64,000 bases of DNA from the NCBI GenBank assembly GCA_903822185.1, contig CAIJOA010000017.1, forward strand, positions 124,001-188,000, written 5' to 3'. A program made the translations under genes and the position numbers. Positions 1 to 64,000 of the stretch are shown one piece after another (position 1 is the stretch's first letter; every line of letters begins with the position of its first letter). Source of the stretch: an uncultured Rhodospirillales bacterium. Lineage in GTDB: Bacteria > Pseudomonadota > Alphaproteobacteria > ATCC43930 > CGMCC-115725. The notes under the pieces were generated by a model. That model had not been told where the DNA came from, did not search any database, and was given only the letters and a program-made list of their open reading frames with translations.

Positions 1-413
1 CCCGCTCTGCCGCCATCGCCCTGATCGGCGCGCTGGCTCTGCCGCTGCCGGCTTTCGCCGATGGCTGGCACCATGAAAATGATTGGCGCGGCCGGGAATG
101 GCATCAGCCGCAGCCCGTCTATCGCGCCCCGGAACGGGTCTATTACGCGCCTCGCCCGGTTTATGTCCCAGCGCCTCCGCAGCCGGCTTATTACCAGCCG
201 GCCCCGGCCTACTACGCCCCCGCGCCGATCTATTATGCGCCGGCCGCTTGCACCGGCACCGTCATCGGCGGCTTGGCCGGCGCCGCGGCGGGCGGGCTGC
301 TCGGTTCGCAGATCGGTCATAGCTCGGGCAATGCGATTGCGACCTTAGCCGGCGTCCTCGGCGGCGCAGCGCTGGGCGCCACCATCGGTCAATCGGCGGG
401 CGGCTGCGACTAA
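1..413 (+). CDS. Glycine-zipper envelope protein, 5' end outside window
   Basis: The open frame enters the window in phase from base 3 and stops at TAA 411-413, leaving 136 visible residues. The visible start is the hydrophobic end of a signal peptide finishing around AFAD. A long Pro/Tyr/Ala-rich linker follows, with many YYAP- and YYQP-like repeats. The C-terminal 50 residues form a Gly/Ala-rich double glycine zipper (GGLAGAAAGGLLGSQIG, then GVLGGAALGATIG). This fits the glycine-zipper 2TM / Rickettsia 17 kDa antigen-like family of outer-membrane or periplasmic proteins. The true start lies upstream of base 1. The specific function is unknown. Confidence 0.75.
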   Translation, partial: RSAAIALIGALALPLPAFADGWHHENDWRGREWHQPQPVYRAPERVYYAPRPVYVPAPPQPAYYQPAPAYYAPAPIYYAPAACTGTVIGGLAGAAAGGLLGSQIGHSSGNAIATLAGVLGGAALGATIGQSAGGCD

Positions 414-472
414 CCCCCTCGCAACTGCCCACCCCGAGCGGCGTCGCGGAGCAATCCGCGGCGCCGTTTCGC

Positions 473-934
473 TTAGAGGGCCGTGATGGCCGAGCGAAGC
501 TGCAGCGGGTTCTCGATGTCGCGGAACGGCTCCAGTGTGCCGCCGGTGCCGCGCACCAAGATGGTGCCGTAATTGAAGATGCGCCCCATGAGACCCTGCA
601 TCACATCGACACTTTCGACCTTAGAGCGGGCCATTTCGATGGTGTAGCGGCCGATCAGGCCGCGCTTGAAAATGACGCGGTGGTCCGTGACGGCCAGTTC
701 GGTCGAGGCCCGCTTGATCGCGGCATGGATGAAGGCGATCAGGGCCAGCAGCAGGAAGACCGCCGCGATCATCAGACCCGGATACTGGTAATCCCCGCCG
801 AAATCGAAGGCCAGAGCCACGAAGGCGGCGGCGATCACGGCGAGGGCCATGGCCCGGCCATAGACCAGCCAATGCAGCTTGGTGACGTAAAGGAGGTTTT
901 CGCCGGGCTGAAGGACGCGTTGAATGTAGCTCAT
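473..934 (-). CDS. Membrane protein with bacterial PH domain
   Basis: A 153-residue protein. Two hydrophobic segments at about residues 27-44 and 53-71 form a membrane hairpin. From about residue 76 a YdbS/DUF304-type bacterial PH domain follows, with TELAVTDHRVIFKRG and KVESVDVMQGLMGRIFNYG as family-like signatures. Such proteins sit in the inner membrane with the PH domain in the cytoplasm; their substrate is generally unknown. The gene is divergent from htpG with under 100 bases between the starts, so the two share a promoter region. Family assignment is confident and the role is not. Confidence 0.8.
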   Translation of the reverse strand: MSYIQRVLQPGENLLYVTKLHWLVYGRAMALAVIAAAFVALAFDFGGDYQYPGLMIAAVFLLLALIAFIHAAIKRASTELAVTDHRVIFKRGLIGRYTIEMARSKVESVDVMQGLMGRIFNYGTILVRGTGGTLEPFRDIENPLQLRSAITAL

Positions 935-952
935 GATCTATTCTAACACGCT

Positions 953-981
953 CTTGCAGGATCGTTGGTTCCGCCACATAT
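953..981 (+). promoter_or_regulatory. Possible heat-shock (RpoH-type) promoter of htpG
   Basis: CTTG at 953-956 is followed 17 bases later by CCACATAT at 974-981. The spacing and first half resemble alphaproteobacterial sigma-32 promoters (CTTG, about 17 bases, then a C-rich/TAT element), but the second half is imperfect. It lies about 50 bases upstream of the htpG start. htpG is heat-induced in many bacteria. Weak assignment. Confidence 0.3.
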
Positions 982-1030
982 CTCGGGGCGTTCCGATAGG
1001 CGTTTTTTGTCCGAGTCAGGGTTGGGGTTT

Positions 1031-2893
1031 ATGGCAAGCGAGAAAAGAGAATTTCAGGCGGAAGTCAGCCGTCTTTTGGAGATCGTCGCGCATTCGCTCT
1101 ACAGCGAAAAGGAAATCTTCCTGCGCGAGCTTATATCGAACGCATCGGACGCCTGCGACAAGCTGCGCTATCTGAGCCTGACCGAGCCGGCGCTGATCGC
1201 CGGCGATGCCGAATTCAAAGTCACGATCCAGCCTGACAAGGGCCAACATTTGCTGACCATCAGCGACAACGGCGTCGGCATGAGCCGCGACGAGATGATC
1301 GGCAATCTGGGCACCATCGCCCGGTCCGGCACCGCCGCCTTCGTCAGCAAGCTGTCCGGCGATGAAAAGAAAGACGTCGGCCTCATCGGCAAGTTCGGCG
1401 TCGGCTTCTATTCCGCCTTCATGGTGTCGAAAGAGGTCGAGGTCATTTCGAAACGGACCGGCGAGGAGATCGCCCATCGTTGGGTTTCGGACGGCAAAGG
1501 TGAGTTCACCATCGACGAGACGACCCGTGCGACGCGCGGCACGACGATCACCCTGCATCTCAACGAGGCCGGCGAGGAATTCGCCGAGCCCCTGCGGATC
1601 AAAGAGATCGTCAAAAAATATTCCGACCACATCGCCCTGCCGGTTGTCCTCGTCGAGGACGGCAAGGAAGAGACGCTGAACGCCGCATCGGCCTTGTGGA
1701 TGCGCTCGAAGTCGGAGATCACCGCCGAGCAGTACAAGGAATTCTATCACCACGTCGCCCATGCCTTCGACGATCCGTGGCTGACGCTGCACAACAAGGC
1801 TGAAGGCGCGCTGGAATATGCCACGCTGCTGTTCGTGCCCGGTACCAAGCCCTATGACCTGTTTCAGCCCGAGCGCAAAAACCAGGTCAAACTCTATGTC
1901 CGCCGCGTCTTCATCACCGACGACGCGCAGGAATTGCTGCCGCCGTATCTGCGTTTCCTGCGCGGCATCGTCGATAGCGAAGATCTGCCGCTGAATGTCA
2001 GCCGCGAGATGCTGCAGCACAACCCGGTGCTGGCCCGGATGCGCACGCAGATCACCAAGCGCGTGCTGACCGAGTTGACCAAGAAGGCGAAAGACGATCC
2101 CGAAGCCTTCATCACCTTCTCGGAAAATTTCGGCGCGGTGCTGAAGGAAGGGATTTACGAAGATCGCGAGAACCAAAGCGAGATCCTGCCGCTGGCGCGT
2201 TTCCGTTCGACCGCCGGCGACGCCCTGACCTCGCTCGACGAATATGTCGCGCGGATGAAGCCTGGACAGGAAGCGATCTATACGATCGCCGGCGAGAATC
2301 TCGACGCGCTGAAACGCAGCCCGCAACTTGAAGGCTTCCGTGCGCGCGGTATCGAGGTGCTGTTGCTGACCGATCCGGTCGATGAATTCTGGATGCCAGC
2401 GCTCGGCAAATACCAAGAGAAAGAATTCAAGTCGGTCACGCGCGGCTCGGCCGATCTCGACAAGATCGCGCCCGAAGACAAGAAAGACGAAACGCCCGAA
2501 GCACCGGCGAGCGATGTCGCTTCGCTGATCGCGGTCTTAAAACTGGCGCTGGGCGATGCGGTGAAAGACGTCCGGTCGAGCAAACGCCTGACCGATAGCG
2601 CCGTCTGTCTTGTCGCCGACGACAACGACATGGACATGCATCTCGAACGGCTGCTGCGCCAACACAAACAGCTCAACGCAGATTCGAAACGCATCCTCGA
2701 GATCAACCCGAAGCATAGCCTGATCGCGGGTCTGGTCGCGTTGGCCGGCAAATCCGGGGCCAGCGACTCCCTCAGCGACTTCGCCTGGATCTTGCTTGAT
2801 CAGGCGCGGCTGCTGGAAGGCGAAACCTTACCGAATCCGAACGATTTCGCGAAGCGGCTGTCGTCGGTGCTGGCGCGCGGATTGAGCGCCTAA
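1031..2893 (+). CDS. htpG: Molecular chaperone HtpG (Hsp90)
   Basis: A 620-residue Hsp90-family ATPase that assists folding of cytoplasmic client proteins. The GHKL ATPase domain has the expected elements: NASDACDKLRY near residue 35, DNGVGM near 85, LGTIARSGT near 100 and GKFGVGFYSAFMV near 125. The middle domain contains LPLNVSREMLQ and the C-terminal dimerisation region is intact. Length matches the family. The frame stays open 22 codons further upstream, but ATG 1031 (MASEKREF) matches the usual Hsp90 beginning and was chosen. It is monocistronic, followed by an inverted repeat and a convergent gene. Confidence 0.97.
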   Translation: MASEKREFQAEVSRLLEIVAHSLYSEKEIFLRELISNASDACDKLRYLSLTEPALIAGDAEFKVTIQPDKGQHLLTISDNGVGMSRDEMIGNLGTIARSGTAAFVSKLSGDEKKDVGLIGKFGVGFYSAFMVSKEVEVISKRTGEEIAHRWVSDGKGEFTIDETTRATRGTTITLHLNEAGEEFAEPLRIKEIVKKYSDHIALPVVLVEDGKEETLNAASALWMRSKSEITAEQYKEFYHHVAHAFDDPWLTLHNKAEGALEYATLLFVPGTKPYDLFQPERKNQVKLYVRRVFITDDAQELLPPYLRFLRGIVDSEDLPLNVSREMLQHNPVLARMRTQITKRVLTELTKKAKDDPEAFITFSENFGAVLKEGIYEDRENQSEILPLARFRSTAGDALTSLDEYVARMKPGQEAIYTIAGENLDALKRSPQLEGFRARGIEVLLLTDPVDEFWMPALGKYQEKEFKSVTRGSADLDKIAPEDKKDETPEAPASDVASLIAVLKLALGDAVKDVRSSKRLTDSAVCLVADDNDMDMHLERLLRQHKQLNADSKRILEINPKHSLIAGLVALAGKSGASDSLSDFAWILLDQARLLEGETLPNPNDFAKRLSSVLARGLSA

Positions 2894-2903
2894 TCCCGCT
2901 TAC

Positions 2904-2982
2904 CGTCATTGCGAGTGCAGCGAAGCAATCCAGTCTGTCCGACGACTGGATTGCTTCGTCGCTAACGCTGCTCGCAATGACG
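2904..2982 (+). repeat. Intergenic palindromic repeat, family A copy 1
   Basis: A 79-base inverted repeat starting CGTCATTGCGAG and ending CTCGCAATGACG, with inner arms CGAAGCAATCCAG / CTGGATTGCTTCG. The short side has a 5-base insert (tgcag) and the other a 12-base insert, which gives the element an orientation. Copies at 21148-21225 (same orientation) and 42868-42946 (inverted) share the arms. It lies between the convergent ends of htpG and the DUF1223 gene. Confidence 0.9.
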
Positions 2983-2992
2983 ATTTAAAAAA

Positions 2993-3724
2993 TCAGTGCT
3001 GCGGCATCTCGACGGCGGCAGCGGTGAGGATCGGGCCGTTACCGCCGATCTGCAGCAAGACCGCAGCGCCGTAATCGCCGAGGGATTTGGCTTCCTCGGC
3101 GGGAATGATCTGTTGTTCCGACCAGCCGGCCCAGGAACCGATACGGCGGAAGCTGCGGACAGGATGGTGATCCCACGAGGTCTTACCCTGATTTTCGCCC
3201 GACGTGATCGGCAAGGTATGAAGCCGGTCATAGCCGACCAGCCAGAGTGTTGCCGGTTGTCCGGCCGGTGATTGGCCTTCGCCGACATTGGCGACAAGCG
3301 CGCCGTCTTCACGCCAGCGCAGCGTCAAATCAGGATGGGGCAACGGCTTGGTCTGAGCGTTGCGGATCAGCGCCTCGATGGTTTCGCGTTCCGAAGCGAT
3401 GCCCTCGGCCCCGCCCTGCACCACCATCTCGGGCGTATAGACGTAACGCAATTTCAGCGCCGCCTCGTAATCGCGTTGGCGACGCGTCGCCCAGGGCTTC
3501 GAATAGGGATCGTTCCAGCCGATGTAATTCCAATATTCGACATGGAAGGCGAGCGCCAGAATCTCGGGCCGCTTCACCAATTCGCCCAGATATTTGTCCG
3601 CCGGCGGGCAGGAACTGCAACCTTGAGAGGTAAAAAGCTCGACGACGATCGGCCCGTCGGCGGCCCGGGCAGAGCCGGCCGCGATCAAAACAGCGAGAAG
3701 AGTGGCAGCGAACGACCGGGACAT
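2993..3724 (-). CDS. DUF1223 thioredoxin-like exported protein
   Basis: A 243-residue protein of the DUF1223 family. Residues 1-22 form a signal peptide ending SARAA. The mature part begins with a thioredoxin-like strand, VVELFTSQGCSSCPPAD, whose C36/C39 pair forms a CxxC motif. Fragments HVEYWNYIGWNDP and YTPEMVVQGG are typical of the family. A periplasmic redox role is plausible from the CxxC motif and export signal but not established. The start has an AGGA element just upstream. The gene is convergent with htpG across repeat A1 and divergent from the NIPSNAP gene. Confidence 0.85.
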   Translation of the reverse strand: MSRSFAATLLAVLIAAGSARAADGPIVVELFTSQGCSSCPPADKYLGELVKRPEILALAFHVEYWNYIGWNDPYSKPWATRRQRDYEAALKLRYVYTPEMVVQGGAEGIASERETIEALIRNAQTKPLPHPDLTLRWREDGALVANVGEGQSPAGQPATLWLVGYDRLHTLPITSGENQGKTSWDHHPVRSFRRIGSWAGWSEQQIIPAEEAKSLGDYGAAVLLQIGGNGPILTAAAVEMPQH

Positions 3725-3843
3725 GGTCGCATCCTGCGCCGCCCACCCGGCTTTGGCAAAACACTATCTTTCACAAGCGGGTGAGGCTTGACCGTAACGC
3801 AGAGCACGGTCACCCTTCCGGCCATAAACCACGGGAGGGACAC

Positions 3844-4164
3844 ATGATTCTCGAAGTTCGCACTTACACTGTCGCGGCCGGCAAGACCGGCGTCTGGCTG
3901 GAACATTATGAAAAGACCGGCCTGCCGGTGCAGCAGAAGCATCTGGGCGGATTGGTCGGGTTCTTCACGACCGAGATCGGTACGCTCAACCGCGTGGTGC
4001 ATATGTGGAAATATGATTCGCTAGCCGACCGCGAAGCCCGTCGCGGCGCGATGGCCAAGGACCCCGATTGGCAGGGCTATCTCAAAGGCGGACCGCAGCC
4101 CTCGCCGATCGTGTCGCAGGAAACCCAGATTCTGGTGCCGACGGCCTTCTCGCCGATGAAATAA
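3844..4164 (+). CDS. NIPSNAP family protein
   Basis: A 106-residue ferredoxin-like alpha/beta-barrel protein of the NIPSNAP family. It opens with the typical MILEVRTYTV, followed by LEHYEKTGLPVQ and VVHMWKYDSLADREARR. The chosen start at 3844 follows a strong GGGAGG ribosome site; an open stretch upstream lacks one. NIPSNAP proteins often accompany catabolic genes, but their biochemical role is unclear. The gene converges with the amidohydrolase, with 6 bases between stops. Confidence 0.88.
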   Translation: MILEVRTYTVAAGKTGVWLEHYEKTGLPVQQKHLGGLVGFFTTEIGTLNRVVHMWKYDSLADREARRGAMAKDPDWQGYLKGGPQPSPIVSQETQILVPTAFSPMK

Positions 4165-4170
4165 ATCGGA

Positions 4171-5124
4171 TCAGCCTCGGAAACGCGGGAAGAGCCTTTC
4201 CGCGTTGCCGCGGTTGATCGCTGTCCGTTCTTCCGGCGTGAAGCCGAACGCTTCCATCCCCGCCGTGGTCGCCGGCGGCGGTAAGAACGGATAGTCAGTG
4301 CCGTATAGCAACTGCGTCATCGGCACGAATTCGCGCAGGCCCGCCAGTGCCGGACGGCTGGTGGTGGTCGCGATATCGAAATGCAGTTTCTGTAATTCGT
4401 GCATCGCGCCATGCGGCAGACGTTCCGCAACAGCCTTCTGGTTCACCACATTGCGGGCGATGCGTTCAGCCAGTTGCGGCAGCGTGCCGCCGCCATGGGT
4501 GAAGATGTACTGGATGTCAGGAAACCGCGTCAGCGTGCCGCGATAAAGCAAACTGGTGATGCAACGCGTCACGTCGAACATGAATTCGACCGTCGAATCC
4601 GGCACCGGCGGCGTCAGCGCATGGCAGCAGGCAACCGATTGCGGATGGACGAACAGCACCGCCTTGCGCCGGTTGAGTTCGGCCCAGACCGGATCGAAGG
4701 CCGGATCGCCGGGCCATTGCGTGCCGAAATTCGTTGTCGTGCTGATGCCGTCGGCCTTCAGCGTGTCGTAGGCATAGTCGATCTCGGCGAGACTGCCTTC
4801 GACATCGGGCATCGGGATCGCGGCAAAGCTGCCGAAACGGCCCGGATGATCGCGGCACATCACGGCGGCGAAATCGTTGTTCTCGCGCACCAACGCCCGC
4901 GCCTCATCGCGTTCGAACCAGGTCCAGAGCGACGGGTTCGAGACGATGGCGGTTTCGATACCACCCTTATCCATCTGCGCCAACGACGCCTCGGGACTCC
5001 AGCGCAGCGCGTCTTCATAACCGGGACCGGTCGGCGCGGCGCGCGCCGCGACGTAACGCGGCGTCATGATGTGATGATGCACATCTATTCGGCCCAAATT
5101 CTTAGATGGGGCATTTTCACTCAA
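4171..5124 (-). CDS. Amidohydrolase family 2 (ACMSD-like) metal hydrolase or decarboxylase
   Basis: A 317-residue TIM-barrel amidohydrolase of the amidohydrolase-2 / ACMSD / resorcylate decarboxylase group. The N-terminal metal-binding motif is RIDVHHHIMTPRY. A conserved histidine occurs in FTHGGGTLPQL, and the C-terminal Asp is in LLYGTDYPF. Members hydrolyse or decarboxylate aromatic and ring-cleavage acids. Its start overlaps the 3' end of the upstream FAD monooxygenase by 8 bases, so the two are co-translated and probably act in one aromatic route. The substrate cannot be read from the sequence. Confidence 0.85.
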   Translation of the reverse strand: MSENAPSKNLGRIDVHHHIMTPRYVAARAAPTGPGYEDALRWSPEASLAQMDKGGIETAIVSNPSLWTWFERDEARALVRENNDFAAVMCRDHPGRFGSFAAIPMPDVEGSLAEIDYAYDTLKADGISTTTNFGTQWPGDPAFDPVWAELNRRKAVLFVHPQSVACCHALTPPVPDSTVEFMFDVTRCITSLLYRGTLTRFPDIQYIFTHGGGTLPQLAERIARNVVNQKAVAERLPHGAMHELQKLHFDIATTTSRPALAGLREFVPMTQLLYGTDYPFLPPPATTAGMEAFGFTPEERTAINRGNAERLFPRFRG

Positions 5125-6325
5125 TCGCGGCGGCCATTCTTAAGCCATCGATCATCGAAGCGCGTCGTACATAGGCGTGATGTTTTTCTGGATCAGCGAT
5201 GATCGCTTGCAGTTCGGCCAGCAGCGCGCGGCGGCGATCAGGGTCTTTTTCGCGCATGCGATTACGGTTGCGTTTGGCCTGGCCGAGAATCTCTTCGGCG
5301 ACGACGGGACGGCGGCGGCGGGTATAGAGATCGAAACGATCGAGCCCCTTGTCGTTCTTCAACACATCGCGCAGCGCGCTCACCAGTTCGAACGATTCGT
5401 GGATGCCGCCATTGAGGCCGAGCGCACCCGCCGGCGAATTCACATGCGCCGCATCGCCGACCAACACGGCGCGGCCGATATTATAAGTCGGCACGATGCG
5501 TTGATTGACGCGGTAGGGCCAGGCGCGTTGCACCGGATAGCGGTCCGGCATGGCGATAATTTCCTGCAGCGCCGCCTCGACACCATCAGGCGTCGTCTGT
5601 TCCTCGACTGTGCGGTTTTCCTTGAGATAGACCGCGAGACGCCAGTAATCGCGTAGTTTCAGAAAGGCGATATTGCCCTTCTCGGTCCAGCACGAAGCGA
5701 CGATGCCGATGCCTTCCATATGCTGATCGAAGGGAAAGGTCGTCGTCACGACCAACGTCGTCTCGGGGAAAGCCTCGCCTTCGAAGGGAATGCCGGCTGT
5801 CTCGCGCACGACGCTGTGAAGGCCATCGGCGCCGACGAGAATACGCGCACGCAATGTCTCGGGGCCTTGCACGCCATCGACCGTTACCGTCACGCCGTCG
5901 GCATCCTGGACAAAGCCCGTGACGCGGCGCGCGAATTCGACCTGCGCGTTGTTTTGTCTGGCGATACGCGCGACCAAAGCGCGCTGCAAACGCCATTGCT
6001 CGCATTGCAGGCGATAAGGATGGCGCACGTCGCCTTTGATCGTATCGAGATCGAACACGGCACGTTCGCCGCTGGGATGCAGCCGCACCTGCCAGCTATA
6101 GGTCAGGATGCCCTGCGCGATCAGCTCGTCGGTAAGGCCTGATTCCTCGAGCAGATCGAGCGTCGGCGGATGAAAGCTGGTGGCGCGAAGATCGAGCCCG
6201 ACATCGGGCTGCGCTTCGAACACGCGGGCGGTGATGCCGGCCTCGGCGCACAAGTAAGCAGTGAGCAAACCTGTCGGTCCACCACCGGCGATGATCACGT
6301 CGCAATCGAAAGACTTCGCGTTCAC
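5117..6325 (-). CDS. FAD-dependent aromatic monooxygenase
   Basis: A 402-residue class A flavoprotein hydroxylase (UbiH/PheA/MhpA type). The Rossmann dinucleotide motif is VIIAGGGPTGLLTAYL near residues 10-25. The DG motif appears as LVGADGLHSVVR near 165. The second FAD motif is VLVGDAAHVNSPAGALGLNGG near 295. It lacks the long C-terminal thioredoxin-like extension of phenol hydroxylases. It probably hydroxylates an aromatic acid whose product goes to the co-translated amidohydrolase. It is divergent from a solute-binding protein over 125 bases containing a palindrome. Confidence 0.85.
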   Translation of the reverse strand: MNAKSFDCDVIIAGGGPTGLLTAYLCAEAGITARVFEAQPDVGLDLRATSFHPPTLDLLEESGLTDELIAQGILTYSWQVRLHPSGERAVFDLDTIKGDVRHPYRLQCEQWRLQRALVARIARQNNAQVEFARRVTGFVQDADGVTVTVDGVQGPETLRARILVGADGLHSVVRETAGIPFEGEAFPETTLVVTTTFPFDQHMEGIGIVASCWTEKGNIAFLKLRDYWRLAVYLKENRTVEEQTTPDGVEAALQEIIAMPDRYPVQRAWPYRVNQRIVPTYNIGRAVLVGDAAHVNSPAGALGLNGGIHESFELVSALRDVLKNDKGLDRFDLYTRRRRPVVAEEILGQAKRNRNRMREKDPDRRRALLAELQAIIADPEKHHAYVRRASMIDGLRMAAAIE

Positions 6326-6357
6326 AAAAAATCAGTATCAGTCTTGAAGGATTGGGG

Positions 6358-6372
6358 CAACGATGATCGTTG
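6358..6372. promoter_or_regulatory. Perfect palindrome in divergent promoter, possible operator
   Basis: CAACGAT-G-ATCGTTG is a perfect 7-1-7 palindrome between the divergent FAD monooxygenase and solute-binding protein genes, 33 bases upstream of the monooxygenase start. The position suits an operator. No regulator gene is adjacent. Confidence 0.35.
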
Positions 6373-6450
6373 GAGACTATCGCCCTATCGGATCAACGCA
6401 TCCCGGCACATCGCCGCAGGGCATGGCAAGCCGATTGCACGGGGAAGATC

Positions 6451-7467
6451 ATGATTGGCTTATGCAAACTGTCTTTCGCCCTCGCCGCGCTGATGGCGTT
6501 GTCATTCTCCGCCGAGGCTGCTCCTTTCAAGATCATCCTGCCTTATCTTGAACCACCCCCGGTGCCGGACTCCGTCATCGATCTGGCGTTGCGTCTCGGC
6601 TTCTATAAAGAAGCCGGCGTCGAGGTCGAATTGATGCGCGTGGTGCAGACGCCCTCGGCCATTGCCGCCTTGCGCGCCGGTGACGGCGATATGGCCAATG
6701 TTGCGACTGGCACCAGCCTTGAAGTCGTCGCGCGGGATCAGATGAAATTGCGCGCTGTTGCATCCGCCGGCAAAGCATTGCCCTTCATCATCGCGACCAA
6801 GAAAGAGATCACGACGCCGAAGCAACTGAATGGTAAATCCTTCGGCATCGCCAGCATCGGCAGCACCGATTACATCGTCAGCCGCATCGTCCTCGGCAAA
6901 TTGGGCGTCGATCTCAATTCGCTGCAATTCGTTGCATTGGGCGTGCCACCGGTTCGGGCGCAGGCGTTGCTCGCGGGACGAATCGATTCGACCGCTTTCT
7001 CGATCGGCGTCTGGATGGGTCTTCCCGACAAGTCGGCGCTCAATATGCTGGTGGATCAGCCAAGCTACTTCAACGCTGCGCCCTATCTGACACAGCTCGA
7101 CGTGGTGACGGAAGAAACCGCGAAGAAGAAAGCAACCGAAGTACAGGCGGTGGTACGCGCGATCATCATGGCCTCGCGTGCCTTCGCCGAAAAGCCAAGC
7201 CTATGGGTCGATGCCATGATGGCGGCGCGGCCCGATCTCAAACGCGACGATCTTGCTGCGGTCGCCGAGACCTATCGCGAAAGCTGGTCGGTCAATGGCG
7301 GCATCAATCTCGACAGCGTCGCTTTCACCACGGACACGCTCTACACCGACCCCGCGTGGAAGGACCTGCGGAAAGTGCCGCCGAAGGAATGGATCGACAC
7401 CCATTTCATCGACAAAGTGCTGGCTGAGAAAGGCGTTGTCGCAAGCAGCGATCCGACCGGACGCTAA
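6451..7467 (+). CDS. NitT/TauT-type ABC transporter substrate-binding protein
   Basis: A 338-residue periplasmic binding protein. ATG 6451 gives a clean signal peptide (MIGLCKLSFALAALMALSFS, cleaved after AEAA); the in-frame region upstream is hydrophilic and was rejected. The mature protein has the SsuA/TauA/THI5-like layout: LGFYKEAGVEVELM, GDGDMANVATGTS, then LNGKSFGIASIGSTDYIV. No permease or ATPase gene lies beside it, so it is an orphan binding protein in this window. Its divergence from the monooxygenase/amidohydrolase pair suggests that it may bind that pathway's substrate; this is inference. Confidence 0.85.
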   Translation: MIGLCKLSFALAALMALSFSAEAAPFKIILPYLEPPPVPDSVIDLALRLGFYKEAGVEVELMRVVQTPSAIAALRAGDGDMANVATGTSLEVVARDQMKLRAVASAGKALPFIIATKKEITTPKQLNGKSFGIASIGSTDYIVSRIVLGKLGVDLNSLQFVALGVPPVRAQALLAGRIDSTAFSIGVWMGLPDKSALNMLVDQPSYFNAAPYLTQLDVVTEETAKKKATEVQAVVRAIIMASRAFAEKPSLWVDAMMAARPDLKRDDLAAVAETYRESWSVNGGINLDSVAFTTDTLYTDPAWKDLRKVPPKEWIDTHFIDKVLAEKGVVASSDPTGR

Positions 7468-7483
7468 CCGGCCGCACAAAGAA

Positions 7484-7524
7484 AAACGCCGCTTGCGGGT
7501 TCATCCGCGAGCGGCGTTTCGTTT
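7484..7524. terminator. Bidirectional rho-independent terminator
   Basis: A 15-base stem, AAACGCCGCTTGCGG / CCGCGAGCGGCGTTT with one G-T mismatch and a 6-base loop, is flanked by T-rich stretches in both directions. It lies between the convergent binding-protein gene and acnA and can terminate both. Confidence 0.85.
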
Positions 7525-7544
7525 TAGTCGGATGAAAGAGCCGA

Positions 7545-10238
<2,694 letters not shown>

Positions 10239-10439
10239 AATTATTCTCCTTTGGCGCGAGGGCTTTGATCTTGCTGCTACCCCCTTTGGCGAGGCAGATC
10301 AAGCGCGGCACGGCCGCGTCGCAACGTCACAAAGGAAGCTTTGGAAAAAGCCTGCATTAACAATAATTTAGATGGCGAGAAATATTCGCGAAAAATGCAA
10401 ATACCACAATTCCGCCACGATTCCATCGCATCGCCGTCT

Positions 10440-10568
10440 CAAAGTAGGTGTTTCCTACGTGTCAGGCGAGAGAGGCCTATGGCCTTAATCTCCCTCTAAG
10501 TAGCGATCACTCCCCCCGATCGCTTCTACGCGGCCTCGGTTCCCCCGACCGAGGCCGCCTTTCTTTTT
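10440..10568 (+). ncRNA. Candidate small RNA with C-rich hairpin loops
   Basis: This lies in the 410-base gap between divergent acnA and ccmA. Four successive hairpins are visible: GTAGG/CCTAC at 10444-10458, AGGCC/GGCCT at 10473-10485, GCGATC/GATCGC at 10503-10523 with loop ACTCCCCCC, and a perfect 11-bp stem GCGGCCTCGGT/ACCGAGGCCGC at 10530-10558 with loop TCCCCCG. The last is followed by CTTTCTTTTT, an excellent terminator. No protein gene upstream on this strand needs that terminator. C-rich loops resemble those of alphaproteobacterial RNAs that pair with Shine-Dalgarno sequences. The 5' end is uncertain. Between 10239 and 10439 only the acnA leader and an AT-rich patch near 10345-10400 are seen. 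Confidence 0.5.
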
Positions 10569-10647
10569 GGGCTTCGTTGGGCGGGCGCTTTCCTTGGCGC
10601 AACGGAAGCGGCACTATCCTCCCGCCTTTCCCAATACCGAGCCCGCC

Positions 10648-11307
10648 TTGCCCCTATCCGCCTTTTCAGCCGCGCCATTTGCCGGAGCCGGGCTTGCTTG
10701 CCGCCGGGGCGAACGGCGCGTTTTCGCAGGGCTGAATTTCCACTTACCGCCTGGCGGAGCGTTGGTTCTGGCCGGCCCGAACGGCAGCGGTAAATCGAGC
10801 CTGTTGCGGGTTTTGGCCGGGCTAACACCACCCGAAGCCGGGAAATTGACCTGGAACGGTGCCGATATCACCGAAGATCGAGGCGAACATCACCGCCGCT
10901 TGCACTTCGTCGGCCATAGCGACGCGCTGAAGCCGGTGCTGTCGGTCGGCGAAATGGTGGGGTTTTGGGCCGGGATGCACGGTCAAACCGTCGATATCCA
11001 TGCGATTTTGGGCAAATTCGGGCTCGAAAAGGCCGTCAAGCTGCCCTGTCGCTATCTTTCTGCAGGTCAAAAGCGCCGTTTGGCCCTATTACGGCTGATT
11101 TCGAGCCCCGCACCGCTGTGGTTGCTCGATGAACCGCTGACCAGCCTCGATACCGAGGCAACGGAGCAACTGCTTGCCGCCATTGCCGCCCATCGCGCCG
11201 AAGGCGGCAGTATCGTCCTCTCGACCCATGCGCCGGTTGAACTACCCGGTGCCGTCCGCCTTTCCTTGGCCGATTTCCGACCCGCGCGCCTGGTGATCGA
11301 GGCATGA
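10648..11307 (+). CDS. ccmA: Heme exporter ATPase CcmA
   Basis: The ABC ATPase of the CcmABCD complex, which releases holo-CcmE during c-type cytochrome maturation. The Walker A motif is GPNGSGKSS (about residues 43-51), the signature LSAGQKRR and Walker B PLWLLDEP, followed by STHAPVEL as the switch region. The frame is open from 10567. TTG 10648 gives 219 residues, close to the family length, and is taken as the start, but it is uncertain because no strong ribosome site is present. The gene opens the ccm operon and overlaps ccmB by 4 bases. Confidence 0.92.
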   Translation: MPLSAFSAAPFAGAGLACRRGERRVFAGLNFHLPPGGALVLAGPNGSGKSSLLRVLAGLTPPEAGKLTWNGADITEDRGEHHRRLHFVGHSDALKPVLSVGEMVGFWAGMHGQTVDIHAILGKFGLEKAVKLPCRYLSAGQKRRLALLRLISSPAPLWLLDEPLTSLDTEATEQLLAAIAAHRAEGGSIVLSTHAPVELPGAVRLSLADFRPARLVIEA

Positions 11308-11969
11308 GCCCGTTTCTGCGGCTGGTCGGGCGCGATCTGCGCCTTGCCCTACGCCAAGGCGGTGATGCCGCAATGGTCGTCGGTTTTTTCGTCCTGACTG
11401 TGGTGCTGTTCCCGTTCGGCGTCGGTCCCGAGCCGGAATTGCTGCAGCGGATCGCCGCCGGCATCGTCTGGGTGACGGCGCTGCTCGCCGCCCTCCTGTC
11501 GCTCGAACGGCTGTTCCAGTCCGATTACGAGGACGGTTCGCTGGAAGTCATGGCTTTGCTGCCCCTGCCGCTTGAGGCGCAGGTGCTGGCGAAATGTCTC
11601 GCTCACTGGCTTGTGACCGGACTGCCGCTGACATTGACGGCACCTTTGCTGGGCTTGCTGCTACATCTCGATACGGCAGGGTATCCGGCACTGATCGCCA
11701 GCATGGCGATCGGCACGCCGATCCTCAGCCTTCTCGGCGCGGTTGGCGCGGCGCTGACCTTGGGCGCGCGTAAGGGCGGCGTGCTCTTGTCGCTGCTGGT
11801 GCTGCCGCTCTACATCCCGGTCCTGATCTTCGGCGTCGCCGCGATCGAAGCCGAGATCGGGGGGTTCGGCGCACGGCCGCATCTGTTGCTGTTGGCAGCC
11901 TTTCTGGTGCTGGCGGTGGGGATGGTGCCTTTCGCCGCAGCGGCGGCGTTGCGACAAGCTTTGGAATGA
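11304..11969 (+). CDS. ccmB: Heme exporter membrane protein CcmB
   Basis: A 221-residue integral membrane protein with about six hydrophobic segments. It is the permease partner of CcmA and belongs to the CcmABCD complex in the inner membrane. Family features include SLERLFQSDYEDGSLE near residue 65 and LAKCLAHWLVTGLPL near 95. Its ATG overlaps the ccmA stop, so translation is coupled. The length equals that of typical CcmB proteins. Confidence 0.95.
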   Translation: MSPFLRLVGRDLRLALRQGGDAAMVVGFFVLTVVLFPFGVGPEPELLQRIAAGIVWVTALLAALLSLERLFQSDYEDGSLEVMALLPLPLEAQVLAKCLAHWLVTGLPLTLTAPLLGLLLHLDTAGYPALIASMAIGTPILSLLGAVGAALTLGARKGGVLLSLLVLPLYIPVLIFGVAAIEAEIGGFGARPHLLLLAAFLVLAVGMVPFAAAAALRQALE

Positions 11970-12005
11970 GATCGCGCCTAGAATAGATCGACAGAAGTGG
12001 TTGCC

Positions 12006-12728
12006 ATGTTGCGTCTCGCCAATCCCAATCGGTTCATGCAGTGGTCGGGCAAGTTGTTGCCCTGGTGCGCCATTGCGACCGTGATCCTGCTTGGCGTCGG
12101 CACTTACATGGCGCTGTTCGTCGCGCCGCCCGATTACCAGCAGGGCGAGTCCGTCCGCATCATGTACATCCATGTGCCGTCGGCGATGATGTCCACCTTC
12201 GTTTATGCCGTGATGGCAGTGTCGAGCGCGGTCGCGCTGATCTGGCGTCATCCGGTTGCCGACATCGCCGCGCGTGAATCGGCGCCGCTGGGTGCGGGCT
12301 TCACCTTACTGTGCCTCGTCACCGGTTCGCTCTGGGGCAAACCGATGTGGGGCGCCTGGTGGGTGTGGGATGCACGCCTCACCTCCGAGCTTGTGCTGTT
12401 CTTTCTCTATCTCGGTTATATCGCGCTGGTGAATGCGTTCGACGAGCCGACGCGCGGCGCGCGCGCGGGTGCGATCCTCGCCTTGGTCGGCGTCATCAAT
12501 CTGCCGATCATCAAATTCTCGGTCGATTGGTGGAACACGCTGCACCAGCCCGAGAGCATCTTTCGCCTCGGCGGGCCGACGATCGCGCCGTCGATGTTGT
12601 GGCCGTTGCTGATCATGGTGCTCGGCTTCGCCGCGTTCTTCGTCACGCTGCTGCTGCTGCGCATGCGCAGCGCCTTGATGGCGGCGAAACTGCGCGCCAT
12701 TCGGCTGCAACAGATCGAAGCGGCCTGA
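12006..12728 (+). CDS. ccmC: Heme-handling protein CcmC
   Basis: A 240-residue, six-helix membrane protein that presents heme to CcmE. The tryptophan-rich heme-binding WWD motif is MWGAWWVWDARLTSE at about residues 114-128, and conserved histidines include H56 in YIHVPSA. A GTG three codons upstream is possible, but ATG 12006 lies 8 bases after AGAAG and is preferred. It is the third gene of the ccm operon, 36 bases after ccmB. Confidence 0.96.
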   Translation: MLRLANPNRFMQWSGKLLPWCAIATVILLGVGTYMALFVAPPDYQQGESVRIMYIHVPSAMMSTFVYAVMAVSSAVALIWRHPVADIAARESAPLGAGFTLLCLVTGSLWGKPMWGAWWVWDARLTSELVLFFLYLGYIALVNAFDEPTRGARAGAILALVGVINLPIIKFSVDWWNTLHQPESIFRLGGPTIAPSMLWPLLIMVLGFAAFFVTLLLLRMRSALMAAKLRAIRLQQIEAA

Positions 12729-12731
12729 CGC

Positions 12732-12896
12732 ATGGACTCTCTCGATCATTTTCTGTCGATGGGCGGCTATGCCCGTTTTGTCTGGCCCGCCTATGCGCTG
12801 GCCGTGATCGTGCTCGCCGGGTTCGCGATCGAAGGCGTTGTGACTTATCGCAAGAATCGCCGCGAACTCGACGCGGTTGAGAAGAAGCGGCGATGA
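12732..12896 (+). CDS. ccmD: Heme exporter subunit CcmD
   Basis: A 54-residue protein opening with MDSLDHFLSMGGYARFVWP. One transmembrane helix (about residues 18-38) and a basic tail (YRKNRRELDAVEKKRR) follow. This is the standard CcmD pattern: a small single-pass subunit that holds CcmABC and CcmE together. It starts 3 bases after the ccmC stop, and its TGA overlaps the ccmE ATG (ATGA). Size, topology and position make the assignment secure despite low sequence conservation in the family. Confidence 0.9.
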   Translation: MDSLDHFLSMGGYARFVWPAYALAVIVLAGFAIEGVVTYRKNRRELDAVEKKRR

Positions 12897-13339
12897 CGCG
12901 CAAACGCAAACGGCTTTATATCGTCCTCGGCGGCCTCGCCTTGCTGGGTGTCGCGACAGCGCTCGTATTGAGCGCCTTTCAGGACAATCTCGTCTTCTTC
13001 TACAGCCCGTCCGACATCACCGCGAAGAACGTTCCCGACGGCCGTTCCATCCGCGTCGGCGGCCTGGTCGAGAAGAACAGCGTCAAGCGCGAAAGCGACG
13101 GCGTTACCCTCGACTTCCGCATCAGCGACGGCAGCCAAACCGTGCCGGTCAGCTATCGCGGCGACGTGCCCGATCTTTTCCGCGAAGGCCAAGGCGTCGT
13201 CGCCGAAGGCAAGCTCAACAAAGGCACCTTCATCGCCTCCACCGTTCTCGCCAAGCATGACGAGAACTACATGCCGCCCGAAGTGGTCGATGCGTTGAAG
13301 CGATCAGGCCACTGGCAAGAGACAGGACCTAAGCCGTGA
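12893..13339 (+). CDS. ccmE: Cytochrome c maturation heme chaperone CcmE
   Basis: A 148-residue periplasmic heme chaperone anchored by an N-terminal helix (about residues 8-28). It carries an OB-fold domain with the sequences RVGGLVEKNSVKR and VPVSYRGDVPDLFREGQ. The heme-attaching histidine is H122 in AKHDENYMP, with the conserved Tyr at 126. CcmE accepts heme from CcmC and hands it to the CcmF/H ligase. It overlaps both neighbours by 4 bases. Confidence 0.97.
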   Translation: MTRKRKRLYIVLGGLALLGVATALVLSAFQDNLVFFYSPSDITAKNVPDGRSIRVGGLVEKNSVKRESDGVTLDFRISDGSQTVPVSYRGDVPDLFREGQGVVAEGKLNKGTFIASTVLAKHDENYMPPEVVDALKRSGHWQETGPKP

Positions 13340-15318
13340 TCGTCGAACTTGGTCATTTCGCGCTGATCCTGGCTGCGTGCCTCGCGCTACTGCAATCCAT
13401 CGTGCCGCTTTACGGTGCGTCGAAGAATCATGCCGGACTTATGGCCGTCGGGCAAAGCGCCGCGGTGGCGCAGTTCGTGTTGATCGCGCTGGCCTTCGCG
13501 GTGCTGGTCAATGCCTATGTCACGTCCGATTTCTCGGTCGTGAACGTGGTCGAGAACAATCATTCGGCCAAGCCGATGCTCTATAAAATCACCGGCGTCT
13601 GGAGCAATCACGAAGGCTCGATGCTGCTATGGGTGCTGATCCTGTCGTTGTTTGGCGCGGCGGTCGCGCTCGCCGGCGACAATCTGCCGCCCGGACTGCG
13701 CGCACGCGTCCTCGCCATTCAAGGCATGATCGGCGTCGGTTTCCTGACCTTCATTCTGTTCACCTCAAATCCGTTTCTGCGCGTCAGTCCCGCACCGCTC
13801 GACGGGCAAGGCATGAACCCGGTCTTGCAAGACCCGGGCCTCGCCTTCCATCCGCCGTTTCTTTATCTCGGCTATGTCGGTTTCTCGGTCACCTTCTCGT
13901 TCGCCGTCGCCGCCTTGATCGAAGGCCGCGTCGATGCCGCCTGGGCGCGGTGGGTGCGGCCTTGGGCGCTCGCCGCCTGGTGCGCCCTCACCATCGGCAT
14001 CGCGATGGGAAGCTGGTGGGCTTATTACACGCTCGGCTGGGGCGGCTGGTGGTTTTGGGATCCGGTCGAGAACGCGTCCTTCATGCCGTGGCTCGTCGGC
14101 ACCGCGCTGCTTCATTCCGCCATCGTCGTCGAGAAGCGCGATGCGCTTAAAAGCTGGACCATTCTTCTGGCGATCATCACCTTCTCGCTGTCGCTGGTCG
14201 GCACGTTCCTCGTGCGTTCGGGCGTGCTGACGTCCGTCCATGCTTTCGCGGTCGATCCGGCGCGCGGCGCCTTCATCCTCGTGCTGCTGGTGCTGGCGAT
14301 CGGTGGCTCGTTGACGCTCTATGCCGTGCGCGCACCGTCGATGGCGGGCGGCGGCATCTTCGCGCCGATCTCGCGCGAGGGCGCGTTGGTGTTGAACAAC
14401 GTGCTGCTGACAACCGCTGCGGCGACGGTGTTTCTCGGCACGCTTTATCCGCTGTTCCTCGATGTCGTGAACGGGCCGAAAGTCTCGGTCGGGTTTCCGT
14501 TCTTCAATCGCACCTTCGTCCCGTTGATGATCCCGGTCGCGCTCGCCGTCGCGGCGGGACCGCTCTTGGCATGGAAGCGCGGCGATCTGCGCGCAGCCTT
14601 ACAGCGTTTGTGGTTCGCCTTCTTCGCAACGCTGGCCGTGGTGCTGATCGGGCTTTATCTCGCCGGCTTCAAGCCGGTGCTCGCGATCCTGGGCCTCGGC
14701 CTCGCCACTTGGGTCGGCTTCGGGTCGCTGTGCGAATGGGCCGAACGGGTGAAACTGTTCCGCATCCCGTTCGGCGAAAGCTGGCGCCGTGCGATCCATC
14801 TACCGCGCGCGTCCTATGGCATGACCATCGCCCATATCGGTTTCGCCGTCAGCATCGCCGGCATCGCCGCCTCGGCTTTCGAGACCGAGCGGATCGAGTT
14901 GGTTCATCCCGGCGAAACCTTGCAGGTCGCCGGCTTCAATCTCCTGTTCAAGGGCACCGAGAAAGTGCCCGGCCCCAATTACATCGCCGATCGCGCGACC
15001 ATCGAAGTGCGGCAGAACGGGGCGACCATCGCCGTGCTGCATCCCGAACGCCGATTCTTCACGCTGCAACAGATGACCACCGGCGTCACAGCAATCCGTT
15101 CGAACTTCATGGCCGATCTCTATGTCGCGCTGGGCGATCCCGACGATAAAGGTGGCGCGACCTTGCGCGCCTATTGGAAGCCGTTGGTGCCGTGGATCTG
15201 GATCGGCGCGGTGTTCATGGCGCTGGGTGGGTTACTGAGCCTGTCGGATCGGCGCTGGCGTGTCGGTGTCGCAGCCCGCCGCCGCGTGCCGGCCGCGCAT
15301 CCCGCGCCCGGAGAATAG
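13336..15318 (+). CDS. ccmF: Cytochrome c heme lyase subunit CcmF
   Basis: A 660-residue polytopic membrane protein that joins heme to apocytochrome c together with CcmH. The WWD domain is GWGGWWFWDPVENASFMPW at about residues 235-251, preceded by HEGSMLLWV near 92 and FHPPFLYLGYVG near 171. A large periplasmic loop precedes the final helix near the C-terminus, as in other CcmF proteins. It overlaps ccmE by 4 bases and is followed 4 bases later by ccmG. Confidence 0.97.
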   Translation: MIVELGHFALILAACLALLQSIVPLYGASKNHAGLMAVGQSAAVAQFVLIALAFAVLVNAYVTSDFSVVNVVENNHSAKPMLYKITGVWSNHEGSMLLWVLILSLFGAAVALAGDNLPPGLRARVLAIQGMIGVGFLTFILFTSNPFLRVSPAPLDGQGMNPVLQDPGLAFHPPFLYLGYVGFSVTFSFAVAALIEGRVDAAWARWVRPWALAAWCALTIGIAMGSWWAYYTLGWGGWWFWDPVENASFMPWLVGTALLHSAIVVEKRDALKSWTILLAIITFSLSLVGTFLVRSGVLTSVHAFAVDPARGAFILVLLVLAIGGSLTLYAVRAPSMAGGGIFAPISREGALVLNNVLLTTAAATVFLGTLYPLFLDVVNGPKVSVGFPFFNRTFVPLMIPVALAVAAGPLLAWKRGDLRAALQRLWFAFFATLAVVLIGLYLAGFKPVLAILGLGLATWVGFGSLCEWAERVKLFRIPFGESWRRAIHLPRASYGMTIAHIGFAVSIAGIAASAFETERIELVHPGETLQVAGFNLLFKGTEKVPGPNYIADRATIEVRQNGATIAVLHPERRFFTLQQMTTGVTAIRSNFMADLYVALGDPDDKGGATLRAYWKPLVPWIWIGAVFMALGGLLSLSDRRWRVGVAARRRVPAAHPAPGE

Positions 15319-15322
15319 CAGC

Positions 15323-15859
15323 GTGCGGCGTCTGCTTTATCTGCTGCCGGTCGCGTTGTTCGTCGCGGTCGCGGTTTATTTCCTCCTCGCGCTCGATCCC
15401 AATCGCGATCCGTCGCGCCTGCCGTCGGCGATGATCGACAAGCCGACACCGGTCTTTGCCTTGGACGGCTTGGCCGGCGGAAAAGGCCTGTCGCTCGATG
15501 CGCTGAAAGGCCAAGTCGTGCTGGTGAATTTCTTCGCGTCCTGGTGCGAACCGTGCCGCGACGAGCATGCGATCCTGATGAAACTCGGCAAGGACAGCAG
15601 CGTCCAGCTTTACGGTATCGCCTATAAGGACAAGCCGGAAGACACGCAGCGTTTCCTGCAACAACTCGGCGATCCCTTCCGCGCCATCGGCCTCGACCAG
15701 ACCGGCCGCACCGCGATCGATTTCGGCGTCTATGGCGTGCCCGAGACCTATGTGATCGACAAGCAAGGCCGCATCCGCCTGCGTCATGTCGGGCCGCTGA
15801 CCGAGGCCGATGTCGCTAAAGAATTGATGCCCCTACTCAAGTCGTTGCAAAACTCGTGA
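15323..15859 (+). CDS. ccmG: Thiol:disulfide oxidoreductase CcmG/DsbE
   Basis: A 178-residue membrane-anchored thioredoxin-like protein that reduces apocytochrome c and/or CcmH in the periplasm. It has an N-terminal helix (about residues 3-24), active site FFASWCEPCRDE with C75 and C78, and the cis-proline segment YGVPETYVIDK. GTG 15323 lies 8 bases after GGAGAA and is the likely start; the open frame upstream is the end of ccmF in another phase. It overlaps ccmH by 4 bases. Confidence 0.95.
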   Translation: MRRLLYLLPVALFVAVAVYFLLALDPNRDPSRLPSAMIDKPTPVFALDGLAGGKGLSLDALKGQVVLVNFFASWCEPCRDEHAILMKLGKDSSVQLYGIAYKDKPEDTQRFLQQLGDPFRAIGLDQTGRTAIDFGVYGVPETYVIDKQGRIRLRHVGPLTEADVAKELMPLLKSLQNS

Positions 15860-16317
15860 AGCATTTTCTCGCGTTTGCTCTCCTGTTTGCCACGATGATG
15901 CCGGCGCTCGCCGTCGAGCCCGCCGAACGTCTTGCCGATCCCGCACAAGAACAGCGCGCCCGCGCCTTGAGCGGCGAGTTGCGCTGTCTCGTCTGTCAGA
16001 ATGAATCGATCGATGAATCGGGCGCGCCGCTAGCGCACGATCTGCGCGTCCTGTTGCGCGAACGCATTGCGCAGGGCGACAGCGACGCGCAGGCCGTCAA
16101 ATTCCTCACCGATCGTTACGGTGAATTCGTCTTGTTACGGCCGCGAATCGAACCGGCCACCTATGTACTGTGGTTCGGCCCCATCGCGGTGCTGTTGATC
16201 GCGGGCACCGGCAGCGCGATCTATCTGCGCAAGCGCAGGCTCCAGCCCGAGGCCGCACCGCTCTCCGCCGACGAACAGGCGCGGCTCGATCGATTGATGA
16301 AAGAAGGCGAAGGCTGA
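15856..16317 (+). CDS. ccmH: Cytochrome c maturation protein CcmH (CcmL type)
   Basis: A 153-residue protein with a signal peptide (cut near ALAVEP), a short three-helix periplasmic domain carrying the redox motif LRCLVCQNE (C44, C47), and a C-terminal membrane helix around residues 104-123. The motif binds the reduced CxxCH of apocytochrome c for ligation by CcmF. Only the N-terminal CcmH module is present; the TPR module is the separate downstream ccmI gene, as usual in alphaproteobacteria. Confidence 0.95.
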   Translation: MKHFLAFALLFATMMPALAVEPAERLADPAQEQRARALSGELRCLVCQNESIDESGAPLAHDLRVLLRERIAQGDSDAQAVKFLTDRYGEFVLLRPRIEPATYVLWFGPIAVLLIAGTGSAIYLRKRRLQPEAAPLSADEQARLDRLMKEGEG

Positions 16318-17162
16318 TGCTGCTCGCCATTCTTCTTCTGGGCGTCACCGCGATTGTCCTGGCGACGGTGCTGGGGCCTTTGATGAAATCCACCAGAGCG
16401 CCGGTCGAGCGCGCCGCCTTCGATCGTGCGATCTATCGTGACCAGTTGAAAGAACTCGACCGCGATGCGGCGCGTGGTGTCGTCGGCACCGATGAAGCCG
16501 CCGCCGCGCGGCTGGAATTGCAGCGCCGTCTGCTCGCCGCCGAAAAGGACGATGCCCCGACAAGTTCCGGCGCGCGCCTGCCGGTCGTCGCCATCGTGCT
16601 CTCAACCATCCTCGTCACCGTCGCCGGCGGCATTTATCTGCGGCTTGGTTCGCCCAGCCTACCTGATCTGCCTTACGCCGATCGCGCGGCGGAACGCAGC
16701 AAAGACGTGCAGGCACAGGCGCAGCTGACGCAAATTCGCGCGATGGTCGCGAAGCTGGCCGAGGAAATGGCGTCGAAGCCCGACGATCTCGAAGGCTGGT
16801 TGAGGCTCGGCCGTTCCTACTCGGTGCTGAACCAACCGGCCGAGGCGCAAGCCGCCTTCGCCCATGCCGAAACGCTGAAACCCAACGACACTGCCGTGAT
16901 GATGGCCGAGACCGAAGCGATGCTCGCCGGTCACGCCCCGACCGATCCGATCCCCGATCCGGTCGTGACGCTACTGCGGCGGGTCATCGCCATCGATCCG
17001 AAAGTACCTGCGGCGCTGTGGTATCTCGGCCTTCACGCCGCGCAGCAAGGCGCCTTCGCCGAAGCGCGTAATGATTGGCAGAAACTGCAAGGCGTGCTGC
17101 CCACCGACGGCGACGAACAGAAAATGGTCGCCGCTGCGCTGGATGCGATCAAGGATCGGTAA
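16317..17162 (+). CDS. ccmI: Cytochrome c biogenesis protein CcmI (CycH)
   Basis: A 281-residue protein. ATG 16317 overlaps the ccmH TGA by one base and gives an N-terminal helix, MLLAILLLGVTAIVLATVLG. A cytoplasmic loop with the leucine-zipper-like RAIYRDQLKELDRD and RLELQRRLLA follows, then a second helix near residue 80. The periplasmic TPR domain has GWLRLGRSYSVLNQPAEAQAAF and ALWYLGLHAAQQGAFAEA. CcmI chaperones apocytochromes to the ligase. It closes the ccm operon and is followed by an inverted repeat. Confidence 0.93.
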   Translation: MLLAILLLGVTAIVLATVLGPLMKSTRAPVERAAFDRAIYRDQLKELDRDAARGVVGTDEAAAARLELQRRLLAAEKDDAPTSSGARLPVVAIVLSTILVTVAGGIYLRLGSPSLPDLPYADRAAERSKDVQAQAQLTQIRAMVAKLAEEMASKPDDLEGWLRLGRSYSVLNQPAEAQAAFAHAETLKPNDTAVMMAETEAMLAGHAPTDPIPDPVVTLLRRVIAIDPKVPAALWYLGLHAAQQGAFAEARNDWQKLQGVLPTDGDEQKMVAAALDAIKDR

Positions 17163-17185
17163 ACCCGATTCGATTGCGCTGACAT

Positions 17186-17290
17186 TGTGCGTCCCTCGGC
17201 TGCGTTCGGGACGAGGGTGTTTCTAGTTTTTGCTTTGACCAATGCAACGCACGATTTACCTCGTCCCGAGCGCCGTCGAGGGACGCACAA
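17186..17290. repeat. Intergenic inverted repeat, family C copy 1
   Basis: Imperfect 32-base arms begin TTGTGCGTCCCTCGG and end CGAGGGACGCACAA. They surround a 41-base AT-rich centre between the ends of ccmI and scoB. The arms contain the same GCGTCCCTCG...CGGGA core as the repeat at 26442-26536. Confidence 0.85.
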
Positions 17291-17310
17291 TGCACATGCA
17301 ATCGCCTGAA

Positions 17311-17341
17311 AAAGAAAATGGCCGGGACAAAACCCGGCCAT
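17311..17341 (-). terminator. Terminator after scoB
   Basis: ATGGCCGGG / CCCGGCCAT with a 6-base loop (17318-17341). On the minus strand the stem is followed by TTTTCTTT, so it ends the scoAB transcript, 22 bases past the scoB stop. Confidence 0.8.
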
Positions 17342-17363
17342 CATCGTCGAGAGAATGAACGGC

Positions 17364-18005
17364 TTAGTTGCCGCTGTTGATCGTCGCTTCGCTTTTCGCG
17401 CGGACTTCTTCGAGGGTGACGCCCGGCGCGAGTTCGACGAGGGTCACGCCTTTGGTGCCCTGCTTGTCGATCGAGAAGACACCGAGATCGGTGATCAGCA
17501 TATCGACGACCTGCGAGCCGGTGAGCGGCAAGGTGCAACGCTTCAACAGTTTCGCGCCGTCCTTGGCAGAATGTTCCATCACAACGACGACCTTCTTGAC
17601 GCCGGCGACGAGGTCCATCGCGCCGCCCATGCCTTTGACGACCTTGCCGGGGATCATCCAGTTGGCGAGGTCGCCGTTTTCGGCAACCTGCATCGCGCCG
17701 AGGATGGCGATGTTGATATGGCCGCCGCGGATCATCGCAAAACTGTCGGCGCTCGAGAAGAAGCTGGTGGTCGGCAATTCGGTAACGGTCTGCTTACCGG
17801 CATTGATGAGGTCGGCGTCTTCTTCGCCCTCATAGGGGAACGGCCCGAAGCCGAGCATGCCGTTCTCGCTTTGCAGCTGAACCGACATACCCTCGGGAAT
17901 GTAGTTCGAGACCAGCGTCGGGATGCCGATGCCGAGATTGACGTAGTAGCCGTCGCGCAGTTCTTTCGCCGCGCGCGCCGCCATTTCATCGCGTGTCCAA
18001 GCCAT
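17364..18005 (-). CDS. scoB: 3-oxoacid CoA-transferase subunit B
   Basis: A 213-residue beta subunit of succinyl-CoA:3-oxoacid CoA-transferase, which activates acetoacetate and related oxoacids. [13 protein letters not shown] near residue 20 and the catalytic glutamate in [10 protein letters not shown] (about E47) are typical; [19 protein letters not shown] follows. The ribosome site AGGAGAAG is strong. It lies 11 bases after scoA in the same operon. Substrate choice within the family cannot be fixed from sequence. Confidence 0.93.
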
Positions 18006-18016
18006 GATCGCTTCTC

Positions 18017-18721
18017 CTAGCCGCGTTTCCGCACGGTGCGCACTTCGATGCGCTTCACCGGGTCTTTCACATGCACGATCCGCTGTACGAAGATACCCGG
18101 GGTCATGATCTGGTCGGGATCGATTTCGCCGGCCGGAACCAGATGCTCGACCTCGGCGATCGTGACTTTGCCGGCGGTCGCCATCATCGGATTGAAGTTC
18201 CGCGCCGTCTTGCGATAGACGAGATTGCCTTCAGTATCGCCCTTCCAGGCATGGACGATCGAAACATCGGCGACGATGCCGCGTTCCATGACGTAATGCT
18301 CGCCATCGAAATCGCGCGTCTCTTTGCCTTCGGCGATGACGGTGCCGTAGCCGGTCTTGGTGAAGAAGGCTGGGATGCCCGCGCCACCGGCGCGAATGCG
18401 TTCGGCCAGCGTGCCCTGCGGGTTGAATTCAAGCTCGAGTTCGCCTTTAAGGAACAACTCGGCGAACAGCTTGTTCTCGCCGACATAGGACGAGATCATC
18501 TTTTTGATCTGGCGCGTTTCCAACAGAAGGCCCAGCGCGGCGCCATCGGTGCCGGCATTGTTGGAGACGACCGTCAGGTTTTTGACGCCGGATTTCTTGA
18601 CCGCCTCGATCAAGGCGTCGGGCACGCCACACAGGCCGAACCCGCCCGACATCATCAGGATGCCGTCTTTCAACAAACCGTCGAGCGCCGCTTCCGCGGT
18701 CGGATAGACCTTACTCGCCAT
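18017..18721 (-). CDS. scoA: 3-oxoacid CoA-transferase subunit A
   Basis: A 234-residue alpha subunit, partner of scoB. The CoA-binding loop is [17 protein letters not shown] at about residues 24-40. The motif [20 protein letters not shown] and the oxyanion segment [17 protein letters not shown] follow. Both subunits have normal lengths. The operon has no regulator next to it; upstream is a pterin dehydratase gene on the same strand, 73 bases away, probably separate. Confidence 0.93.
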
Positions 18722-18794
18722 CTAGGGCCAGCTCCCTTTCGAATTCTGGCTGAGGAATAACACGCCGGGGCGTGCGACGCCAACGTTGCCGGGG

Positions 18795-19109
18795 TTAGGT
18801 CCCGGCTTTGGTGTCCCGCGCCGGGGCGACCGCGTCGATGGCATGGGCCAGCTTGATGTCGCGCACGCTCACCCCGCCAACATCATGTGTGGCGAGGACG
18901 ATTTCGACCCGGTTGAAGACGTTGAACCATTCGGGATGGTGGTCCATCTTCTCGGCCATGAGCGCGACCCGCGACATGAACCCCCAGGCCTCGCTGAAAG
19001 TGCCGAAATGATAGACTTTGCGAATCGCATCGCGACCCTCGACCTCGGCCCAGCCGGTCAATTCCTGGACTGCTGCGGTGCGCGCCGGTCCGGTCAGCCG
19101 TTCGACCAT
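18795..19109 (-). CDS. phhB: 4a-hydroxytetrahydrobiopterin dehydratase
   Basis: A 104-residue pterin-4a-carbinolamine dehydratase (PCD/DCoH). The active-site signature is [18 protein letters not shown] at about residues 53-70, followed by [13 protein letters not shown]. The enzyme recycles the oxidised pterin cofactor of aromatic amino acid hydroxylases; no such hydroxylase lies in this window. It is divergent from the metallopeptidase gene with only 14 bases between the starts, so their promoters must reach into each other's coding regions. Confidence 0.92.
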
Positions 19110-19123
19110 ATCCCGTCTCCCTG

Positions 19124-19525
19124 ATGGCGATGAACGTTTTGCCGCCGTCGCTCGCCGATCTCGAAGAGATGGCGCAACAGGCCCTCACCACTATACCCGA
19201 GGAATTGCGGCGGCATGTGGGGAACGTCGTCATCCGCGTCGAGGAATTTCCCGACGAGGACACCGAAAAAGCGATGGAGCTGGAAAGCCCGTTCGACATT
19301 TTGGGCCTCTATCAAGGCGTCGCCCTGCCCTTCCAAACCACCGGCATGCAGCCGAACGCGCTCGACATGATCTTCCTCTATCGCCGCCCGATCCTCGATT
19401 ATTGGTGCGAAACCGGCGAGGCGCTGGACCATGTCGTCCGCCACGTCCTGGTCCACGAGATCGGCCATCATTTCGGCTTCTCGGACGAGGACATGGAACG
19501 GATCGAGGGCGAGGGCGAGGACTGA
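19124..19525 (+). CDS. Minimal zinc metallopeptidase family protein
   Basis: A 133-residue member of the small zincin family COG3824. The zinc motif is [19 protein letters not shown] (about residues 105-123), with HEIGH carrying the two His ligands and the catalytic Glu. The N-terminal part, [20 protein letters not shown] and [11 protein letters not shown], is typical of these stand-alone minimal domains. The cellular role is not known. ATG 19124 or ATG 19130 could be used. Confidence 0.85.
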
Positions 19526-19539
19526 CGGACATCCCTCTT

Positions 19540-19618
19540 CGTCATTCCCGCGAAAGCGGGAATCCATCGTGCAGCGAATCTGTTGTCGGCATGGACCCCC
19601 GCTTTCGCGGGAGTGACG
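19540..19618. repeat. Intergenic inverted repeat, family B copy 1
   Basis: Starts CGTCATTCCCGCGAAAGCGG and ends GCTTTCGCGGGAGTGACG, with an unpaired centre of about 30 bases. Its second copy is 47712-47787. The arm carries ATTCCC-N8-GGGAAT, the form of the dRS3 element known from Neisseria and common in other Proteobacteria. It sits between two convergent genes. Confidence 0.88.
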
Positions 19619-19640
19619 AGGAAGAGATGCGACGTTTCTA

Positions 19641-20228
19641 TTACAGCAGCGCCTTCACGCGCTTGCGCAATTCGGGCAGCAGTTCCGCCTCGAACCACGG
19701 GTTCTTCTTCTCAAAGAAGGTCGTGCGCCAGGAGGGATGTGGCAACGGCAGATATTTCGGCAAGTAGTCCCGCCAGGCCGCGACCGTGTCGGTCAGCGTC
19801 CGGTGCTTTTGCCCGGCGAGATAGTAGTCGATGGCATACGACCCGACCAACAGCGTTAGCTCGATATTCGGAAAGCCCGCCAACACCCGATTATGCCATA
19901 GCGGTGCGCATTCAGGGCGGGGCGGCAGGTCGCCGCCTTTTTCATAGCGGCCCGGATAACACAGCCCCATCGGCATCAGCGCGACGCGGTCTTGGTCGTA
20001 AAAAGTATCGCGGTCGATCGCGAGCCATTGGCGCAGACGATCGCCGCTGCGATCGGTGAAGGAAAGCCCGGTTTCATGGACCTTGGTGCCGGGAGCCTGG
20101 CTGATGATCAGAAGGCGGGCCGAGGCGTGGCCGTGCAGAATCGGACGTGGTCCCAACGGCAGCGCAGCGGCGCAATGCGTGCACGCGCGCGCCTCGGCAA
20201 AAATCGTCGCAAGCGCATCCTGGGCCAT
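19641..20228 (-). CDS. Uracil-DNA glycosylase-superfamily protein
   Basis: A 195-residue protein of the UDG-like superfamily. It begins with a two-cysteine element, CTHCAAALPLGPRP, followed by LLIISQAPGTKVHETGLSFTDRSGDRLRQWL, which aligns with the active-site loop (GxxPG-type) of family members. LPLPHPSWR near residue 160 matches the C-terminal HPS(x)R motif. A DNA-repair role is inferred; this subfamily (UDG-like cd10033 type) is poorly characterised. The gene is transcribed alone, convergent with the metallopeptidase. Confidence 0.8.
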   Translation of the reverse strand: MAQDALATIFAEARACTHCAAALPLGPRPILHGHASARLLIISQAPGTKVHETGLSFTDRSGDRLRQWLAIDRDTFYDQDRVALMPMGLCYPGRYEKGGDLPPRPECAPLWHNRVLAGFPNIELTLLVGSYAIDYYLAGQKHRTLTDTVAAWRDYLPKYLPLPHPSWRTTFFEKKNPWFEAELLPELRKRVKALL

Positions 20229-20353
20229 GGCGTTTATGTAGGGACGATCGGCGCCCGCGAAAAGCCTTGTAAGAATTCCCGATTGCTGGCGATAAGAGCC
20301 GCCTTATATGATGCGCTGCATCGCATGAATTTCATGAAGCAGGTCTCATAAAA

Positions 20354-21136
20354 ATGGACGAACTTCTCGCACGGCGCGCTCTTCTCGCCATTCTGTTCTC
20401 GTCGGTTCCTTGGGCTGCCTACGCCCAGGGTTCGTTCCTCGACCAGGGCAAGGGACTGCTAGACCAGGTTCCCGGTGTCGGCGGGAACAAGAACAGCGGC
20501 GGCAGCACGGGTGGCGGCGCCGGCGCAAGCCTCAGCCAGGGCGATATCAGCGCGGGCCTCAAGGACGCGCTGAAAGTCGCGTCGCAGCGCGTCGTCGGCC
20601 GTGTCGGCAAGACCGACGGCTATTGGAGCGATTCCTCGATCCGCATTCCATTGCCCGGCCCTCTGTCGAACATCGAAGGTCCGTTGAAGTCGGCGGGCGC
20701 CGGCGGGATGCTGGACGATCTGCATCAAAAAATGAATCACGCTGCCGAACAAGCCGCGCCCAAGGCGCTCAACATCTTCACCGATGCGGCCTCGAAGATG
20801 TCGATCACCGATGCGCGTGGCATCCTGCAGGGACCGCAGGATTCGGCGACGCAGTATTTCAAACGCACCACGTCGAACACGCTGACCACCTCGTTCCGCC
20901 CCGTCATCGACAACAGCCTGTCGCAAGTCGGCGCGGTCAAATCGCTGAACAGCGTACAAAGCCAAGCCTCGTCGATCCCGATGCTGGGCCAGCAGGCCAA
21001 GGGCTTCAGCCTCACCGACTTCACCCTCGGCAAGGCGCTCGATGGGCTGTTCCATTATCTCGGCGTCGAAGAAGCCTCGATCCGCAGCAACCCCGCGGCG
21101 CGCACCACCGACCTGCTGAAGAAAGTCTTCAGCTAA
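20354..21136 (+). CDS. DUF4197 family exported protein
   Basis: A 260-residue protein with a signal peptide of about 24 residues ending AYAQG. A Gly/Ser-rich linker (residues 45-62) precedes a helical DUF4197 domain: GLKDALKVASQRVVGRVGK, SIRIPLPGPLSNIE, MNHAAEQAAPKALNIF and FKRTTS are recognisable family segments. The C-terminus has FTLGKALDGLFHYLGVEEASIR. It is predicted periplasmic, with no known activity. It is monocistronic and followed by repeat A2. Confidence 0.87.
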   Translation: MDELLARRALLAILFSSVPWAAYAQGSFLDQGKGLLDQVPGVGGNKNSGGSTGGGAGASLSQGDISAGLKDALKVASQRVVGRVGKTDGYWSDSSIRIPLPGPLSNIEGPLKSAGAGGMLDDLHQKMNHAAEQAAPKALNIFTDAASKMSITDARGILQGPQDSATQYFKRTTSNTLTTSFRPVIDNSLSQVGAVKSLNSVQSQASSIPMLGQQAKGFSLTDFTLGKALDGLFHYLGVEEASIRSNPAARTTDLLKKVFS

Positions 21137-21147
21137 TCCATTCTTCT

Positions 21148-21225
21148 CGTCATTGCGAGCGTAGCGAAGCAATCCAGTTTGTCCGCACACTGGATTGCTT
21201 CGTCGTTTCACTCCTCGCAATGACG
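21148..21225 (+). repeat. Intergenic palindromic repeat, family A copy 2
   Basis: CGTCATTGCGAG at the left and CTCGCAATGACG at the right, with inner arms CGAAGCAATCCAG / CTGGATTGCTTCG. The long insert is on the right, so it has the same orientation as the copy at 2904-2982. It lies between tandem genes, directly upstream of the palindrome at 21237. Confidence 0.9.
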
Positions 21226-21236
21226 GATAGGTGTTA

Positions 21237-21266
21237 GCTGCATTTCCGCATATTCGGAAATGCAGC
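21237..21266. promoter_or_regulatory. Probable IclR-type operator, site 1
   Basis: GCTGCATTTCCG-N6-CGGAAATGCAGC is a perfect 12-6-12 inverted repeat about 17 bases upstream of a -35 box. Its core TTCCG-N6-CGGAA recurs at 24185-24200 in the promoter of the nearby IclR gene. The position, just upstream of -35, suits an activator. Confidence 0.65.
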
Positions 21267-21283
21267 GGAGGCGCTTCTCAAAA

Positions 21284-21311
21284 TTGACTGTCTTCCCCCC
21301 ACGCGTAACGT
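21284..21311 (+). promoter_or_regulatory. Probable promoter of the aldolase/binding-protein operon
   Basis: TTGACT at 21284-21289 and TAACGT at 21306-21311, spaced by 16 bases. The -10 box is weak, which fits dependence on an activator bound at 21237-21266. Confidence 0.45.
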
Positions 21312-21385
21312 GACACGGTCGCTGTGCGACGCCAGCGGCGGGCTTCGACCCGTTGCGGAAAAACAGATCGGGGAGAAGCGACGCC

Positions 21386-22198
21386 ATGCCAAACGCCTTT
21401 GGAAGAATCACGACACGGCTGGGGCTGATCGCCGCGGCGCTCATTCTCCTGCAACCGATAACGGCACACGCCGACGCCGATGCCGATCTGAAAGTCGCGT
21501 TGAGCGAGCTCGTTTCCGCCAATCACATTCTGTACGACCAGGGCATCTTCGACGGCTACGGCCATATCAGTTTCCGCAGTCCGAAAGACAAGACGCATTT
21601 CTTCATGTCGCGCGCCGTCGCGCCGGCCAGCGTCACCGCCGACGACATCATGGAATTCGATGCCGACGCCAAGCCGATCGATCAGAAAGGCCGCGAGATC
21701 TACATCGAGCGTTTTATCCATTCCGAAATCTACAAAGCGCGCCCCGACGTCAACGCGGTTGTGCATAGCCATTCGCCGACGGTCATTCCGTTCAGCATCT
21801 CGCAAGTGCCGATGCGCGCGACCTTCCACGATGCCTCGTTCCTTTATACCGGCGCGCCGGTGTTCGATGTGCGCAGCTCGGCGGGTGACGGCACCAACAT
21901 GCTGGTGATGACGCCGGCGCTGGGCAAGGCGTTGGCCGAAACGTTGGGCAAAAACGCGGTCGCGCTCATCCGTGGTCACGGCGAAGCCGTTGTCGGGCCG
22001 ACCATCCATGTCGTCGTGTCGCGCGCGATCTACACCGAGGAGAACGCGAAGCTGCAGCTTCAGGCTTTGTCGCTGGGCGGGCCGCTCAATTACCTGACCC
22101 CTGCTGAAGGCGAGAAGGTCGAGACCTTGGCCAACACCGGTGGGCTGTGGCGCGTCTGGAATGCCTGGGTCGCCAAGGCCGAGAAGGATCTCCGTTGA
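21386..22198 (+). CDS. Exported class II aldolase/adducin-like protein
   Basis: A 270-residue class II aldolase-fold protein. The zinc ligands are visible in VVHSHSP (two His) and RGHGEAVVG (third His), with GYGHISFRSPKD as the phosphate/substrate loop. Unusually it has a signal peptide (residues about 1-30, ending ITAHA before DADAD), placing it in the periplasm; family members normally act in the cytoplasm as aldolases or decarboxylases. ATG 21386 follows GGGGAGAAG and is preferred over an ATG 33 bases upstream. Its TGA overlaps the ATG of the solute-binding protein, so the two are coupled. Confidence 0.82.
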   Translation: MPNAFGRITTRLGLIAAALILLQPITAHADADADLKVALSELVSANHILYDQGIFDGYGHISFRSPKDKTHFFMSRAVAPASVTADDIMEFDADAKPIDQKGREIYIERFIHSEIYKARPDVNAVVHSHSPTVIPFSISQVPMRATFHDASFLYTGAPVFDVRSSAGDGTNMLVMTPALGKALAETLGKNAVALIRGHGEAVVGPTIHVVVSRAIYTEENAKLQLQALSLGGPLNYLTPAEGEKVETLANTGGLWRVWNAWVAKAEKDLR

Positions 22199-23385
22199 TG
22201 AACCGCGCGATCCTCGCCGCCGCGTTGCTGCTGGCGACGCCGGCCTTTGCCGCCGATGCGCCGGGCGTCACCAAGACCGAAATCAAGATCGGCCAGACCA
22301 TGCCCTATAGCGGTCCGGCTTCGGTCAGCGGCGCCAACGGCCTCGCCGATCAGGCCTTGATGAAATGGGTCAACGATCAAGGCGGCATCAACGGCCGCAA
22401 GGTCAATCTTCTGTCGGTCGATGACGCCTATTCACCGCCCAAGACCGTCGAACAGACGCGCAAGCTAGTCGAGCAGGACGAGGTCGCCTTCATCTTCCGC
22501 AGCATGGGGACCGCGCCCAACACGGCGATCGCGAAGTACCTCAACGATCGCAAGATCCCGCAGTTGTTCATCGGTAGCAGCGCCAGCGATTGGAACGATC
22601 CGGTGAAGCGGCCGTGGAGCATGGGCGGCTCGATCAGCTATCAGATGGAAGCCGGCATCTATGCCCGTTACGCGCTGGAAAAGAACCCCAACGCCAAGAT
22701 GGCGGTGCTGTATCAGAACGACGATCTGGGCAAAGATTATTACAACGGATTGAAGAAAGCCCTGGGCGAGAAGGGCATGTCGCACATCGTCAAGGATACG
22801 AGCTTCGAGATTTCCGACGCGACGGTCGATTCGCAGGTCGTCTCGTTGCAGGATTCCGGCGCCGACGTGCTGTTCCTGTTCTCGACCGTTCGCCCGACCT
22901 CGATGGCGATCCGTAAGAGCCACGATATCGGCTGGAAGCCGATGATCTTCATCATCAACAACGCCAACACCGTCGCCGGCACCTTGCGCCCGGCCGGTCT
23001 CGACAAGTCGGTCGGCGTCATCACCGGCACCTATGTGAAGGACCCGTTCGACCCGCAATGGAAGGACGACGAAGGCGTCAAGGAATGGAACGCCTATATG
23101 GACAAGTATCTGCCCAATGCGGACAAGGGCGACGTCTCGAACGTGTTGTCCTCGGTCATCGGACGCATGCTGATCCAGACGCTGAAACAGGCAGGCGACG
23201 ATTTAAGCCGCGAGAACATCATGAAGCAGGCGCGCAATCTGCACGGCGTCACCGCGCCGATGCTGCTGCCCGGCATCACCTACAACACCAGCCCGGAAGA
23301 CTACCGGCCGCTGAAGCAGCTTCAGCTCGCGCGGTTCGACGGCGAACGATGGGTGCGGTTCGGCGAGTTGATTACCGGGGAGTGA
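22198..23385 (+). CDS. Branched-chain-type ABC substrate-binding protein
   Basis: A 395-residue periplasmic binding protein of the LivJ/Peripla_BP_6 class. Signal peptide MNRAILAAALLLATPAFAA; mature start GVTKTEIKIGQTMPYSGPAS. The GGINGRKVNLLSVDDAYSPPKTVEQTRKL region and the ALYQNDDLGKDY-like hinge (here VLYQNDDLGKDY) are typical. Homologues bind amino acids, amides or aromatic acids. No permease genes adjoin. Coupling with the exported aldolase and a shared regulator site suggest a dedicated ligand. Its 3' end overlaps the IclR gene by 14 bases (convergent). Confidence 0.88.
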   Translation: MNRAILAAALLLATPAFAADAPGVTKTEIKIGQTMPYSGPASVSGANGLADQALMKWVNDQGGINGRKVNLLSVDDAYSPPKTVEQTRKLVEQDEVAFIFRSMGTAPNTAIAKYLNDRKIPQLFIGSSASDWNDPVKRPWSMGGSISYQMEAGIYARYALEKNPNAKMAVLYQNDDLGKDYYNGLKKALGEKGMSHIVKDTSFEISDATVDSQVVSLQDSGADVLFLFSTVRPTSMAIRKSHDIGWKPMIFIINNANTVAGTLRPAGLDKSVGVITGTYVKDPFDPQWKDDEGVKEWNAYMDKYLPNADKGDVSNVLSSVIGRMLIQTLKQAGDDLSRENIMKQARNLHGVTAPMLLPGITYNTSPEDYRPLKQLQLARFDGERWVRFGELITGE

Positions 23386-24130
23386 TAGCCGGTTCGGCCG
23401 GTTGGACGAGACGCGTCAGATGATCGCCCAGAATCGCGGCGAGCGTCGCGACACGTTGCTCGATCCGATCGGCCGGACCGCCGATCCCGATCGCCAGCCG
23501 TTGCTTGTGATAGGCGATCGGCACCGGCGCGGCGATGATCGCCGCGTTCGGATTGATCGTATCCTTGATGAAGATGTAGCCGTCGCGGCGGCACGTCTCG
23601 ATCTGAATCATCAGCGCGGCGAAGGGCAATTCCTTACGGTCACACAAGCCGCGCGCCAGCGAACGGCGATAAACGCGCTCGATGAAATCGTCTTCTTCGA
23701 GGCTGAGCAGCGCGCAGCCAACGCCGGATTTGACCAGCGGCCGATGCGTGCGCCGGCCGGTGGTGATGGCGCGCGCGGGCTCTTTGGCCTCGAGCACACC
23801 GAGATACAGCACCTCAAGATCGTTGGGTGTGCCGAGCAATACCGTGTCGCCGGTCGCTTCGCGCAACGCGTTCAGGGTTTCGACCGGGTAACTGCGCGGC
23901 AGGATCTCGGTCATGATCCAGTCGCCCAGTTCACCCAACCGCGTTGTCGGGAAATAGGTTCGGGTGACCGGATCGAAACTGATATAGCCGCCGGCCGAGA
24001 GCGTCTTGAGAATGTCGGCGACGCTGGACGACGGATAGCCGAAATCCCGCACCAGTTCCTTCAGCGACAAGGGCCGCTGCAACAGGCGGAAGCGTTCGAG
24101 GATTTCAAAGGCGCGGGTGATCGAGCTCAT
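23372..24130 (-). CDS. IclR-family transcriptional regulator
   Basis: A 252-residue regulator. The N-terminal winged helix is ITRAFEILERFRLLQRPLSLKE, then YPSSSVADILKTLSAGGYI (about residues 30-50). The C-terminal effector domain has LGELGDWIMTEILPR, GDTVLLGTPNDLEVLYLGVLE and SLARGLCDRKELPFA. IclR proteins sense small organic acids. The divergent promoter contains TTCCG-N6-CGGAA, also found before the aldolase operon, so this protein probably controls both units as well as itself. Confidence 0.9.
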   Translation of the reverse strand: MSSITRAFEILERFRLLQRPLSLKELVRDFGYPSSSVADILKTLSAGGYISFDPVTRTYFPTTRLGELGDWIMTEILPRSYPVETLNALREATGDTVLLGTPNDLEVLYLGVLEAKEPARAITTGRRTHRPLVKSGVGCALLSLEEDDFIERVYRRSLARGLCDRKELPFAALMIQIETCRRDGYIFIKDTINPNAAIIAAPVPIAYHKQRLAIGIGGPADRIEQRVATLAAILGDHLTRLVQPAEPAITPR

Positions 24131-24184
24131 GCCAGGCCGATCCTATGCCCGAAAGACGCTTTCGTTAAGGCGTCACCGCGAACC

Positions 24185-24200
24185 TTCCGCCAATACGGAA
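24185..24200. promoter_or_regulatory. Probable IclR-type operator, site 2
   Basis: TTCCG-CCAATA-CGGAA lies between the divergent IclR and VOC genes, 55 bases from the IclR start and 77 from the VOC start. It matches the core of the perfect palindrome at 21237-21266. Confidence 0.6.
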
Positions 24201-24277
24201 ATGACCTTGCGCACGCGTTTGGGGATTTGCCCGCGCGCAGCGGCACTTTACCTTCGGTCGCTTAAGGAGATACCGCG

Positions 24278-25144
24278 ATGAGTTCCGCCACAGTAACAGC
24301 CGTCCGCAGCATCACGCTGGGCGTGACCGATCTTTCCGCCAGCACGAAGTTCTATACCGAGATCTGGGGCCTCACCCCCGTAGCCGAGAGCAAAGACGCG
24401 GTCTATCTGCGCGGCACCGGTCCTTATCATCATCTTCTGGCGCTGGTCGCCCATCCGCAACCACAGGTGCTGGGGCTCGATATGCTGGCCGACGATCGTG
24501 CGGCGGTCGAGGCGCTGCATCAATCCATCAAAGCGTCACCAGCGACACAGGTCGGTGCGCCCGGCACCATCGATGCGCCCGGCGGCGGCTACGGCTTCGG
24601 CTTCGTCGATCCCGAGGGCCGCACCGTGCGTGTCCTGACTGGTGATGCGCGCCATGCCGATACGGCGGCGCAGCCGGACAAGCCGTCGAAGATCACCCAT
24701 GCTGTCTTGAATTCCGGCGACATGGACGCAGCCTCGGCTTTCTATCAGCAACATCTCGGCTTCCATCAGAAGAACCGGATCGAGCGGATGTGTTTCCTCC
24801 AATGCAACGAGGATCATCATTCGCTGGCTTTCGCGCTGGGCAAAGCCAGTTCGCTCAATCATCTCGCCTTCGCGATGCAAGATGTCGGATCGGTGTCGCG
24901 CGGCGCGGCGCGGATGTTGTCGCATGGCTTCGTGATGGGATGGGGCGTCGGCCAGCACACGGCAGGCGAAGACGTCTATGCCTATTTCGAAGGCCCCGAG
25001 GGCGGCGGCATCGAGTACATCACCAAGGTGCCCGACGGCTGGCTGGGCAGCAAAGACAATACCGATCATTGGGATGTCGCCCTGCGCCCGACCGAGAAGC
25101 AGGCTGCCGCGATGCGGCGCATTCCCTTCCGCGTGGAAGGTTGA
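24278..25144 (+). CDS. VOC-family extradiol dioxygenase-like protein
   Basis: A 288-residue protein with two vicinal-oxygen-chelate domains, the layout of type I extradiol ring-cleavage dioxygenases. Domain 1 (about residues 8-125) starts SITLGVTDLSASTKFYTEIWGL. Domain 2 (about 140-270) has HAVLNSGDMDAASAFYQQHLGF, HHSLAFALG and EGPEGGGIEYIT, which contribute two His and one Glu that can bind Fe(II). GGAGAT lies 6-11 bases before the ATG. It forms an operon with the Rieske oxygenase 3 bases downstream and probably acts on its hydroxylated product. Confidence 0.85.
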   Translation: MSSATVTAVRSITLGVTDLSASTKFYTEIWGLTPVAESKDAVYLRGTGPYHHLLALVAHPQPQVLGLDMLADDRAAVEALHQSIKASPATQVGAPGTIDAPGGGYGFGFVDPEGRTVRVLTGDARHADTAAQPDKPSKITHAVLNSGDMDAASAFYQQHLGFHQKNRIERMCFLQCNEDHHSLAFALGKASSLNHLAFAMQDVGSVSRGAARMLSHGFVMGWGVGQHTAGEDVYAYFEGPEGGGIEYITKVPDGWLGSKDNTDHWDVALRPTEKQAAAMRRIPFRVEG

Positions 25145-25147
25145 GCC

Positions 25148-26419
25148 ATGGTCACGGTCGCGGAGAACAAGCTTTTGACGCAAGTCGGCCCCGGCACGCC
25201 GATGGGCGAGCTGATGCGCCGCTATTGGATACCGGCGGCGATGTCGAGCGAGCTGATCGCCGATGCCGCGCCGACGCGGCTGATGCTGCTGGGCGAACAG
25301 TTGCTGGCGTTTCGCGACAGCACCGGGCGCGTCGGGATTCTCGATCATCAATGCCCGCATCGTTGCGCTTCGCTGTTCTTTGGACGCAACGAAGAAGGCG
25401 GGCTGCGCTGCATCTATCACGGTTGGAAGTTCGACGTCGATGGCAACTGCCTCGACATGGCGAACGTGCCGCCGCATCAGGATTTCAAATCGAAGATCCA
25501 CGCGACCGCCTACAAGGTGATCGAGCGCAACGGCCTCGTCTGGACCTATATGGGAAAAGGCACGCCGCCGGCATTGCCCGAGATCGAAGCGACGATGCTC
25601 CCCGAGAGCGCGGCGACCTTCAACTGGATGCAGCGCGAGTGCAATTACCTGCAGGTGCTGGAAGGTGATCTTGACACCTCGCATACCGATTTCCTGCATG
25701 GCGGTGCGCGCACCGAGAAAGTCTATGCGCCCGATGATCCGCGCCGCTTCGGTGCGATCAATCGCGCGCCCGAATATGAAGTGCGCGAAACCGATTGGGG
25801 CACGATGTACGGCGCCTATCGTCCGGCCGATCCGGGTGAGACCTATTGGCGCGTCGCGCATTTCATGTTTCCGTTCTGGACGATCACGCCCAGCGGCCCG
25901 TTCGGTAAACATCTGTACGCCCGCGCCTGGGTGCCGATGGACGACACGCACACCATGTCGCTACGCATCGTCGGCAATGCCGGCCGCGTCGATCCGGGTG
26001 GCGCCAAACAACTCGGCATCGTCACCGGTCTCGAAGACCTTTTGCCGAACACGAGCGATTGGTACGGCCGCTTCCGCCCGCACACGAATGCCGAGAATGA
26101 TTACCTGATCGATCGCGACAAGCAGCGCCGCAACAGTTTCTCGGGCATTCCCGGCATCGCCGCCGAGGATCAGGCCGTGACCGAAAGCATGGGCGCCGTC
26201 ACCAACCGCCCCGCCGAACATCTCGCCCCCAGCGACCGCATGATCGCCGTAACGCGCCGCCGCATGATGGACGCGGCGACCGATCTGGCGAATGGCAAAG
26301 AAGCGCCGATCGATTCTTATGCACGGGCACGCGGCGGTTATTTCGTCGCGACGCAGGGCAAGGCTTTGGTCGATGCGTATGACGAGGTGACTGGCGCGAC
26401 AGTGAAGGTGCCGGCTTAG
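25148..26419 (+). CDS. Rieske aromatic ring-hydroxylating oxygenase, alpha subunit
   Basis: A 423-residue oxygenase of the phthalate 4,5-dioxygenase / vanillate demethylase group. The Rieske [2Fe-2S] ligands are C69 and H71 (CPHRCASLFFG) and C88 and H91 (RCIYHGWKFD). The mononuclear iron site is expected in LEGDLDTSHTDFLHG near residue 178. Such enzymes need a separate reductase, which is not encoded here. Co-transcribed with the VOC dioxygenase, it probably performs ring hydroxylation or O-demethylation of an aromatic acid. Confidence 0.9.
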   Translation: MVTVAENKLLTQVGPGTPMGELMRRYWIPAAMSSELIADAAPTRLMLLGEQLLAFRDSTGRVGILDHQCPHRCASLFFGRNEEGGLRCIYHGWKFDVDGNCLDMANVPPHQDFKSKIHATAYKVIERNGLVWTYMGKGTPPALPEIEATMLPESAATFNWMQRECNYLQVLEGDLDTSHTDFLHGGARTEKVYAPDDPRRFGAINRAPEYEVRETDWGTMYGAYRPADPGETYWRVAHFMFPFWTITPSGPFGKHLYARAWVPMDDTHTMSLRIVGNAGRVDPGGAKQLGIVTGLEDLLPNTSDWYGRFRPHTNAENDYLIDRDKQRRNSFSGIPGIAAEDQAVTESMGAVTNRPAEHLAPSDRMIAVTRRRMMDAATDLANGKEAPIDSYARARGGYFVATQGKALVDAYDEVTGATVKVPA

Positions 26420-26441
26420 ACAGTCTGCATAGAGCGATCGA

Positions 26442-26536
26442 GCGTCCCTCGACTTCGCTCGGGATGAGGCGAGATAGGGGGCTGCATCCAGTGCCGCGCA
26501 GTCTCTGTCCTCATCCCGAGCGAAGTCGAGGGACGC
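26442..26536. repeat. Intergenic inverted repeat, family C copy 2
   Basis: Perfect 28-base arms (26442-26469 and 26509-26536), beginning GCGTCCCTCGACTTCGCTCG and ending GAGGGACGC, surround a 39-base centre. It lies between the convergent ends of the Rieske gene and the aldolase/dehydrogenase gene and is related to 17186-17290. Confidence 0.9.
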
Positions 26537-26566
26537 ACGAAGCGAGAGCAATAAGCTTTCTTCGAG

Positions 26567-28627
26567 CTACCGCAGCGTCGCCGCGATGTTGCCGCCATCG
26601 ACGGTGGTGACGTCCGCAGTCGTCTTCAACGACAGAGCCTGATGCAGGAAAGCCTGCGCCACATCTTCCGCCGTCACTTCACGGCCGAGAAGATTCCCGC
26701 TCATGTAATCATGCTCGGACAGGCCGCGCGCCTTTGAACGTTCGGCGATCATTTCCGGCGTCAGCAAACCGCTGCGGATGCGGTCGGCATTGACCGCATT
26801 GGCGCGGATGCCGTCCTTGCCATAATCGAGCGCATATTGGCGCGAGAGGAACAGCGTCGCGGCCTTCGGCAAACCGTAAGGCCCGAAATCAGGGCCGGGA
26901 TTGATCGCTTGTTTCGAGACGTTGAACAGCAAGCAGCCGCCCGTCCCTTGCGCGAGCATGATCTTCACCGCTGCCTGGGCCACGCGTTGATGCGCGAAGA
27001 AGTTGAGCTCGAAGCTTTTGCGCAAGACAGCTTCATCGACTTCACCGATCCGCCCCTGCGAAGCCGCGCCCGCATTCGAGATGACGATATCGACGCCGCC
27101 GAAATGCGCGGCGACGCGATCGAACGCCGCGCTGATCGATGAAGCATCCAGCACATCGCAAGCAAGACCGAGCGCCGTGCCGCCAAGCTTCTTTGCCGCC
27201 ACCGTTGCCGCGTTGCCGTCGAGATCGAGCACCGCGACTTCAGCGCCGTTGTCTTTGAAGAGTTTGGCGCAGGCTGCGCCGATCGCACCCGCCCCGCCGG
27301 TGATGGCGACGACCTGACCCGCCAGCGGCTTTTCCGCTGCGCTGCCCAGCTTCGCCTGTTCTAGCGACCAATATTCCATGTCGAAGAGATCGGCTTCGGA
27401 CAGCGCCTCGAAGGTACCGATCGCTTCGGCATCGGTGATGGTGAGGACCGTGTTCTCGGCGATGTCGGCAGCGATGGCCGCGTCCTTTTTGCTGCGTCCC
27501 ATGCCGAACAAGCCGACGCCCGGCACCAACGCGACGCGCGGCAGCGGATCGAGTTCGCGCTTGGCCGGATCGCGACCCGCATTGTTGCGCTGGAAGTAAG
27601 CGTGATAGGCGGCAACGAAAGCATCGGCGGATTGGCGCGCGGCTTTCTTGAAGCCGGCGAGATCACCGGCATCCGGCGCGGGCAGGATCAACGGGATGTT
27701 CTTCGTACGGATCGTGTGATCGGGCGTCACAACGCCGTGCTGCGCGTAGCGCTTCAGCTCCGTGCCGTTGACGTAAGCCAGCACCGCCGGCGAAGCGCGG
27801 AAGTCGAGCACGAGGCGACGCCATGCGCCTTCTTGTTTCGCATCCTTCTCGGCGGCAATGCCGCGAATGATGGGACCGATCGCCGCGACGTTCGCGAGCG
27901 ATTTCGGCAGTGGGGCGGCATCGAAAACCGTTTTGCGTTTCGTCGCCAGCCGTTCCTCGGCGCGCGTCACCATCGCGATCATGCGTTCATAGGCTTCGCG
28001 CGCATCTTTGCCGAAAGTGAAGATGCCGTGCTTCAGCAGCACCAGCCCTTCGACGGACGGATCGGCTTCATAGACTTCGGCTGCTTTCTTGGCGAGGGCG
28101 AAGCCCGGCATGATGTAGGGCACGAGCCCCATGCGCTTGCCGTAAATCTCGGCGCAGAGTTCGGCGGCGTTCGGCTGGTCGGCGATGCTGAGCACCGCGG
28201 TCGAATGGGTGTGATCGACGAATTTATGCGGCAGGAACGCATGCAGCAGCGTTTCGACCGAGGGATTCGGCGAACCCGGATCGAGCAGATTGGCACGTTG
28301 AAACCGGACCATGTCTTCGTCCGAGAGCTTGTCGCGTTCGCGCAGTTTAAGGAGCGGCGTCATCCGCACGGCGGGAAGACCCGCCGGCTCGATATCGCCC
28401 ATGTCCCAGCCGCTGCCTTTGACGCACAGCGCTTCAACATCGTCGCCCGACAAGTCTTTGACCGTCGTCTTGACCGAGGTGTTGCCGCCGCCATGCATGA
28501 CGAGCAGCGGGTCCTGGCCCAACAAACGCGAGGTGTAAACACGGAGTGCGACGTCGCGGCCGATGCCCTGTTGGGCATAGCGCGTCACCATCGCCTCGGC
28601 TTCGGTATCCTGCCAACGGCTTTTCAT
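26567..28627 (-). CDS. Bifunctional class II aldolase / short-chain dehydrogenase
   Basis: A 686-residue fusion resembling the RhaD/RhaE-type rhamnulose-1-phosphate aldolase/lactaldehyde dehydrogenase. The N-terminal aldolase half has GGGNTSVKTTVKDLSGDDVE near 40 and the zinc-type HTHSTAVLSIAD motif (DHTHS) near 137. The C-terminal SDR half has the NAD motif VVAITGGAGAIGAACAKLF near 440, SNAGAAS near 520 and the catalytic YGLPKAA. No other rhamnose genes are near, so the sugar substrate is uncertain. It starts 21 bases after nadC and may be transcribed with nadA-nadC. Confidence 0.88.
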   Translation of the reverse strand: MKSRWQDTEAEAMVTRYAQQGIGRDVALRVYTSRLLGQDPLLVMHGGGNTSVKTTVKDLSGDDVEALCVKGSGWDMGDIEPAGLPAVRMTPLLKLRERDKLSDEDMVRFQRANLLDPGSPNPSVETLLHAFLPHKFVDHTHSTAVLSIADQPNAAELCAEIYGKRMGLVPYIMPGFALAKKAAEVYEADPSVEGLVLLKHGIFTFGKDAREAYERMIAMVTRAEERLATKRKTVFDAAPLPKSLANVAAIGPIIRGIAAEKDAKQEGAWRRLVLDFRASPAVLAYVNGTELKRYAQHGVVTPDHTIRTKNIPLILPAPDAGDLAGFKKAARQSADAFVAAYHAYFQRNNAGRDPAKRELDPLPRVALVPGVGLFGMGRSKKDAAIAADIAENTVLTITDAEAIGTFEALSEADLFDMEYWSLEQAKLGSAAEKPLAGQVVAITGGAGAIGAACAKLFKDNGAEVAVLDLDGNAATVAAKKLGGTALGLACDVLDASSISAAFDRVAAHFGGVDIVISNAGAASQGRIGEVDEAVLRKSFELNFFAHQRVAQAAVKIMLAQGTGGCLLFNVSKQAINPGPDFGPYGLPKAATLFLSRQYALDYGKDGIRANAVNADRIRSGLLTPEMIAERSKARGLSEHDYMSGNLLGREVTAEDVAQAFLHQALSLKTTADVTTVDGGNIAATLR

Positions 28628-28648
28628 GCGGCGATCATAAAAGACGGA

Positions 28649-29506
28649 TCAGCGGTAATCGAGGCCGATATCGAGGACCTGAACGCTGTGGGTGAGCCGG
28701 CCGAGCGAGAGCAGATCGACGCCGGTGGCGGCGATGGCCGCGGCGTTGTCGAGGTGGATGCCGCCCGATGCTTCAAGGACGGCACGGCCTTTGACCATCG
28801 CGACCGCGCGGCGCAGCGTCTCGACATCCATATTGTCGAGAAGTATCGCATCGCAGCCGACCGCCAAGGCTTCTTCGAGTTGTTCCAGCGTATCGACTTC
28901 GAGCTCGATCTTCACCAGATGCCCAATCGCGGCGCGCGCACGTTCGACCGCCGGGCGGATGCCGCCGGCCGCGGCGATATGATTGTCCTTGATGACGATC
29001 GCATCATCGAGGCCGAAGCGGTGGTTGAAACCACCGCCGACGCGCACCGCGTATTTCTGGATGCTGCGCAGGCCGGGGATCGTCTTGCGGGTGCAGATCA
29101 CGCGCGCCTTGGTGCCTTTGATCGCCTCGACCACCTCCGCCGTCGCCGAGGCGATGCCGCTGAGATGCGTCAGATAGTTCAGCGCGACACGTTCCGCCGT
29201 GAGGATGCCGCGCGCCGGACCGGCGATGGTCGCGATGGTGTCGCCAGGTGTCAGCACGCTGCCGTCCGGTTTCGCGACCGTTACTTTGATGGTTGGGTCG
29301 ATCAGTTCGAACGCGAGCCGCGCGAGATCGAGGCCGCAGACGACGCCTTTCTTGCGCGCGACCAAAGCCGTTTCGGCTTTGACGTCGGCCGGAATGATCG
29401 CATCGTTGGTGATGTCGCCGGCGCGGCCCAGATCTTCCAGGAGCGCGGCGCGCACCTGATCCTCGATCATGATGCGCAGCAGTGGCTGGACGACCATCAT
29501 GGTCAC
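28649..29506 (-). CDS. nadC: Nicotinate-nucleotide pyrophosphorylase (carboxylating)
   Basis: A 285-residue quinolinate phosphoribosyltransferase, forming nicotinate mononucleotide from quinolinate and PRPP in de novo NAD synthesis. [16 protein letters not shown] near residue 20, [16 protein letters not shown] near 107, [22 protein letters not shown]-type loop near 137 (written here in part), [15 protein letters not shown] and VEVDTLEQ-like [14 protein letters not shown] are all present. It follows nadA after 12 bases in one operon. Confidence 0.95.
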
Positions 29507-29518
29507 TCCCTTCTTGGC

Positions 29519-30481
29519 TTAGGCCGCGAGCATCCGTTCGACCGCGCGGCGCGCCGGTTCGACAATGGCGGGATCGATCTCGACCGCATGCTGCATCGTT
29601 TCCAGCGCGGTGCGGATATTGCCGAGCGTGATGCGCTTCATGTGCGGGCAGAGATTGCACGGCCGGATGAATTCGGTCGCCGGGTTCGCGGCGGCGACAT
29701 TGTCGCTCATCGAGCATTCCGTCATGAGGACGACGCGGCGCGGGCGCTTGTCGGTGACGTAATCGGCCATCGCCGCGGTCGAGCCGGCGAAGTCCGCTTC
29801 GGCGACGACGTCGGGCGGGCATTCCGGATGGGCCAGCACGATGATGCCAGGGTAATCCTGGCGCAGCGTCTTGATTTCGGCCGCGGTGAAGCGCTCGTGC
29901 ACTTCGCAATGGCCTTTCCAGGCGATGATCTTGACCTTGGTTTCCTTGGCGATGTTCTGCGCCAGGTACTCGTCAGGGATCATGATGACTTCGGGCACGC
30001 CCAGCGATTCGACGATCTTCTTCGCGTTGCCCGAGGTGCAGCAGATGTCGGATTCGGCCTTCACCGCCGCCGAGGTGTTCACATAGGTGATCACCGGCAC
30101 GCCGGGATAGCGTTGGCGCAGCAGGCGCACATCGGCCGCGGTGATCGAATCCGCCAGCGAGCAGCCCGCGCCCATATCCGGGATCAGCACGGTCTTATTA
30201 GGATTAAGCAGCTTTGCCGTCTCGGCCATGAAATGGACGCCGGCCAGAACGATCACATCGGCATCGACCGTCTGCGCTTCACGCGCAAGCGCCAGGCTGT
30301 CGCCGACGATGTCGGCCACGCCGTGGAAGATCTCGGGCGTCTGATAGTTGTGCGCCAGGATCACCGCGTTGCGGGTCCGCTTCAGTTCGAGGATCGCCTC
30401 GATATCGTCGGCGAAGACCGGCCATTCCATCGGCGGAATGAAGCTTTTGACGCGGTCGTAAAGCGGTAGGCTATCCGGCAT
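29519..30481 (-). CDS. nadA: Quinolinate synthase
   Basis: A 320-residue [4Fe-4S] enzyme condensing iminoaspartate with dihydroxyacetone phosphate to quinolinate. The cluster cysteines are probably C107 (GAGCSLADS), C221 (HPECPPDV) and C278 (NLCPHMK); [10 protein letters not shown] near residue 43 is also typical. The frame remains open upstream through the promoter, but ATG 30481 follows AAGAGGCA and gives the normal N-terminus. No nadB is adjacent, so iminoaspartate must come from L-aspartate oxidase or dehydrogenase elsewhere. The promoter carries an NrtR/NadQ-like operator. Confidence 0.95.
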
Positions 30482-30492
30482 GACGTGCCTCT

Positions 30493-30511
30493 TATGCTCA
30501 TGATGAGCAGA
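30493..30511. promoter_or_regulatory. Operator before nadA, near-perfect palindrome
   Basis: TATGCTCAT-G-ATGAGCAGA, centred at 30502, lies 11 bases upstream of the nadA start, where bound protein would block transcription or its start. The same half-site ATGAGCATA recurs at 30535-30543. A NadQ/NrtR-type regulator gene lies 3-4 kb away at 33664-34584. Confidence 0.65.
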
Positions 30512-30524
30512 ATTGATCGGCGCA

Positions 30525-30543
30525 TATACTATAGATGAGCATA
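30525..30543. promoter_or_regulatory. Second, degenerate operator inside the nadA promoter
   Basis: TATACTATA-G-ATGAGCATA, centred at 30534, has one perfect and one degenerate half-site. It lies between the -10 and -35 boxes, exactly 32 bases (about three helical turns) from the first operator, allowing cooperative binding on one DNA face. Confidence 0.5.
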
Positions 30544-30553
30544 AGACTGTCAA
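30526..30553 (-). promoter_or_regulatory. nadA promoter
   Basis: On the minus strand TTGACA (30548-30553) and TAGTAT (30526-30531) are separated by 16 bases, a near-consensus housekeeping promoter 45 bases upstream of the nadA start. The second operator overlaps its spacer. Confidence 0.6.
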
Positions 30554-30821
30554 GCGCAATGGAAGGGTGCGTCAGCAAGGCTGACAAATTGGGTTCGTTT
30601 CGTAATTTTCGTTTTTTACGAACGAAACCAGATGCTTACGGCATACGGCCCGGCAACGCATGGCTGCCGTCCCTGAAAGGTTGGCCTCGCCGCCCCATTC
30701 TTCAAGCCACCCGACCGAAATCTCCGCCGAATGAACTTGCATGGCGCAGGCCGCCGGAGTGAGATCACGGCCATAAGCCCGCACGCCGGGACGCGTTTCT
30801 ATGAGAATGGGAGGACTTCCG
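30554..30821. other. Intergenic region between nadA and hyuB with two hairpins
   Basis: No convincing gene. Two stem-loops are visible: GTCAGC-AAG-GCTGAC at 30571-30585, and GGTTCGTTTCGTAA / TTACGAACGAAACC at 30592-30629 with an internal mismatch. The second has an AT-rich loop and may be an operator or regulatory leader of the downstream hyuB-like gene. The GGGAGG ribosome site of that gene lies at 30809-30814. Short open frames here lack start signals and protein-like composition. Confidence 0.4.
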
Positions 30822-32594
30822 ATGGCTGCTGCCCTAGACCCCGTGACCCTCGAAGTGTTGCGCAACGCCCTGCCGGCGATCGCCAACGAGATGGCCGCCG
30901 ATCTGCAGCGCACCTCCTACAATATGATGATCTATGAGGTGCGCGATTTCTGCACCGCGCTGATCAATGCCGACGGCGAATTGCTGTGCCAGAATGTCGG
31001 CGGCGTGTCGCATTTCGTCGCCGATCTGGGCGTCATCATCACCGACGGCATGAAGAAGCACGGCCGCGAGGGCTTCAAGCCCGGCGACGTGCTGATCATG
31101 AATCACCAGGCGGTGGCCGGGCAGCATCTCAACAACATCGTCATCTACATGCCCTATTTCTTCGAGGGCGAACTGATGCTGTTCTCGATGGTGCGCGCGC
31201 ATTGGATCGATGTCGGCGGCACCAGCACCGGCTTCGGCGCGGGCCGCGACTGTCCCGACCCGTGGCAGGAAGGGCTGCAGTTCGACCAGCTCAAAATCTA
31301 CAAGGCCGGCGTTCTCGACGACACGCTCTATAAAATGATTCGCGACAATGTGCGTTTCCCCGAAAGCTCGATGGGCGACCTGCGCTCGCAGATCGCGTCG
31401 TGCCGCCTCGCCTTGCGCCGCGTCGATGAATTGTTCCTGCGCTACGGCAAGGAAACGATGATGGCCGCCGTCGCGCGCATCTTCGACGAAACCGAAGCAC
31501 GCTGCCGCGCCATCGTCTCCAACATCGCCGACGGCACCTACGAAGCCTCGGCCTTCATCGACGACGAAACGCCGACCGGCCTCGACCGCATCGACATCCA
31601 TGCGAAGGTGACCGTCAACAAGGGCAGCATGACGATCGATTTGTCGGGCTGCGCCAAGGAACGTCCGCGCGGCCTCAATTCGCGCACCCTCGCCGGCGCG
31701 CGCATCGCCTACAAGGCGCTGACCCAGCCGCTGGCGCCGGTGAATGAAGGCTCGTTCCGCGCGCTCGATATCGTCCTGCCCGAAGGCAACATCATGATGG
31801 CGCGCCATCCGCTGCCGATGACGGGATGGAGCCGCATCCTGCCGACGGTGGTCGATACCGTCGTCGCCTCGCTGGCTTCGGCGATGCCCGAGGGTATTCC
31901 GGCGGCGCATCACGGCGTTATGGGCGGCGGCTCGATCATCTTCGCCGGCGTCGATCCGAAAACCAAACGCCGCTTCGTCACGCAAAGCATCGAAGGCGCC
32001 GGCTGGGGCGGTCGTCCGACCGAGGACGGCGAATCCGGTACCGTCTCGATCTGCCAGGGCGACGTGCGCAATGGCTCGATCGAAGGCATGGAAATGAAAG
32101 TGCCGATCCTCATCGAGAAGCGCGGCTTCCGTCCGGATTCAGGCGGCGCGGGCAAATATCGCGGTGGTCTCGGCCTCGAGGTTCATTCGCGCGGCTTCAT
32201 CGACGGACGCTGGAACCTCGAACAATCCGACCGCCGCAACTGCCTGCCCTGGGGCCTCTGGGGCGGCGGCAAAGGCACCTGCTCCGAAGCGAGCGTCAAA
32301 AAGCCTGGCGAGAATAATTTCCGCGTCATGCACGGCTTCCGCACGCCGTTGCCCGCCGAAACCGAAGTCTTCATGCGCACCGGCGGCGGCGGCGGCTGGG
32401 GCGACCCGTTGGATCGCGACGTCGAACGCGTGCAGAACGACGTGCGTGAAGGATTCGTGTCGCACGATTCAGCGGCGCAGTTATATGGCGTGATCGTGCG
32501 CGAGGATTTCTCGGTGGATGCCGCGGCGACGGCAGCGAAGCGCGCGGCGATCAAAGCGGAACGCCGCAAAGCGAGTGAACGCGCGACGGTTTAA
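30822..32594 (+). CDS. Hydantoinase B / oxoprolinase family protein
   Basis: A 590-residue HyuB-family protein: LDPVTLEVLRNALPAIANEMAADL at the N-terminus, NHQAVAGQHLNNIVIYMP near 105, and the C-terminal GGAGKYRGGLG and FMRTGGGGGWGDPLDRD. Members are one half of ATP-dependent hydantoinases, 5-oxoprolinases and acetone carboxylases. The usual HyuA partner is missing on both sides, so the partner is elsewhere or the protein acts alone. ATG 30822 follows GGGAGG at good spacing and was chosen over ATG 30801. Confidence 0.88.
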   Translation: MAAALDPVTLEVLRNALPAIANEMAADLQRTSYNMMIYEVRDFCTALINADGELLCQNVGGVSHFVADLGVIITDGMKKHGREGFKPGDVLIMNHQAVAGQHLNNIVIYMPYFFEGELMLFSMVRAHWIDVGGTSTGFGAGRDCPDPWQEGLQFDQLKIYKAGVLDDTLYKMIRDNVRFPESSMGDLRSQIASCRLALRRVDELFLRYGKETMMAAVARIFDETEARCRAIVSNIADGTYEASAFIDDETPTGLDRIDIHAKVTVNKGSMTIDLSGCAKERPRGLNSRTLAGARIAYKALTQPLAPVNEGSFRALDIVLPEGNIMMARHPLPMTGWSRILPTVVDTVVASLASAMPEGIPAAHHGVMGGGSIIFAGVDPKTKRRFVTQSIEGAGWGGRPTEDGESGTVSICQGDVRNGSIEGMEMKVPILIEKRGFRPDSGGAGKYRGGLGLEVHSRGFIDGRWNLEQSDRRNCLPWGLWGGGKGTCSEASVKKPGENNFRVMHGFRTPLPAETEVFMRTGGGGGWGDPLDRDVERVQNDVREGFVSHDSAAQLYGVIVREDFSVDAAATAAKRAAIKAERRKASERATV

Positions 32595-32617
32595 TCCAGC
32601 GCGTTAGAGGCTGGCCT

Positions 32618-32635
32618 TACATTCTTCAGAATGTA
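32618..32635. promoter_or_regulatory. Perfect 18-base palindrome at the start of an AT-rich cassette
   Basis: TACATTCT-TC-AGAATGTA lies 24 bases after the hyuB stop and 46 bases before the next start. It may be an operator of the two-gene cassette or a short hairpin. Confidence 0.4.
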
Positions 32636-32681
32636 TTGTGCCGAAAGATGCTCGAATAAATTCAAACGACCGGAGGAAGCG

Positions 32682-33005
32682 ATGTCGGATAACGCTGATA
32701 ACGTGTTTTGGGACATCTATTCGATAAGCCCCCAAGATCCCTCAACGCTTCACATAAAGCAAATACCAGGAAGTACCACCCCCATTAGGATTTCTTTAAA
32801 ATTTCAACCGACGGATCGGGTGAAACTGGCTCTCGCCTCTCCCTCAAACGGTGGTATTTTAGAAATACATCTAAATGAAATGGACGCCGCAGAGTTTTTC
32901 TCTGCTGCTTATCGACTCGGCCTACAGATGGGTTGGAAGCCTACTGTAGAATTAGGAGATGGCTTTCAGACGCAAGTCGGAGAACCTCGTTCAGGACATG
33001 AATAG
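32682..33005 (+). CDS. Hypothetical protein, AT-richer cassette gene 1
   Basis: A 107-residue protein with no recognised family. ATG 32682 follows GGAGG and gives MSDNADNVFWDIYSISPQD. The centre is beta-rich (IRISLKFQPTDRVKLALAS) and the C-terminal half has a helix, DAAEFFSAAYRLGLQMGW. There is no signal peptide or membrane segment. Codon use is visibly more AT-rich than in the neighbours (AAA, ATA, TTA, AGG codons), suggesting acquisition by transfer. It is followed 18 bases later by a second gene of the same composition. Confidence 0.6.
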   Translation: MSDNADNVFWDIYSISPQDPSTLHIKQIPGSTTPIRISLKFQPTDRVKLALASPSNGGILEIHLNEMDAAEFFSAAYRLGLQMGWKPTVELGDGFQTQVGEPRSGHE

Positions 33006-33023
33006 GGTCGATGGACGGATACT

Positions 33024-33677
33024 ATGCCAACTCCTCGTCAGGTTATCGCTCTAGGCCTGTATGCTGATCTCATGGGAGAGGTGAAAATTCGCCTCGCTTG
33101 TATTGAAACTGCTACTCGCGGCTTATCCGGCATACCTGGTGCGGTCACTAGAGAGTTTTGCTTCCTTCAAATCCGGATGTTGTGTGAACTGATCGCCTTG
33201 AGCTGCTTAACAGCACATGGGGACATAAAAGAAGCCACTAGACTAAGAGACGAATATTCGGCTGGTAAAATCATCGGACAATTGGAAAAGCTTCATCCAC
33301 TTTTCTATCCATGGCCCGTCCATGTAAAATCCGCCCCTCCACAAAGCGGCGTCCAGCATGAAATGGAAGGCATCAAAGATGGCTTCCTAACAAAAGACGA
33401 ACTCCTTCGCCTTTATGGAAAATGTGGCGACATACTCCATCGCGGCACGATGAAAAAATTACTTTCCGACCGAATGCCTGTTCAGACGAACTTTCCCGAT
33501 ATCTTGCAAACGGTCGCGAGAATTAAGACGTTTCTAAACGAGCATGGCATAATGTTGCTCGATGAGAAGACAATCATGCTTTGTGTCCTGAATGACGCAA
33601 GCAATAACAACAACGTGCAGGTCGCCATCGCCGAGGCGGTAGAGCACCAACCGAATTTGGGTTTTAAGCCGACCTAA
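33024..33677 (+). CDS. Hypothetical protein, AT-richer cassette gene 2
   Basis: A 217-residue soluble, mainly helical protein with no family I can name. A long helix, FCFLQIRMLCELIALSCLTAHGD (residues about 45-68), and LLRLYGKCGDILHRG (about 127-141) vaguely recall HEPN-like helical bundles, but no complete RxxxxH motif could be confirmed. Composition matches gene 1 and differs from the flanking DNA. Its 3' end overlaps the convergent NadQ-like gene by 14 bases. Function unknown; possibly a paired accessory cassette with gene 1. Confidence 0.6.
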   Translation: MPTPRQVIALGLYADLMGEVKIRLACIETATRGLSGIPGAVTREFCFLQIRMLCELIALSCLTAHGDIKEATRLRDEYSAGKIIGQLEKLHPLFYPWPVHVKSAPPQSGVQHEMEGIKDGFLTKDELLRLYGKCGDILHRGTMKKLLSDRMPVQTNFPDILQTVARIKTFLNEHGIMLLDEKTIMLCVLNDASNNNNVQVAIAEAVEHQPNLGFKPT

Positions 33678-34584
33678 CCACCGGCAGCCTTGCCCCCGCC
33701 GACGCGCGCTCCTGCACGACCACACCGCGGAAGCGCATCAGCTTCGCGGGACGGCCCCCGGTCTCCGTCGAGACCTTGCCGGTTTCCTCGACCAGACCCT
33801 GCTGCTCGATCAGCCGCCGGAAATTCTGTTTGTGCAGCCGTAACCCGGCCAGCGCTTCGACGGTGCGTTGCAGGTGCAGCAGCGTGAAGCTGTCGGGCAT
33901 CAATTCGAACACAACCGGGCGGTATTTGATCTTGGCGCGCAGGCGGGCGATGCCGGTCGCGAGGATGCGGCGGTGGTCGTGCATCATCGGTTCGCCGGGC
34001 AGCGGTTCGGGAATCGATTTGGCGCGGCCCGCCTCGGGCACGAGCTGCGCCTCGTAGAGCAGCTCGTAGCGTTGCAACACCAGCTCTTCGTTCCAGGGCT
34101 GAGCGTCGAAGGTGAAGGCCGCTTCGATGCGTTGCTTGCGGGCGCGGCGCACGGCCGTGTCGCCGGCCGCCGCCCAGGCATCGAGACGTTTTTCGAGCGC
34201 GGGCATGAAGGCAGGCGGGCCTTCGCGCCAATCTTCCCACGGCAGATAGCGATACCAGTTGCGCCAACCCGGTTCCTGTTCACCCACCGCCTCTGCTTCG
34301 CGGGTGAGGCCGAGATAGCTGATCGAGATGACGCGCGCGCCATCGAGCGTCCGATCGCGATCGGCGAAGGTATAAAGCTGCTCCATGTAGCCCAGCGGAT
34401 GATGGGTCTGGCGTTCGACCCAGGAGCGCAGGCCGGTTTGCAGCGAACGGTGCCCGGATTCGAACGGACCCGAGGGCAGCGTCCGCCCGTCCTGAATCGA
34501 CAGAACACGCGGTTCTTCGCCGGTGACGGCGACCAGGACGGCCGTCAGATCGATTTCGACGGCGCTGTTTTCGGGACTGCTCAC
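33664..34584 (-). CDS. NrtR/NadQ-type NAD biosynthesis regulator
   Basis: About 306 residues from GTG 34584 (VSSPENSAVEID); an ATG at 34617 is an alternative, as neither has a strong ribosome site. The N-terminal half, EIDLTAVLVAVTGEEPRVL and ISISYLGLTREAEA, is a Nudix-like fold without the catalytic Nudix box. The C-terminal winged helix, LLHLQRTVEALAGLRLHKQNFRRLIEQQGLVEETG followed by GGRPAKLMRF (named here only by its ends), is the NrtR DNA-binding domain. The COG4111/NadQ group is known as an alphaproteobacterial NAD regulator. The nadA operator 3.2 kb away supports the assignment. Confidence 0.78.
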   Translation of the reverse strand: MSSPENSAVEIDLTAVLVAVTGEEPRVLSIQDGRTLPSGPFESGHRSLQTGLRSWVERQTHHPLGYMEQLYTFADRDRTLDGARVISISYLGLTREAEAVGEQEPGWRNWYRYLPWEDWREGPPAFMPALEKRLDAWAAAGDTAVRRARKQRIEAAFTFDAQPWNEELVLQRYELLYEAQLVPEAGRAKSIPEPLPGEPMMHDHRRILATGIARLRAKIKYRPVVFELMPDSFTLLHLQRTVEALAGLRLHKQNFRRLIEQQGLVEETGKVSTETGGRPAKLMRFRGVVVQERASAGARLPVVRSA

Positions 34585-34856
34585 AAGGAATTCCGCTGTT
34601 TGGCTGGCGCGGCGCATTCTGTCACAAGGGTCCGGTCGCTGCCACCCGGATGCGGCCGGATGCGGCCGAAAGCCCGGCACATCATGAAATCGCCGCTATT
34701 CGCTGGCTTTATATGAGGCGGGCGATAGGTTCGTTCGTCTGCACTTTCCCCACATCGCTGGCCGACCATCCTGGCCGATCACGTCGCGTTTCCGCCGCCC
34801 TTGCGACGGAGCGTACGGCTTTCGCCCCGACTTCGATCGTTCAAGGAATCTGCTTC

Positions 34857-35915
34857 ATGCCGGACACCACCGCGCACGGCCTCGCGTCAGCGGCCACAAC
34901 CGATCTTCGACGGATCGGCGCGCATCCCGATCATTGGTATCCGCTGGCCTGGTCGCGCGACATCAAGCGCGGCAAGACCGCGGCGGTGCGCTTCGCCGGT
35001 CAGGCCATCGTGTTGGTGCGAACCGAGAGCGGCGTTCTTTTCGCGCTGGAAGATCGCTGCGCGCACCGGCAGGTGCCGCTGCATGCCGGCGTCGTCTGCG
35101 GCGAAGAGATCAAATGCTGTTATCACGGCTGGACCTATGATGGCACCGGCCGATGCCTGTCGGTGCCCTATATCGGCGCCGAGCGCATGCCCAACGGGGT
35201 TCGTGCCTTTCCGGTCAAAGAGGTCGAAGGACTCGTCTTCGTCTTTCCGGGAACAGTGGCTCTGGCGGAGACCCGACCGCTGCCCAATCTCGGCCGACTG
35301 AGTGATTCAAAATATAAGACGCGCCGGTTCGGCCGCACCGTCGCCTGCCACTACAGCTTCATGCACGAAAATCTGATCGACATGAATCATCAGTTCCTGC
35401 ATCGCCGATTGATGGGAAGCATTCGTCCGCGCTGTCTCGGCTATCACTCCGACGGCGGCACCTACGAGGTGCGTTATACTTTCGCGCGGACGCAAGGCCG
35501 TCAGTCGTTCGGTGAGGCGGCGATCTTCGGCGCCCAGGCTGGTGGATCGTTGGACGACGAAGACGTCATGACGATCCGAACGGTCTATCCGCATCAGACC
35601 TTGGAGATCCGACGCGCGGCCGACGACGAGCCACTGATGTCGCTGTTCATCGCCTATGTGCCGCAAGACGCCGAACAGCGCACGATCCGCACCTTCGGCA
35701 CCATCTCGGTCTTGAAGCCGAAGATCCCCGGCATCATCCATCTCGCCTGGCCGTTCCTGGTGTGGTTCACGGAAGGCACCTTCCGCGAAGACCGCTGGAT
35801 CGTCGAACGGGAACAAGAGGCCTGGGATCGTCAGGGATACGACGCGAACCAGGAAATTTTTCCGGCGACGCGCGACCTGCGGCGATTCCTCGCCGCGCAC
35901 GGTCAACCGGCATAA
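34857..35915 (+). CDS. Rieske non-heme iron oxygenase
   Basis: A 352-residue oxygenase. The Rieske ligands are C68 and H70 (CAHRQVPLHAG) and C87 and H90 (CCYHGWTYDG). HENLIDMNHQFLHRR near 165 carries the mononuclear iron ligands. This short-domain type resembles vanillate O-demethylase or choline/carnitine-type oxygenases; the substrate is unknown. ATG 34857 follows AAGGA; the open frame further upstream overlaps a region with no ribosome site. The DapA-like gene follows after 52 bases and may be co-transcribed. Confidence 0.87.
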   Translation: MPDTTAHGLASAATTDLRRIGAHPDHWYPLAWSRDIKRGKTAAVRFAGQAIVLVRTESGVLFALEDRCAHRQVPLHAGVVCGEEIKCCYHGWTYDGTGRCLSVPYIGAERMPNGVRAFPVKEVEGLVFVFPGTVALAETRPLPNLGRLSDSKYKTRRFGRTVACHYSFMHENLIDMNHQFLHRRLMGSIRPRCLGYHSDGGTYEVRYTFARTQGRQSFGEAAIFGAQAGGSLDDEDVMTIRTVYPHQTLEIRRAADDEPLMSLFIAYVPQDAEQRTIRTFGTISVLKPKIPGIIHLAWPFLVWFTEGTFREDRWIVEREQEAWDRQGYDANQEIFPATRDLRRFLAAHGQPA

Positions 35916-35967
35916 TCATTACGAGATATCTGGACGACTCCATCCTCACCGAAGTAGAGACACGCGC

Positions 35968-36912
35968 ATGTCTCAGCTTGAAGATCGTCCGACGCCGCTG
36001 CGCGGCGTGTTCGCCGCCGTCGTCACACCCTTCACCGACAAACTCGACCCGAACCTCGATTCCTTCGTCGCGCATTGCCGTTGGCTTTTAGCCAATGGCT
36101 GCAACGGGCTTGTCCCGTTGGCAACGGCCGGCGAGGCGAATTCGATGTCGGCGACGCAACGGCTGCGCCTGATCGAGGCGCTGGCGATTGCCGGCCTGCC
36201 GATGGAGCGGATGATCATCGGCGGCGGCTCTTGCGCCCTCGACGATGCCGTAACACTGACCCGGGCGATCATGACGGTGCGCGCCGGCGGCGTGTTGCTG
36301 CTGCCGCCGTTTTATTATCGCGACACCGGCGAGGACGGGCTCTACCGCTTTTATGCCGAGACGATCGAGCGGGTTGGCAATCCCGACCTGCGCGTCTTCC
36401 TGCATCACCGGCCGCAAATGTCCGGCGCGCCGATCACCTTCGATCTCATCACTCGGCTACGCACCACCTTTGGCCCGATCATCGCCGGGGTGCAGAACGG
36501 GTCGGGCGATTGGGAGGTCACCGCGGCGCTGCTGCGCGAATTTCCCGAACTGGCGATCTTTTCCGGCACCGAGCGGTTCCTGTTGGATACGTTGCGCGCC
36601 GGTGGGGCCGGCTGCATTTCCGCGACGGTCAATTTGACCGCGCCGCTGGCCGGGCCGGTCTATGCGCAATGGCTGAGCGACAAGGCTGACGCACTACAAG
36701 CCGCGCTTACCGCGGTGCGCGTGTTGTTCGACGCGTTCCCGACACCGGCGGCACAAAAGGAAGTTCTGACCCGCCTGACCGGCGATCCGTCCTGGCGGAA
36801 CTTGCTGCCGCCGCTGCTGCCGATGGCGCCGGCGATGCGCACCGAACTGGCCCGCCAGCTTGCAACTCTGCCGCAAATCCGCACCGTTCTGGCGGCCGCC
36901 CGCGCCGCCTGA
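35968..36912 (+). CDS. DapA/NAL-superfamily protein lacking the Schiff-base lysine
   Basis: A 314-residue TIM-barrel protein of the dihydrodipicolinate synthase / N-acetylneuraminate lyase superfamily: GVFAAVVTPFTDKLDPN, NGLVPLATAGEANSM, MIIGGGSCALDDAV and AGGAGCISATVNL match family landmarks. At the catalytic position, where members read GxKxSSGD, this protein reads GVQNGSGD, so the Schiff-base lysine is Q176. The active-site tyrosine position (FLHHRP) is also His. It is probably not a conventional aldolase; it may use different chemistry or bind a ligand. It lies after the Rieske oxygenase. Confidence 0.82.
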   Translation: MSQLEDRPTPLRGVFAAVVTPFTDKLDPNLDSFVAHCRWLLANGCNGLVPLATAGEANSMSATQRLRLIEALAIAGLPMERMIIGGGSCALDDAVTLTRAIMTVRAGGVLLLPPFYYRDTGEDGLYRFYAETIERVGNPDLRVFLHHRPQMSGAPITFDLITRLRTTFGPIIAGVQNGSGDWEVTAALLREFPELAIFSGTERFLLDTLRAGGAGCISATVNLTAPLAGPVYAQWLSDKADALQAALTAVRVLFDAFPTPAAQKEVLTRLTGDPSWRNLLPPLLPMAPAMRTELARQLATLPQIRTVLAAARAA

Positions 36913-37005
36913 AAGGTGCAAAAGAGTCTAATATTTCAACAACTCGCGGAAAATGCTCACGGTTCCTTTAGGTGTTGGTAACGGATTACCGTCAGTAATA
37001 AGGGC

Positions 37006-38361
37006 ATGGACGGGCATGTCAGCACCCATATCAGCGGAAATCTACGCCAGCTCTCGCCCCAAGAGCTTCGCCAGATATTGCAGCTGCATGAGCTTTATCT
37101 TGCGCGGGAGCCGAAAGGCCGCCGCGCGGTACTGGCCTATTACGACCTCTCCGCCGCCGATTTAAGCGATCAGGATTTGTCGGGCGCCGACTTCACGGGC
37201 TCGTGCCTCCATCGCGCCATCTTCAAGAACACCGTGCTGCGCGCGGCCACACTGATGACCGCCGATCTGCGCGCCGCCAATCTCAACGGCGCCGATCTGA
37301 CCGGCGCGGATCTACGCTCAAGCTGTTTGCGCGGTGCGCAACTCAATCGTGCCAAGTTGCCGAAGGCCGATATGAGCAAGATCAAACCGATCTCGCTGCC
37401 GGGTCTCGACGATGCCAAGGCGCGGGATGATTCGCCGCGCACCGATTTGTCTTCGATCGAAGCGCATGACTGCGATTTCAGCGGCGCGAACATGCGCGGC
37501 GCAGCCTTCATCCGCGCCGACCTAACCGACGCCAACATGGAAAACACCGATCTCAACGGCGCCGACCTGCGTCACGCGATGATCACTGGCGCGGTTCTCG
37601 ATCATGCCGATTTGACTGGTGCCAATCTGTGCGGCGCCAATCTGCGCGGTGCGGTGCTGTCGCATGCGATCCTAACCGGCTGCGAAATGAAGGGCGTCGA
37701 TGTCAGCGGCGCGATCCTCGATCGCTCGTTGTTGATCGGCGTCGAAGGCGTCGAAGAAATGCAGGGCGCCAAGCTGCGCGTCGTCACCGTTCCCGAGCTC
37801 GCCGATATTCTGCACCTGCATCAAGTTTGGCTCGATACGCACGGCAAAGAGGGCACGCGCGCCGTGTTGTCCGATTGCGATTTGACCGGGTTCAATCTCG
37901 GCAGTGCCAAGCTGGCCTTGTCGGTGCTGTCACGCGCCGTGTTGCGCGGCGCCGATCTGTCGCAAGCTTCGCTGGCCATGTGCGATCTGTCGCTGGCCGA
38001 TCTGCGCGAGGCGCGTCTCGATTGGGCCGATCTGCGCGGCGCGAAGCTGGTTCGCGCGCATTTATCGGGCGCGACGATGGTGCACGCCAATCTGATGCCG
38101 CTCGAAAATGTCGGCGACCGCAAATATGATTTCCCGGCCAATCTGGAAGGCGCCAAGCTGACCGGCGTCGATCTGAGCGACGCACAGATGCGCCAAGCCA
38201 AGTTCGCCAGCGCCGATCTGTCCGGCGCGCATCTCGACCGCGCCGACCTGAGCGAGGCCGATCTTCAGAACGCCAATCTGAAAAACGCCACGTCCGAGAA
38301 CACGAAGTTCGACGGCGCCGCGATGGGCGACGTACGAAACCTACGCCGCGTCGCGCCCTAA
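37006..38361 (+). CDS. Pentapeptide-repeat protein with duplicated helical module
   Basis: A 451-residue protein. Two long blocks of A(D/N)LxX pentapeptides (about residues 49-240 and 290-445; for example LSGADFTGSC, ADLRAANLNGADLTGADL) should form right-handed quadrilateral beta-helices. Each block is preceded by a similar helical segment: ELRQILQLHELYLAREPKG near 19 and ELADILHLHQVWLDTHGKEG near 263. The protein therefore looks like an internal duplication. No signal peptide; cytoplasmic. Function unknown; some relatives mimic DNA and bind gyrase, but nothing specific supports this here. Confidence 0.85.
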   Translation: MDGHVSTHISGNLRQLSPQELRQILQLHELYLAREPKGRRAVLAYYDLSAADLSDQDLSGADFTGSCLHRAIFKNTVLRAATLMTADLRAANLNGADLTGADLRSSCLRGAQLNRAKLPKADMSKIKPISLPGLDDAKARDDSPRTDLSSIEAHDCDFSGANMRGAAFIRADLTDANMENTDLNGADLRHAMITGAVLDHADLTGANLCGANLRGAVLSHAILTGCEMKGVDVSGAILDRSLLIGVEGVEEMQGAKLRVVTVPELADILHLHQVWLDTHGKEGTRAVLSDCDLTGFNLGSAKLALSVLSRAVLRGADLSQASLAMCDLSLADLREARLDWADLRGAKLVRAHLSGATMVHANLMPLENVGDRKYDFPANLEGAKLTGVDLSDAQMRQAKFASADLSGAHLDRADLSEADLQNANLKNATSENTKFDGAAMGDVRNLRRVAP

Positions 38362-38386
38362 AATTTTCGCCTCCGAAATGTTGCAT

Positions 38387-38417
38387 CGGCCGGACTTTGT
38401 TCCGGCCGTTTTCGTTT
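38387..38417 (+). terminator. Terminator after the pentapeptide gene
   Basis: CGGCCGGA / TCCGGCCG, 6-base loop, followed by TTTTCGTTT. It begins 26 bases past the stop and ends 4 bases before the stop of the convergent S1C-like gene. Confidence 0.85.
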
Positions 38418-38421
38418 GGCG

Positions 38422-39399
38422 CTAATGCACGCTGGGCGTTTTGAAGAAGCGCGAGCGATCGACCGAGCGGACGTTGAAGTCGATCGTCTTGCCGTCGCGA
38501 TAGACGAGGATCGGCACGCCGACCCCGGCTTCGCCTTGCCGCCAGATGTTGCGATAGAGCGAGGCGAGATCGACGATCTCTTCACCACCGACGGCGAGGA
38601 TGATATCGCCGGTCTTGAGGCTGGCGCGTTTGGCCGGGCCGGTATTGGCGAGGCCAGCAACGACAACTTTGCTATCGACCTCGGTCGCGTAAAGCCCGAG
38701 CCAGGGCCGCGGCGGATGGTTCGGCCGGCCGAGGGTCAGCAGGTCGTCATAGATCGGCGCTAGGAGATCGATCGGCACATGCATGTTGAGATGCTCGGGC
38801 GGTTCTTTATCCTTCGATTGCTGCAGATGCAGCGAGCCGATGCCGAGCAATTGGCCATTGGCGCCGATGAGCGCTGTTCCGCCCCAATTGGGATGGGCCG
38901 GTGACGTGAACAGCGCGTCGTCGATCAGATATTCCCAATAGCCGGTAAATTCCTGCTTGGCCGAGATTCGGGCCGAGATGGCGTGCTTACGTCCGCCGCC
39001 GCCGGCGACGACGACCCGGTCGCCCATCGCCACGTCGGCGGACCGGCCGATCGGCAAGGCGGGCAAATTGAGCCGGCCCAGCGCCTGCAACAGGCCGAAG
39101 CCGGTTTCCTGGTCATAGGCTAGGACATGGCCGGGAATGGCGCGGCCATCGGTTGTATTGAGCCAGACCGTCTCCGCCTCGGTGATAAGATAGCCGATCG
39201 TCAGCACCACCCCGTCCTCGCGGATGACGACGCCGTTGCCGGCGCGTTCGGTGCCAAGGGTCTGGGCGGTAAATCCATCCGCCGGAATGGTCGCCCGGAC
39301 AGTCAGGATCGAAGACAGCGCCCGATCGAGATCGAAGCTCCATTCTTCCGGACGAGGCTGGGAATGCTGCGGAATGTCCCAATCGCTTTGCGACGACAT
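38422..39399 (-). CDS. S1C (HtrA-like) protease homologue without catalytic triad
   Basis: A 325-residue protein with a trypsin-like HtrA fold and a C-terminal PDZ domain (about 240-315: GLANTGPAKRASLKTGDIILAVGGEEI). Aligned by eye to HtrA, the catalytic His position (TNxHVV) reads TIGYLI, the Asp position (TDLALL) reads TGFGLL, and the Ser position (GNSGGP) reads PNWGGT. All three are lost, so it is probably a pseudoprotease with a binding or scaffold role. No signal peptide is seen, so it may be cytoplasmic. ATG 39399 follows AAGGAG. Confidence 0.8.
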   Translation of the reverse strand: MSSQSDWDIPQHSQPRPEEWSFDLDRALSSILTVRATIPADGFTAQTLGTERAGNGVVIREDGVVLTIGYLITEAETVWLNTTDGRAIPGHVLAYDQETGFGLLQALGRLNLPALPIGRSADVAMGDRVVVAGGGGRKHAISARISAKQEFTGYWEYLIDDALFTSPAHPNWGGTALIGANGQLLGIGSLHLQQSKDKEPPEHLNMHVPIDLLAPIYDDLLTLGRPNHPPRPWLGLYATEVDSKVVVAGLANTGPAKRASLKTGDIILAVGGEEIVDLASLYRNIWRQGEAGVGVPILVYRDGKTIDFNVRSVDRSRFFKTPSVH

Positions 39400-39471
39400 G
39401 ACGGCTCCTTGATCGGCGTGGCGATTATACACTGGGGCCGCCCGAGGGCGAGAGCCCGAGGCTCTTCGGGT

Positions 39472-39894
39472 CTAATCGTCGGAGGAATAAGACCCGCGCG
39501 TCCTTTTCAGTTGCCCGCGCTGGGTTTTGCTGTCGGTGCGCTTGGTGCGCGCCGATTTGGACGGACGGGTCTTGCGCCGGGTTTTCGGCCGCACCGATGC
39601 CTGACGAATCAAATCGACCAGACGCTCCAGCGCATCGGCGCGATTACGTTCACGCGTGCGGAAGCGGTCGGCGGTGATAACGATCACGCCGTCGCGATTG
39701 AGCCGACGGCCCGCCAGTGCGGTCAGACGATGACGGACGCCCTCATCCAGACCGCTCAACCCTTGGGTGTTGAAACGGAGTTGTACGGAGGTTTCGACCT
39801 TATTGACGTTTTGCCCGCCGGGCCCGCTGGCGCGGATGAATTGTTCTTCGATGTCGGCCTCGTCGAGGGCGATCGTGGGCGTCACCGGAATCAT
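39472..39894 (-). CDS. arfB: Peptidyl-tRNA hydrolase ArfB (alternative ribosome rescue)
   Basis: A 140-residue class I release-factor-like protein that frees stalled ribosomes. The catalytic loop is IRASGPGGQNVNKVET at about residues 22-37, with the GGQ motif. The C-terminal tail is rich in Lys and Arg (RPKTRRKTRPSKSARTKR), which inserts into the empty mRNA channel in known ArfB. ATG 39894 is preferred; an ATG 18 bases upstream is possible. It is transcribed alone. Confidence 0.93.
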   Translation of the reverse strand: MIPVTPTIALDEADIEEQFIRASGPGGQNVNKVETSVQLRFNTQGLSGLDEGVRHRLTALAGRRLNRDGVIVITADRFRTRERNRADALERLVDLIRQASVRPKTRRKTRPSKSARTKRTDSKTQRGQLKRTRGSYSSDD

Positions 39895-40069
39895 GATGGT
39901 CCACCATGGCATCTTTGCCGGCCGCGCACAAAATTTTCCGCACTTTTAGGCCGCCGGCAAGTCCCCATATGCACGAGACTAACACGATCTGTTGCGCCAC
40001 GCCGCGCTTGCCAGGCTTCCGCCGCACGATCATCATTACGGGAAGTTTTGCCGCGCCAGGGAGGAAACG

Positions 40070-41269
40070 ATGAAGCATTTTTGGGCCGCAGCCCTCGCCA
40101 CCTTATTCGCCGCAAGTCCCAGCTGGGCCCAGACCAATACGATCACCCTGGGTGCTGCCGTGCAATTAACCGGCAAAGACGCGAACACCGGGCGCTATTA
40201 CCGCGACGCCTATCAACTCACCGTCGATCAGATCAACGAAAAGGGCGGCGTCACCGTCGCCGGCAAGAAATACACCCTGAGGCTGGTCCTGCTCGACACG
40301 CAGTCGGACGCCAATCTGGCGGTGCAGCTCTACAATCAGCTCGTCGTGCGCGAGAAAGTCGATTTCCTGCTCGGCGCCTATTCCAGCACCGATGTGTTGA
40401 ACACCTCGTCCGTTGCCGAGAAATACGAAGTGCCGATGGTTCAGGGCGGCGGCGCCTCAGGTCAGATTTTCTCACGCGGCTATAAATACATCTTCGGCAC
40501 GCTGCCCCGCGCCGAGGATTATTTCAATTCGACGCTGCAGATGTTGAGCGGGCTTGAACCGAAATCGAAGACCGTCGCGCTGGTCGTGGCCGATGACGCG
40601 TTCGATGTCGCGGTCGGCGACGGCACGCGGCAATTGTTGAAGAAGGGCGGTTACGACATCGTCCTCGATCAGCAATATACGCAAAAGAGCACCGACTTCT
40701 CCTCGATCCTCGCGCTCGTCAAATCGAAGTCGCCCGATGTGATCCTGTGGGGCGGCCTCGCGCCCGAAGTCCTCGACGAGATTCGTCAGGCCAAGAGCCT
40801 CGACGTCAATCCAAAGAACCTCATCAGCTTCACCGTCGGCGTACCGACGGCCGATTTCCGCAAAGCCTTGGGCAAGGATGCCGAGTTCGCCTTCGGCATG
40901 ACGCCGTGGGTTCCGACCGGCAGCCTCAAGGATGATTGGTTCAACGACGATGTCGCCTTCAACAAACAATTTATCGCCAAGTATAATTACGAACCGGATT
41001 ATCACGCCGCCTCGGCTGCGGCCGATGTCGAAGTCTTCGCCAAGGCCATCCCGGCAGCCGGCTCGCTCGATAAGAAGGCCGTGCGCGATGCTATCGCCAA
41101 GGTCGATTTTCAAAGCGTGTATGGCCGCGTGAAATTCACCGAGAACGGCCAGATCGATTTGCCGCAAATCGTCGTCCAGGTCCAGGACGGCCAAATCGTG
41201 CCGATCTTCAGCGACCATGTCCTGAGCAAGCCGCGCTATCCCGTGCCCGCCTGGGATCAGCGCAAGTAG
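40070..41269 (+). CDS. Leucine-type ABC substrate-binding protein
   Basis: A 399-residue periplasmic binding protein of the Peripla_BP_6 family. Signal peptide MKHFWAAALATLFAASPSWA; mature start QTNTITLGAAVQLTGKDANTG. VDFLLGAYSSTDVLNTSSVAEKY (residues about 95-117) and YNYEPDYHAASAAADVEVFAKA near 308 are typical of the amide/aromatic-acid branch. ATG 40070 follows AGGGAGGAAA. No membrane or ATPase subunit adjoins: a third orphan binding protein in the window. The ligand is unknown. Confidence 0.88.
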   Translation: MKHFWAAALATLFAASPSWAQTNTITLGAAVQLTGKDANTGRYYRDAYQLTVDQINEKGGVTVAGKKYTLRLVLLDTQSDANLAVQLYNQLVVREKVDFLLGAYSSTDVLNTSSVAEKYEVPMVQGGGASGQIFSRGYKYIFGTLPRAEDYFNSTLQMLSGLEPKSKTVALVVADDAFDVAVGDGTRQLLKKGGYDIVLDQQYTQKSTDFSSILALVKSKSPDVILWGGLAPEVLDEIRQAKSLDVNPKNLISFTVGVPTADFRKALGKDAEFAFGMTPWVPTGSLKDDWFNDDVAFNKQFIAKYNYEPDYHAASAAADVEVFAKAIPAAGSLDKKAVRDAIAKVDFQSVYGRVKFTENGQIDLPQIVVQVQDGQIVPIFSDHVLSKPRYPVPAWDQRK

Positions 41270-41280
41270 CGAAAACGAAA

Positions 41281-41309
41281 CCGGCCGCGATGAAGAAGAT
41301 CGCGGCCGG
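41281..41309 (-). terminator. Terminator after the HU gene
   Basis: A perfect 11-base stem, CCGGCCGCGAT / ATCGCGGCCGG, with a 7-base loop between convergent genes. On the minus strand it is followed by TTTCGTTTTC, so it mainly serves the HU gene. Confidence 0.75.
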
Positions 41310-41336
41310 AGAATCTCGTCGCTGATCGCCGGAAGC

Positions 41337-41603
41337 TTACAGCGAGCCTTTCAGCTTCGCGCCGGCCTTGAAGCGTACATTCTTGCTGGCGCGAATCTTG
41401 AGCGGTTCGCCGGTACGCGGATTGCGGCCCATGCGCGCGGCGCGCTTGCTGACATGAAACGAGCCGAAGCCCGGAATGCTGAATTTCTGGGTCTTCTTGA
41501 GGTCTTTCGAAATCGCAGCGGTAATCGCATCGACGGCTTCACCGGCGGCCGACGCAGTGTGGCCGAGCTTTCTTAAAGCTTCGATCAAAATCTGTTTGCT
41601 CAT
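41337..41603 (-). CDS. HU/IHF-family DNA-binding protein
   Basis: An 88-residue nucleoid protein. The family signature is GFGSFHVSKRAARMGRNPRTGEPLKI with its DNA-intercalating RNPxTG arm at about residues 58-63 (given by position). The N-terminal helices are MSKQILIEALRKLG and AAGEAVDAITAAI. It is closer to HU than to IHF alpha or beta, but the copy type cannot be decided. ATG 41603 gives the usual N-terminus; a GTG 12 bases upstream is less likely, as it sits on the ribosome site GGGGAG. Confidence 0.93.
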   Translation of the reverse strand: MSKQILIEALRKLGHTASAAGEAVDAITAAISKDLKKTQKFSIPGFGSFHVSKRAARMGRNPRTGEPLKIRASKNVRFKAGAKLKGSL

Positions 41604-41709
41604 GCGTGTCTTCACTCCCCTTCATATCGAGCGGGTCATCGAACGAGATGCCGCTTCTCTGTGTTATCCCTTTGACCGACCCAGCCTCTGGGGGCTTGGG
41701 GGACGGCTG

Positions 41710-41728
41710 GCGGTGAGAGTCTCACCGC
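41710..41728. promoter_or_regulatory. Perfect 19-base palindrome between HU and alcohol dehydrogenase genes
   Basis: GCGGTGAGA-G-TCTCACCGC, about 107 bases upstream of the HU start in the divergent intergenic region. Candidate operator. Confidence 0.4.
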
Positions 41729-41776
41729 GGCGAAGGTTACGCAACAACTTCCTCTTGTGCCAGAGGCCGAAACGAC

Positions 41777-41790
41777 AATTTGATCAAATT
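41777..41790. promoter_or_regulatory. Perfect palindrome AATTTGATCAAATT next to a -35-like box
   Basis: A 14-base perfect palindrome, 5 bases upstream of TTGACA (41796-41801), which points toward the alcohol dehydrogenase gene. No good -10 box follows. Candidate regulator site of the divergent promoter. Confidence 0.4.
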
Positions 41791-41854
41791 CGCCTTGACA
41801 GCTTGGCCCCATATGCCAAGGCAACCATGAAGCCGCCGTGAAGGGTATCGACGC

Positions 41855-42859
41855 ATGAAAGTTATCGAATTGAAGGACTGGGGCTTGGAGCATGTCGCCG
41901 TCAGCGACCGTGCCGATCCAACCTGCGGTCCGGACGATGTGTTGATCGAGATGCACGCGGCGGCGCTGAATTTTCGCGATTTCGTTTTCGTGCGTGGCGG
42001 CTATGGCCGCGAGGGCGGTCCGTTGCCGATGGTGCTGTTGAGCGACGGCGCGGGCCGCGTCATCGACGTCGGCAAGAACGTCACCCGCGCCGCGATTGGC
42101 GATCTGGTCTGTCCGACGATCATGCCGGGCTGGATCGATGGGCCGATCAAAGACGAGTATCGCCGGCAATCGCGCGGCGGCTCGATCGACGGCGTCATGG
42201 CCGGAAAGATGGCCTTGCCAGAAAGCGCAATCGTCAAAGCACCCGATTTCTATACCCCGGCCGAAGCCGCGACCTTGCCTTGCGCCGCGCTGACGGCATG
42301 GAACGCCCTCGCCGGCATCAAGAGCGGCGATCTGGTCCTGACGCAAGGGACTGGTGGCGTTTCGCTGTTCGCGCTGCAATTCGCGCGCGCGATGGGTGCG
42401 ACAGTTGTGATCACGTCATCCAGCGAAGAGAAGCTGCATCGCGCCAGCGCCCTTGGCGCGCAGCTCGGCATCAACTACGACAGCCACCCCGATTGGGCCA
42501 AAGAGTTGTTGCGCATGACCGGGCGGCGCGGCGCGGATTTGGTCATCGAGTTGGGCGGCGCGGAATCATTGCCGCAATCGATCCGCGCGGTACGCACCGG
42601 CGGCACGATCGCGCTGATCGGCGTATTATCGGGTGCGAACGCCGAACTGGAACTGGGCCGGGTCGTGACGCGCGGCTTGCGGCTTCAAGCCGTGACGATG
42701 GGATCGCGCGACGATTTCGAGGCGATGGTGACGTTCATCGAGCAGCATAAGATCAAGCCGGTGATCGACGCGTTGCGCTTCACCTTCGCCGAAACCCGCG
42801 CCGCTATCGCCACGATGAGCCAGGGGCGACATTTCGGGAAACTGGTGATCGAGTTCTGA
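41855..42859 (+). CDS. Zinc-independent MDR-family alcohol dehydrogenase/quinone reductase
   Basis: A 334-residue medium-chain dehydrogenase/reductase. The GroES-like part is MHAAALNFRDFVFVRGGYGREG (near 32-54, given by ends) and the NAD(P) motif is LTQGTGGVSLFALQFARAMGA near 162. The Zn-binding residues of classical alcohol dehydrogenases are absent (no GHE or Cys cluster), so a quinone-oxidoreductase-like role is likely. It is monocistronic and followed by repeat A3. Substrate unknown. Confidence 0.88.
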   Translation: MKVIELKDWGLEHVAVSDRADPTCGPDDVLIEMHAAALNFRDFVFVRGGYGREGGPLPMVLLSDGAGRVIDVGKNVTRAAIGDLVCPTIMPGWIDGPIKDEYRRQSRGGSIDGVMAGKMALPESAIVKAPDFYTPAEAATLPCAALTAWNALAGIKSGDLVLTQGTGGVSLFALQFARAMGATVVITSSSEEKLHRASALGAQLGINYDSHPDWAKELLRMTGRRGADLVIELGGAESLPQSIRAVRTGGTIALIGVLSGANAELELGRVVTRGLRLQAVTMGSRDDFEAMVTFIEQHKIKPVIDALRFTFAETRAAIATMSQGRHFGKLVIEF

Positions 42860-42867
42860 TCTCAGCA

Positions 42868-42946
42868 CGTCATTGCGAGGAGCGTTAGCGACGAAGCAAT
42901 CCAGTCTGTCTGCACACTGGATTGCTTCGCTGCGCTCGCAATGACG
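42868..42946 (-). repeat. Intergenic palindromic repeat, family A copy 3 (inverted)
   Basis: CGTCATTGCGAG...CTCGCAATGACG with inner arms CGAAGCAATCCAG / CTGGATTGCTTCG. The 12-base insert (gagcgttagcga) is on the left, so it is inverted relative to copies at 2904 and 21148. It lies between convergent genes. Confidence 0.9.
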
Positions 42947-42954
42947 GAACTATT

Positions 42955-43788
42955 TTAGTTATCAAAAAACGCGATCGTCCGAATCTCGATACTTTCGCGC
43001 GGGCGCGCATCCGGCGGCGCGTTCGTTAAATCGAACGCGGTATGCGCAGTCCAGCGGGCGCGGCCATCTTTATCCGAATCGTAAACCTTGAAGACCAAAG
43101 CCTCGTCACGCTGCATCAGCGGAAACCAGTACCAGCGATGCGCGGGATTATATTTGACCGCATAGGTTTGGCCGATCCGGTTGGGATAGCGCCGCTCCGA
43201 AATGATGAAGTCACCCGTCGAGACGCTGCGCGAATCGCAGAGCGTCAGCGGAAAGGTTTGGACCGGATGGTTGATCGGCCGCCACACCTGAACGATGGCA
43301 AAACGTTTTTGCAGCAGCGTCTCGGCCTCGTCGGGCAATAGATCGCGGACGCGCTGCGGGCCGGACCATTCGGTGTAGTCGTTATGAACTCGGCGCACGA
43401 CCTCCCGAATCTTCAACGCCTCGCGCTTTTCATCGTCGGCGGTGCGCAGCGTGTGATCGAAGACGACGACGCGCGATGCGCCGGTTTCGGCCTTAATCAG
43501 CGCTTCCATCTCGGGGTAATAGACGCGGTGGACTTCCGCTTCGTCGAAGAAGTCGCGCATCGCCGTGTCATGACGGCGAAAGCGGAAACCGTGACGATCC
43601 AGCACTAAGTCTTGCGCTTCAGGACGGCCGTTATGCAGTGTCACCAGCCGCGTATCGAAAGTCGCGCTTTGGCGAATCTCGGTCGAGCCCGGCCCGCCGG
43701 TGAAGGTGTAAGGCGTTTCGCCGGTATCGAGCTGGTAATTGACCGAGGCTTCGATCGTATCGGCGGCGGTGTCGGCAAGCTGAACCAT
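42955..43788 (-). CDS. CmcJ/NvfI-family oxidoreductase
   Basis: A 277-residue protein of the CmcJ/NvfI/AsaB family, Fe(II)/2-oxoglutarate-type oxygenase-like proteins best known from cephamycin and fungal secondary metabolism. VVVFDHTLR near 108, VHNDYTEWSGPQRVRDLLP near 133, and YNPAHRWYWFPLMQRDEALVFKVYDS near 212 are typical. H134 and D136 of HND, with a later His, can supply the metal site. No secondary-metabolite genes are adjacent. Function in bacteria of this kind is mostly unknown. Confidence 0.82.
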   Translation of the reverse strand: MVQLADTAADTIEASVNYQLDTGETPYTFTGGPGSTEIRQSATFDTRLVTLHNGRPEAQDLVLDRHGFRFRRHDTAMRDFFDEAEVHRVYYPEMEALIKAETGASRVVVFDHTLRTADDEKREALKIREVVRRVHNDYTEWSGPQRVRDLLPDEAETLLQKRFAIVQVWRPINHPVQTFPLTLCDSRSVSTGDFIISERRYPNRIGQTYAVKYNPAHRWYWFPLMQRDEALVFKVYDSDKDGRARWTAHTAFDLTNAPPDARPRESIEIRTIAFFDN

Positions 43789-43831
43789 GGACGGCTCCTT
43801 CGCGGGTTCCCTTATCTAGAACCGGGAACGA

Positions 43832-44533
43832 TCAGTGCGCCAGGATGATATCGCCATCGGCGGTGATCGAGACAATAGCGTCGCCCGCCTCTGCCACCGG
43901 CGGCGGGGCCGCAGCCGGGGCGGCGGACATCGCCATGACCCGCATCATAGGACGCGGCGGCTGGGCATCGGCGCTGCTGACCCGGATATCGCGATAACCG
44001 CCGACCTTCGTTCCGAGCGTCGCGGCGACCCGATCCGCGCGCTGCCGCAGCCGCGTCAGGGCCGTATCGGTCAGCGCATCCTCGACCGCTTGCCGCGCCT
44101 CACGCGATAATTCAGGCGTCATCGCGGTCACGACCATGCCTTGTTGCTGCAACGGGGCGGTCAGCGCGAGGATCGCGGCGAAGTCCTTGCCGGTGAAGGA
44201 CACCGACTGGCGGCCATGCCAGCGTAGCGACTGTTTATCCGGCTGTTCCGAATAGACGGAATAGCCGCCGGTTTCGACGCTGAGGTCGGGGACGGCTTTG
44301 ATACGGGCCACGGCGGCGGTCATGCGCTTGTTGATTTCGGCCTGGACCTTGCCGGCATCGGCGTCGGTCACATCGGCTGTCAGCTCGACCCGCAACCGGT
44401 CGCGCGGCACGCTCCGCTGCGCCGTTTCGGTAAGATGCAGCAGGCTGTCTTTATCGGTGGTCTGCGCAAGCGCCGGTCCGGCGAGCAGCGTCATTCCAAC
44501 AAGAGCCGCAAAGCCTTGAACGATCATCCGCAT
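43832..44533 (-). CDS. SIMPL-domain (DUF541) periplasmic protein
   Basis: A 233-residue protein. ATG 44533 follows GGGAGA and starts a signal peptide, MRMIVQGFAALVGMTLLAG, ending PALAQ. The SIMPL domain is visible in LHLTETAQRSVPRDRLRVELTADVTDADA (residues about 30-58), VETGGYSVYSEQPD and TLGTKVGGYRDIRVS. Family members are periplasmic or outer-membrane proteins linked to stress responses; the exact role is unclear. The C-terminal end is Ala/Pro-rich and then SITADGDIILAH. Confidence 0.87.
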   Translation of the reverse strand: MRMIVQGFAALVGMTLLAGPALAQTTDKDSLLHLTETAQRSVPRDRLRVELTADVTDADAGKVQAEINKRMTAAVARIKAVPDLSVETGGYSVYSEQPDKQSLRWHGRQSVSFTGKDFAAILALTAPLQQQGMVVTAMTPELSREARQAVEDALTDTALTRLRQRADRVAATLGTKVGGYRDIRVSSADAQPPRPMMRVMAMSAAPAAAPPPVAEAGDAIVSITADGDIILAH

Positions 44534-44714
44534 GGGTTTCTCCCTGGTCATCGAGGCAGCATAAGGAAACGAATAGCGGCTGCAACTTCGCCCATTCACA
44601 ACGGAGTGGGCAGACACCAATTCCGTGTCATTTTTCTTATTTTTGCGTTATGCATGCGCCAACGAAGTGGGCAAACCCACGTGCCTTGGGATCACATGAC
44701 GATTGGGGGATCGA

Positions 44715-45995
44715 ATGGCTGATCGCGCATCGGCACCGGCACGTTCTTATCGCTGGCTGCAACTGGTCATCGGCATCATCTGCATGACGATGATCGCCAA
44801 TCTGCAATATGGCTGGACGCTGTTCGTTACACCGATGGACGACAAGTACCATTGGGGCCGCGCCGGCATTCAAATCGCCTTCAGCATCTTCGTCTTGTGC
44901 GAAACTTGGCTGGTCCCGGTCGAAGGCTGGTTCGTCGATCGCTTCGGCCCGAAGATCGTCGTGTTGGTCGGCGGCATTTTGGTCGGCATCGCTTGGGTCC
45001 TGAACGGCATGGCCGAATCGCTGACCATGCTTTATGTCGCGGCGGCCATCGGCGGCATCGGCGCGGGCGGCGTCTATGGCACCTGTGTCGGCAATGCGCT
45101 GAAATGGTTTCCCGACCGTCGCGGCCTCGCCGCGGGCTTGACCGCTGCGGGCTTCGGCGCGGGGTCCGCGCTGACCATCATTCCGATCCAGAACATGATC
45201 ACCAGCAGCGGCTATCAGGCGACCTTCACCTGGTTCGGCATCGGCCAGGGTATCGTCGTCGTTCTGCTGGCATGGTTCCTCGCCGCGCCGCAGCCCGGAC
45301 AAGTGCCTGCCGCGCAAACCCGGCTGCAACAGTCATCGCGCGACTACACGCCGGTCGAGATGGTGAAGACCCCGATCTTCTGGGTGCTGTACATCATGTT
45401 CGTCTCCGTCGGCGTCGGCGGCTTGATGGCGACGGCGCAACTGGCACCGATCGCCAACGACTTCCAGGTCGCCAAAGTGCCGGTGAGTTTGATCGGCATC
45501 ACCTTGCCGGCCTTGACCTTCGCCCTCTCCATCGACCGCATCATGAACGGCATCACGCGGCCGTTCTTCGGTTGGATATCGGACATCATCGGCCGCGAGA
45601 CGACGATGTTCATCGCCTTCGGCATCGAAGCCGTCGGCATCTGGGCGCTGAGCGTTCTCGGCGACAATCCGGTTCTGTTCGTCGTCATAAGCGGTTTGGT
45701 GTTCTTCGCTTGGGGCGAGATCTACAGCCTCTTCCCCTCGACCTGCACCGACGTCTATGGAACGAAATACGCCACCACCAATGCCGGGCTGCTTTATACC
45801 GCCAAGGGCACGGCGGCGATCCTGGTGCCGTTCGCCAATGTGCTGAACACCGCGACCGGAAGCTGGCATGCGGTCTTCGTCGTCGCCGCCTTGCTGAATG
45901 GGCTCGCTGCGATCATGGCGCTGGTCGTGCTGCGACCGCTGCGCAACGCACAGCAGTCGCGAAGCGCAACAGCCGGCGCGACGAAGGTCGCTTAA
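44715..45995 (+). CDS. oxlT: OxlT-like oxalate/formate antiporter (MFS)
   Basis: A 426-residue, 12-helix MFS transporter of the oxalate:formate antiporter family. WLQLVIGIICMTMIANLQYGW at the N-terminus, VGNALKWFPDRRGLAAGL near 125 and FFGWISDIIGRE near 284 are typical of OxlT. Charged residues in the predicted pore, R275 (SIDRIMNG) and K364 (YTAKGTA), match OxlT R272 and K355, which bind the dicarboxylate. It would exchange oxalate for formate. ATG 44715 follows GGGGGA. The frc and oxc genes lie 9-12 kb downstream. Confidence 0.88.
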   Translation: MADRASAPARSYRWLQLVIGIICMTMIANLQYGWTLFVTPMDDKYHWGRAGIQIAFSIFVLCETWLVPVEGWFVDRFGPKIVVLVGGILVGIAWVLNGMAESLTMLYVAAAIGGIGAGGVYGTCVGNALKWFPDRRGLAAGLTAAGFGAGSALTIIPIQNMITSSGYQATFTWFGIGQGIVVVLLAWFLAAPQPGQVPAAQTRLQQSSRDYTPVEMVKTPIFWVLYIMFVSVGVGGLMATAQLAPIANDFQVAKVPVSLIGITLPALTFALSIDRIMNGITRPFFGWISDIIGRETTMFIAFGIEAVGIWALSVLGDNPVLFVVISGLVFFAWGEIYSLFPSTCTDVYGTKYATTNAGLLYTAKGTAAILVPFANVLNTATGSWHAVFVVAALLNGLAAIMALVVLRPLRNAQQSRSATAGATKVA

Positions 45996-47581
45996 GCCTT
46001 ACCGACAACCTTCGCGAACAGAGCGCGGAGGTTATCGGGCGCAGTGTTGCCGATCCAGGCGACATATTCGTCGGGACGCACGAGGATGAGACGCGAGCCG
46101 TAAGCCTCGCGTCCACCGCTGTAACTATCGCGCACGATCTTCAACGGCACTTGCGCCGCACGCGCCGCTTCTTCGAAGGCCGGCACGACCGCTTCGGCAT
46201 CGAAGGCCAGCAAGGTGAAATCCTTGCCCAATTCCTCGAACACATTCTTGCCCGAGGACAGCATCTGCGGCGGCAGATGATGGCCCGCCTTCGCGACGTA
46301 GCTGTGAATGCCGTGCGCCGTGGTCTTGCCACCCGGCGGTCCCATGACGACGGACGAGGCTTCGTAATTCGGCTCGTAATTCAACAGCCGTCCGCCGATA
46401 CCGCTCTCGCGTTCTTTCCACGCTTTCTCGAAGGTCGCGGCGCCGTCGCGTTCGGGGCTGTGATTGTCGAGAAACTCTTTGTCCCAGGCGATGCGCCCGG
46501 CGATGAAGTCGTCGCCGGTTTCCTTGAAGATCGGATGGCGTTCCTCGCTGTAGGACGACAGAAGATTATCGCCGCCCCAGCCCTTCAGTTTCGCCGCGAG
46601 TTTCCAGCCGACGTTGGTGACGTCCTCAAGACCATTATTGAGGCCGAAGCCGCCATAAGGCGGATGGCTGTGCGCGGCATCGCCGGCGATGAAGACGCGC
46701 CCGACCTGATATTGATTGGCGACGGCGACACGCATGTCCCAGAAGCCGACATGATCGAGTTCCATCGCGAAGGGGAAACCGGCAACGTTTTGTAAGAGGC
46801 CTTTGAAATCGTAATTGTCGGTCGTGGTGCCGGACGGTACCGGCGCGTGGAAGAACCAGCCCTCGCCCACGTCGATGCGGCCGAAGAACTGCCAGTAGCC
46901 GTTATTTTCCGGGCGCAGCACGTTGTAGGTCGAGCGGCCCGGAAAACGCTTCAAGCCTTCATGCAGTTCCTTCGAGCGGAAGACGGCCAGTACCATCAAC
47001 TGCTCAAAATCCTCGCCGCCGCGTTCGATGCCGATCTGTTCGCGGATCAGCGAGCGCGCGCCGTCGCAGCCGACGGCATAATCCGCCTCCAGCACGTCGC
47101 GGCCCGTGCCGCCACCGAATTCGGCGATATGAACGCGCACGCCCTTCGCATCCTGTTCGATCTTTTCGACCGTCCAGCCGAAGCGCGCCTCGACGCCGGG
47201 CAGCGACAACATCTTGTTGCGCAACACCTTCTCGGTCAGATATTGCGGCAGACGCTCGACGTCCTGGAAATAAAACGGCCGGACGATCTCGCGTTGCGGC
47301 GGCGCGAACCAATAGTCGCTCATCAGACTGCCGTAAGCGGTGATGCCGCTGATCGGGTAACCCGGCGGCATGATCCGCTCGGCACGCAGCGCATCGACGC
47401 AGCCCCAGCGATAGAAATGTTCGAGCGTGCGCGGCGACAGGTTCTGGCCCTTGGGGATGTTCTGCAATCCGGTGCGCCGTTCGATCATCACGCAATCGAT
47501 GCCGCGCAATCCGAGATCCACCGCGAGCCCGACGCCGACCGGACCGCCGCCGACGATGATGACTTGATGCCTTTTATTCAT
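45992..47581 (-). CDS. FAD-dependent aromatic monooxygenase (PheA/MhpA type)
   Basis: A 529-residue flavoprotein hydroxylase. VIIVGGGPVGVGLAVDLG (residues about 8-25) binds FAD, and VFIAGDAAHSHPPYGGFGLN near 292 is the second FAD motif. A C-terminal thioredoxin-like domain (about 430-529) is present, unlike in the shorter enzyme at 5117-6325. Homologues hydroxylate phenols or 3-hydroxyphenylpropionate. Its 3' end overlaps the OxlT gene by 4 bases (convergent). It has no evident link to oxalate. Confidence 0.87.
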   Translation of the reverse strand: MNKRHQVIIVGGGPVGVGLAVDLGLRGIDCVMIERRTGLQNIPKGQNLSPRTLEHFYRWGCVDALRAERIMPPGYPISGITAYGSLMSDYWFAPPQREIVRPFYFQDVERLPQYLTEKVLRNKMLSLPGVEARFGWTVEKIEQDAKGVRVHIAEFGGGTGRDVLEADYAVGCDGARSLIREQIGIERGGEDFEQLMVLAVFRSKELHEGLKRFPGRSTYNVLRPENNGYWQFFGRIDVGEGWFFHAPVPSGTTTDNYDFKGLLQNVAGFPFAMELDHVGFWDMRVAVANQYQVGRVFIAGDAAHSHPPYGGFGLNNGLEDVTNVGWKLAAKLKGWGGDNLLSSYSEERHPIFKETGDDFIAGRIAWDKEFLDNHSPERDGAATFEKAWKERESGIGGRLLNYEPNYEASSVVMGPPGGKTTAHGIHSYVAKAGHHLPPQMLSSGKNVFEELGKDFTLLAFDAEAVVPAFEEAARAAQVPLKIVRDSYSGGREAYGSRLILVRPDEYVAWIGNTAPDNLRALFAKVVGKA

Positions 47582-47711
47582 GGCTTTCCTCTACCTTGCC
47601 GCGCGTTGCTGTGGCGGCTCGACGTATCTTAGCGCGTTCCTGCGTTTGCGGGAGGTGTTCGCGGTGAATGTCGCTGATGCCTTGGTGGCATCACTCGGCA
47701 AATCACCAACC

Positions 47712-47787
47712 CGTCATTCCCGCGAAAGCGGGAATCCAGGCAACGAATTAGATACTGGCATGGACCCCCGCTTTCGCGGGGGTGACG
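47712..47787. repeat. Intergenic inverted repeat, family B copy 2
   Basis: CGTCATTCCCGCGAAAGCGG...GCTTTCGCGGGGGTGACG, matching the element at 19540-19618 with a different centre. It lies between the fdsA stop and the monooxygenase start. Confidence 0.88.
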
Positions 47788-47808
47788 ATCAATTTAATCG
47801 GGGACGCT

Positions 47809-50580
47809 CTACTCGACCTTCTCGATCTTCGCCGCGCAGAATTTGAATTCGGGGATTTTGCCGAACGGATCGAGCTGCGGATTGGTCAGCACATTCGCTG
47901 CCGCCTCGGCATAGCAGAACGGGATGAACACGAGCCCCGGCGGCACCGCGCTGTCGGCACGCGCCTTCAGTTCGATTGCGCCGCGCCGGGTCGCAACACG
48001 GATCGGATCGCCGGCCTTGATGCCGAGATGCCAAAGGTCCGACGGCGCAAGACTCGCCACCGCTTCGGGTTCCAGCGCATCGAGGACGCTGGCGCGGCGA
48101 GTCATCGCGCCGGTGTGCCAATGTTCGAGTTGCCGCCCGGTGGTCAGCACCATCGGGTAGTCGGCGTCGGGCACTTCGGCGGGCGGCACCAAGCCCACAC
48201 CCACCAGCTTGCCGCGCCCGTTCTTGGTCGGGAAGCCGTCGCCGAAGACGATGTCGTTGCCCGGCTTGTCCGGCGCATCGCAGGGATAGGTCACCGAACT
48301 TTCCACCTCGACCCGGTCCCAGGTGATGTTATCGAGCGAGTTCATGCCCTTTTTCATTTCGGCGAAGACATCGGCCGGGCCGCTGTACTGCCAATCGAGG
48401 CCGAGACGGCGCGCGAGTTCCTGGATGATCCAATAATCCTGGCGCGTTTCGCCGGGCAATGGCACAGCAGCACGGCCCATCTGGACCTGGCGGTTGGTGT
48501 TGGTGACGGTGCCGGTCTTTTCCGGCCAGGCCGAGGCAGGCAGCACGACATCGGCGAAGCGCGCCGTTTCAGTGAGGAAGATATCCTGAACGACGAGATG
48601 ATCGAGTTTGGCCAGCGCCTCGCGCGCATGTTCGACATCGGGGTCCGACATCGCCGGGTTCTCGCCCATGATGTACATGCCCTGCACCTTGCCGGCATGG
48701 ATCGCGTCCATCGTCTCGACCACCGTGAGGCCGCGTTTGAGATCGGCCGTCGCGCCCCAGAGCTCCTCATACAGCCGCTTCATCTCGACATCGCCGACCG
48801 GGCGATAGTCGGGATAGAACATCGGGATGAGTCCGGCATCCGATGCGCCCTGCACATTGTTCTGGCCGCGCAACGGATGAAGCCCGGTGCCGGGCCGACC
48901 GATCTGGCCGGTGATCAGCGACAGCGCGATGAGACAACGCGAATTGTCGGTGCCGTGAACATGCTGCGAAATGCCCATGCCCCAGAAGATGATCGCGGTT
49001 TCGGCGCGGGCATATTTCCGCGCGACAGTTCGCAACGTGTCGGCATCGATGCCGCAGAGTTTCGCCATCGCCTCGGGCGTGCGGTCTTTGACGCTTTCTT
49101 TCAGCGCGTCGAAATCGTCCGTGTGCGCCTGGACATACTGCTTGTCGTAAAGATTCTCGCCGATGATCACGTTGATCATCGCCGATAGCATGGCCACATC
49201 CTGGCTCGGCTTGAATTGCAGCATATGCGTCGCGTGACGCTTCAAGGCCTGGCCGCGCGGGTCCATGACGACGAGCGTCGCTCCGCGTTTCGCCGCCTGT
49301 TTGAAATAGGTTGCGGCGACCGGATGATTCTCGGTCGGGTTGGCGCCGATGACGATGATGACTTCGGCTTCTTTCGCCGCATTGAACGGCGCGGTCACGG
49401 CGGGCGAACCAATACCTTCCAGCAGCGCCGCCACCGACGAGGCATGACACAGCCGTGTGCAGTGATCGACATTGTTGGTGCCGAAGCCGGCGCGGATCAG
49501 TTTTTGAAACAGATAAGCTTCTTCGTTCGAGCCTTTAGCCGAACCGAACCCGGCGAGCGCATCGCCGCCCTGCGCATCACGGATTTTCTTGAAGCCGTTG
49601 GCGGCAACATCCAAGGCCTCGTCCCAGGTCGCGGGACGGAAATGCGTCCAGGGATTATTGGGGTCGATATCGTCGGTGGCGTTTTTCGGCACGCCTTCCT
49701 TGCGGATCATCGGCACCGTCATGCGGTCGCGATGCGAAATGTAATCGAAGCCGAAGCGGCCTTTGACGCACAGACGCTGTTCGTTCGCGGGGCCATTACG
49801 GCCTTCGACAGCGACGATCTTGTCGTCGCGAATCTTGTAGGTGAGCTGACAGCCGACGCCGCAATAGGGACAGACGCTTTCGACTTCGCGATCGGGCTTG
49901 GGCTGCGCCAGCCCCACAAGATCGACCAGCGTCGCCGGCATCAACGCACCGGTCGGGCAGGCTTGCACACATTCGCCGCAAGCGACGCAGGTGCTGTTGC
50001 CCATCGGGTCGTCGAAATCGAACACGATCTTCGCGCCATGGCCACGCATCGCCATGCCGATCACGTCATTCACCTGAACCTCGCGGCAGGCGCGGACGCA
50101 GAGATTGCATTGGATGCACGCATCAAGCTGCACCGCCATCGCCGGATGCGAACGATCAGGCGCGGGTTGCGCGCGTGGTGTAAAGCGGCTTTCAGTGATG
50201 CCGACATCGTCGGTCATGCGCCAGAACGTCGAATCGGGATCATGCGCGACATCGCGCGCCGGCTGATCGGCGAGGAGCAGTTCGAAAACGAGTTTACGGT
50301 TGGTGACCGCGCGTTCGCTGCCGGTTGAGACTTTCATCCCGGCGCTGGGCTTGCGGATACACGACGCGGCGAGCACGCGCTCGCCTTCGATCTCGACCAT
50401 GCAGGCGCGGCAGTTGCCGTCGGGGCGATAGCCGGGCTCCGGCGTAAAACAAAGATGCGGCAGATCGGTCTGGTGACGCTTGGCGACGCGCCAGATCGTT
50501 TCGCCCGGCAGCGCCTCGACCTCTTCGCCGTCGAGGAAGAATTTGACGCCCTGCGGCGCCGGTCCCGATCCGTCGCTCAT
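47809..50580 (-). CDS. fdsA: NAD-dependent formate dehydrogenase, molybdo subunit alpha
   Basis: A 923-residue FdsA/FdhF-type oxidoreductase that oxidises formate to CO2. The N-terminal 2Fe-2S domain has C44, C57, C60 and C74. Two 4Fe-4S clusters are held by C155/158/161/165 and C198/201/204/208, and a further one by C237/240/244/271. The catalytic residue is C378 (TRLCHASSV), so it is a Cys, not selenocysteine, enzyme. The bis-MGD domain and the C-terminal cofactor domain (TTGRQLEHWHTGAMTRR) are complete. It follows fdsB after 160 bases holding a large hairpin. Confidence 0.95.
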   Translation of the reverse strand: MSDGSGPAPQGVKFFLDGEEVEALPGETIWRVAKRHQTDLPHLCFTPEPGYRPDGNCRACMVEIEGERVLAASCIRKPSAGMKVSTGSERAVTNRKLVFELLLADQPARDVAHDPDSTFWRMTDDVGITESRFTPRAQPAPDRSHPAMAVQLDACIQCNLCVRACREVQVNDVIGMAMRGHGAKIVFDFDDPMGNSTCVACGECVQACPTGALMPATLVDLVGLAQPKPDREVESVCPYCGVGCQLTYKIRDDKIVAVEGRNGPANEQRLCVKGRFGFDYISHRDRMTVPMIRKEGVPKNATDDIDPNNPWTHFRPATWDEALDVAANGFKKIRDAQGGDALAGFGSAKGSNEEAYLFQKLIRAGFGTNNVDHCTRLCHASSVAALLEGIGSPAVTAPFNAAKEAEVIIVIGANPTENHPVAATYFKQAAKRGATLVVMDPRGQALKRHATHMLQFKPSQDVAMLSAMINVIIGENLYDKQYVQAHTDDFDALKESVKDRTPEAMAKLCGIDADTLRTVARKYARAETAIIFWGMGISQHVHGTDNSRCLIALSLITGQIGRPGTGLHPLRGQNNVQGASDAGLIPMFYPDYRPVGDVEMKRLYEELWGATADLKRGLTVVETMDAIHAGKVQGMYIMGENPAMSDPDVEHAREALAKLDHLVVQDIFLTETARFADVVLPASAWPEKTGTVTNTNRQVQMGRAAVPLPGETRQDYWIIQELARRLGLDWQYSGPADVFAEMKKGMNSLDNITWDRVEVESSVTYPCDAPDKPGNDIVFGDGFPTKNGRGKLVGVGLVPPAEVPDADYPMVLTTGRQLEHWHTGAMTRRASVLDALEPEAVASLAPSDLWHLGIKAGDPIRVATRRGAIELKARADSAVPPGLVFIPFCYAEAAANVLTNPQLDPFGKIPEFKFCAAKIEKVE

Positions 50581-50599
50581 CGCACAGCCCCCTTCTTGC

Positions 50600-50710
50600 C
50601 CCTCGCCCCTTGGGGAGAGGGAGGGACCCAGCCAGAGGCAGGGAGGCTGAGGGAGAGAGTTCCGCGTGGTTGTGCCTCCTCACCCCGGCCCTCTCCCCAA
50701 GGGGCGAGGG
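50600..50710. repeat. Intra-operon inverted repeat, family D
   Basis: Perfect 22-base arms (50600-50621 and 50689-50710) starting CCCTCGCCCCTTGGGGAG; each arm is itself partly self-complementary. The arms are 67 bases apart, between fdsB and fdsA, so the element is transcribed within the operon and can form a strong mRNA hairpin. Confidence 0.88.
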
Positions 50711-50740
50711 AGAGAAAGAAGGCGCGAGAGAATGCTGCGC

Positions 50741-52444
50741 TCATGACACATCCTTCGGGAAGTGTTTCAGCACCATCTTGACCGGATTCATCGCTGCCTG
50801 GCCGAGGCCGCAGATCGATGAATCGCCCATGACCTTGGCAATATCCGCCAGCAGCGCCGCATCCCATTTGGGTGCCGCGAGCAAGCCGACAGCTTTCTCG
50901 GTGCCGACGCGGCACGGCGTGCACTGGCCGCAGCTTTCGTCTTCGAAGAAACGCAGAAGATTAAGCGCGACCAGCCGCATGTCGTCCTTGTCCGACAGCA
51001 CGACCACCGCCGCCGAGCCGATCAGCGCGCCATGCTGTTCGAGCGTGCCGAAATCCAACGGCAGATCGGCCATCGAGGCCGGCAGGATGCCGCCCGACGC
51101 GCCGCCGGGGAGATAGCCCTTGAAGCTATGACCATCGGCCATGCCGCCGCAGAATTCGTCGATCAGTTCGCGCACAGTGATGCCGGCCGGGGCGAGCTTC
51201 ACGCCCGGCGACTTCACCCGGCCCGAGACCGAGAAACTGCGCGGGCCTTTGCGGTCGCGGCGGCCTTGGCTGCCGAACCAGGCGGGTCCACGCTCGACGA
51301 TGTCGCGAACCCAGAACAGCGTCTCGATATTATTGATCAGCGTCGGGCGGCCGAAGAGTCCGACCTGCGAGGGGTACGGCGGCTTGTGACGCGGCAGACC
51401 GCGCTTGCCTTCGATGCTTTCCAGCATCGCCGATTCCTCACCGCAGATATAAGCGCCTGCGCCGCGGCGTAGATGGATTTTCGTATGAGGCGAAAGACCT
51501 GCCGCTTCGAGCTTCGCGATCTCGGTCAGCAACGCCTCGCGCACCTGCGGATATTCATCGCGCAGATAGATATAGATTTCTTCCGCCTCGACCACCCAGG
51601 CGGCAATCAGCATGCCTTCGAGAAAGCGATGCGGGTCCTGTTCGAGATAGACGCGGTCCTTGAAGGTTCCCGGTTCGCCCTCGTCGCCATTGACCGCCAT
51701 CAAGCGCGGCGCCAGTTCCGCGCGCACCGCGCGCCATTTGCGGCCCGTCGGGAAACCCGCACCGCCGAGGCCACGCAGATTGGCGTCTTCGAGAATCTTG
51801 ATGATCTCTTCAACACTGCGCATGCCGTCGAGGCAATCGCTCAGCAGCTTGTAACCGCCCTGCGCGCGATAGGCGGCGAGGTCGGGATAAGGCGGCACAT
51901 GCGGATGAGTCTCGCCGGCGGCGACAGCCTTGGCGACACTATCCACCGTCGCATGTTCGTGCAGCGCATGACCGATGGCCGTCACCGGCGCGTTGTGACA
52001 GCCGCCCATGCAAGGCGCGCGCATGACCCGGACACCGTCGCCGAGTTTCGCCGGCAGATCGCGCAGCAGATCCTGTGCGCCGAACAATTCGCAGGTGAGG
52101 CTGTCGCAGACGCGTACCGTAATCGGCGGCGGCGCTTCTTCGTCATCCATGACGATATCGAAATGGGCGTAGAAGGACGCGACCTCATAGACCTCGACCA
52201 GCGCCAGCTTCATCTCGGCGGCGAGCGCCGTCAGATGCCGCGCATGAAGGCAGCGATACTTGTCCTGCAGCAGATGAAGAAATTCGATCAGCAGATCGCG
52301 ACGGCGCGGCTGGTCGCCGAGCAGCGCCTGAACATCGGCCAGGGCTTGCGGTTCGACCTGACGACCGCGCGGCTGGTCGCGCCCCCGGCGTCGGCCCGAC
52401 CCGGGATGAATACGGCGCGTGATTTCACCCCGCGCCGCGCTCAT
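50741..52444 (-). CDS. fdsB: Formate dehydrogenase NADH subunit, NuoE-NuoF fusion
   Basis: A 567-residue fusion of the gamma (NuoE) and beta (NuoF) modules of NAD-linked formate dehydrogenase. The NuoE part (about residues 30-180) holds a 2Fe-2S cluster with C113, C118, C145 and C149. The NuoF part has the FMN/NADH site RGLGGAGFPTGRKW (about 224-237) and the 4Fe-4S ligands C505, C508 and C511 (ESCGQCTPC) plus a later Cys in SSICGLG. It passes electrons from FdsA to NAD. It starts 3 bases past the sucD stop, so it is in the sucCD operon. Confidence 0.93.
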   Translation of the reverse strand: MSAARGEITRRIHPGSGRRRGRDQPRGRQVEPQALADVQALLGDQPRRRDLLIEFLHLLQDKYRCLHARHLTALAAEMKLALVEVYEVASFYAHFDIVMDDEEAPPPITVRVCDSLTCELFGAQDLLRDLPAKLGDGVRVMRAPCMGGCHNAPVTAIGHALHEHATVDSVAKAVAAGETHPHVPPYPDLAAYRAQGGYKLLSDCLDGMRSVEEIIKILEDANLRGLGGAGFPTGRKWRAVRAELAPRLMAVNGDEGEPGTFKDRVYLEQDPHRFLEGMLIAAWVVEAEEIYIYLRDEYPQVREALLTEIAKLEAAGLSPHTKIHLRRGAGAYICGEESAMLESIEGKRGLPRHKPPYPSQVGLFGRPTLINNIETLFWVRDIVERGPAWFGSQGRRDRKGPRSFSVSGRVKSPGVKLAPAGITVRELIDEFCGGMADGHSFKGYLPGGASGGILPASMADLPLDFGTLEQHGALIGSAAVVVLSDKDDMRLVALNLLRFFEDESCGQCTPCRVGTEKAVGLLAAPKWDAALLADIAKVMGDSSICGLGQAAMNPVKMVLKHFPKDVS

Positions 52445-52447
52445 GTC

Positions 52448-53323
52448 TTACGCCTTGAGGCGCTTCAGCATGGTGGAACCCAGTTCCGCCGGTGATTCCG
52501 CGACCATGATGCCCGCGGACTTCATCGCCTCTTTCTTGTCGGAAGCGCTGCCGGTGCCGCCCGAGATAATCGCGCCGGCATGACCCATGCGGCGGCCCGG
52601 AGGCGCGGTCGAACCGGCGATGAAGCCGACCATCGGTTTTTTGACCTTGTTCTGTTTGACGAACTCGGCCGCTTCTTCTTCGGCCGAACCGCCGATCTCG
52701 CCGATCATGATGATCGAGTGAGTCTCGGGGTCGCGAAGGAACAGGTCGAGGACGTCGATGAAGTTGGTGCCGTTGACGGGATCGCCGCCGATGCCGACGC
52801 AGGTCGATTGACCCAGATCGACCGCCGTCGTTTGCGCCACCGCTTCATAGGTCAGCGTGCCGGACCGCGAGACGATGCCGACATGACCCTTCTTGTGAAT
52901 GTGGCCCGGCATGATGCCGATCTTGCATTCGCCCGGCGTGATGACGCCCGGGCAGTTGGGACCGATAAGCCGCGTCTTCGAACCCGTGAGGGCGCGCTTC
53001 ACCGTCACCATGTCGATGACCGGAATGCCTTCGGTGATGCAGATGACGAGCGGCAGCTCGGCATCGATCGCCTCGAGGATCGCCTCGGCCGCGAACGGAG
53101 GCGGCACATAGATGACGCTGGCATCGGCGCCGGTATGTTTCACCGCATCGGCCACCGTATCGAAGACCGGCAGGTCGAGATGCTTGGAGCCGCCCTTACC
53201 GGGCGTCACGCCGCCGACCATCTTGGTGCCGTAAGCGATCGCCTGTTCCGAATGGAAGGTGCCCTGCGAGCCGGTGAAGCCCTGGCAGATGACCTTGGTG
53301 TTTGAATTAATAAGAACAGACAT
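52448..53323 (-). CDS. sucD: Succinyl-CoA ligase alpha subunit (SucD)
   Basis: A 291-residue alpha subunit. The CoA-binding Rossmann start is [44 protein letters not shown] is near 125, and the phosphohistidine loop [13 protein letters not shown] near 247 carries the catalytic His. It overlaps sucC by 1 base. The enzyme makes succinyl-CoA using a nucleotide triphosphate. Its placement between frc/oxc and formate dehydrogenase is unusual for a TCA-cycle gene, so a link to oxalate activation is suspected. Confidence 0.92.
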
Positions 53324-54519
53324 CAGGCAGCTTCCTTGACCGCTTTGGTGATCTTCTCGGCCGCATCGGCGAGATTATCCGCCGAGAGAATCGGCAGGCC
53401 CGATTCTTCCATGATTTTCTTCCCCAACTTCACGTTGGTCCCTTCAAGCCGCACGACCAAAGGCACATGCAGGCTGACTTCGCGCGCCGCGGCGACGATG
53501 CCCTCGGCGATGACGTCGCAGCGCATGATGCCGCCGAAGATATTGACCAGGATGCCTTCGACATTCGCATCCGAAAGGATGAGCTTGAAGGCCGCGGACA
53601 CACGTTCCTTGGTTGCGCCGCCGCCGACATCGAGGAAGTTCGCCGGGGCCGAGCCGTAAAGCTGAATGATGTCCATCGTCGCCATCGCAAGGCCGGCGCC
53701 GTTGACCATGCAGCCGATATTGCCGTCGAGCTTCACATAGTTGAGCTGATGCTTGGCGGCTTCGAGTTCGGTCGGATCTTCTTCGGCTTCGTCGCGCATC
53801 GCTTCGACGTCGCTGTGACGGAAGAGCGCGTTGTCGTCGAAGTTCATTTTCGCATCGAGCGCGATCACATCACCGGCGCCGGTGATGACCAGCGGATTGA
53901 TCTCGACGATGGAGGCATCGAGATCGATGAAGGCCTTGTACATCGCCAGCATGAACTTGGTCGCGGCGGCGATCTGCTTACCTTCGAGGCCCAGCGCGAA
54001 AGCGATTTCGCGGCCATGGAAGCCCTGCATCCCGGTGACGGGATCGATGGCGATGCGGAGAATTTTCTCAGGCGTCTTATGAGCGACTTCTTCGATTTCC
54101 ATGCCGCCTTCGGTCGAGGCCATCACGGTGATACGCGAAGTCTTCCGGTCGATCAGCATGCCGAGATACAGCTCGCGTTTGATGTCGCAGCCTTCCTCGA
54201 CATAGATGCGCTTCACTTCGCGGCCCTTGGGGCCGGTCTGCTTGGTGATTAGAACCTGGCCCAGCATGTCGGCCGCGGCCTTGTTCACCTCGGCCGTCGA
54301 TTTGACGACGCGGACGCCGCCCTTGCCCGACGGGTTGTTGGCGAAATGACCGGCGCCACGGCCGCCGGCGTGGATTTGCGACTTCACGACATAGACCGGT
54401 CCGGCGAGGCCCTGCGCGACCTTCTCGGCCTCCTGGGCCGTATAGGCCACAGCGCCTTTGGGCACCGCGACACCGAATTTCTGCAGCAAGGCTTTCGCCT
54501 GGTACTCATGGATGTTCAT
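53323..54519 (-). CDS. sucC: ADP-forming succinyl-CoA ligase beta subunit (SucC)
   Basis: A 398-residue ATP-grasp subunit starting [22 protein letters not shown], with [13 protein letters not shown] near 46, [15 protein letters not shown] near 205 and [21 protein letters not shown] near 310. All are standard for SucC. Malate-CoA ligase (MtkA) is similar in architecture and cannot be excluded by eye. It lies 121 bases after frc, in the same direction, with sucD and fdsBA following. The neighbourhood has no sucAB or mdh. Confidence 0.92.
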
Positions 54520-54640
54520 GGTCGAAAATTGTCCTCAAAAGCTCGGACGAAGGAGATGGGCGTAGGCATAGGCCGGAATGACGGAGCCATCAAGATGACT
54601 CCGCCCTCTGCCCATTCGGCAGGCAGACACCAGCCATGCC

Positions 54641-55918
54641 TTATTCGGCGGCAGCCGGCTTCGCCCCGCCGGTCGCGCCCGACGCCTTGATCGCCGCGAC
54701 TTTGGCGTCGTCGTAGCGCAGCACGTCGCGCAGGATTTCCTCGGTATGTTCGCCCAGCAGCGGCGAGCGGGTCACGTCGGTCGGACTGTCCGACAGTTTA
54801 ATCGGGTTGCCGACGCTGAGATATTTGCCGCGTTTCGGATGATCGACCTCGACCACCGTACCGGTGGCGCGCAGCGACGGTTCCTCGGCGATTTCCTTCA
54901 TCGACAGGATCGGGCCGCAAGGAATGTCGAATTCATTGAGGATATCCATGGCCTCGAACTTGGTCTTGGTCATGGTCCATTGCTCGATCGTGTCGAAGAT
55001 CAGCTTGAGGCGCGGCAGGCGCGCATCCGGCTTGGCGAAGTCCGGATCGGTGATCCATTCCTCTTTGCCGATGACCTTGCAGATCTTGTCCCAAACCGGG
55101 GCCTGGGTGATGAAATAGATATAAGCGTTGGGATCGGTCTCGTAGCCTTTGCATTTGATGATCCATCCCGGCTGACCGCCACCCGAATCATTGCCGGCGC
55201 GCGGCGTCGCTTCGCCGAAGGCGATGCCCTGACCGTACTGGCTGTATTCCTGCAGCGGGCCGGCCTTCAAACGTTGCTGATCGCGCAGTTTGACGCGGCA
55301 GAGATTGAGGACGCCGTCCTGCATCGAAGCGAGGACGCGCTGGCCCTTGCCCGTGGTCGTGCGCTGGAAGAGGGCGGTGACGATGCCGAGAGCGAGATGC
55401 AGCCCGGTGCCGCTGTCGCCGATCTGCGCGCCGGTGACGAGCGGCGGGCCGTCGAGGAAGCCGGTGGTCGAAGCCGCGCCGCCGGTGCATTGCGCGACGT
55501 TCTCATAAACCTTGCAGTCTTCGTAAGGACCCGGGCCGAAACCTTTGACTGAGGCGTAGATCAGGCGTGGATTGAGTTCCTGCAGCCGTTCCCAGGTGAA
55601 GCCCATGCGGTCGAGCACGCCGGGACCGAAATTTTCCACCAGCACGTCGCAGGCCTTCACCAGCCCTTCGAGCACTTCCTTGCCCTGCGGGTTCTTGGCG
55701 TCGAGCGTGATCGAGCGCTTGTTGTGGTTGAGCATGGTGAAATAGAGGCTGTCCGCGCCCGGCACGTCGCGCAACTGGCTGCGCGTCACATCGCCGGTGC
55801 CCGGACGTTCGACCTTGATGCAGTCCGCGCCGAACCAGGCGAGAAGCTGGGTGCAGGTCGGTCCCGACTGCACATGGGTGAAATCGAGAATGCGAACGCC
55901 GTCGAGTGCTTTGCTCAT
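54641..55918 (-). CDS. frc: Formyl-CoA:oxalate CoA-transferase
   Basis: A 425-residue class III CoA-transferase. It follows the Oxalobacter enzyme closely: [64 protein letters not shown] and [13 protein letters not shown]. The catalytic Asp is D168 (IGDSGTG), equivalent to D169 of Oxalobacter Frc. It converts oxalate and formyl-CoA to oxalyl-CoA and formate in the cytoplasm. The short C-terminal tail ([12 protein letters not shown]) looks like an extension. oxc lies 39 bases upstream, so the two form a unit. Confidence 0.96.
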
Positions 55919-55957
55919 GTTCTTCTCCAGAATTCCGTCGTTGCGTCGGTCAGACGC

Positions 55958-57688
55958 CTATTTCTTCTTCAGCACGCTTTGCGGATTGAGATTACCGATA
56001 CGTCCGCTTTCGCTGCCCGCCGCCGGATCGATGACCGCGTTGATCAGCGTCGGCTTGCCCGAGCTCAAAGCTTCATCGACGGCCCGCTTCAGCGCGTCGG
56101 GCGATTCCGCCTGCACGCCGACACCGCCGAACGCTTCCATCATCTTGTCATAACGCGCGCCGGGAACGAAGACCGTCGTCGCCGGATCGGCGCTTTCTGC
56201 ATTCACATCCGTGCCTCGATAGATGCCCCCGTTGTTGAAGACGACGATGCAGATCGGCAGGTTGTACCGGCAGATAGTTTCGACCTCCATGCCGGAGAAC
56301 CCGAAAGCGCTGTCGCCTTCGACGGCGAGCACGCGGTTGCCGGTTTCGACGGCGGCGGCGATGGCCTGGCCCATGCCGATGCCCATCACGCCCCAGGTGC
56401 CGACATCGAGACGCTTACGCGGCTTGTAGATATCGATGATGCCGCGCGCGAGATCGAGCGTGTTGGCGCCTTCATTGACGAGGATCGTATCCGGCCGTTC
56501 CTTGATGACAGTGCGCAACGCACCCAGCGCGCCGTGATAATCCATCGGCGAATTATTGTTCATCAGGCGCGGCGCCATCTTGGCGACATTGTCGTCGCGC
56601 TTGCCGTTGATGGCCGCGGTCCATTCGGCCGGCGGTGCCGTCCAATGACTGCCCATGCCGTCGAGCAACGCGGCAACGCAGGAGCCGATATCGCCCACCA
56701 ACGGCGCAGCAATTTCGACGTTGCTGTCCATCTCGCGCGGTTCGATATCGATCTGGATGAATTTTTTGGGCGCTTCGCCCCAGCTCTTGCCCTTGCCGTG
56801 CGACAAAAGCCAGTTGAGGCGCGCGCCGATCATCAGGACGACATCTGAATCGCGCAGCACGTTCGAGCGCGCGGCGCCGGCGCATTGCGGATGCATGTCG
56901 GAGAGCAAACCCTTGGCCATGCTCATCGGCAGGAACGGAATGCCGCTCTTCTCGACCAGCGCCTTGATCGCGTCGTCGGCCTGCGCGTACGCCGCGCCCT
57001 TGCCGAGGATAATCAGCGGCCGCTTGGCGGATTTCAAAACATCGAGCGCGCGTTTGACCGCATCGGGCGCGGGAATCTGCGCCGGGGCCGAATCGATGAC
57101 TTTGATCAGCGACTTCTTGCCGGCTTCGGCATTCATCACCTGGCCGAACAGTTTCGCCGGCAGATCAAGATAAACGCCACCCGGACGCCCCGACACCGCC
57201 GCGCGGATCGCGCGCGCAACGCCGATGCCGATATCGGCGGCATGCAGCACGCGGAACGCCGCCTTGCACATCGACTTGGCGACGGCGAGCTGGTCCATCT
57301 CTTCATAGTCGCCCTGCTGCAGATCGACGACCTCGCGTTCGGACGAGCCCGAAATCAGGATCATCGGATAGCAGTTGGTCGTCGCGTGAGCGGCGGCGGT
57401 CAGGCCGTTGAGAAAGCCGGGCGCGGACACGGTGAGGCAGACGCCGGGCTTTTTGGTCAGATAGCCGGCGATCGCGGCGGCATAGCCCGCGTTCTGTTCG
57501 TGGCGGAACGACAGGACGCGAATGCCCTCAGCCTGCGCCATGCGGCCCAGATCGGTGATCGGAATGCCCGGGACGCCGTAGATGGTCGTGAGGCCGTTGA
57601 GCTTCAGCGCTTCGATGACGAGATGAAAACCGTCTGTCAGTTCCTGTTCGTCGGCCCCCGCCGGCGTGGTCGCGCTTTTATCGGCCAT
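55958..57688 (-). CDS. oxc: Oxalyl-CoA decarboxylase
   Basis: A 576-residue thiamine diphosphate enzyme that decarboxylates oxalyl-CoA to formyl-CoA. [22 protein letters not shown] and the ThDP Glu in [12 protein letters not shown] (E64) are at the N-terminus. [12 protein letters not shown] near 410 and [11 protein letters not shown] near 430 are characteristic of Oxc. The ThDP/Mg motif is [13 protein letters not shown] near 460, with [10 protein letters not shown] near 490. It is the first gene of the oxc-frc unit, with 199 bases to the divergent hss gene. Together with Frc it turns over CoA catalytically. Confidence 0.96.
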
Positions 57689-57887
57689 CGAGCCCCCTCA
57701 GACTTCTAATTCACAAGATTTGCGTGATGTATCCGCTTCGCCTTCGGGGGAGTCAAGGCAGCCGCCCGCATCGGATCGCGGCGATTTCGGGCGCAAGTGT
57801 CATCAATGCGTCGCAACCCGTCAATAACCTCCGCCCGATGTGCGTCGGCTTGACTCCGATGCCACCCACAATTAGAGCGTCCGCATC

Positions 57888-59303
57888 ATGGCACGCACCA
57901 CTAAATACGTTAAATTCAAAGGCCGAATCGTCATTGTCGGCTTCGGCAGTATCGGCCAAGGCATCCTGCCGCTGATCCTGCGTCACTTCGAGCTGAAGGC
58001 GTCGCAGATCACGATCGTCACCGCCGAGGATCGCGGCCAGAAGGAAGCGAAAGATCTCGGCGTTCAGTTCATCGTCGAGCCGCTGACCGAGCAGAATTAC
58101 CGCACGGTGCTTCATCCGCTGCTGGGACCGGGCGACTTCCTGCTCAATGTCTCGGTCGAAGTCTCGAGCATCGCTTTGTTCGAGCTGTGCCGCGGCAAAG
58201 GCGCGCTTTATCTCGATACCTGCCTCGAACCCTGGCCGGGTGGCTATACCGACCCGGAACTGCCGCCGTCGCAACGCTCGAATTACGCGATCCGCGAGAA
58301 AGCCCTCGCGATCCGCGACCGCAATCCCGGTGGCCCGACCGCCGTCATCACCCACGGCGCCAATCCCGGCCTCGTTTCGCATTTCGCCAAGGTTGCCCTC
58401 CTCGATCTCGCCGAAGAGATGGAGATTGACGCGAATCCCAAAGGCCGCGCCGAATGGGCGAAGCTGGCGTCACAACTCGGCGTCAAAGTCATCCACATCG
58501 CCGAGCGCGACACGCAGATTTCGCGCATCCCGAAACAGCCGGGCGAGTTCGTCAACACCTGGTCGATCGACGGTTTCGTCGCCGAGGGCATGCAGCCGGC
58601 GGAACTCGGCTGGGGCTCGCACGAGGCGCATTTCCCGGCCGACGCCAGCAAGCATGAATTCGGCTGCGGCGCGGCGATCTTCCTCAACCGGCCTGGCGCC
58701 TCGACCCGGGTGCGGAGCTGGACGCCGCTGGAAGGTTCTTATCACGGCTTCCTCATCACCCACGCCGAGGCGATCTCCATCGCCGACTATCTGACGGTAC
58801 GCGATGGCGACAAGGTGACGTATCGTCCGACTGTCCATTACGCCTATCACCCGTGCGACGACGCGGTGCTGTCGATCCATGAGTTGTGGGGTAAGGCTTT
58901 CCGCCTTCAGGAAACCAAGCGCCTGATCATGGACGAGATCGAGCACGGCATCGACGAACTGGGCGTCCTGCTGATGGGCCATGAAAAAGGCGCCTATTGG
59001 TACGGGTCGCGCCTGTCGGTCGAAGAAGCGCGGCGTCTCGCCCGCTTCAACAACGCGACGTCGCTACAAGTCACCGCCGCAGCTTTGGCCGGCATGATCT
59101 GGGCGATCGAGAATCCGGAACGCGGCATCGTCGAGCCGGATGAACTGGACCATGAGCGGATCATCGATATCTGCCGGCCCTATCTCGGCAAGGTCGTCGG
59201 CGAATATAGCGACTGGACGCCGCTGTCGGATCGCGAACGTTTGTTCCCCGAGGACATCGACCGCGACGATCCTTGGCAGTTCAAGAATTTCCGCGTGATT
59301 TAG
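57888..59303 (+). CDS. hss: Homospermidine synthase
   Basis: A 471-residue NAD-dependent homospermidine synthase, making sym-homospermidine from putrescine (and spermidine). The Rossmann motif is VIVGFGSIGQGILPLI near residues 15-30. LDTCLEPWPGGY near 110, THGANPGLVSHFAKVALLDLA near 160 and YWYGSRLS near 366 are typical. This enzyme is common in alphaproteobacteria and indicates homospermidine as a major polyamine. A weak promoter-like TTGACT (57850) precedes it. Its stop lies on a perfect terminator hairpin. Confidence 0.96.
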   Translation: MARTTKYVKFKGRIVIVGFGSIGQGILPLILRHFELKASQITIVTAEDRGQKEAKDLGVQFIVEPLTEQNYRTVLHPLLGPGDFLLNVSVEVSSIALFELCRGKGALYLDTCLEPWPGGYTDPELPPSQRSNYAIREKALAIRDRNPGGPTAVITHGANPGLVSHFAKVALLDLAEEMEIDANPKGRAEWAKLASQLGVKVIHIAERDTQISRIPKQPGEFVNTWSIDGFVAEGMQPAELGWGSHEAHFPADASKHEFGCGAAIFLNRPGASTRVRSWTPLEGSYHGFLITHAEAISIADYLTVRDGDKVTYRPTVHYAYHPCDDAVLSIHELWGKAFRLQETKRLIMDEIEHGIDELGVLLMGHEKGAYWYGSRLSVEEARRLARFNNATSLQVTAAALAGMIWAIENPERGIVEPDELDHERIIDICRPYLGKVVGEYSDWTPLSDRERLFPEDIDRDDPWQFKNFRVI

Positions 59304-59632
59304 TTTTTCGTATCGAGAACGATCTGTTCGTTCTCGATACGAATTTTGATCTTCTCGATCGCGCGCCCAACGCACGGGCCTTCGATGCACATGCCGTCAT
59401 CGGGGCGAAACACCGCGCCATGGGTGCCGCACATCAGATAATGGCCTTCGGTATCGAAGAAACGGTTCTCGGGCCAGTCGAGCGGCGTGCCGACATGCGG
59501 GCAGATGTTGCGATAACCGAGCAACGTGCCGCGCCAGCGAATGACGAAGATCGCTTCGCGTTCGAGGCCCGACCCATAAACGAAGCCGCGCCCCTGCCCT
59601 TCAACGATGTCGGCGGCGGCGCAGAGGATCAA
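59300..59632 (-). CDS. Small Rieske 2Fe-2S protein
   Basis: A 110-residue ferredoxin-like Rieske protein. Ligands: C44 and H46 (NICPHVGTPLDW), and C68 and H71 (MCGTHGAVFRPDDG). The spacing between pairs is wider than in oxygenase subunits and matches stand-alone Rieske ferredoxins or nitrite-reductase small-subunit-like domains. Electron-transfer role is inferred. Its last codons form one arm of the terminator of the convergent hss gene. The start overlaps the end of the EVE gene upstream by 4 bases. Confidence 0.88.
   Translation of the reverse strand: MILCAAADIVEGQGRGFVYGSGLEREAIFVIRWRGTLLGYRNICPHVGTPLDWPENRFFDTEGHYLMCGTHGAVFRPDDGMCIEGPCVGRAIEKIKIRIENEQIVLDTKN
59307..59347 (+). terminator. 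Terminator of hss inside the convergent gene's 3' coding end
   Basis: A perfect 16-base stem, TTCGTATCGAGAACGA / TCGTTCTCGATACGAA, with a 5-base loop, is followed by TTTT. It starts 3 bases after the hss stop, within the last 14 codons of the Rieske gene (59300-59632). Confidence 0.85.
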
Positions 59633-60042
59633 GCCGGAACGCCGGCCATCTTACAAACGATCTTCCATTCGGCGGCGGAGACCGGCGACACCGAAAGGCG
59701 CGATTGCTTTACCAGCGCCATGCCTTCGAGTTTTTCCTCGGCCTTGATCGCAGAGAGCGTTACCGGGGTTTTGACCGGCATGATCGGCTTCACATCGACC
59801 ATGACGAAGCGGCCTTTCTCGTCCGTCGGATCGGGATAAGCCTCTTTGACGATCTCGACCACACCGACGACGGCGAGGCCGTCGTTCGAATGATAGAAGA
59901 AGGCTTTGTCGCCATTCTTCATCGCCTTGAGATTAATCGCGGCCTGATAGTTGCGGACGCCGCTCCAATTGGTGCGCTTGTCCTTGACGAGTTGATCCCA
60001 GGAATAGGCGCTGGGTTCGGATTTCATCAGCCAATAAGCCAC
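59629..60042 (-). CDS. EVE-domain protein
   Basis: A 137-residue EVE (PUA-like) protein: MAYWLMKSEPSAYSWDQL at the start, RNYQAAINLKAMKNGDKAFFYHSND near 30-54 and AVVGVVEIVKEAYPD near 57. Homologues such as THYN1 bind modified nucleotides in DNA or RNA. Function here is unknown; a link to modified bases is a family-level inference. It lies 17 bases after the methyltransferase gene, probably in one operon with it and the Rieske protein. Confidence 0.9.
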   Translation of the reverse strand: MAYWLMKSEPSAYSWDQLVKDKRTNWSGVRNYQAAINLKAMKNGDKAFFYHSNDGLAVVGVVEIVKEAYPDPTDEKGRFVMVDVKPIMPVKTPVTLSAIKAEEKLEGMALVKQSRLSVSPVSAAEWKIVCKMAGVPA

Positions 60043-60059
60043 GCGAATGTTCCCTTTGT

Positions 60060-60857
60060 TCAGACCCGCACGACCATGAAGAGGCGGCGGAATTTCAGCA
60101 GTGTCTTGCCGTCGGCGCGGCGCGGAAATTCCGCCGCCAGCACTTCTTTATAAGCGTCGATGAATCCGTCGCGCAGCGTATCGTTCAGCACCGAGACGAC
60201 GGGATTGAGCGTCGTGCCGCGCATCCATTCCAACACCGCGTTCTCGCCGGTGAGTTGGTGAACATATTCGGTTTCCCATAATTCGATGCCGCCTTTGGCG
60301 AGCGGCGACAGCCAATCGTAATAGACATGCGGCGCGCTGACCGGGTCGGGGCGCAGCATCGACGGCACGACGGAGTCGGGTTCGAACAAGGGTTCGAGCG
60401 TCGCCGCCCACGGACCCTTGCGCGCCGTTTCGCGCATCAGGCGTTGCGACGGGTTTTCGAAATTACGCGGCATCTGCACCGCGAGAACACCATGGGGCGC
60501 GAGATCCGCGAGGAGGCGCGGAAAGACCGTCTCGTGATGCGTCAGCCATTGCAGCGTCGCGTTGGAAAAGATCAGCGCGGCTTTTTCCGGCGCGCGCCAG
60601 GTCTCGATATCGGCGTTGAGCCAGTTGACCTTTGCATTGGTCTTGGCCGCTTCGGCCAACATCTTGGCCGAGTTGTCGATCGCGGTAAAAGGACGATCCG
60701 GCCAGCGCGCGGCGATGGCGCCGGCATGCGGACCGGTGCCGCAGCCGAGTTCATACAGCGGACCCGGCGGCAGATCATCGACCTGAGCCAAAAGATCGAA
60801 GCCCGGACGCTGCCGCTCGCGGTCAAACTTAAGATATTGTTGAGGATTCCAATCCAT
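60060..60857 (-). CDS. tam: SAM-dependent methyltransferase, trans-aconitate 2-methyltransferase-like
   Basis: A 265-residue class I methyltransferase. The start, MDWNPQQYLKFDRERQRPG, closely fits Tam of E. coli. The SAM motif I is YELGCGTGPHAGAIAARWP (about residues 35-53), with FTAIDNSAKMLAEA as motif II and LIFSNATLQWLTHHE as motif IV. It would methylate trans-aconitate, a by-product inhibitor of aconitase; the acnA gene lies far off at 7.5-10.2 kb. It heads a three-gene operon. Confidence 0.88.
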   Translation of the reverse strand: MDWNPQQYLKFDRERQRPGFDLLAQVDDLPPGPLYELGCGTGPHAGAIAARWPDRPFTAIDNSAKMLAEAAKTNAKVNWLNADIETWRAPEKAALIFSNATLQWLTHHETVFPRLLADLAPHGVLAVQMPRNFENPSQRLMRETARKGPWAATLEPLFEPDSVVPSMLRPDPVSAPHVYYDWLSPLAKGGIELWETEYVHQLTGENAVLEWMRGTTLNPVVSVLNDTLRDGFIDAYKEVLAAEFPRRADGKTLLKFRRLFMVVRV

Positions 60858-60942
60858 AACAAATGCAGCATAAATCGGTCCGCCCCGCCGCGCAGCATTG
60901 TTTTTCCGCGCCCGGTGTCGGACTCGTCAGAAGGAAGTGACG

Positions 60943-61221
60943 ATGACCAATTGGGCAGCCACTGTTGCCGCCGGGTTGAGCCTGGCTCTTGTTATCTGCA
61001 ACGCCGTTCTGGTCTCGGGCAATCAATCCACCCAGGCATCGGTCACGCAGCGCCAGCAATTCATCAATCAGGGCGCCGATCTGGTTCGGATCGAGCAGGC
61101 GATCGTTCGTACCGCCGTCGCCGCCGCGACCCCGAAGGATGAAGCCTTCAACCAGCTTCTCGCCCGTTACAACATCAAGCCGGCCGTTGCCGCGCCGGCC
61201 GCCGTTCCGGAGAAAAAGTAA
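60943..61221 (+). CDS. Small membrane protein of unknown function 1
   Basis: A 92-residue protein. ATG 60943 follows AAGGAAG. One N-terminal membrane helix (residues about 5-26) precedes a polar helical segment, SVTQRQQFINQGADLVRIEQ, and an Ala/Pro-rich tail. It looks like a single-pass protein with its C-terminal part outside the membrane. The ATG of the next gene overlaps its stop by one base. The pair shares a topology. No family recognised. Confidence 0.72.
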   Translation: MTNWAATVAAGLSLALVICNAVLVSGNQSTQASVTQRQQFINQGADLVRIEQAIVRTAVAAATPKDEAFNQLLARYNIKPAVAAPAAVPEKK

Positions 61222-61562
61222 TGTCCATTTTCGAGAAATTCTCGGACCGCAGTGGCCCGACGCCGATGGTCCCGGTCGCCCTGCTGTCGGTCGCTTTCCT
61301 TCTCGCCATCGGCTTCCAGACGATGCAGTTGATGCGCGAGCGCAGCAACCTCACCACCGTCTTCACCGGCCAGGAATCGGCCGTCCAACAGACCGTGAAA
61401 TTGCGCAACGCCGTGGACTCGTTCGCCGGCGACACCGCGAAGCTGGCCCAGGCCGGCGATCCGCAGGCCAAGCAGGTGGTTGATAGCCTGCGCAGCCAGA
61501 ACATCACCCTGCGCCCGCCGGCGGCCCCCGCCGCCGCACCGGCGATCGCCCCGACCCGCTAA
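61221..61562 (+). CDS. Small membrane protein of unknown function 2
   Basis: A 113-residue protein with a membrane helix (about 17-34: VPVALLSVAFLLAIGFQT), a long coiled-coil-like helix (RSNLTTVFTGQESAVQQTVK...AKLAQAGDPQ) and a Pro/Ala-rich tail (PPAAPAAAPAIAP). It is translationally coupled to the previous gene and shares its layout, so the pair may form a membrane complex. It is followed by a good terminator. Function unknown. Confidence 0.72.
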   Translation: MSIFEKFSDRSGPTPMVPVALLSVAFLLAIGFQTMQLMRERSNLTTVFTGQESAVQQTVKLRNAVDSFAGDTAKLAQAGDPQAKQVVDSLRSQNITLRPPAAPAAAPAIAPTR

Positions 61563-61577
61563 CCCCCGTTTTCAGTG

Positions 61578-61604
61578 AAAGGCGCCCGCGTGGCGCCTTT
61601 CCTT
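61578..61604 (+). terminator. Terminator after the small membrane protein pair
   Basis: AAAGGCGCC-CGCGT-GGCGCCTTT followed by CCTTT, 16 bases after the stop. Confidence 0.8.
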
Positions 61605-61691
61605 TGCCCATTTATAACATAATATATTTGTGAATAATGGGCATTGAAACAAAAGAAAATGTGAAATATCTTCATAGACAATAGATTTCAC
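61605..61691. promoter_or_regulatory. AT-rich regulatory region with two inverted repeats
   Basis: This stretch is far richer in A and T than its surroundings. Arms TGCCCATT (61605-61612) and AATGGGCA (61636-61643) frame TATAACATAATATATTT. A second inverted repeat, GTGAAAT (61661-61667) and ATTTCAC (61685-61691), follows. They lie just upstream of a small gene and the peroxiredoxin gene, so they are likely promoter and operator sites for oxidative or iron control; no regulator is identified. Confidence 0.5.
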
Positions 61692-61714
61692 GATCTTCTT
61701 TTGGAAAATACCCG

Positions 61715-61918
61715 ATGTCCACCTTTGCCATGCCGGACGATGTGCATCTTCCCGTCATCACGGACCTGTCGCAGCCGGATCAAAGTCTGGCTGTCGCGGT
61801 TCGCGGCTTGTTGGGTGACGCCCGAGACGCGGTGCAACGCTTGACCGCTGCACGACTCGCCCGCTACGCCTCGGCGCAGCGCGGCCGGCACCCGGCCCCG
61901 CCGACAACAGCACATTGA
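61715..61918 (+). CDS. Short hypothetical protein upstream of peroxiredoxin
   Basis: A 67-residue reading frame with no family. It starts at the first ATG after the AT-rich control region, 12 bases after a GGAAAA element, and ends 18 bases before the peroxiredoxin start. LSVAVRGLL-like (SLAVAVRGLLGDARDAVQRL) suggests one amphipathic helix; the rest is polar with an Ala/Pro-rich end. It may be a real small protein, or a leader frame. Moderate evidence only. Confidence 0.45.
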   Translation: MSTFAMPDDVHLPVITDLSQPDQSLAVAVRGLLGDARDAVQRLTAARLARYASAQRGRHPAPPTTAH

Positions 61919-61936
61919 TCGAAAGGGCACGCCATC

Positions 61937-62593
61937 ATGTCATTGCAGCTTGGCTCTATCGCGCCTGACTTCACCCAAGACTCCAGCGAAGGTCCGATCC
62001 ATTTCAACGAATGGGCCGGCAATTCGTGGGTCGTTTTGTTTTCGCACCCGAAGGACTTCACCCCGGTCTGCACCACCGAACTGGGCACCGTCGCCCGGTT
62101 GAAGGGCGAATTCGACAAGCGCGGCGTCAAAGTGATCGGCCTGTCCGTCGATCCGGTCGGCGATCACACCCGTTGGGCCGCTGACATCAAAGAAACCCAA
62201 GGCACGGCGCCGAATTATCCGATCCTGGCGGATGCCGATTTCAAAGTGTCGAAGCTCTATGAGATGCTGCCCGCCTCGACCTCGGGCGATCCGTCGAAGC
62301 GCACCCCGGCCGACAATCAGACCGTGCGCAACGTCTTCGTCATCGCGCCGGACAAGAAGATTCGCCTAATCCTGATCTATCCGATGGCGACAGGCCGCAA
62401 CTTCGACGAGATCCTGCGCGTCATCGATTCGCTGCAGCTCACCGACGCGCACAAGGTGGCGACGCCGGCGAATTGGAAGCAAGGCGACGACGTCATCATC
62501 ACCACCGCCGTCAGCGACGAGGAAGCGAAGACCCGCTTCCCCAAGGGCTTCAAGACGCTGAAGCCTTATCTGCGCCTGACGCCGCAACCCTAA
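61937..62593 (+). CDS. 1-Cys peroxiredoxin (Prx6 type)
   Basis: A 218-residue peroxiredoxin. The peroxidatic cysteine is C45 in SHPKDFTPVCTTELG and it is the only Cys in the protein, so it is a 1-Cys enzyme needing an external reductant. IGLSVDPVGDHTRWAADI near 72 and the C-terminal Prx6 extension (ATPANWKQGDDVIITTAV near 177) are typical. It reduces peroxides in the cytoplasm. GAAAGG lies 10 bases upstream of its ATG. The AT-rich region 61605-61691 probably controls it. Confidence 0.94.
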   Translation: MSLQLGSIAPDFTQDSSEGPIHFNEWAGNSWVVLFSHPKDFTPVCTTELGTVARLKGEFDKRGVKVIGLSVDPVGDHTRWAADIKETQGTAPNYPILADADFKVSKLYEMLPASTSGDPSKRTPADNQTVRNVFVIAPDKKIRLILIYPMATGRNFDEILRVIDSLQLTDAHKVATPANWKQGDDVIITTAVSDEEAKTRFPKGFKTLKPYLRLTPQP

Positions 62594-62641
62594 TCGCCGC
62601 CCAACCTTCATCACGACAGAGCGACGGCACGGATAGAATCG

Positions 62642-62941
62642 ATGCAACTCGTCACGGGAAATCGACTGCGCGACGGCGTACCGATCTATTTCGTCGGTAA
62701 CGGCCAATGGTCGCCCTCGATCGACGCGGCGCAGTTGGTCGAGGACGCCGAGGCCGATGCTCTTCTGGCTGTATCGCAGGAAGGGGCACCGCCTCTTCCT
62801 GCGGTCGGCTCCGTCTTGATTGAGGCGGTGCGTGAAAACGGGCACATTAAGCCCATCAGTTTGCGCGAACGTATTCGGGCAGAGGGACCGACCACGGGAC
62901 CGATGACCCATCAGACCGCCATCGAGACGGCTGCCCGCTAG
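62642..62941 (+). CDS. DUF2849 family protein
   Basis: A 99-residue protein: MQLVTGNRLRDGVPIYFVGNG at the N-terminus, ALLAVSQEGA and the C-terminal ISLRERIRAEGPTTGPMT are typical of DUF2849. Family members precede the nitrite/sulfite reductase gene in many alphaproteobacteria, which is the case here: the reductase starts 12 bases downstream. The role is unknown; a small partner or regulator of the reductase is inferred. It has a weak ribosome site. Confidence 0.88.
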   Translation: MQLVTGNRLRDGVPIYFVGNGQWSPSIDAAQLVEDAEADALLAVSQEGAPPLPAVGSVLIEAVRENGHIKPISLRERIRAEGPTTGPMTHQTAIETAAR

Positions 62942-62953
62942 GAGTTTCTCTTC

Positions 62954-64000
62954 GTGTATCGTTATGACGATTTCGATCATCGCTTCGTCGATGAGCGCGT
63001 CGCGCAATATCGCGACCAGGTGCGCCGTCGCCTCGCCGGGCAACTGACCGAGGACGAGTTCAAGCCGCTGCGGCTGATGAACGGTCTCTATCTTCAGATG
63101 CACGCCTATATGCTGCGCATCGCCATTCCTTATGGCGCGTTCGATTCGGCCAAGATGCGCAAGCTGGCCCATATCACGCGCAAATACGATCGCGGCTACG
63201 GCCATTTCACCACGCGCCAGAATCTGCAACTCAACTGGATCAAACTGGAAGACACGCCCGACATCCTGGCGGAACTGGCCAGCGTCGAGATGCACGCGAT
63301 CCAGACCAGCGGCAATTCCTTCCGCAACACGACGACCGATCCCTTCGCCGGCGTCGCCCACGACGAGATCGAAGACCCGCGTCCCTATGCCGAAATCCTT
63401 CGGCAATGGTCCACGCTCCATCCGGAATTCTCGTTCCTGCCGCGCAAATTCAAGATCGCTGTCTCGGCCTCGACCGAGGACCGCGCGGCGGTGAAGATGC
63501 ACGATGTCGGACTGTATCTGCGCCGCAACGACAAGGGCGAGGTCGGGTTTGAAGTCATGGCCGGTGGCGGACTTGGCCGTACACCGTTGCTTAGCCACAC
63601 GATCAAACCGTTCGTCGCGCGCCGCGATCTCCTCTCGTACCTCGAAGCGGTTTTGCGCGTTTATAACCAGTACGGACGCCGCGATAATATCTATAAGGCC
63701 CGCATCAAGATTCTGGTGCAGAGCCTGGGCGCGAAGAAATTCGCCGAAGAGGTCGAAGCCGAATGGCTGGCCTCGGATCGCGAAGCGGCCGCCCTGCCCG
63801 ACAATTACGTCCGCGAGATTGCTTCGGCCTTCGCCCTACCGGCCTATGACAACACGCCCGTCGATGAAGCTGCGTTCAAGCGTGATGCGGCGGCCAACCC
63901 GGCCTTCGCCCGCTGGCTGAGGCGCAATACCTTCGGGCATAAGAGTTCCAACCACGCCGTGGTGACGATCTCGCTGAAGCCGGTCGGCGAGACGCCGGGC
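62954..64000 (+). CDS. Nitrite/sulfite reductase hemoprotein (CysI type), 3' end outside window
   Basis: The frame runs open from GTG 62954 (10 bases after AGGAG) to the window end: 349 codons, without a stop. It begins VYRYDDFDHRFVDERVAQYRD and continues with LRLMNGLYLQMHAYMLRIAIPYG, KYDRGYGHFTTRQNLQLNWIK and TSGNSFRNTTTDPFAG, the siroheme-binding N-terminal half of sulfite/nitrite reductases of the CysI family. The Fe-S cluster motifs would lie downstream. It follows the DUF2849 gene in one operon. Confidence 0.92.
   Translation, partial: MYRYDDFDHRFVDERVAQYRDQVRRRLAGQLTEDEFKPLRLMNGLYLQMHAYMLRIAIPYGAFDSAKMRKLAHITRKYDRGYGHFTTRQNLQLNWIKLEDTPDILAELASVEMHAIQTSGNSFRNTTTDPFAGVAHDEIEDPRPYAEILRQWSTLHPEFSFLPRKFKIAVSASTEDRAAVKMHDVGLYLRRNDKGEVGFEVMAGGGLGRTPLLSHTIKPFVARRDLLSYLEAVLRVYNQYGRRDNIYKARIKILVQSLGAKKFAEEVEAEWLASDREAAALPDNYVREIASAFALPAYDNTPVDEAAFKRDAAANPAFARWLRRNTFGHKSSNHAVVTISLKPVGETPG

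Follow-up and report, generated by a model that had tools for sequence, protein, structure and literature searches.

A candidate small RNA gene with C-rich hairpin loops upstream of ccmA in an uncultured Rhodospirillales bacterium

What lies between the divergent genes acnA and ccmA in this uncultured Rhodospirillales bacterium, and what could it do? The minus-strand gene acnA and the plus-strand gene ccmA are both carried by the window, meaning the whole 64,000-nucleotide stretch of DNA analysed here, with ccmB and ccmC after ccmA. The gap between acnA and ccmA holds positions 10440 to 10568, for which the original prediction described four hairpins, two of them with C-rich loops, ending in a strong terminator. 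Hairpin coordinates and loops were confirmed, as was the location between divergent genes; the terminator has a stem of 12 pairs and a tail with T at 8 of 10 positions. Alignment gaps of 1 to 2 nt among close relatives speak against a reading frame in the element. The features of the region are as follows.

7545..10238, minus strand: acnA, aconitate hydratase (TIGR01341); start not certain
10404..10447, plus strand: conserved upstream element, presumed activator site, with four 11-bp units (10404-10414, 10415-10425, 10426-10436 and 10437-10447)
10445..10459, plus strand: first hairpin of the original prediction, probably promoter DNA and not RNA; overlaps the predicted −10
10452..10457, plus strand: predicted −10, TTCCTA; two T positions have 1.0 and 1.2 bits in the ungapped alignment
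10464..10568, plus strand: predicted small RNA of ∼105 nt, from the fold and the covariation of two 3′ hairpins; both ends predicted
10464..10495, plus strand: predicted 5′ hairpin SL-A, from the fold
10499..10527, plus strand: hairpin SL-B, whose inner stem pairs 10502-10508 to 10518-10524 and whose loop, ACUCCCCCC, occupies 10509-10517
10530..10558, plus strand: terminator hairpin SL-T, loop CCCCC at 10542-10546
10559..10568, plus strand: U-rich terminator tail
10612..10619, plus strand: weak candidate −10 of ccmA, placed by alignment only, 3′ of the terminator
10648..11307, plus strand: ccmA, heme exporter ATPase (TIGR01189); start not certain, placed by eye

The region from 10400 to 10600 folded at −83.4 kcal/mol (z −5.19), and the refined interval 10464-10568 gave a fold of −50.9 (z −6.20); in each case, 0 of 200 shuffles were as low. 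Loops of the predicted three-hairpin RNA were UAU, ACUCCCCCC and CCCCC, the last two with mean unpaired probabilities of 1.00 and 0.98, respectively. The SL-B loop core UCCCCCC was identical in the four closest members. C-rich hairpin loops are rare in the own genome: across 464 kb, a C run of at least 4 occupied the loop of 2 of 26 T-tailed hairpins versus 9 of 1976 tail-less hairpins, one of the two T-tailed cases being the acnA-ccmA element itself and the other lying in a stretch fetched for a model match.

The sister species shared 82% identity over most of the region, and plain DNA similarity identified a match in only 2 of 39 family genomes, own included, so a covariance model was needed. 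Model R1 was built on the two 3′ hairpins of four sequences, among which three pairs showed changes in both partners. Within the order, 34 of 43 genomes gave an R1 match at E ≤ 0.01, a count that includes weak matches; R1 E values are rough, and the weaker matches are doubtful. Out of 37 model matches, 22 sequences (window included) were kept by ccmA linkage or a common 5′ sequence, and the covariation set is therefore partly context-chosen. In their model-fitted alignment, both partners had changed in 13 of 19 base pairs, and 94.5% of cells were still paired. None of 500 shuffles gave covariation as high, and slid controls were much lower. Genera g1, g6, g8 and g10 have the C-run both in SL-B and in the loop of the terminator. 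Nine g7/g2 members (L120-L124, L126, L128, L131 and L137) carried it in an invariant hairpin, GGUUUGUCCCCCAAACC, further 5′ than the two modelled hairpins, and also, except for L126, in the terminator loop. C-run loops were thus kept across genera while their position shifted. In the own genome, nine R1 matches were identified at E ≤ 10, one of them strong. An element on own contig C46:47136-47205 (L139; terminator L165:7165-7196) scored 21.0 bits with R1 and has a CCCCCC terminator loop with further C-runs upstream; by eye, its terminator is similar to that of L135 from another genus, and it is possibly a second C-loop small RNA.

Linkage to ccmA was examined in the order and across the class. 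Of the 30 R1 loci fetched in the order, 20 had ccmA downstream on the same strand; acnA was also within the fetched flank in six of these and absent from it in 14. A class-wide search with model R2 identified a match in 49 of 385 genomes at E ≤ 0.001. Among 28 new class-level loci, 14 were upstream of ccmA on the same strand, drawn from one further family of the order and from nine families beyond it, and the other 14, which were not beside ccmA, may be chance matches. By R2 at E ≤ 0.001, the RNA was present upstream in just 7 of the 30 ccmA loci sampled across the class, the own locus among them, and its distribution is therefore patchy. Gaps between acnA and ccmA numbered 32 among 80 acnA loci and yielded an R2 match in two at E ≤ 0.1, to which R1 adds L014. 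The expectation that the structure would be kept in orthologous acnA-ccmA gaps therefore held in some lineages but not as a rule; judged by its relatives, the predicted RNA is more closely associated with ccmA than with acnA and is no general property of acnA-ccmA gaps. Four Devosia acnA-ccmA gaps (L030, L031, L037 and L049), where R2 finds no small RNA, have a common TGGAATGANTCCA stretch, which is perhaps a regulator site of acnA. In L175, L179, L184, L188 and L189, ACCUCCCC, ACCUCC or ACUUCCCC was observed 5′ of the modelled hairpins, a stretch closer to the classical anti-Shine-Dalgarno (anti-SD) motif than that of the window.

Upstream of the hairpins, an alignment of 22 loci, the anchors of some of which were set by eye, revealed four 11-bp units followed by an AT-rich hexamer; when ungapped, it had a C at −31, −20, −9 and +2, each of 1.5 bits. 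Promoter spacing predicts an RNA start near 10464, which is also where the predicted 5′ hairpin begins. With this start, the hairpin at 10445-10459 overlaps the −10 and falls outside the RNA, and it also seems not to be conserved in the sister species (L084/L109). The RNA thus most likely has three hairpins rather than the four first proposed. A matrix made without the window's genus ranked 10400-10457 first in 464 kb on both strands, scoring 26.2 versus 13.2 for the next unrelated site. With the upstream-part matrix, the element was the best of ∼6100 positions in 13 of the 14 class-level loci tested, including L179 (not ccmA-linked) and L171 (own order) and leaving out L193 as too short. Of the 12 loci that were ccmA-linked and outside the order, it ranked first in 11 and second in L175; in L167, the best matrix site differs from the site picked by eye. 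An element pattern, written after 7 of its 10 ccmA-linked loci were known, had 23 matches with at most one mismatch in 385 genomes, compared with 2 for the reversed control. Ten of the 23, including all three exact matches, were upstream of ccmA and 13 were elsewhere; three of the ten (L338, L340 and L345) were new to the set. Among 29 other class-level ccmA loci, the upstream element was the best site in six, two with low scores. For the lag-11 self-match, z was 4.5 within the own order, 2.6 when each genus contributed a single locus and 1.0 in other orders, and the 11-bp period was without significance outside the own order.

The geometry of the upstream element appears OmpR-family-like. Passages of PMC9275681 give the CenR motif as TGA-N8-TGA, co-directional with transcription. 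Compared by eye, the spacing is similar, but the transcribed strand shows the repeats as TCA/CCA/TCG, which would make a CenR motif reversed and degenerate here; a CenR-like site in this promoter is possible. In L345, upstream of ccmA, a CCUA-CCCCCC-UAGG hairpin could be seen by eye after the upstream element, at a locus where R2 did not reach E 1, and the RNA family may on this observation be wider than R2 detects.

Covariation, the conserved upstream element, the terminator and synteny bear out the small RNA gene of the original prediction, and at the level of sequence comparison we regard such a gene as highly probable. The same evidence has to be weighed against three other explanations. 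A strong terminator with chance hairpins, serving only to end stray transcription, would fit the finding that terminator-like sites as a class were not above shuffles in 10000-11000 (2 found, 1.7 expected); given the covariation, the kept loops and an upstream element common to several families, we consider it very improbable. The element could instead act in cis as a 5′ leader for the ccm operon, with the terminator as an attenuator that is read through into ccmA under some signal. Its position upstream on the ccmA strand and its linkage to ccmA (20/30 loci in the order and 14/28 in the class) agree with this, but the distance to ccmA is variable, reaching ∼1 kb in L124, and the terminator dominates the predicted ensemble. 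Furthermore, 10 of the 19 tested loci show a −10-like pattern between the terminator and ccmA, 14 to 17 nt 5′ of the ccmA start. The clades closest to the window account for all of these (10 of 12 loci, versus 0 of 7 in other clades); the count has no chance control and does not include the window itself. The pattern weakly suggests that ccmA may have its own near-leaderless promoter, and to that extent speaks against a leader, which we judge unlikely overall.

Another explanation places the function in the loops without any mRNA pairing: the C-rich loops would be protein-binding sites, and the RNA would sequester an RNA-binding protein. Protein-sequestering RNAs are known to have repeated alike loops, and by analogy the alike loops here could serve the same end; C-runs were also kept in two loops despite stem changes and, between genera, a change of the hairpin bearing them. 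However, complements of the loops at the start codons of transport genes favor mRNA pairing, and sequestration seems to us decidedly unlikely. The reading preferred here is an independent, trans-acting small RNA gene, and the question becomes which mRNAs it might pair with.

Two features of the anti-SD class could be recognized: a C-rich motif that is conserved, unpaired and able to pair with SD regions by complementarity and, by comparison only, a putative own promoter with an intrinsic terminator. The own genome also encodes Hfq. The exact 9-mer TCGGGGGGA, the complement of loop UCCCCCCGA, occurred 20 times in the own genome versus 3 times for the reversed control. Without the RNA gene itself, 10 of 19 sites lay 2 to 9 nt 5′ of a start codon; rows dropped were L199, whose start codon is inside a longer open frame, and eight sites with short frames or lacking a start codon at the expected place, and two sites matching only the 8-mer were left out of the count. 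Six of these ten candidate targets were transport genes by Pfam: three for binding proteins of the NMT1 type, two for MFS transporters and one for a DUF3311 protein, DUF3311 being counted because we take it to have a role in transport. The other four were genes for an FAA hydrolase, a GST and a Kelch protein and one without a Pfam match. In the sister species, where L304, L306, L307, L308, L310 and L315 were dropped for their short frames, five of seven plausible starts belonged to NMT1 or DctP binding proteins, giving 11 transport genes among 17 when pooled with the own genome.

Genes with canonical SDs served as controls, and 3 of 20 were transport genes; the 20 were a random draw from 45 candidates, and two of the three transport genes share one 20-kb stretch. 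In a target comparison that was chosen after looking and rests on 17 genes and on our choice of real starts, one-sided Fisher tests against 3/20 gave p = 0.018 for 6/10 and p = 0.0025 for 11/17. The corresponding values without DUF3311 were p = 0.056 (5/10) and p = 0.0069 (10/17); including L306 (94 amino acids, no Pfam match) would change the pooled count to 11/18 (p = 0.0041). Search patterns also differ, an 8-mer plus ATG having been used for the sister species and genus g3 and a 9-mer with any start codon for the own genome. GGGGGGA could also be no more than the ordinary SD of these transport genes. In genus g3 (G010 and G011; R2 without a match at E ≤ 0.001), none of ten plausible-start site genes was a transporter by Pfam, 8 of 18 loci having been dropped for short frames; g3 is not a clean control, since five of the ten genes lack a Pfam match and a different C6-loop terminator (L133) is present in G011.

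Before ATG, each of the two types of loop complement was more frequent than its reversed control in 38 of the 39 family genomes, the patterns in excess being the G-rich stretches TCGGGGGG and TTGGGGGA 2 to 10 nt before ATG. Because this excess extends to clades of either loop type, G-rich SDs are general, and loop-target co-evolution was not seen. In a crude test of loop/target specificity across the 39 family genomes, no difference between clades of the two loop types could be identified. The proposal that the loops act as anti-SD sequences thus draws support from the conserved unpaired C-runs and their complements at transport gene starts, but none from cross-clade specificity.

Taken as a mechanism, a response regulator would bind the 11-bp repeats and transcription would begin near 10464. 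The unpaired loops ACUCCCCCC and CCCCC would then pair, probably aided by Hfq, with G-rich SD regions and block the translation of the target mRNAs, most of which would encode periplasmic binding proteins or other transporters. Comparison established, for this predicted RNA, a conserved upstream element, two covarying 3′ hairpins, C-rich loops and the terminator, along with ccmA linkage in several families of the Alphaproteobacteria. The whole reading, an independent trans-acting small RNA gene of ∼105 nt with anti-SD action on transporter mRNAs, is in our estimation probable from the sequence evidence. Anti-SD repression of transport genes, taken by itself, is a plausible, reasoned guess at mechanism to which we give slightly better than even chances. 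A broader proposal would have an undescribed family spread over many families of the Alphaproteobacteria, kept beside ccmA and controlled by one dedicated response regulator through the 11-bp array, that ties the repression of nutrient uptake on a global scale to respiratory state or to the maturation of cytochrome c, with a constant principle even as the C-run loop shifts between hairpins across genera. This we put forward tentatively and hold to be rather doubtful. In the literature searched, alphaproteobacterial small RNAs came mainly from Rhizobiales, Caulobacter and Rhodobacter. For other lineages, a conserved RNA that has a fixed neighbor, a sharply defined upstream element and a set of candidate targets would offer a post-transcriptional regulator of nutrient uptake that can be put to the test, and its upstream element could point to the protein that controls it.

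How does the predicted RNA compare with known systems? The original prediction assigned it to no family, in agreement with a covariance search using Rfam 15 (4227 models), which gave no match at the gathering cut-off in the window, nor any in 39 other loci, a set in which L125, L129, L135 and L139 are doubtful members and L035 had no model match. CC1840, NsiR4, ar7 and Hrs10 appeared at a lax Rfam threshold, all far under their cut-offs. Among the papers listed in a literature search of open-access main texts, none dealt with an RNA at acnA-ccmA or 5′ of ccmA. For the comparisons below, NfeR1 is placed in family alpha-r14, and the CcsR/cuckoo RNAs and models SmelA075 and SmelA099 are presumed to form one group.

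In the passages of PMC8844928 that describe them, AbcR1 and AbcR2 (alpha-r15) of Sinorhizobium resemble what is predicted for the acnA-ccmA RNA: they are short, act in trans and use C-rich anti-SD motifs to silence mRNAs for transport and metabolism. The anti-SD motifs of AbcR1/AbcR2 and NfeR1 act on mRNAs of periplasmic binding proteins. However, AbcR1/AbcR2 are characterized by motifs aSD1 (CUCCUCCC) and aSD2 (UUCCCCUC), an lsrB neighborhood and control by LsrB and RpoH1, whereas neither 8-mer was present in 10464-10568 and the AbcR neighbors were absent from the locus. NfeR1 is likewise described in parts of PMC8844928 as having several anti-SD motifs in redundant use and, as its two validated targets, periplasmic binding proteins; its three motifs are identical, while the acnA-ccmA RNA has two different C-run loops and no Rfam match. 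The CcsR/cuckoo group likewise has several hairpins in a row, all with variable stems and C-rich anti-SD loops, according to sections of PMC3927594. Its loops carry CCUCCUCCC, unlike the C-run loops here; this motif was absent from the hairpin loops, and no CCUCC was identified in 10464-10568. CcsR has a DUF1127 neighbor and an RpoHI/RpoHII promoter in passages of PMC10253847; co-transcription with a DUF1127 gene was not observed here, the neighbors being acnA and ccmA, then ccmB and ccmC.

GsrN of Caulobacter and PmaR of Agrobacterium have a C-rich loop as their target-pairing part, that of GsrN pairing with a G-tract in the katG leader, as given in portions of PMC5869019 and PMC6234868. They differ in sequence and place, and PmaR, in the portion of its own paper that bears on this, mostly activates and works without an anti-SD. 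GsrN is further marked by a sigma-EcfG promoter and a location near genes of the general stress response. SisA-D (alpha-R8) of Caulobacter are, in extracts from PMC12559287, similar in being a widespread alphaproteobacterial RNA with one linked neighbor gene and a C-rich pairing core. Their core UUUCCUCCCU is single-stranded and the neighbor is an FGase gene in those extracts; neither the core nor an FGase neighbor was found at the acnA-ccmA locus. Rfam models CC1840 (RF01521) and ar7 (RF02342) share hairpins with C-rich loops and a terminator and could be weakly aligned, scoring 20.8 and 13.7 bits where the cut-offs are 50 and 60, respectively. By the features tested, the predicted acnA-ccmA RNA belongs to none of the families compared, and the best reading is a new family within the known kind of trans-acting small RNAs with C-rich loops.
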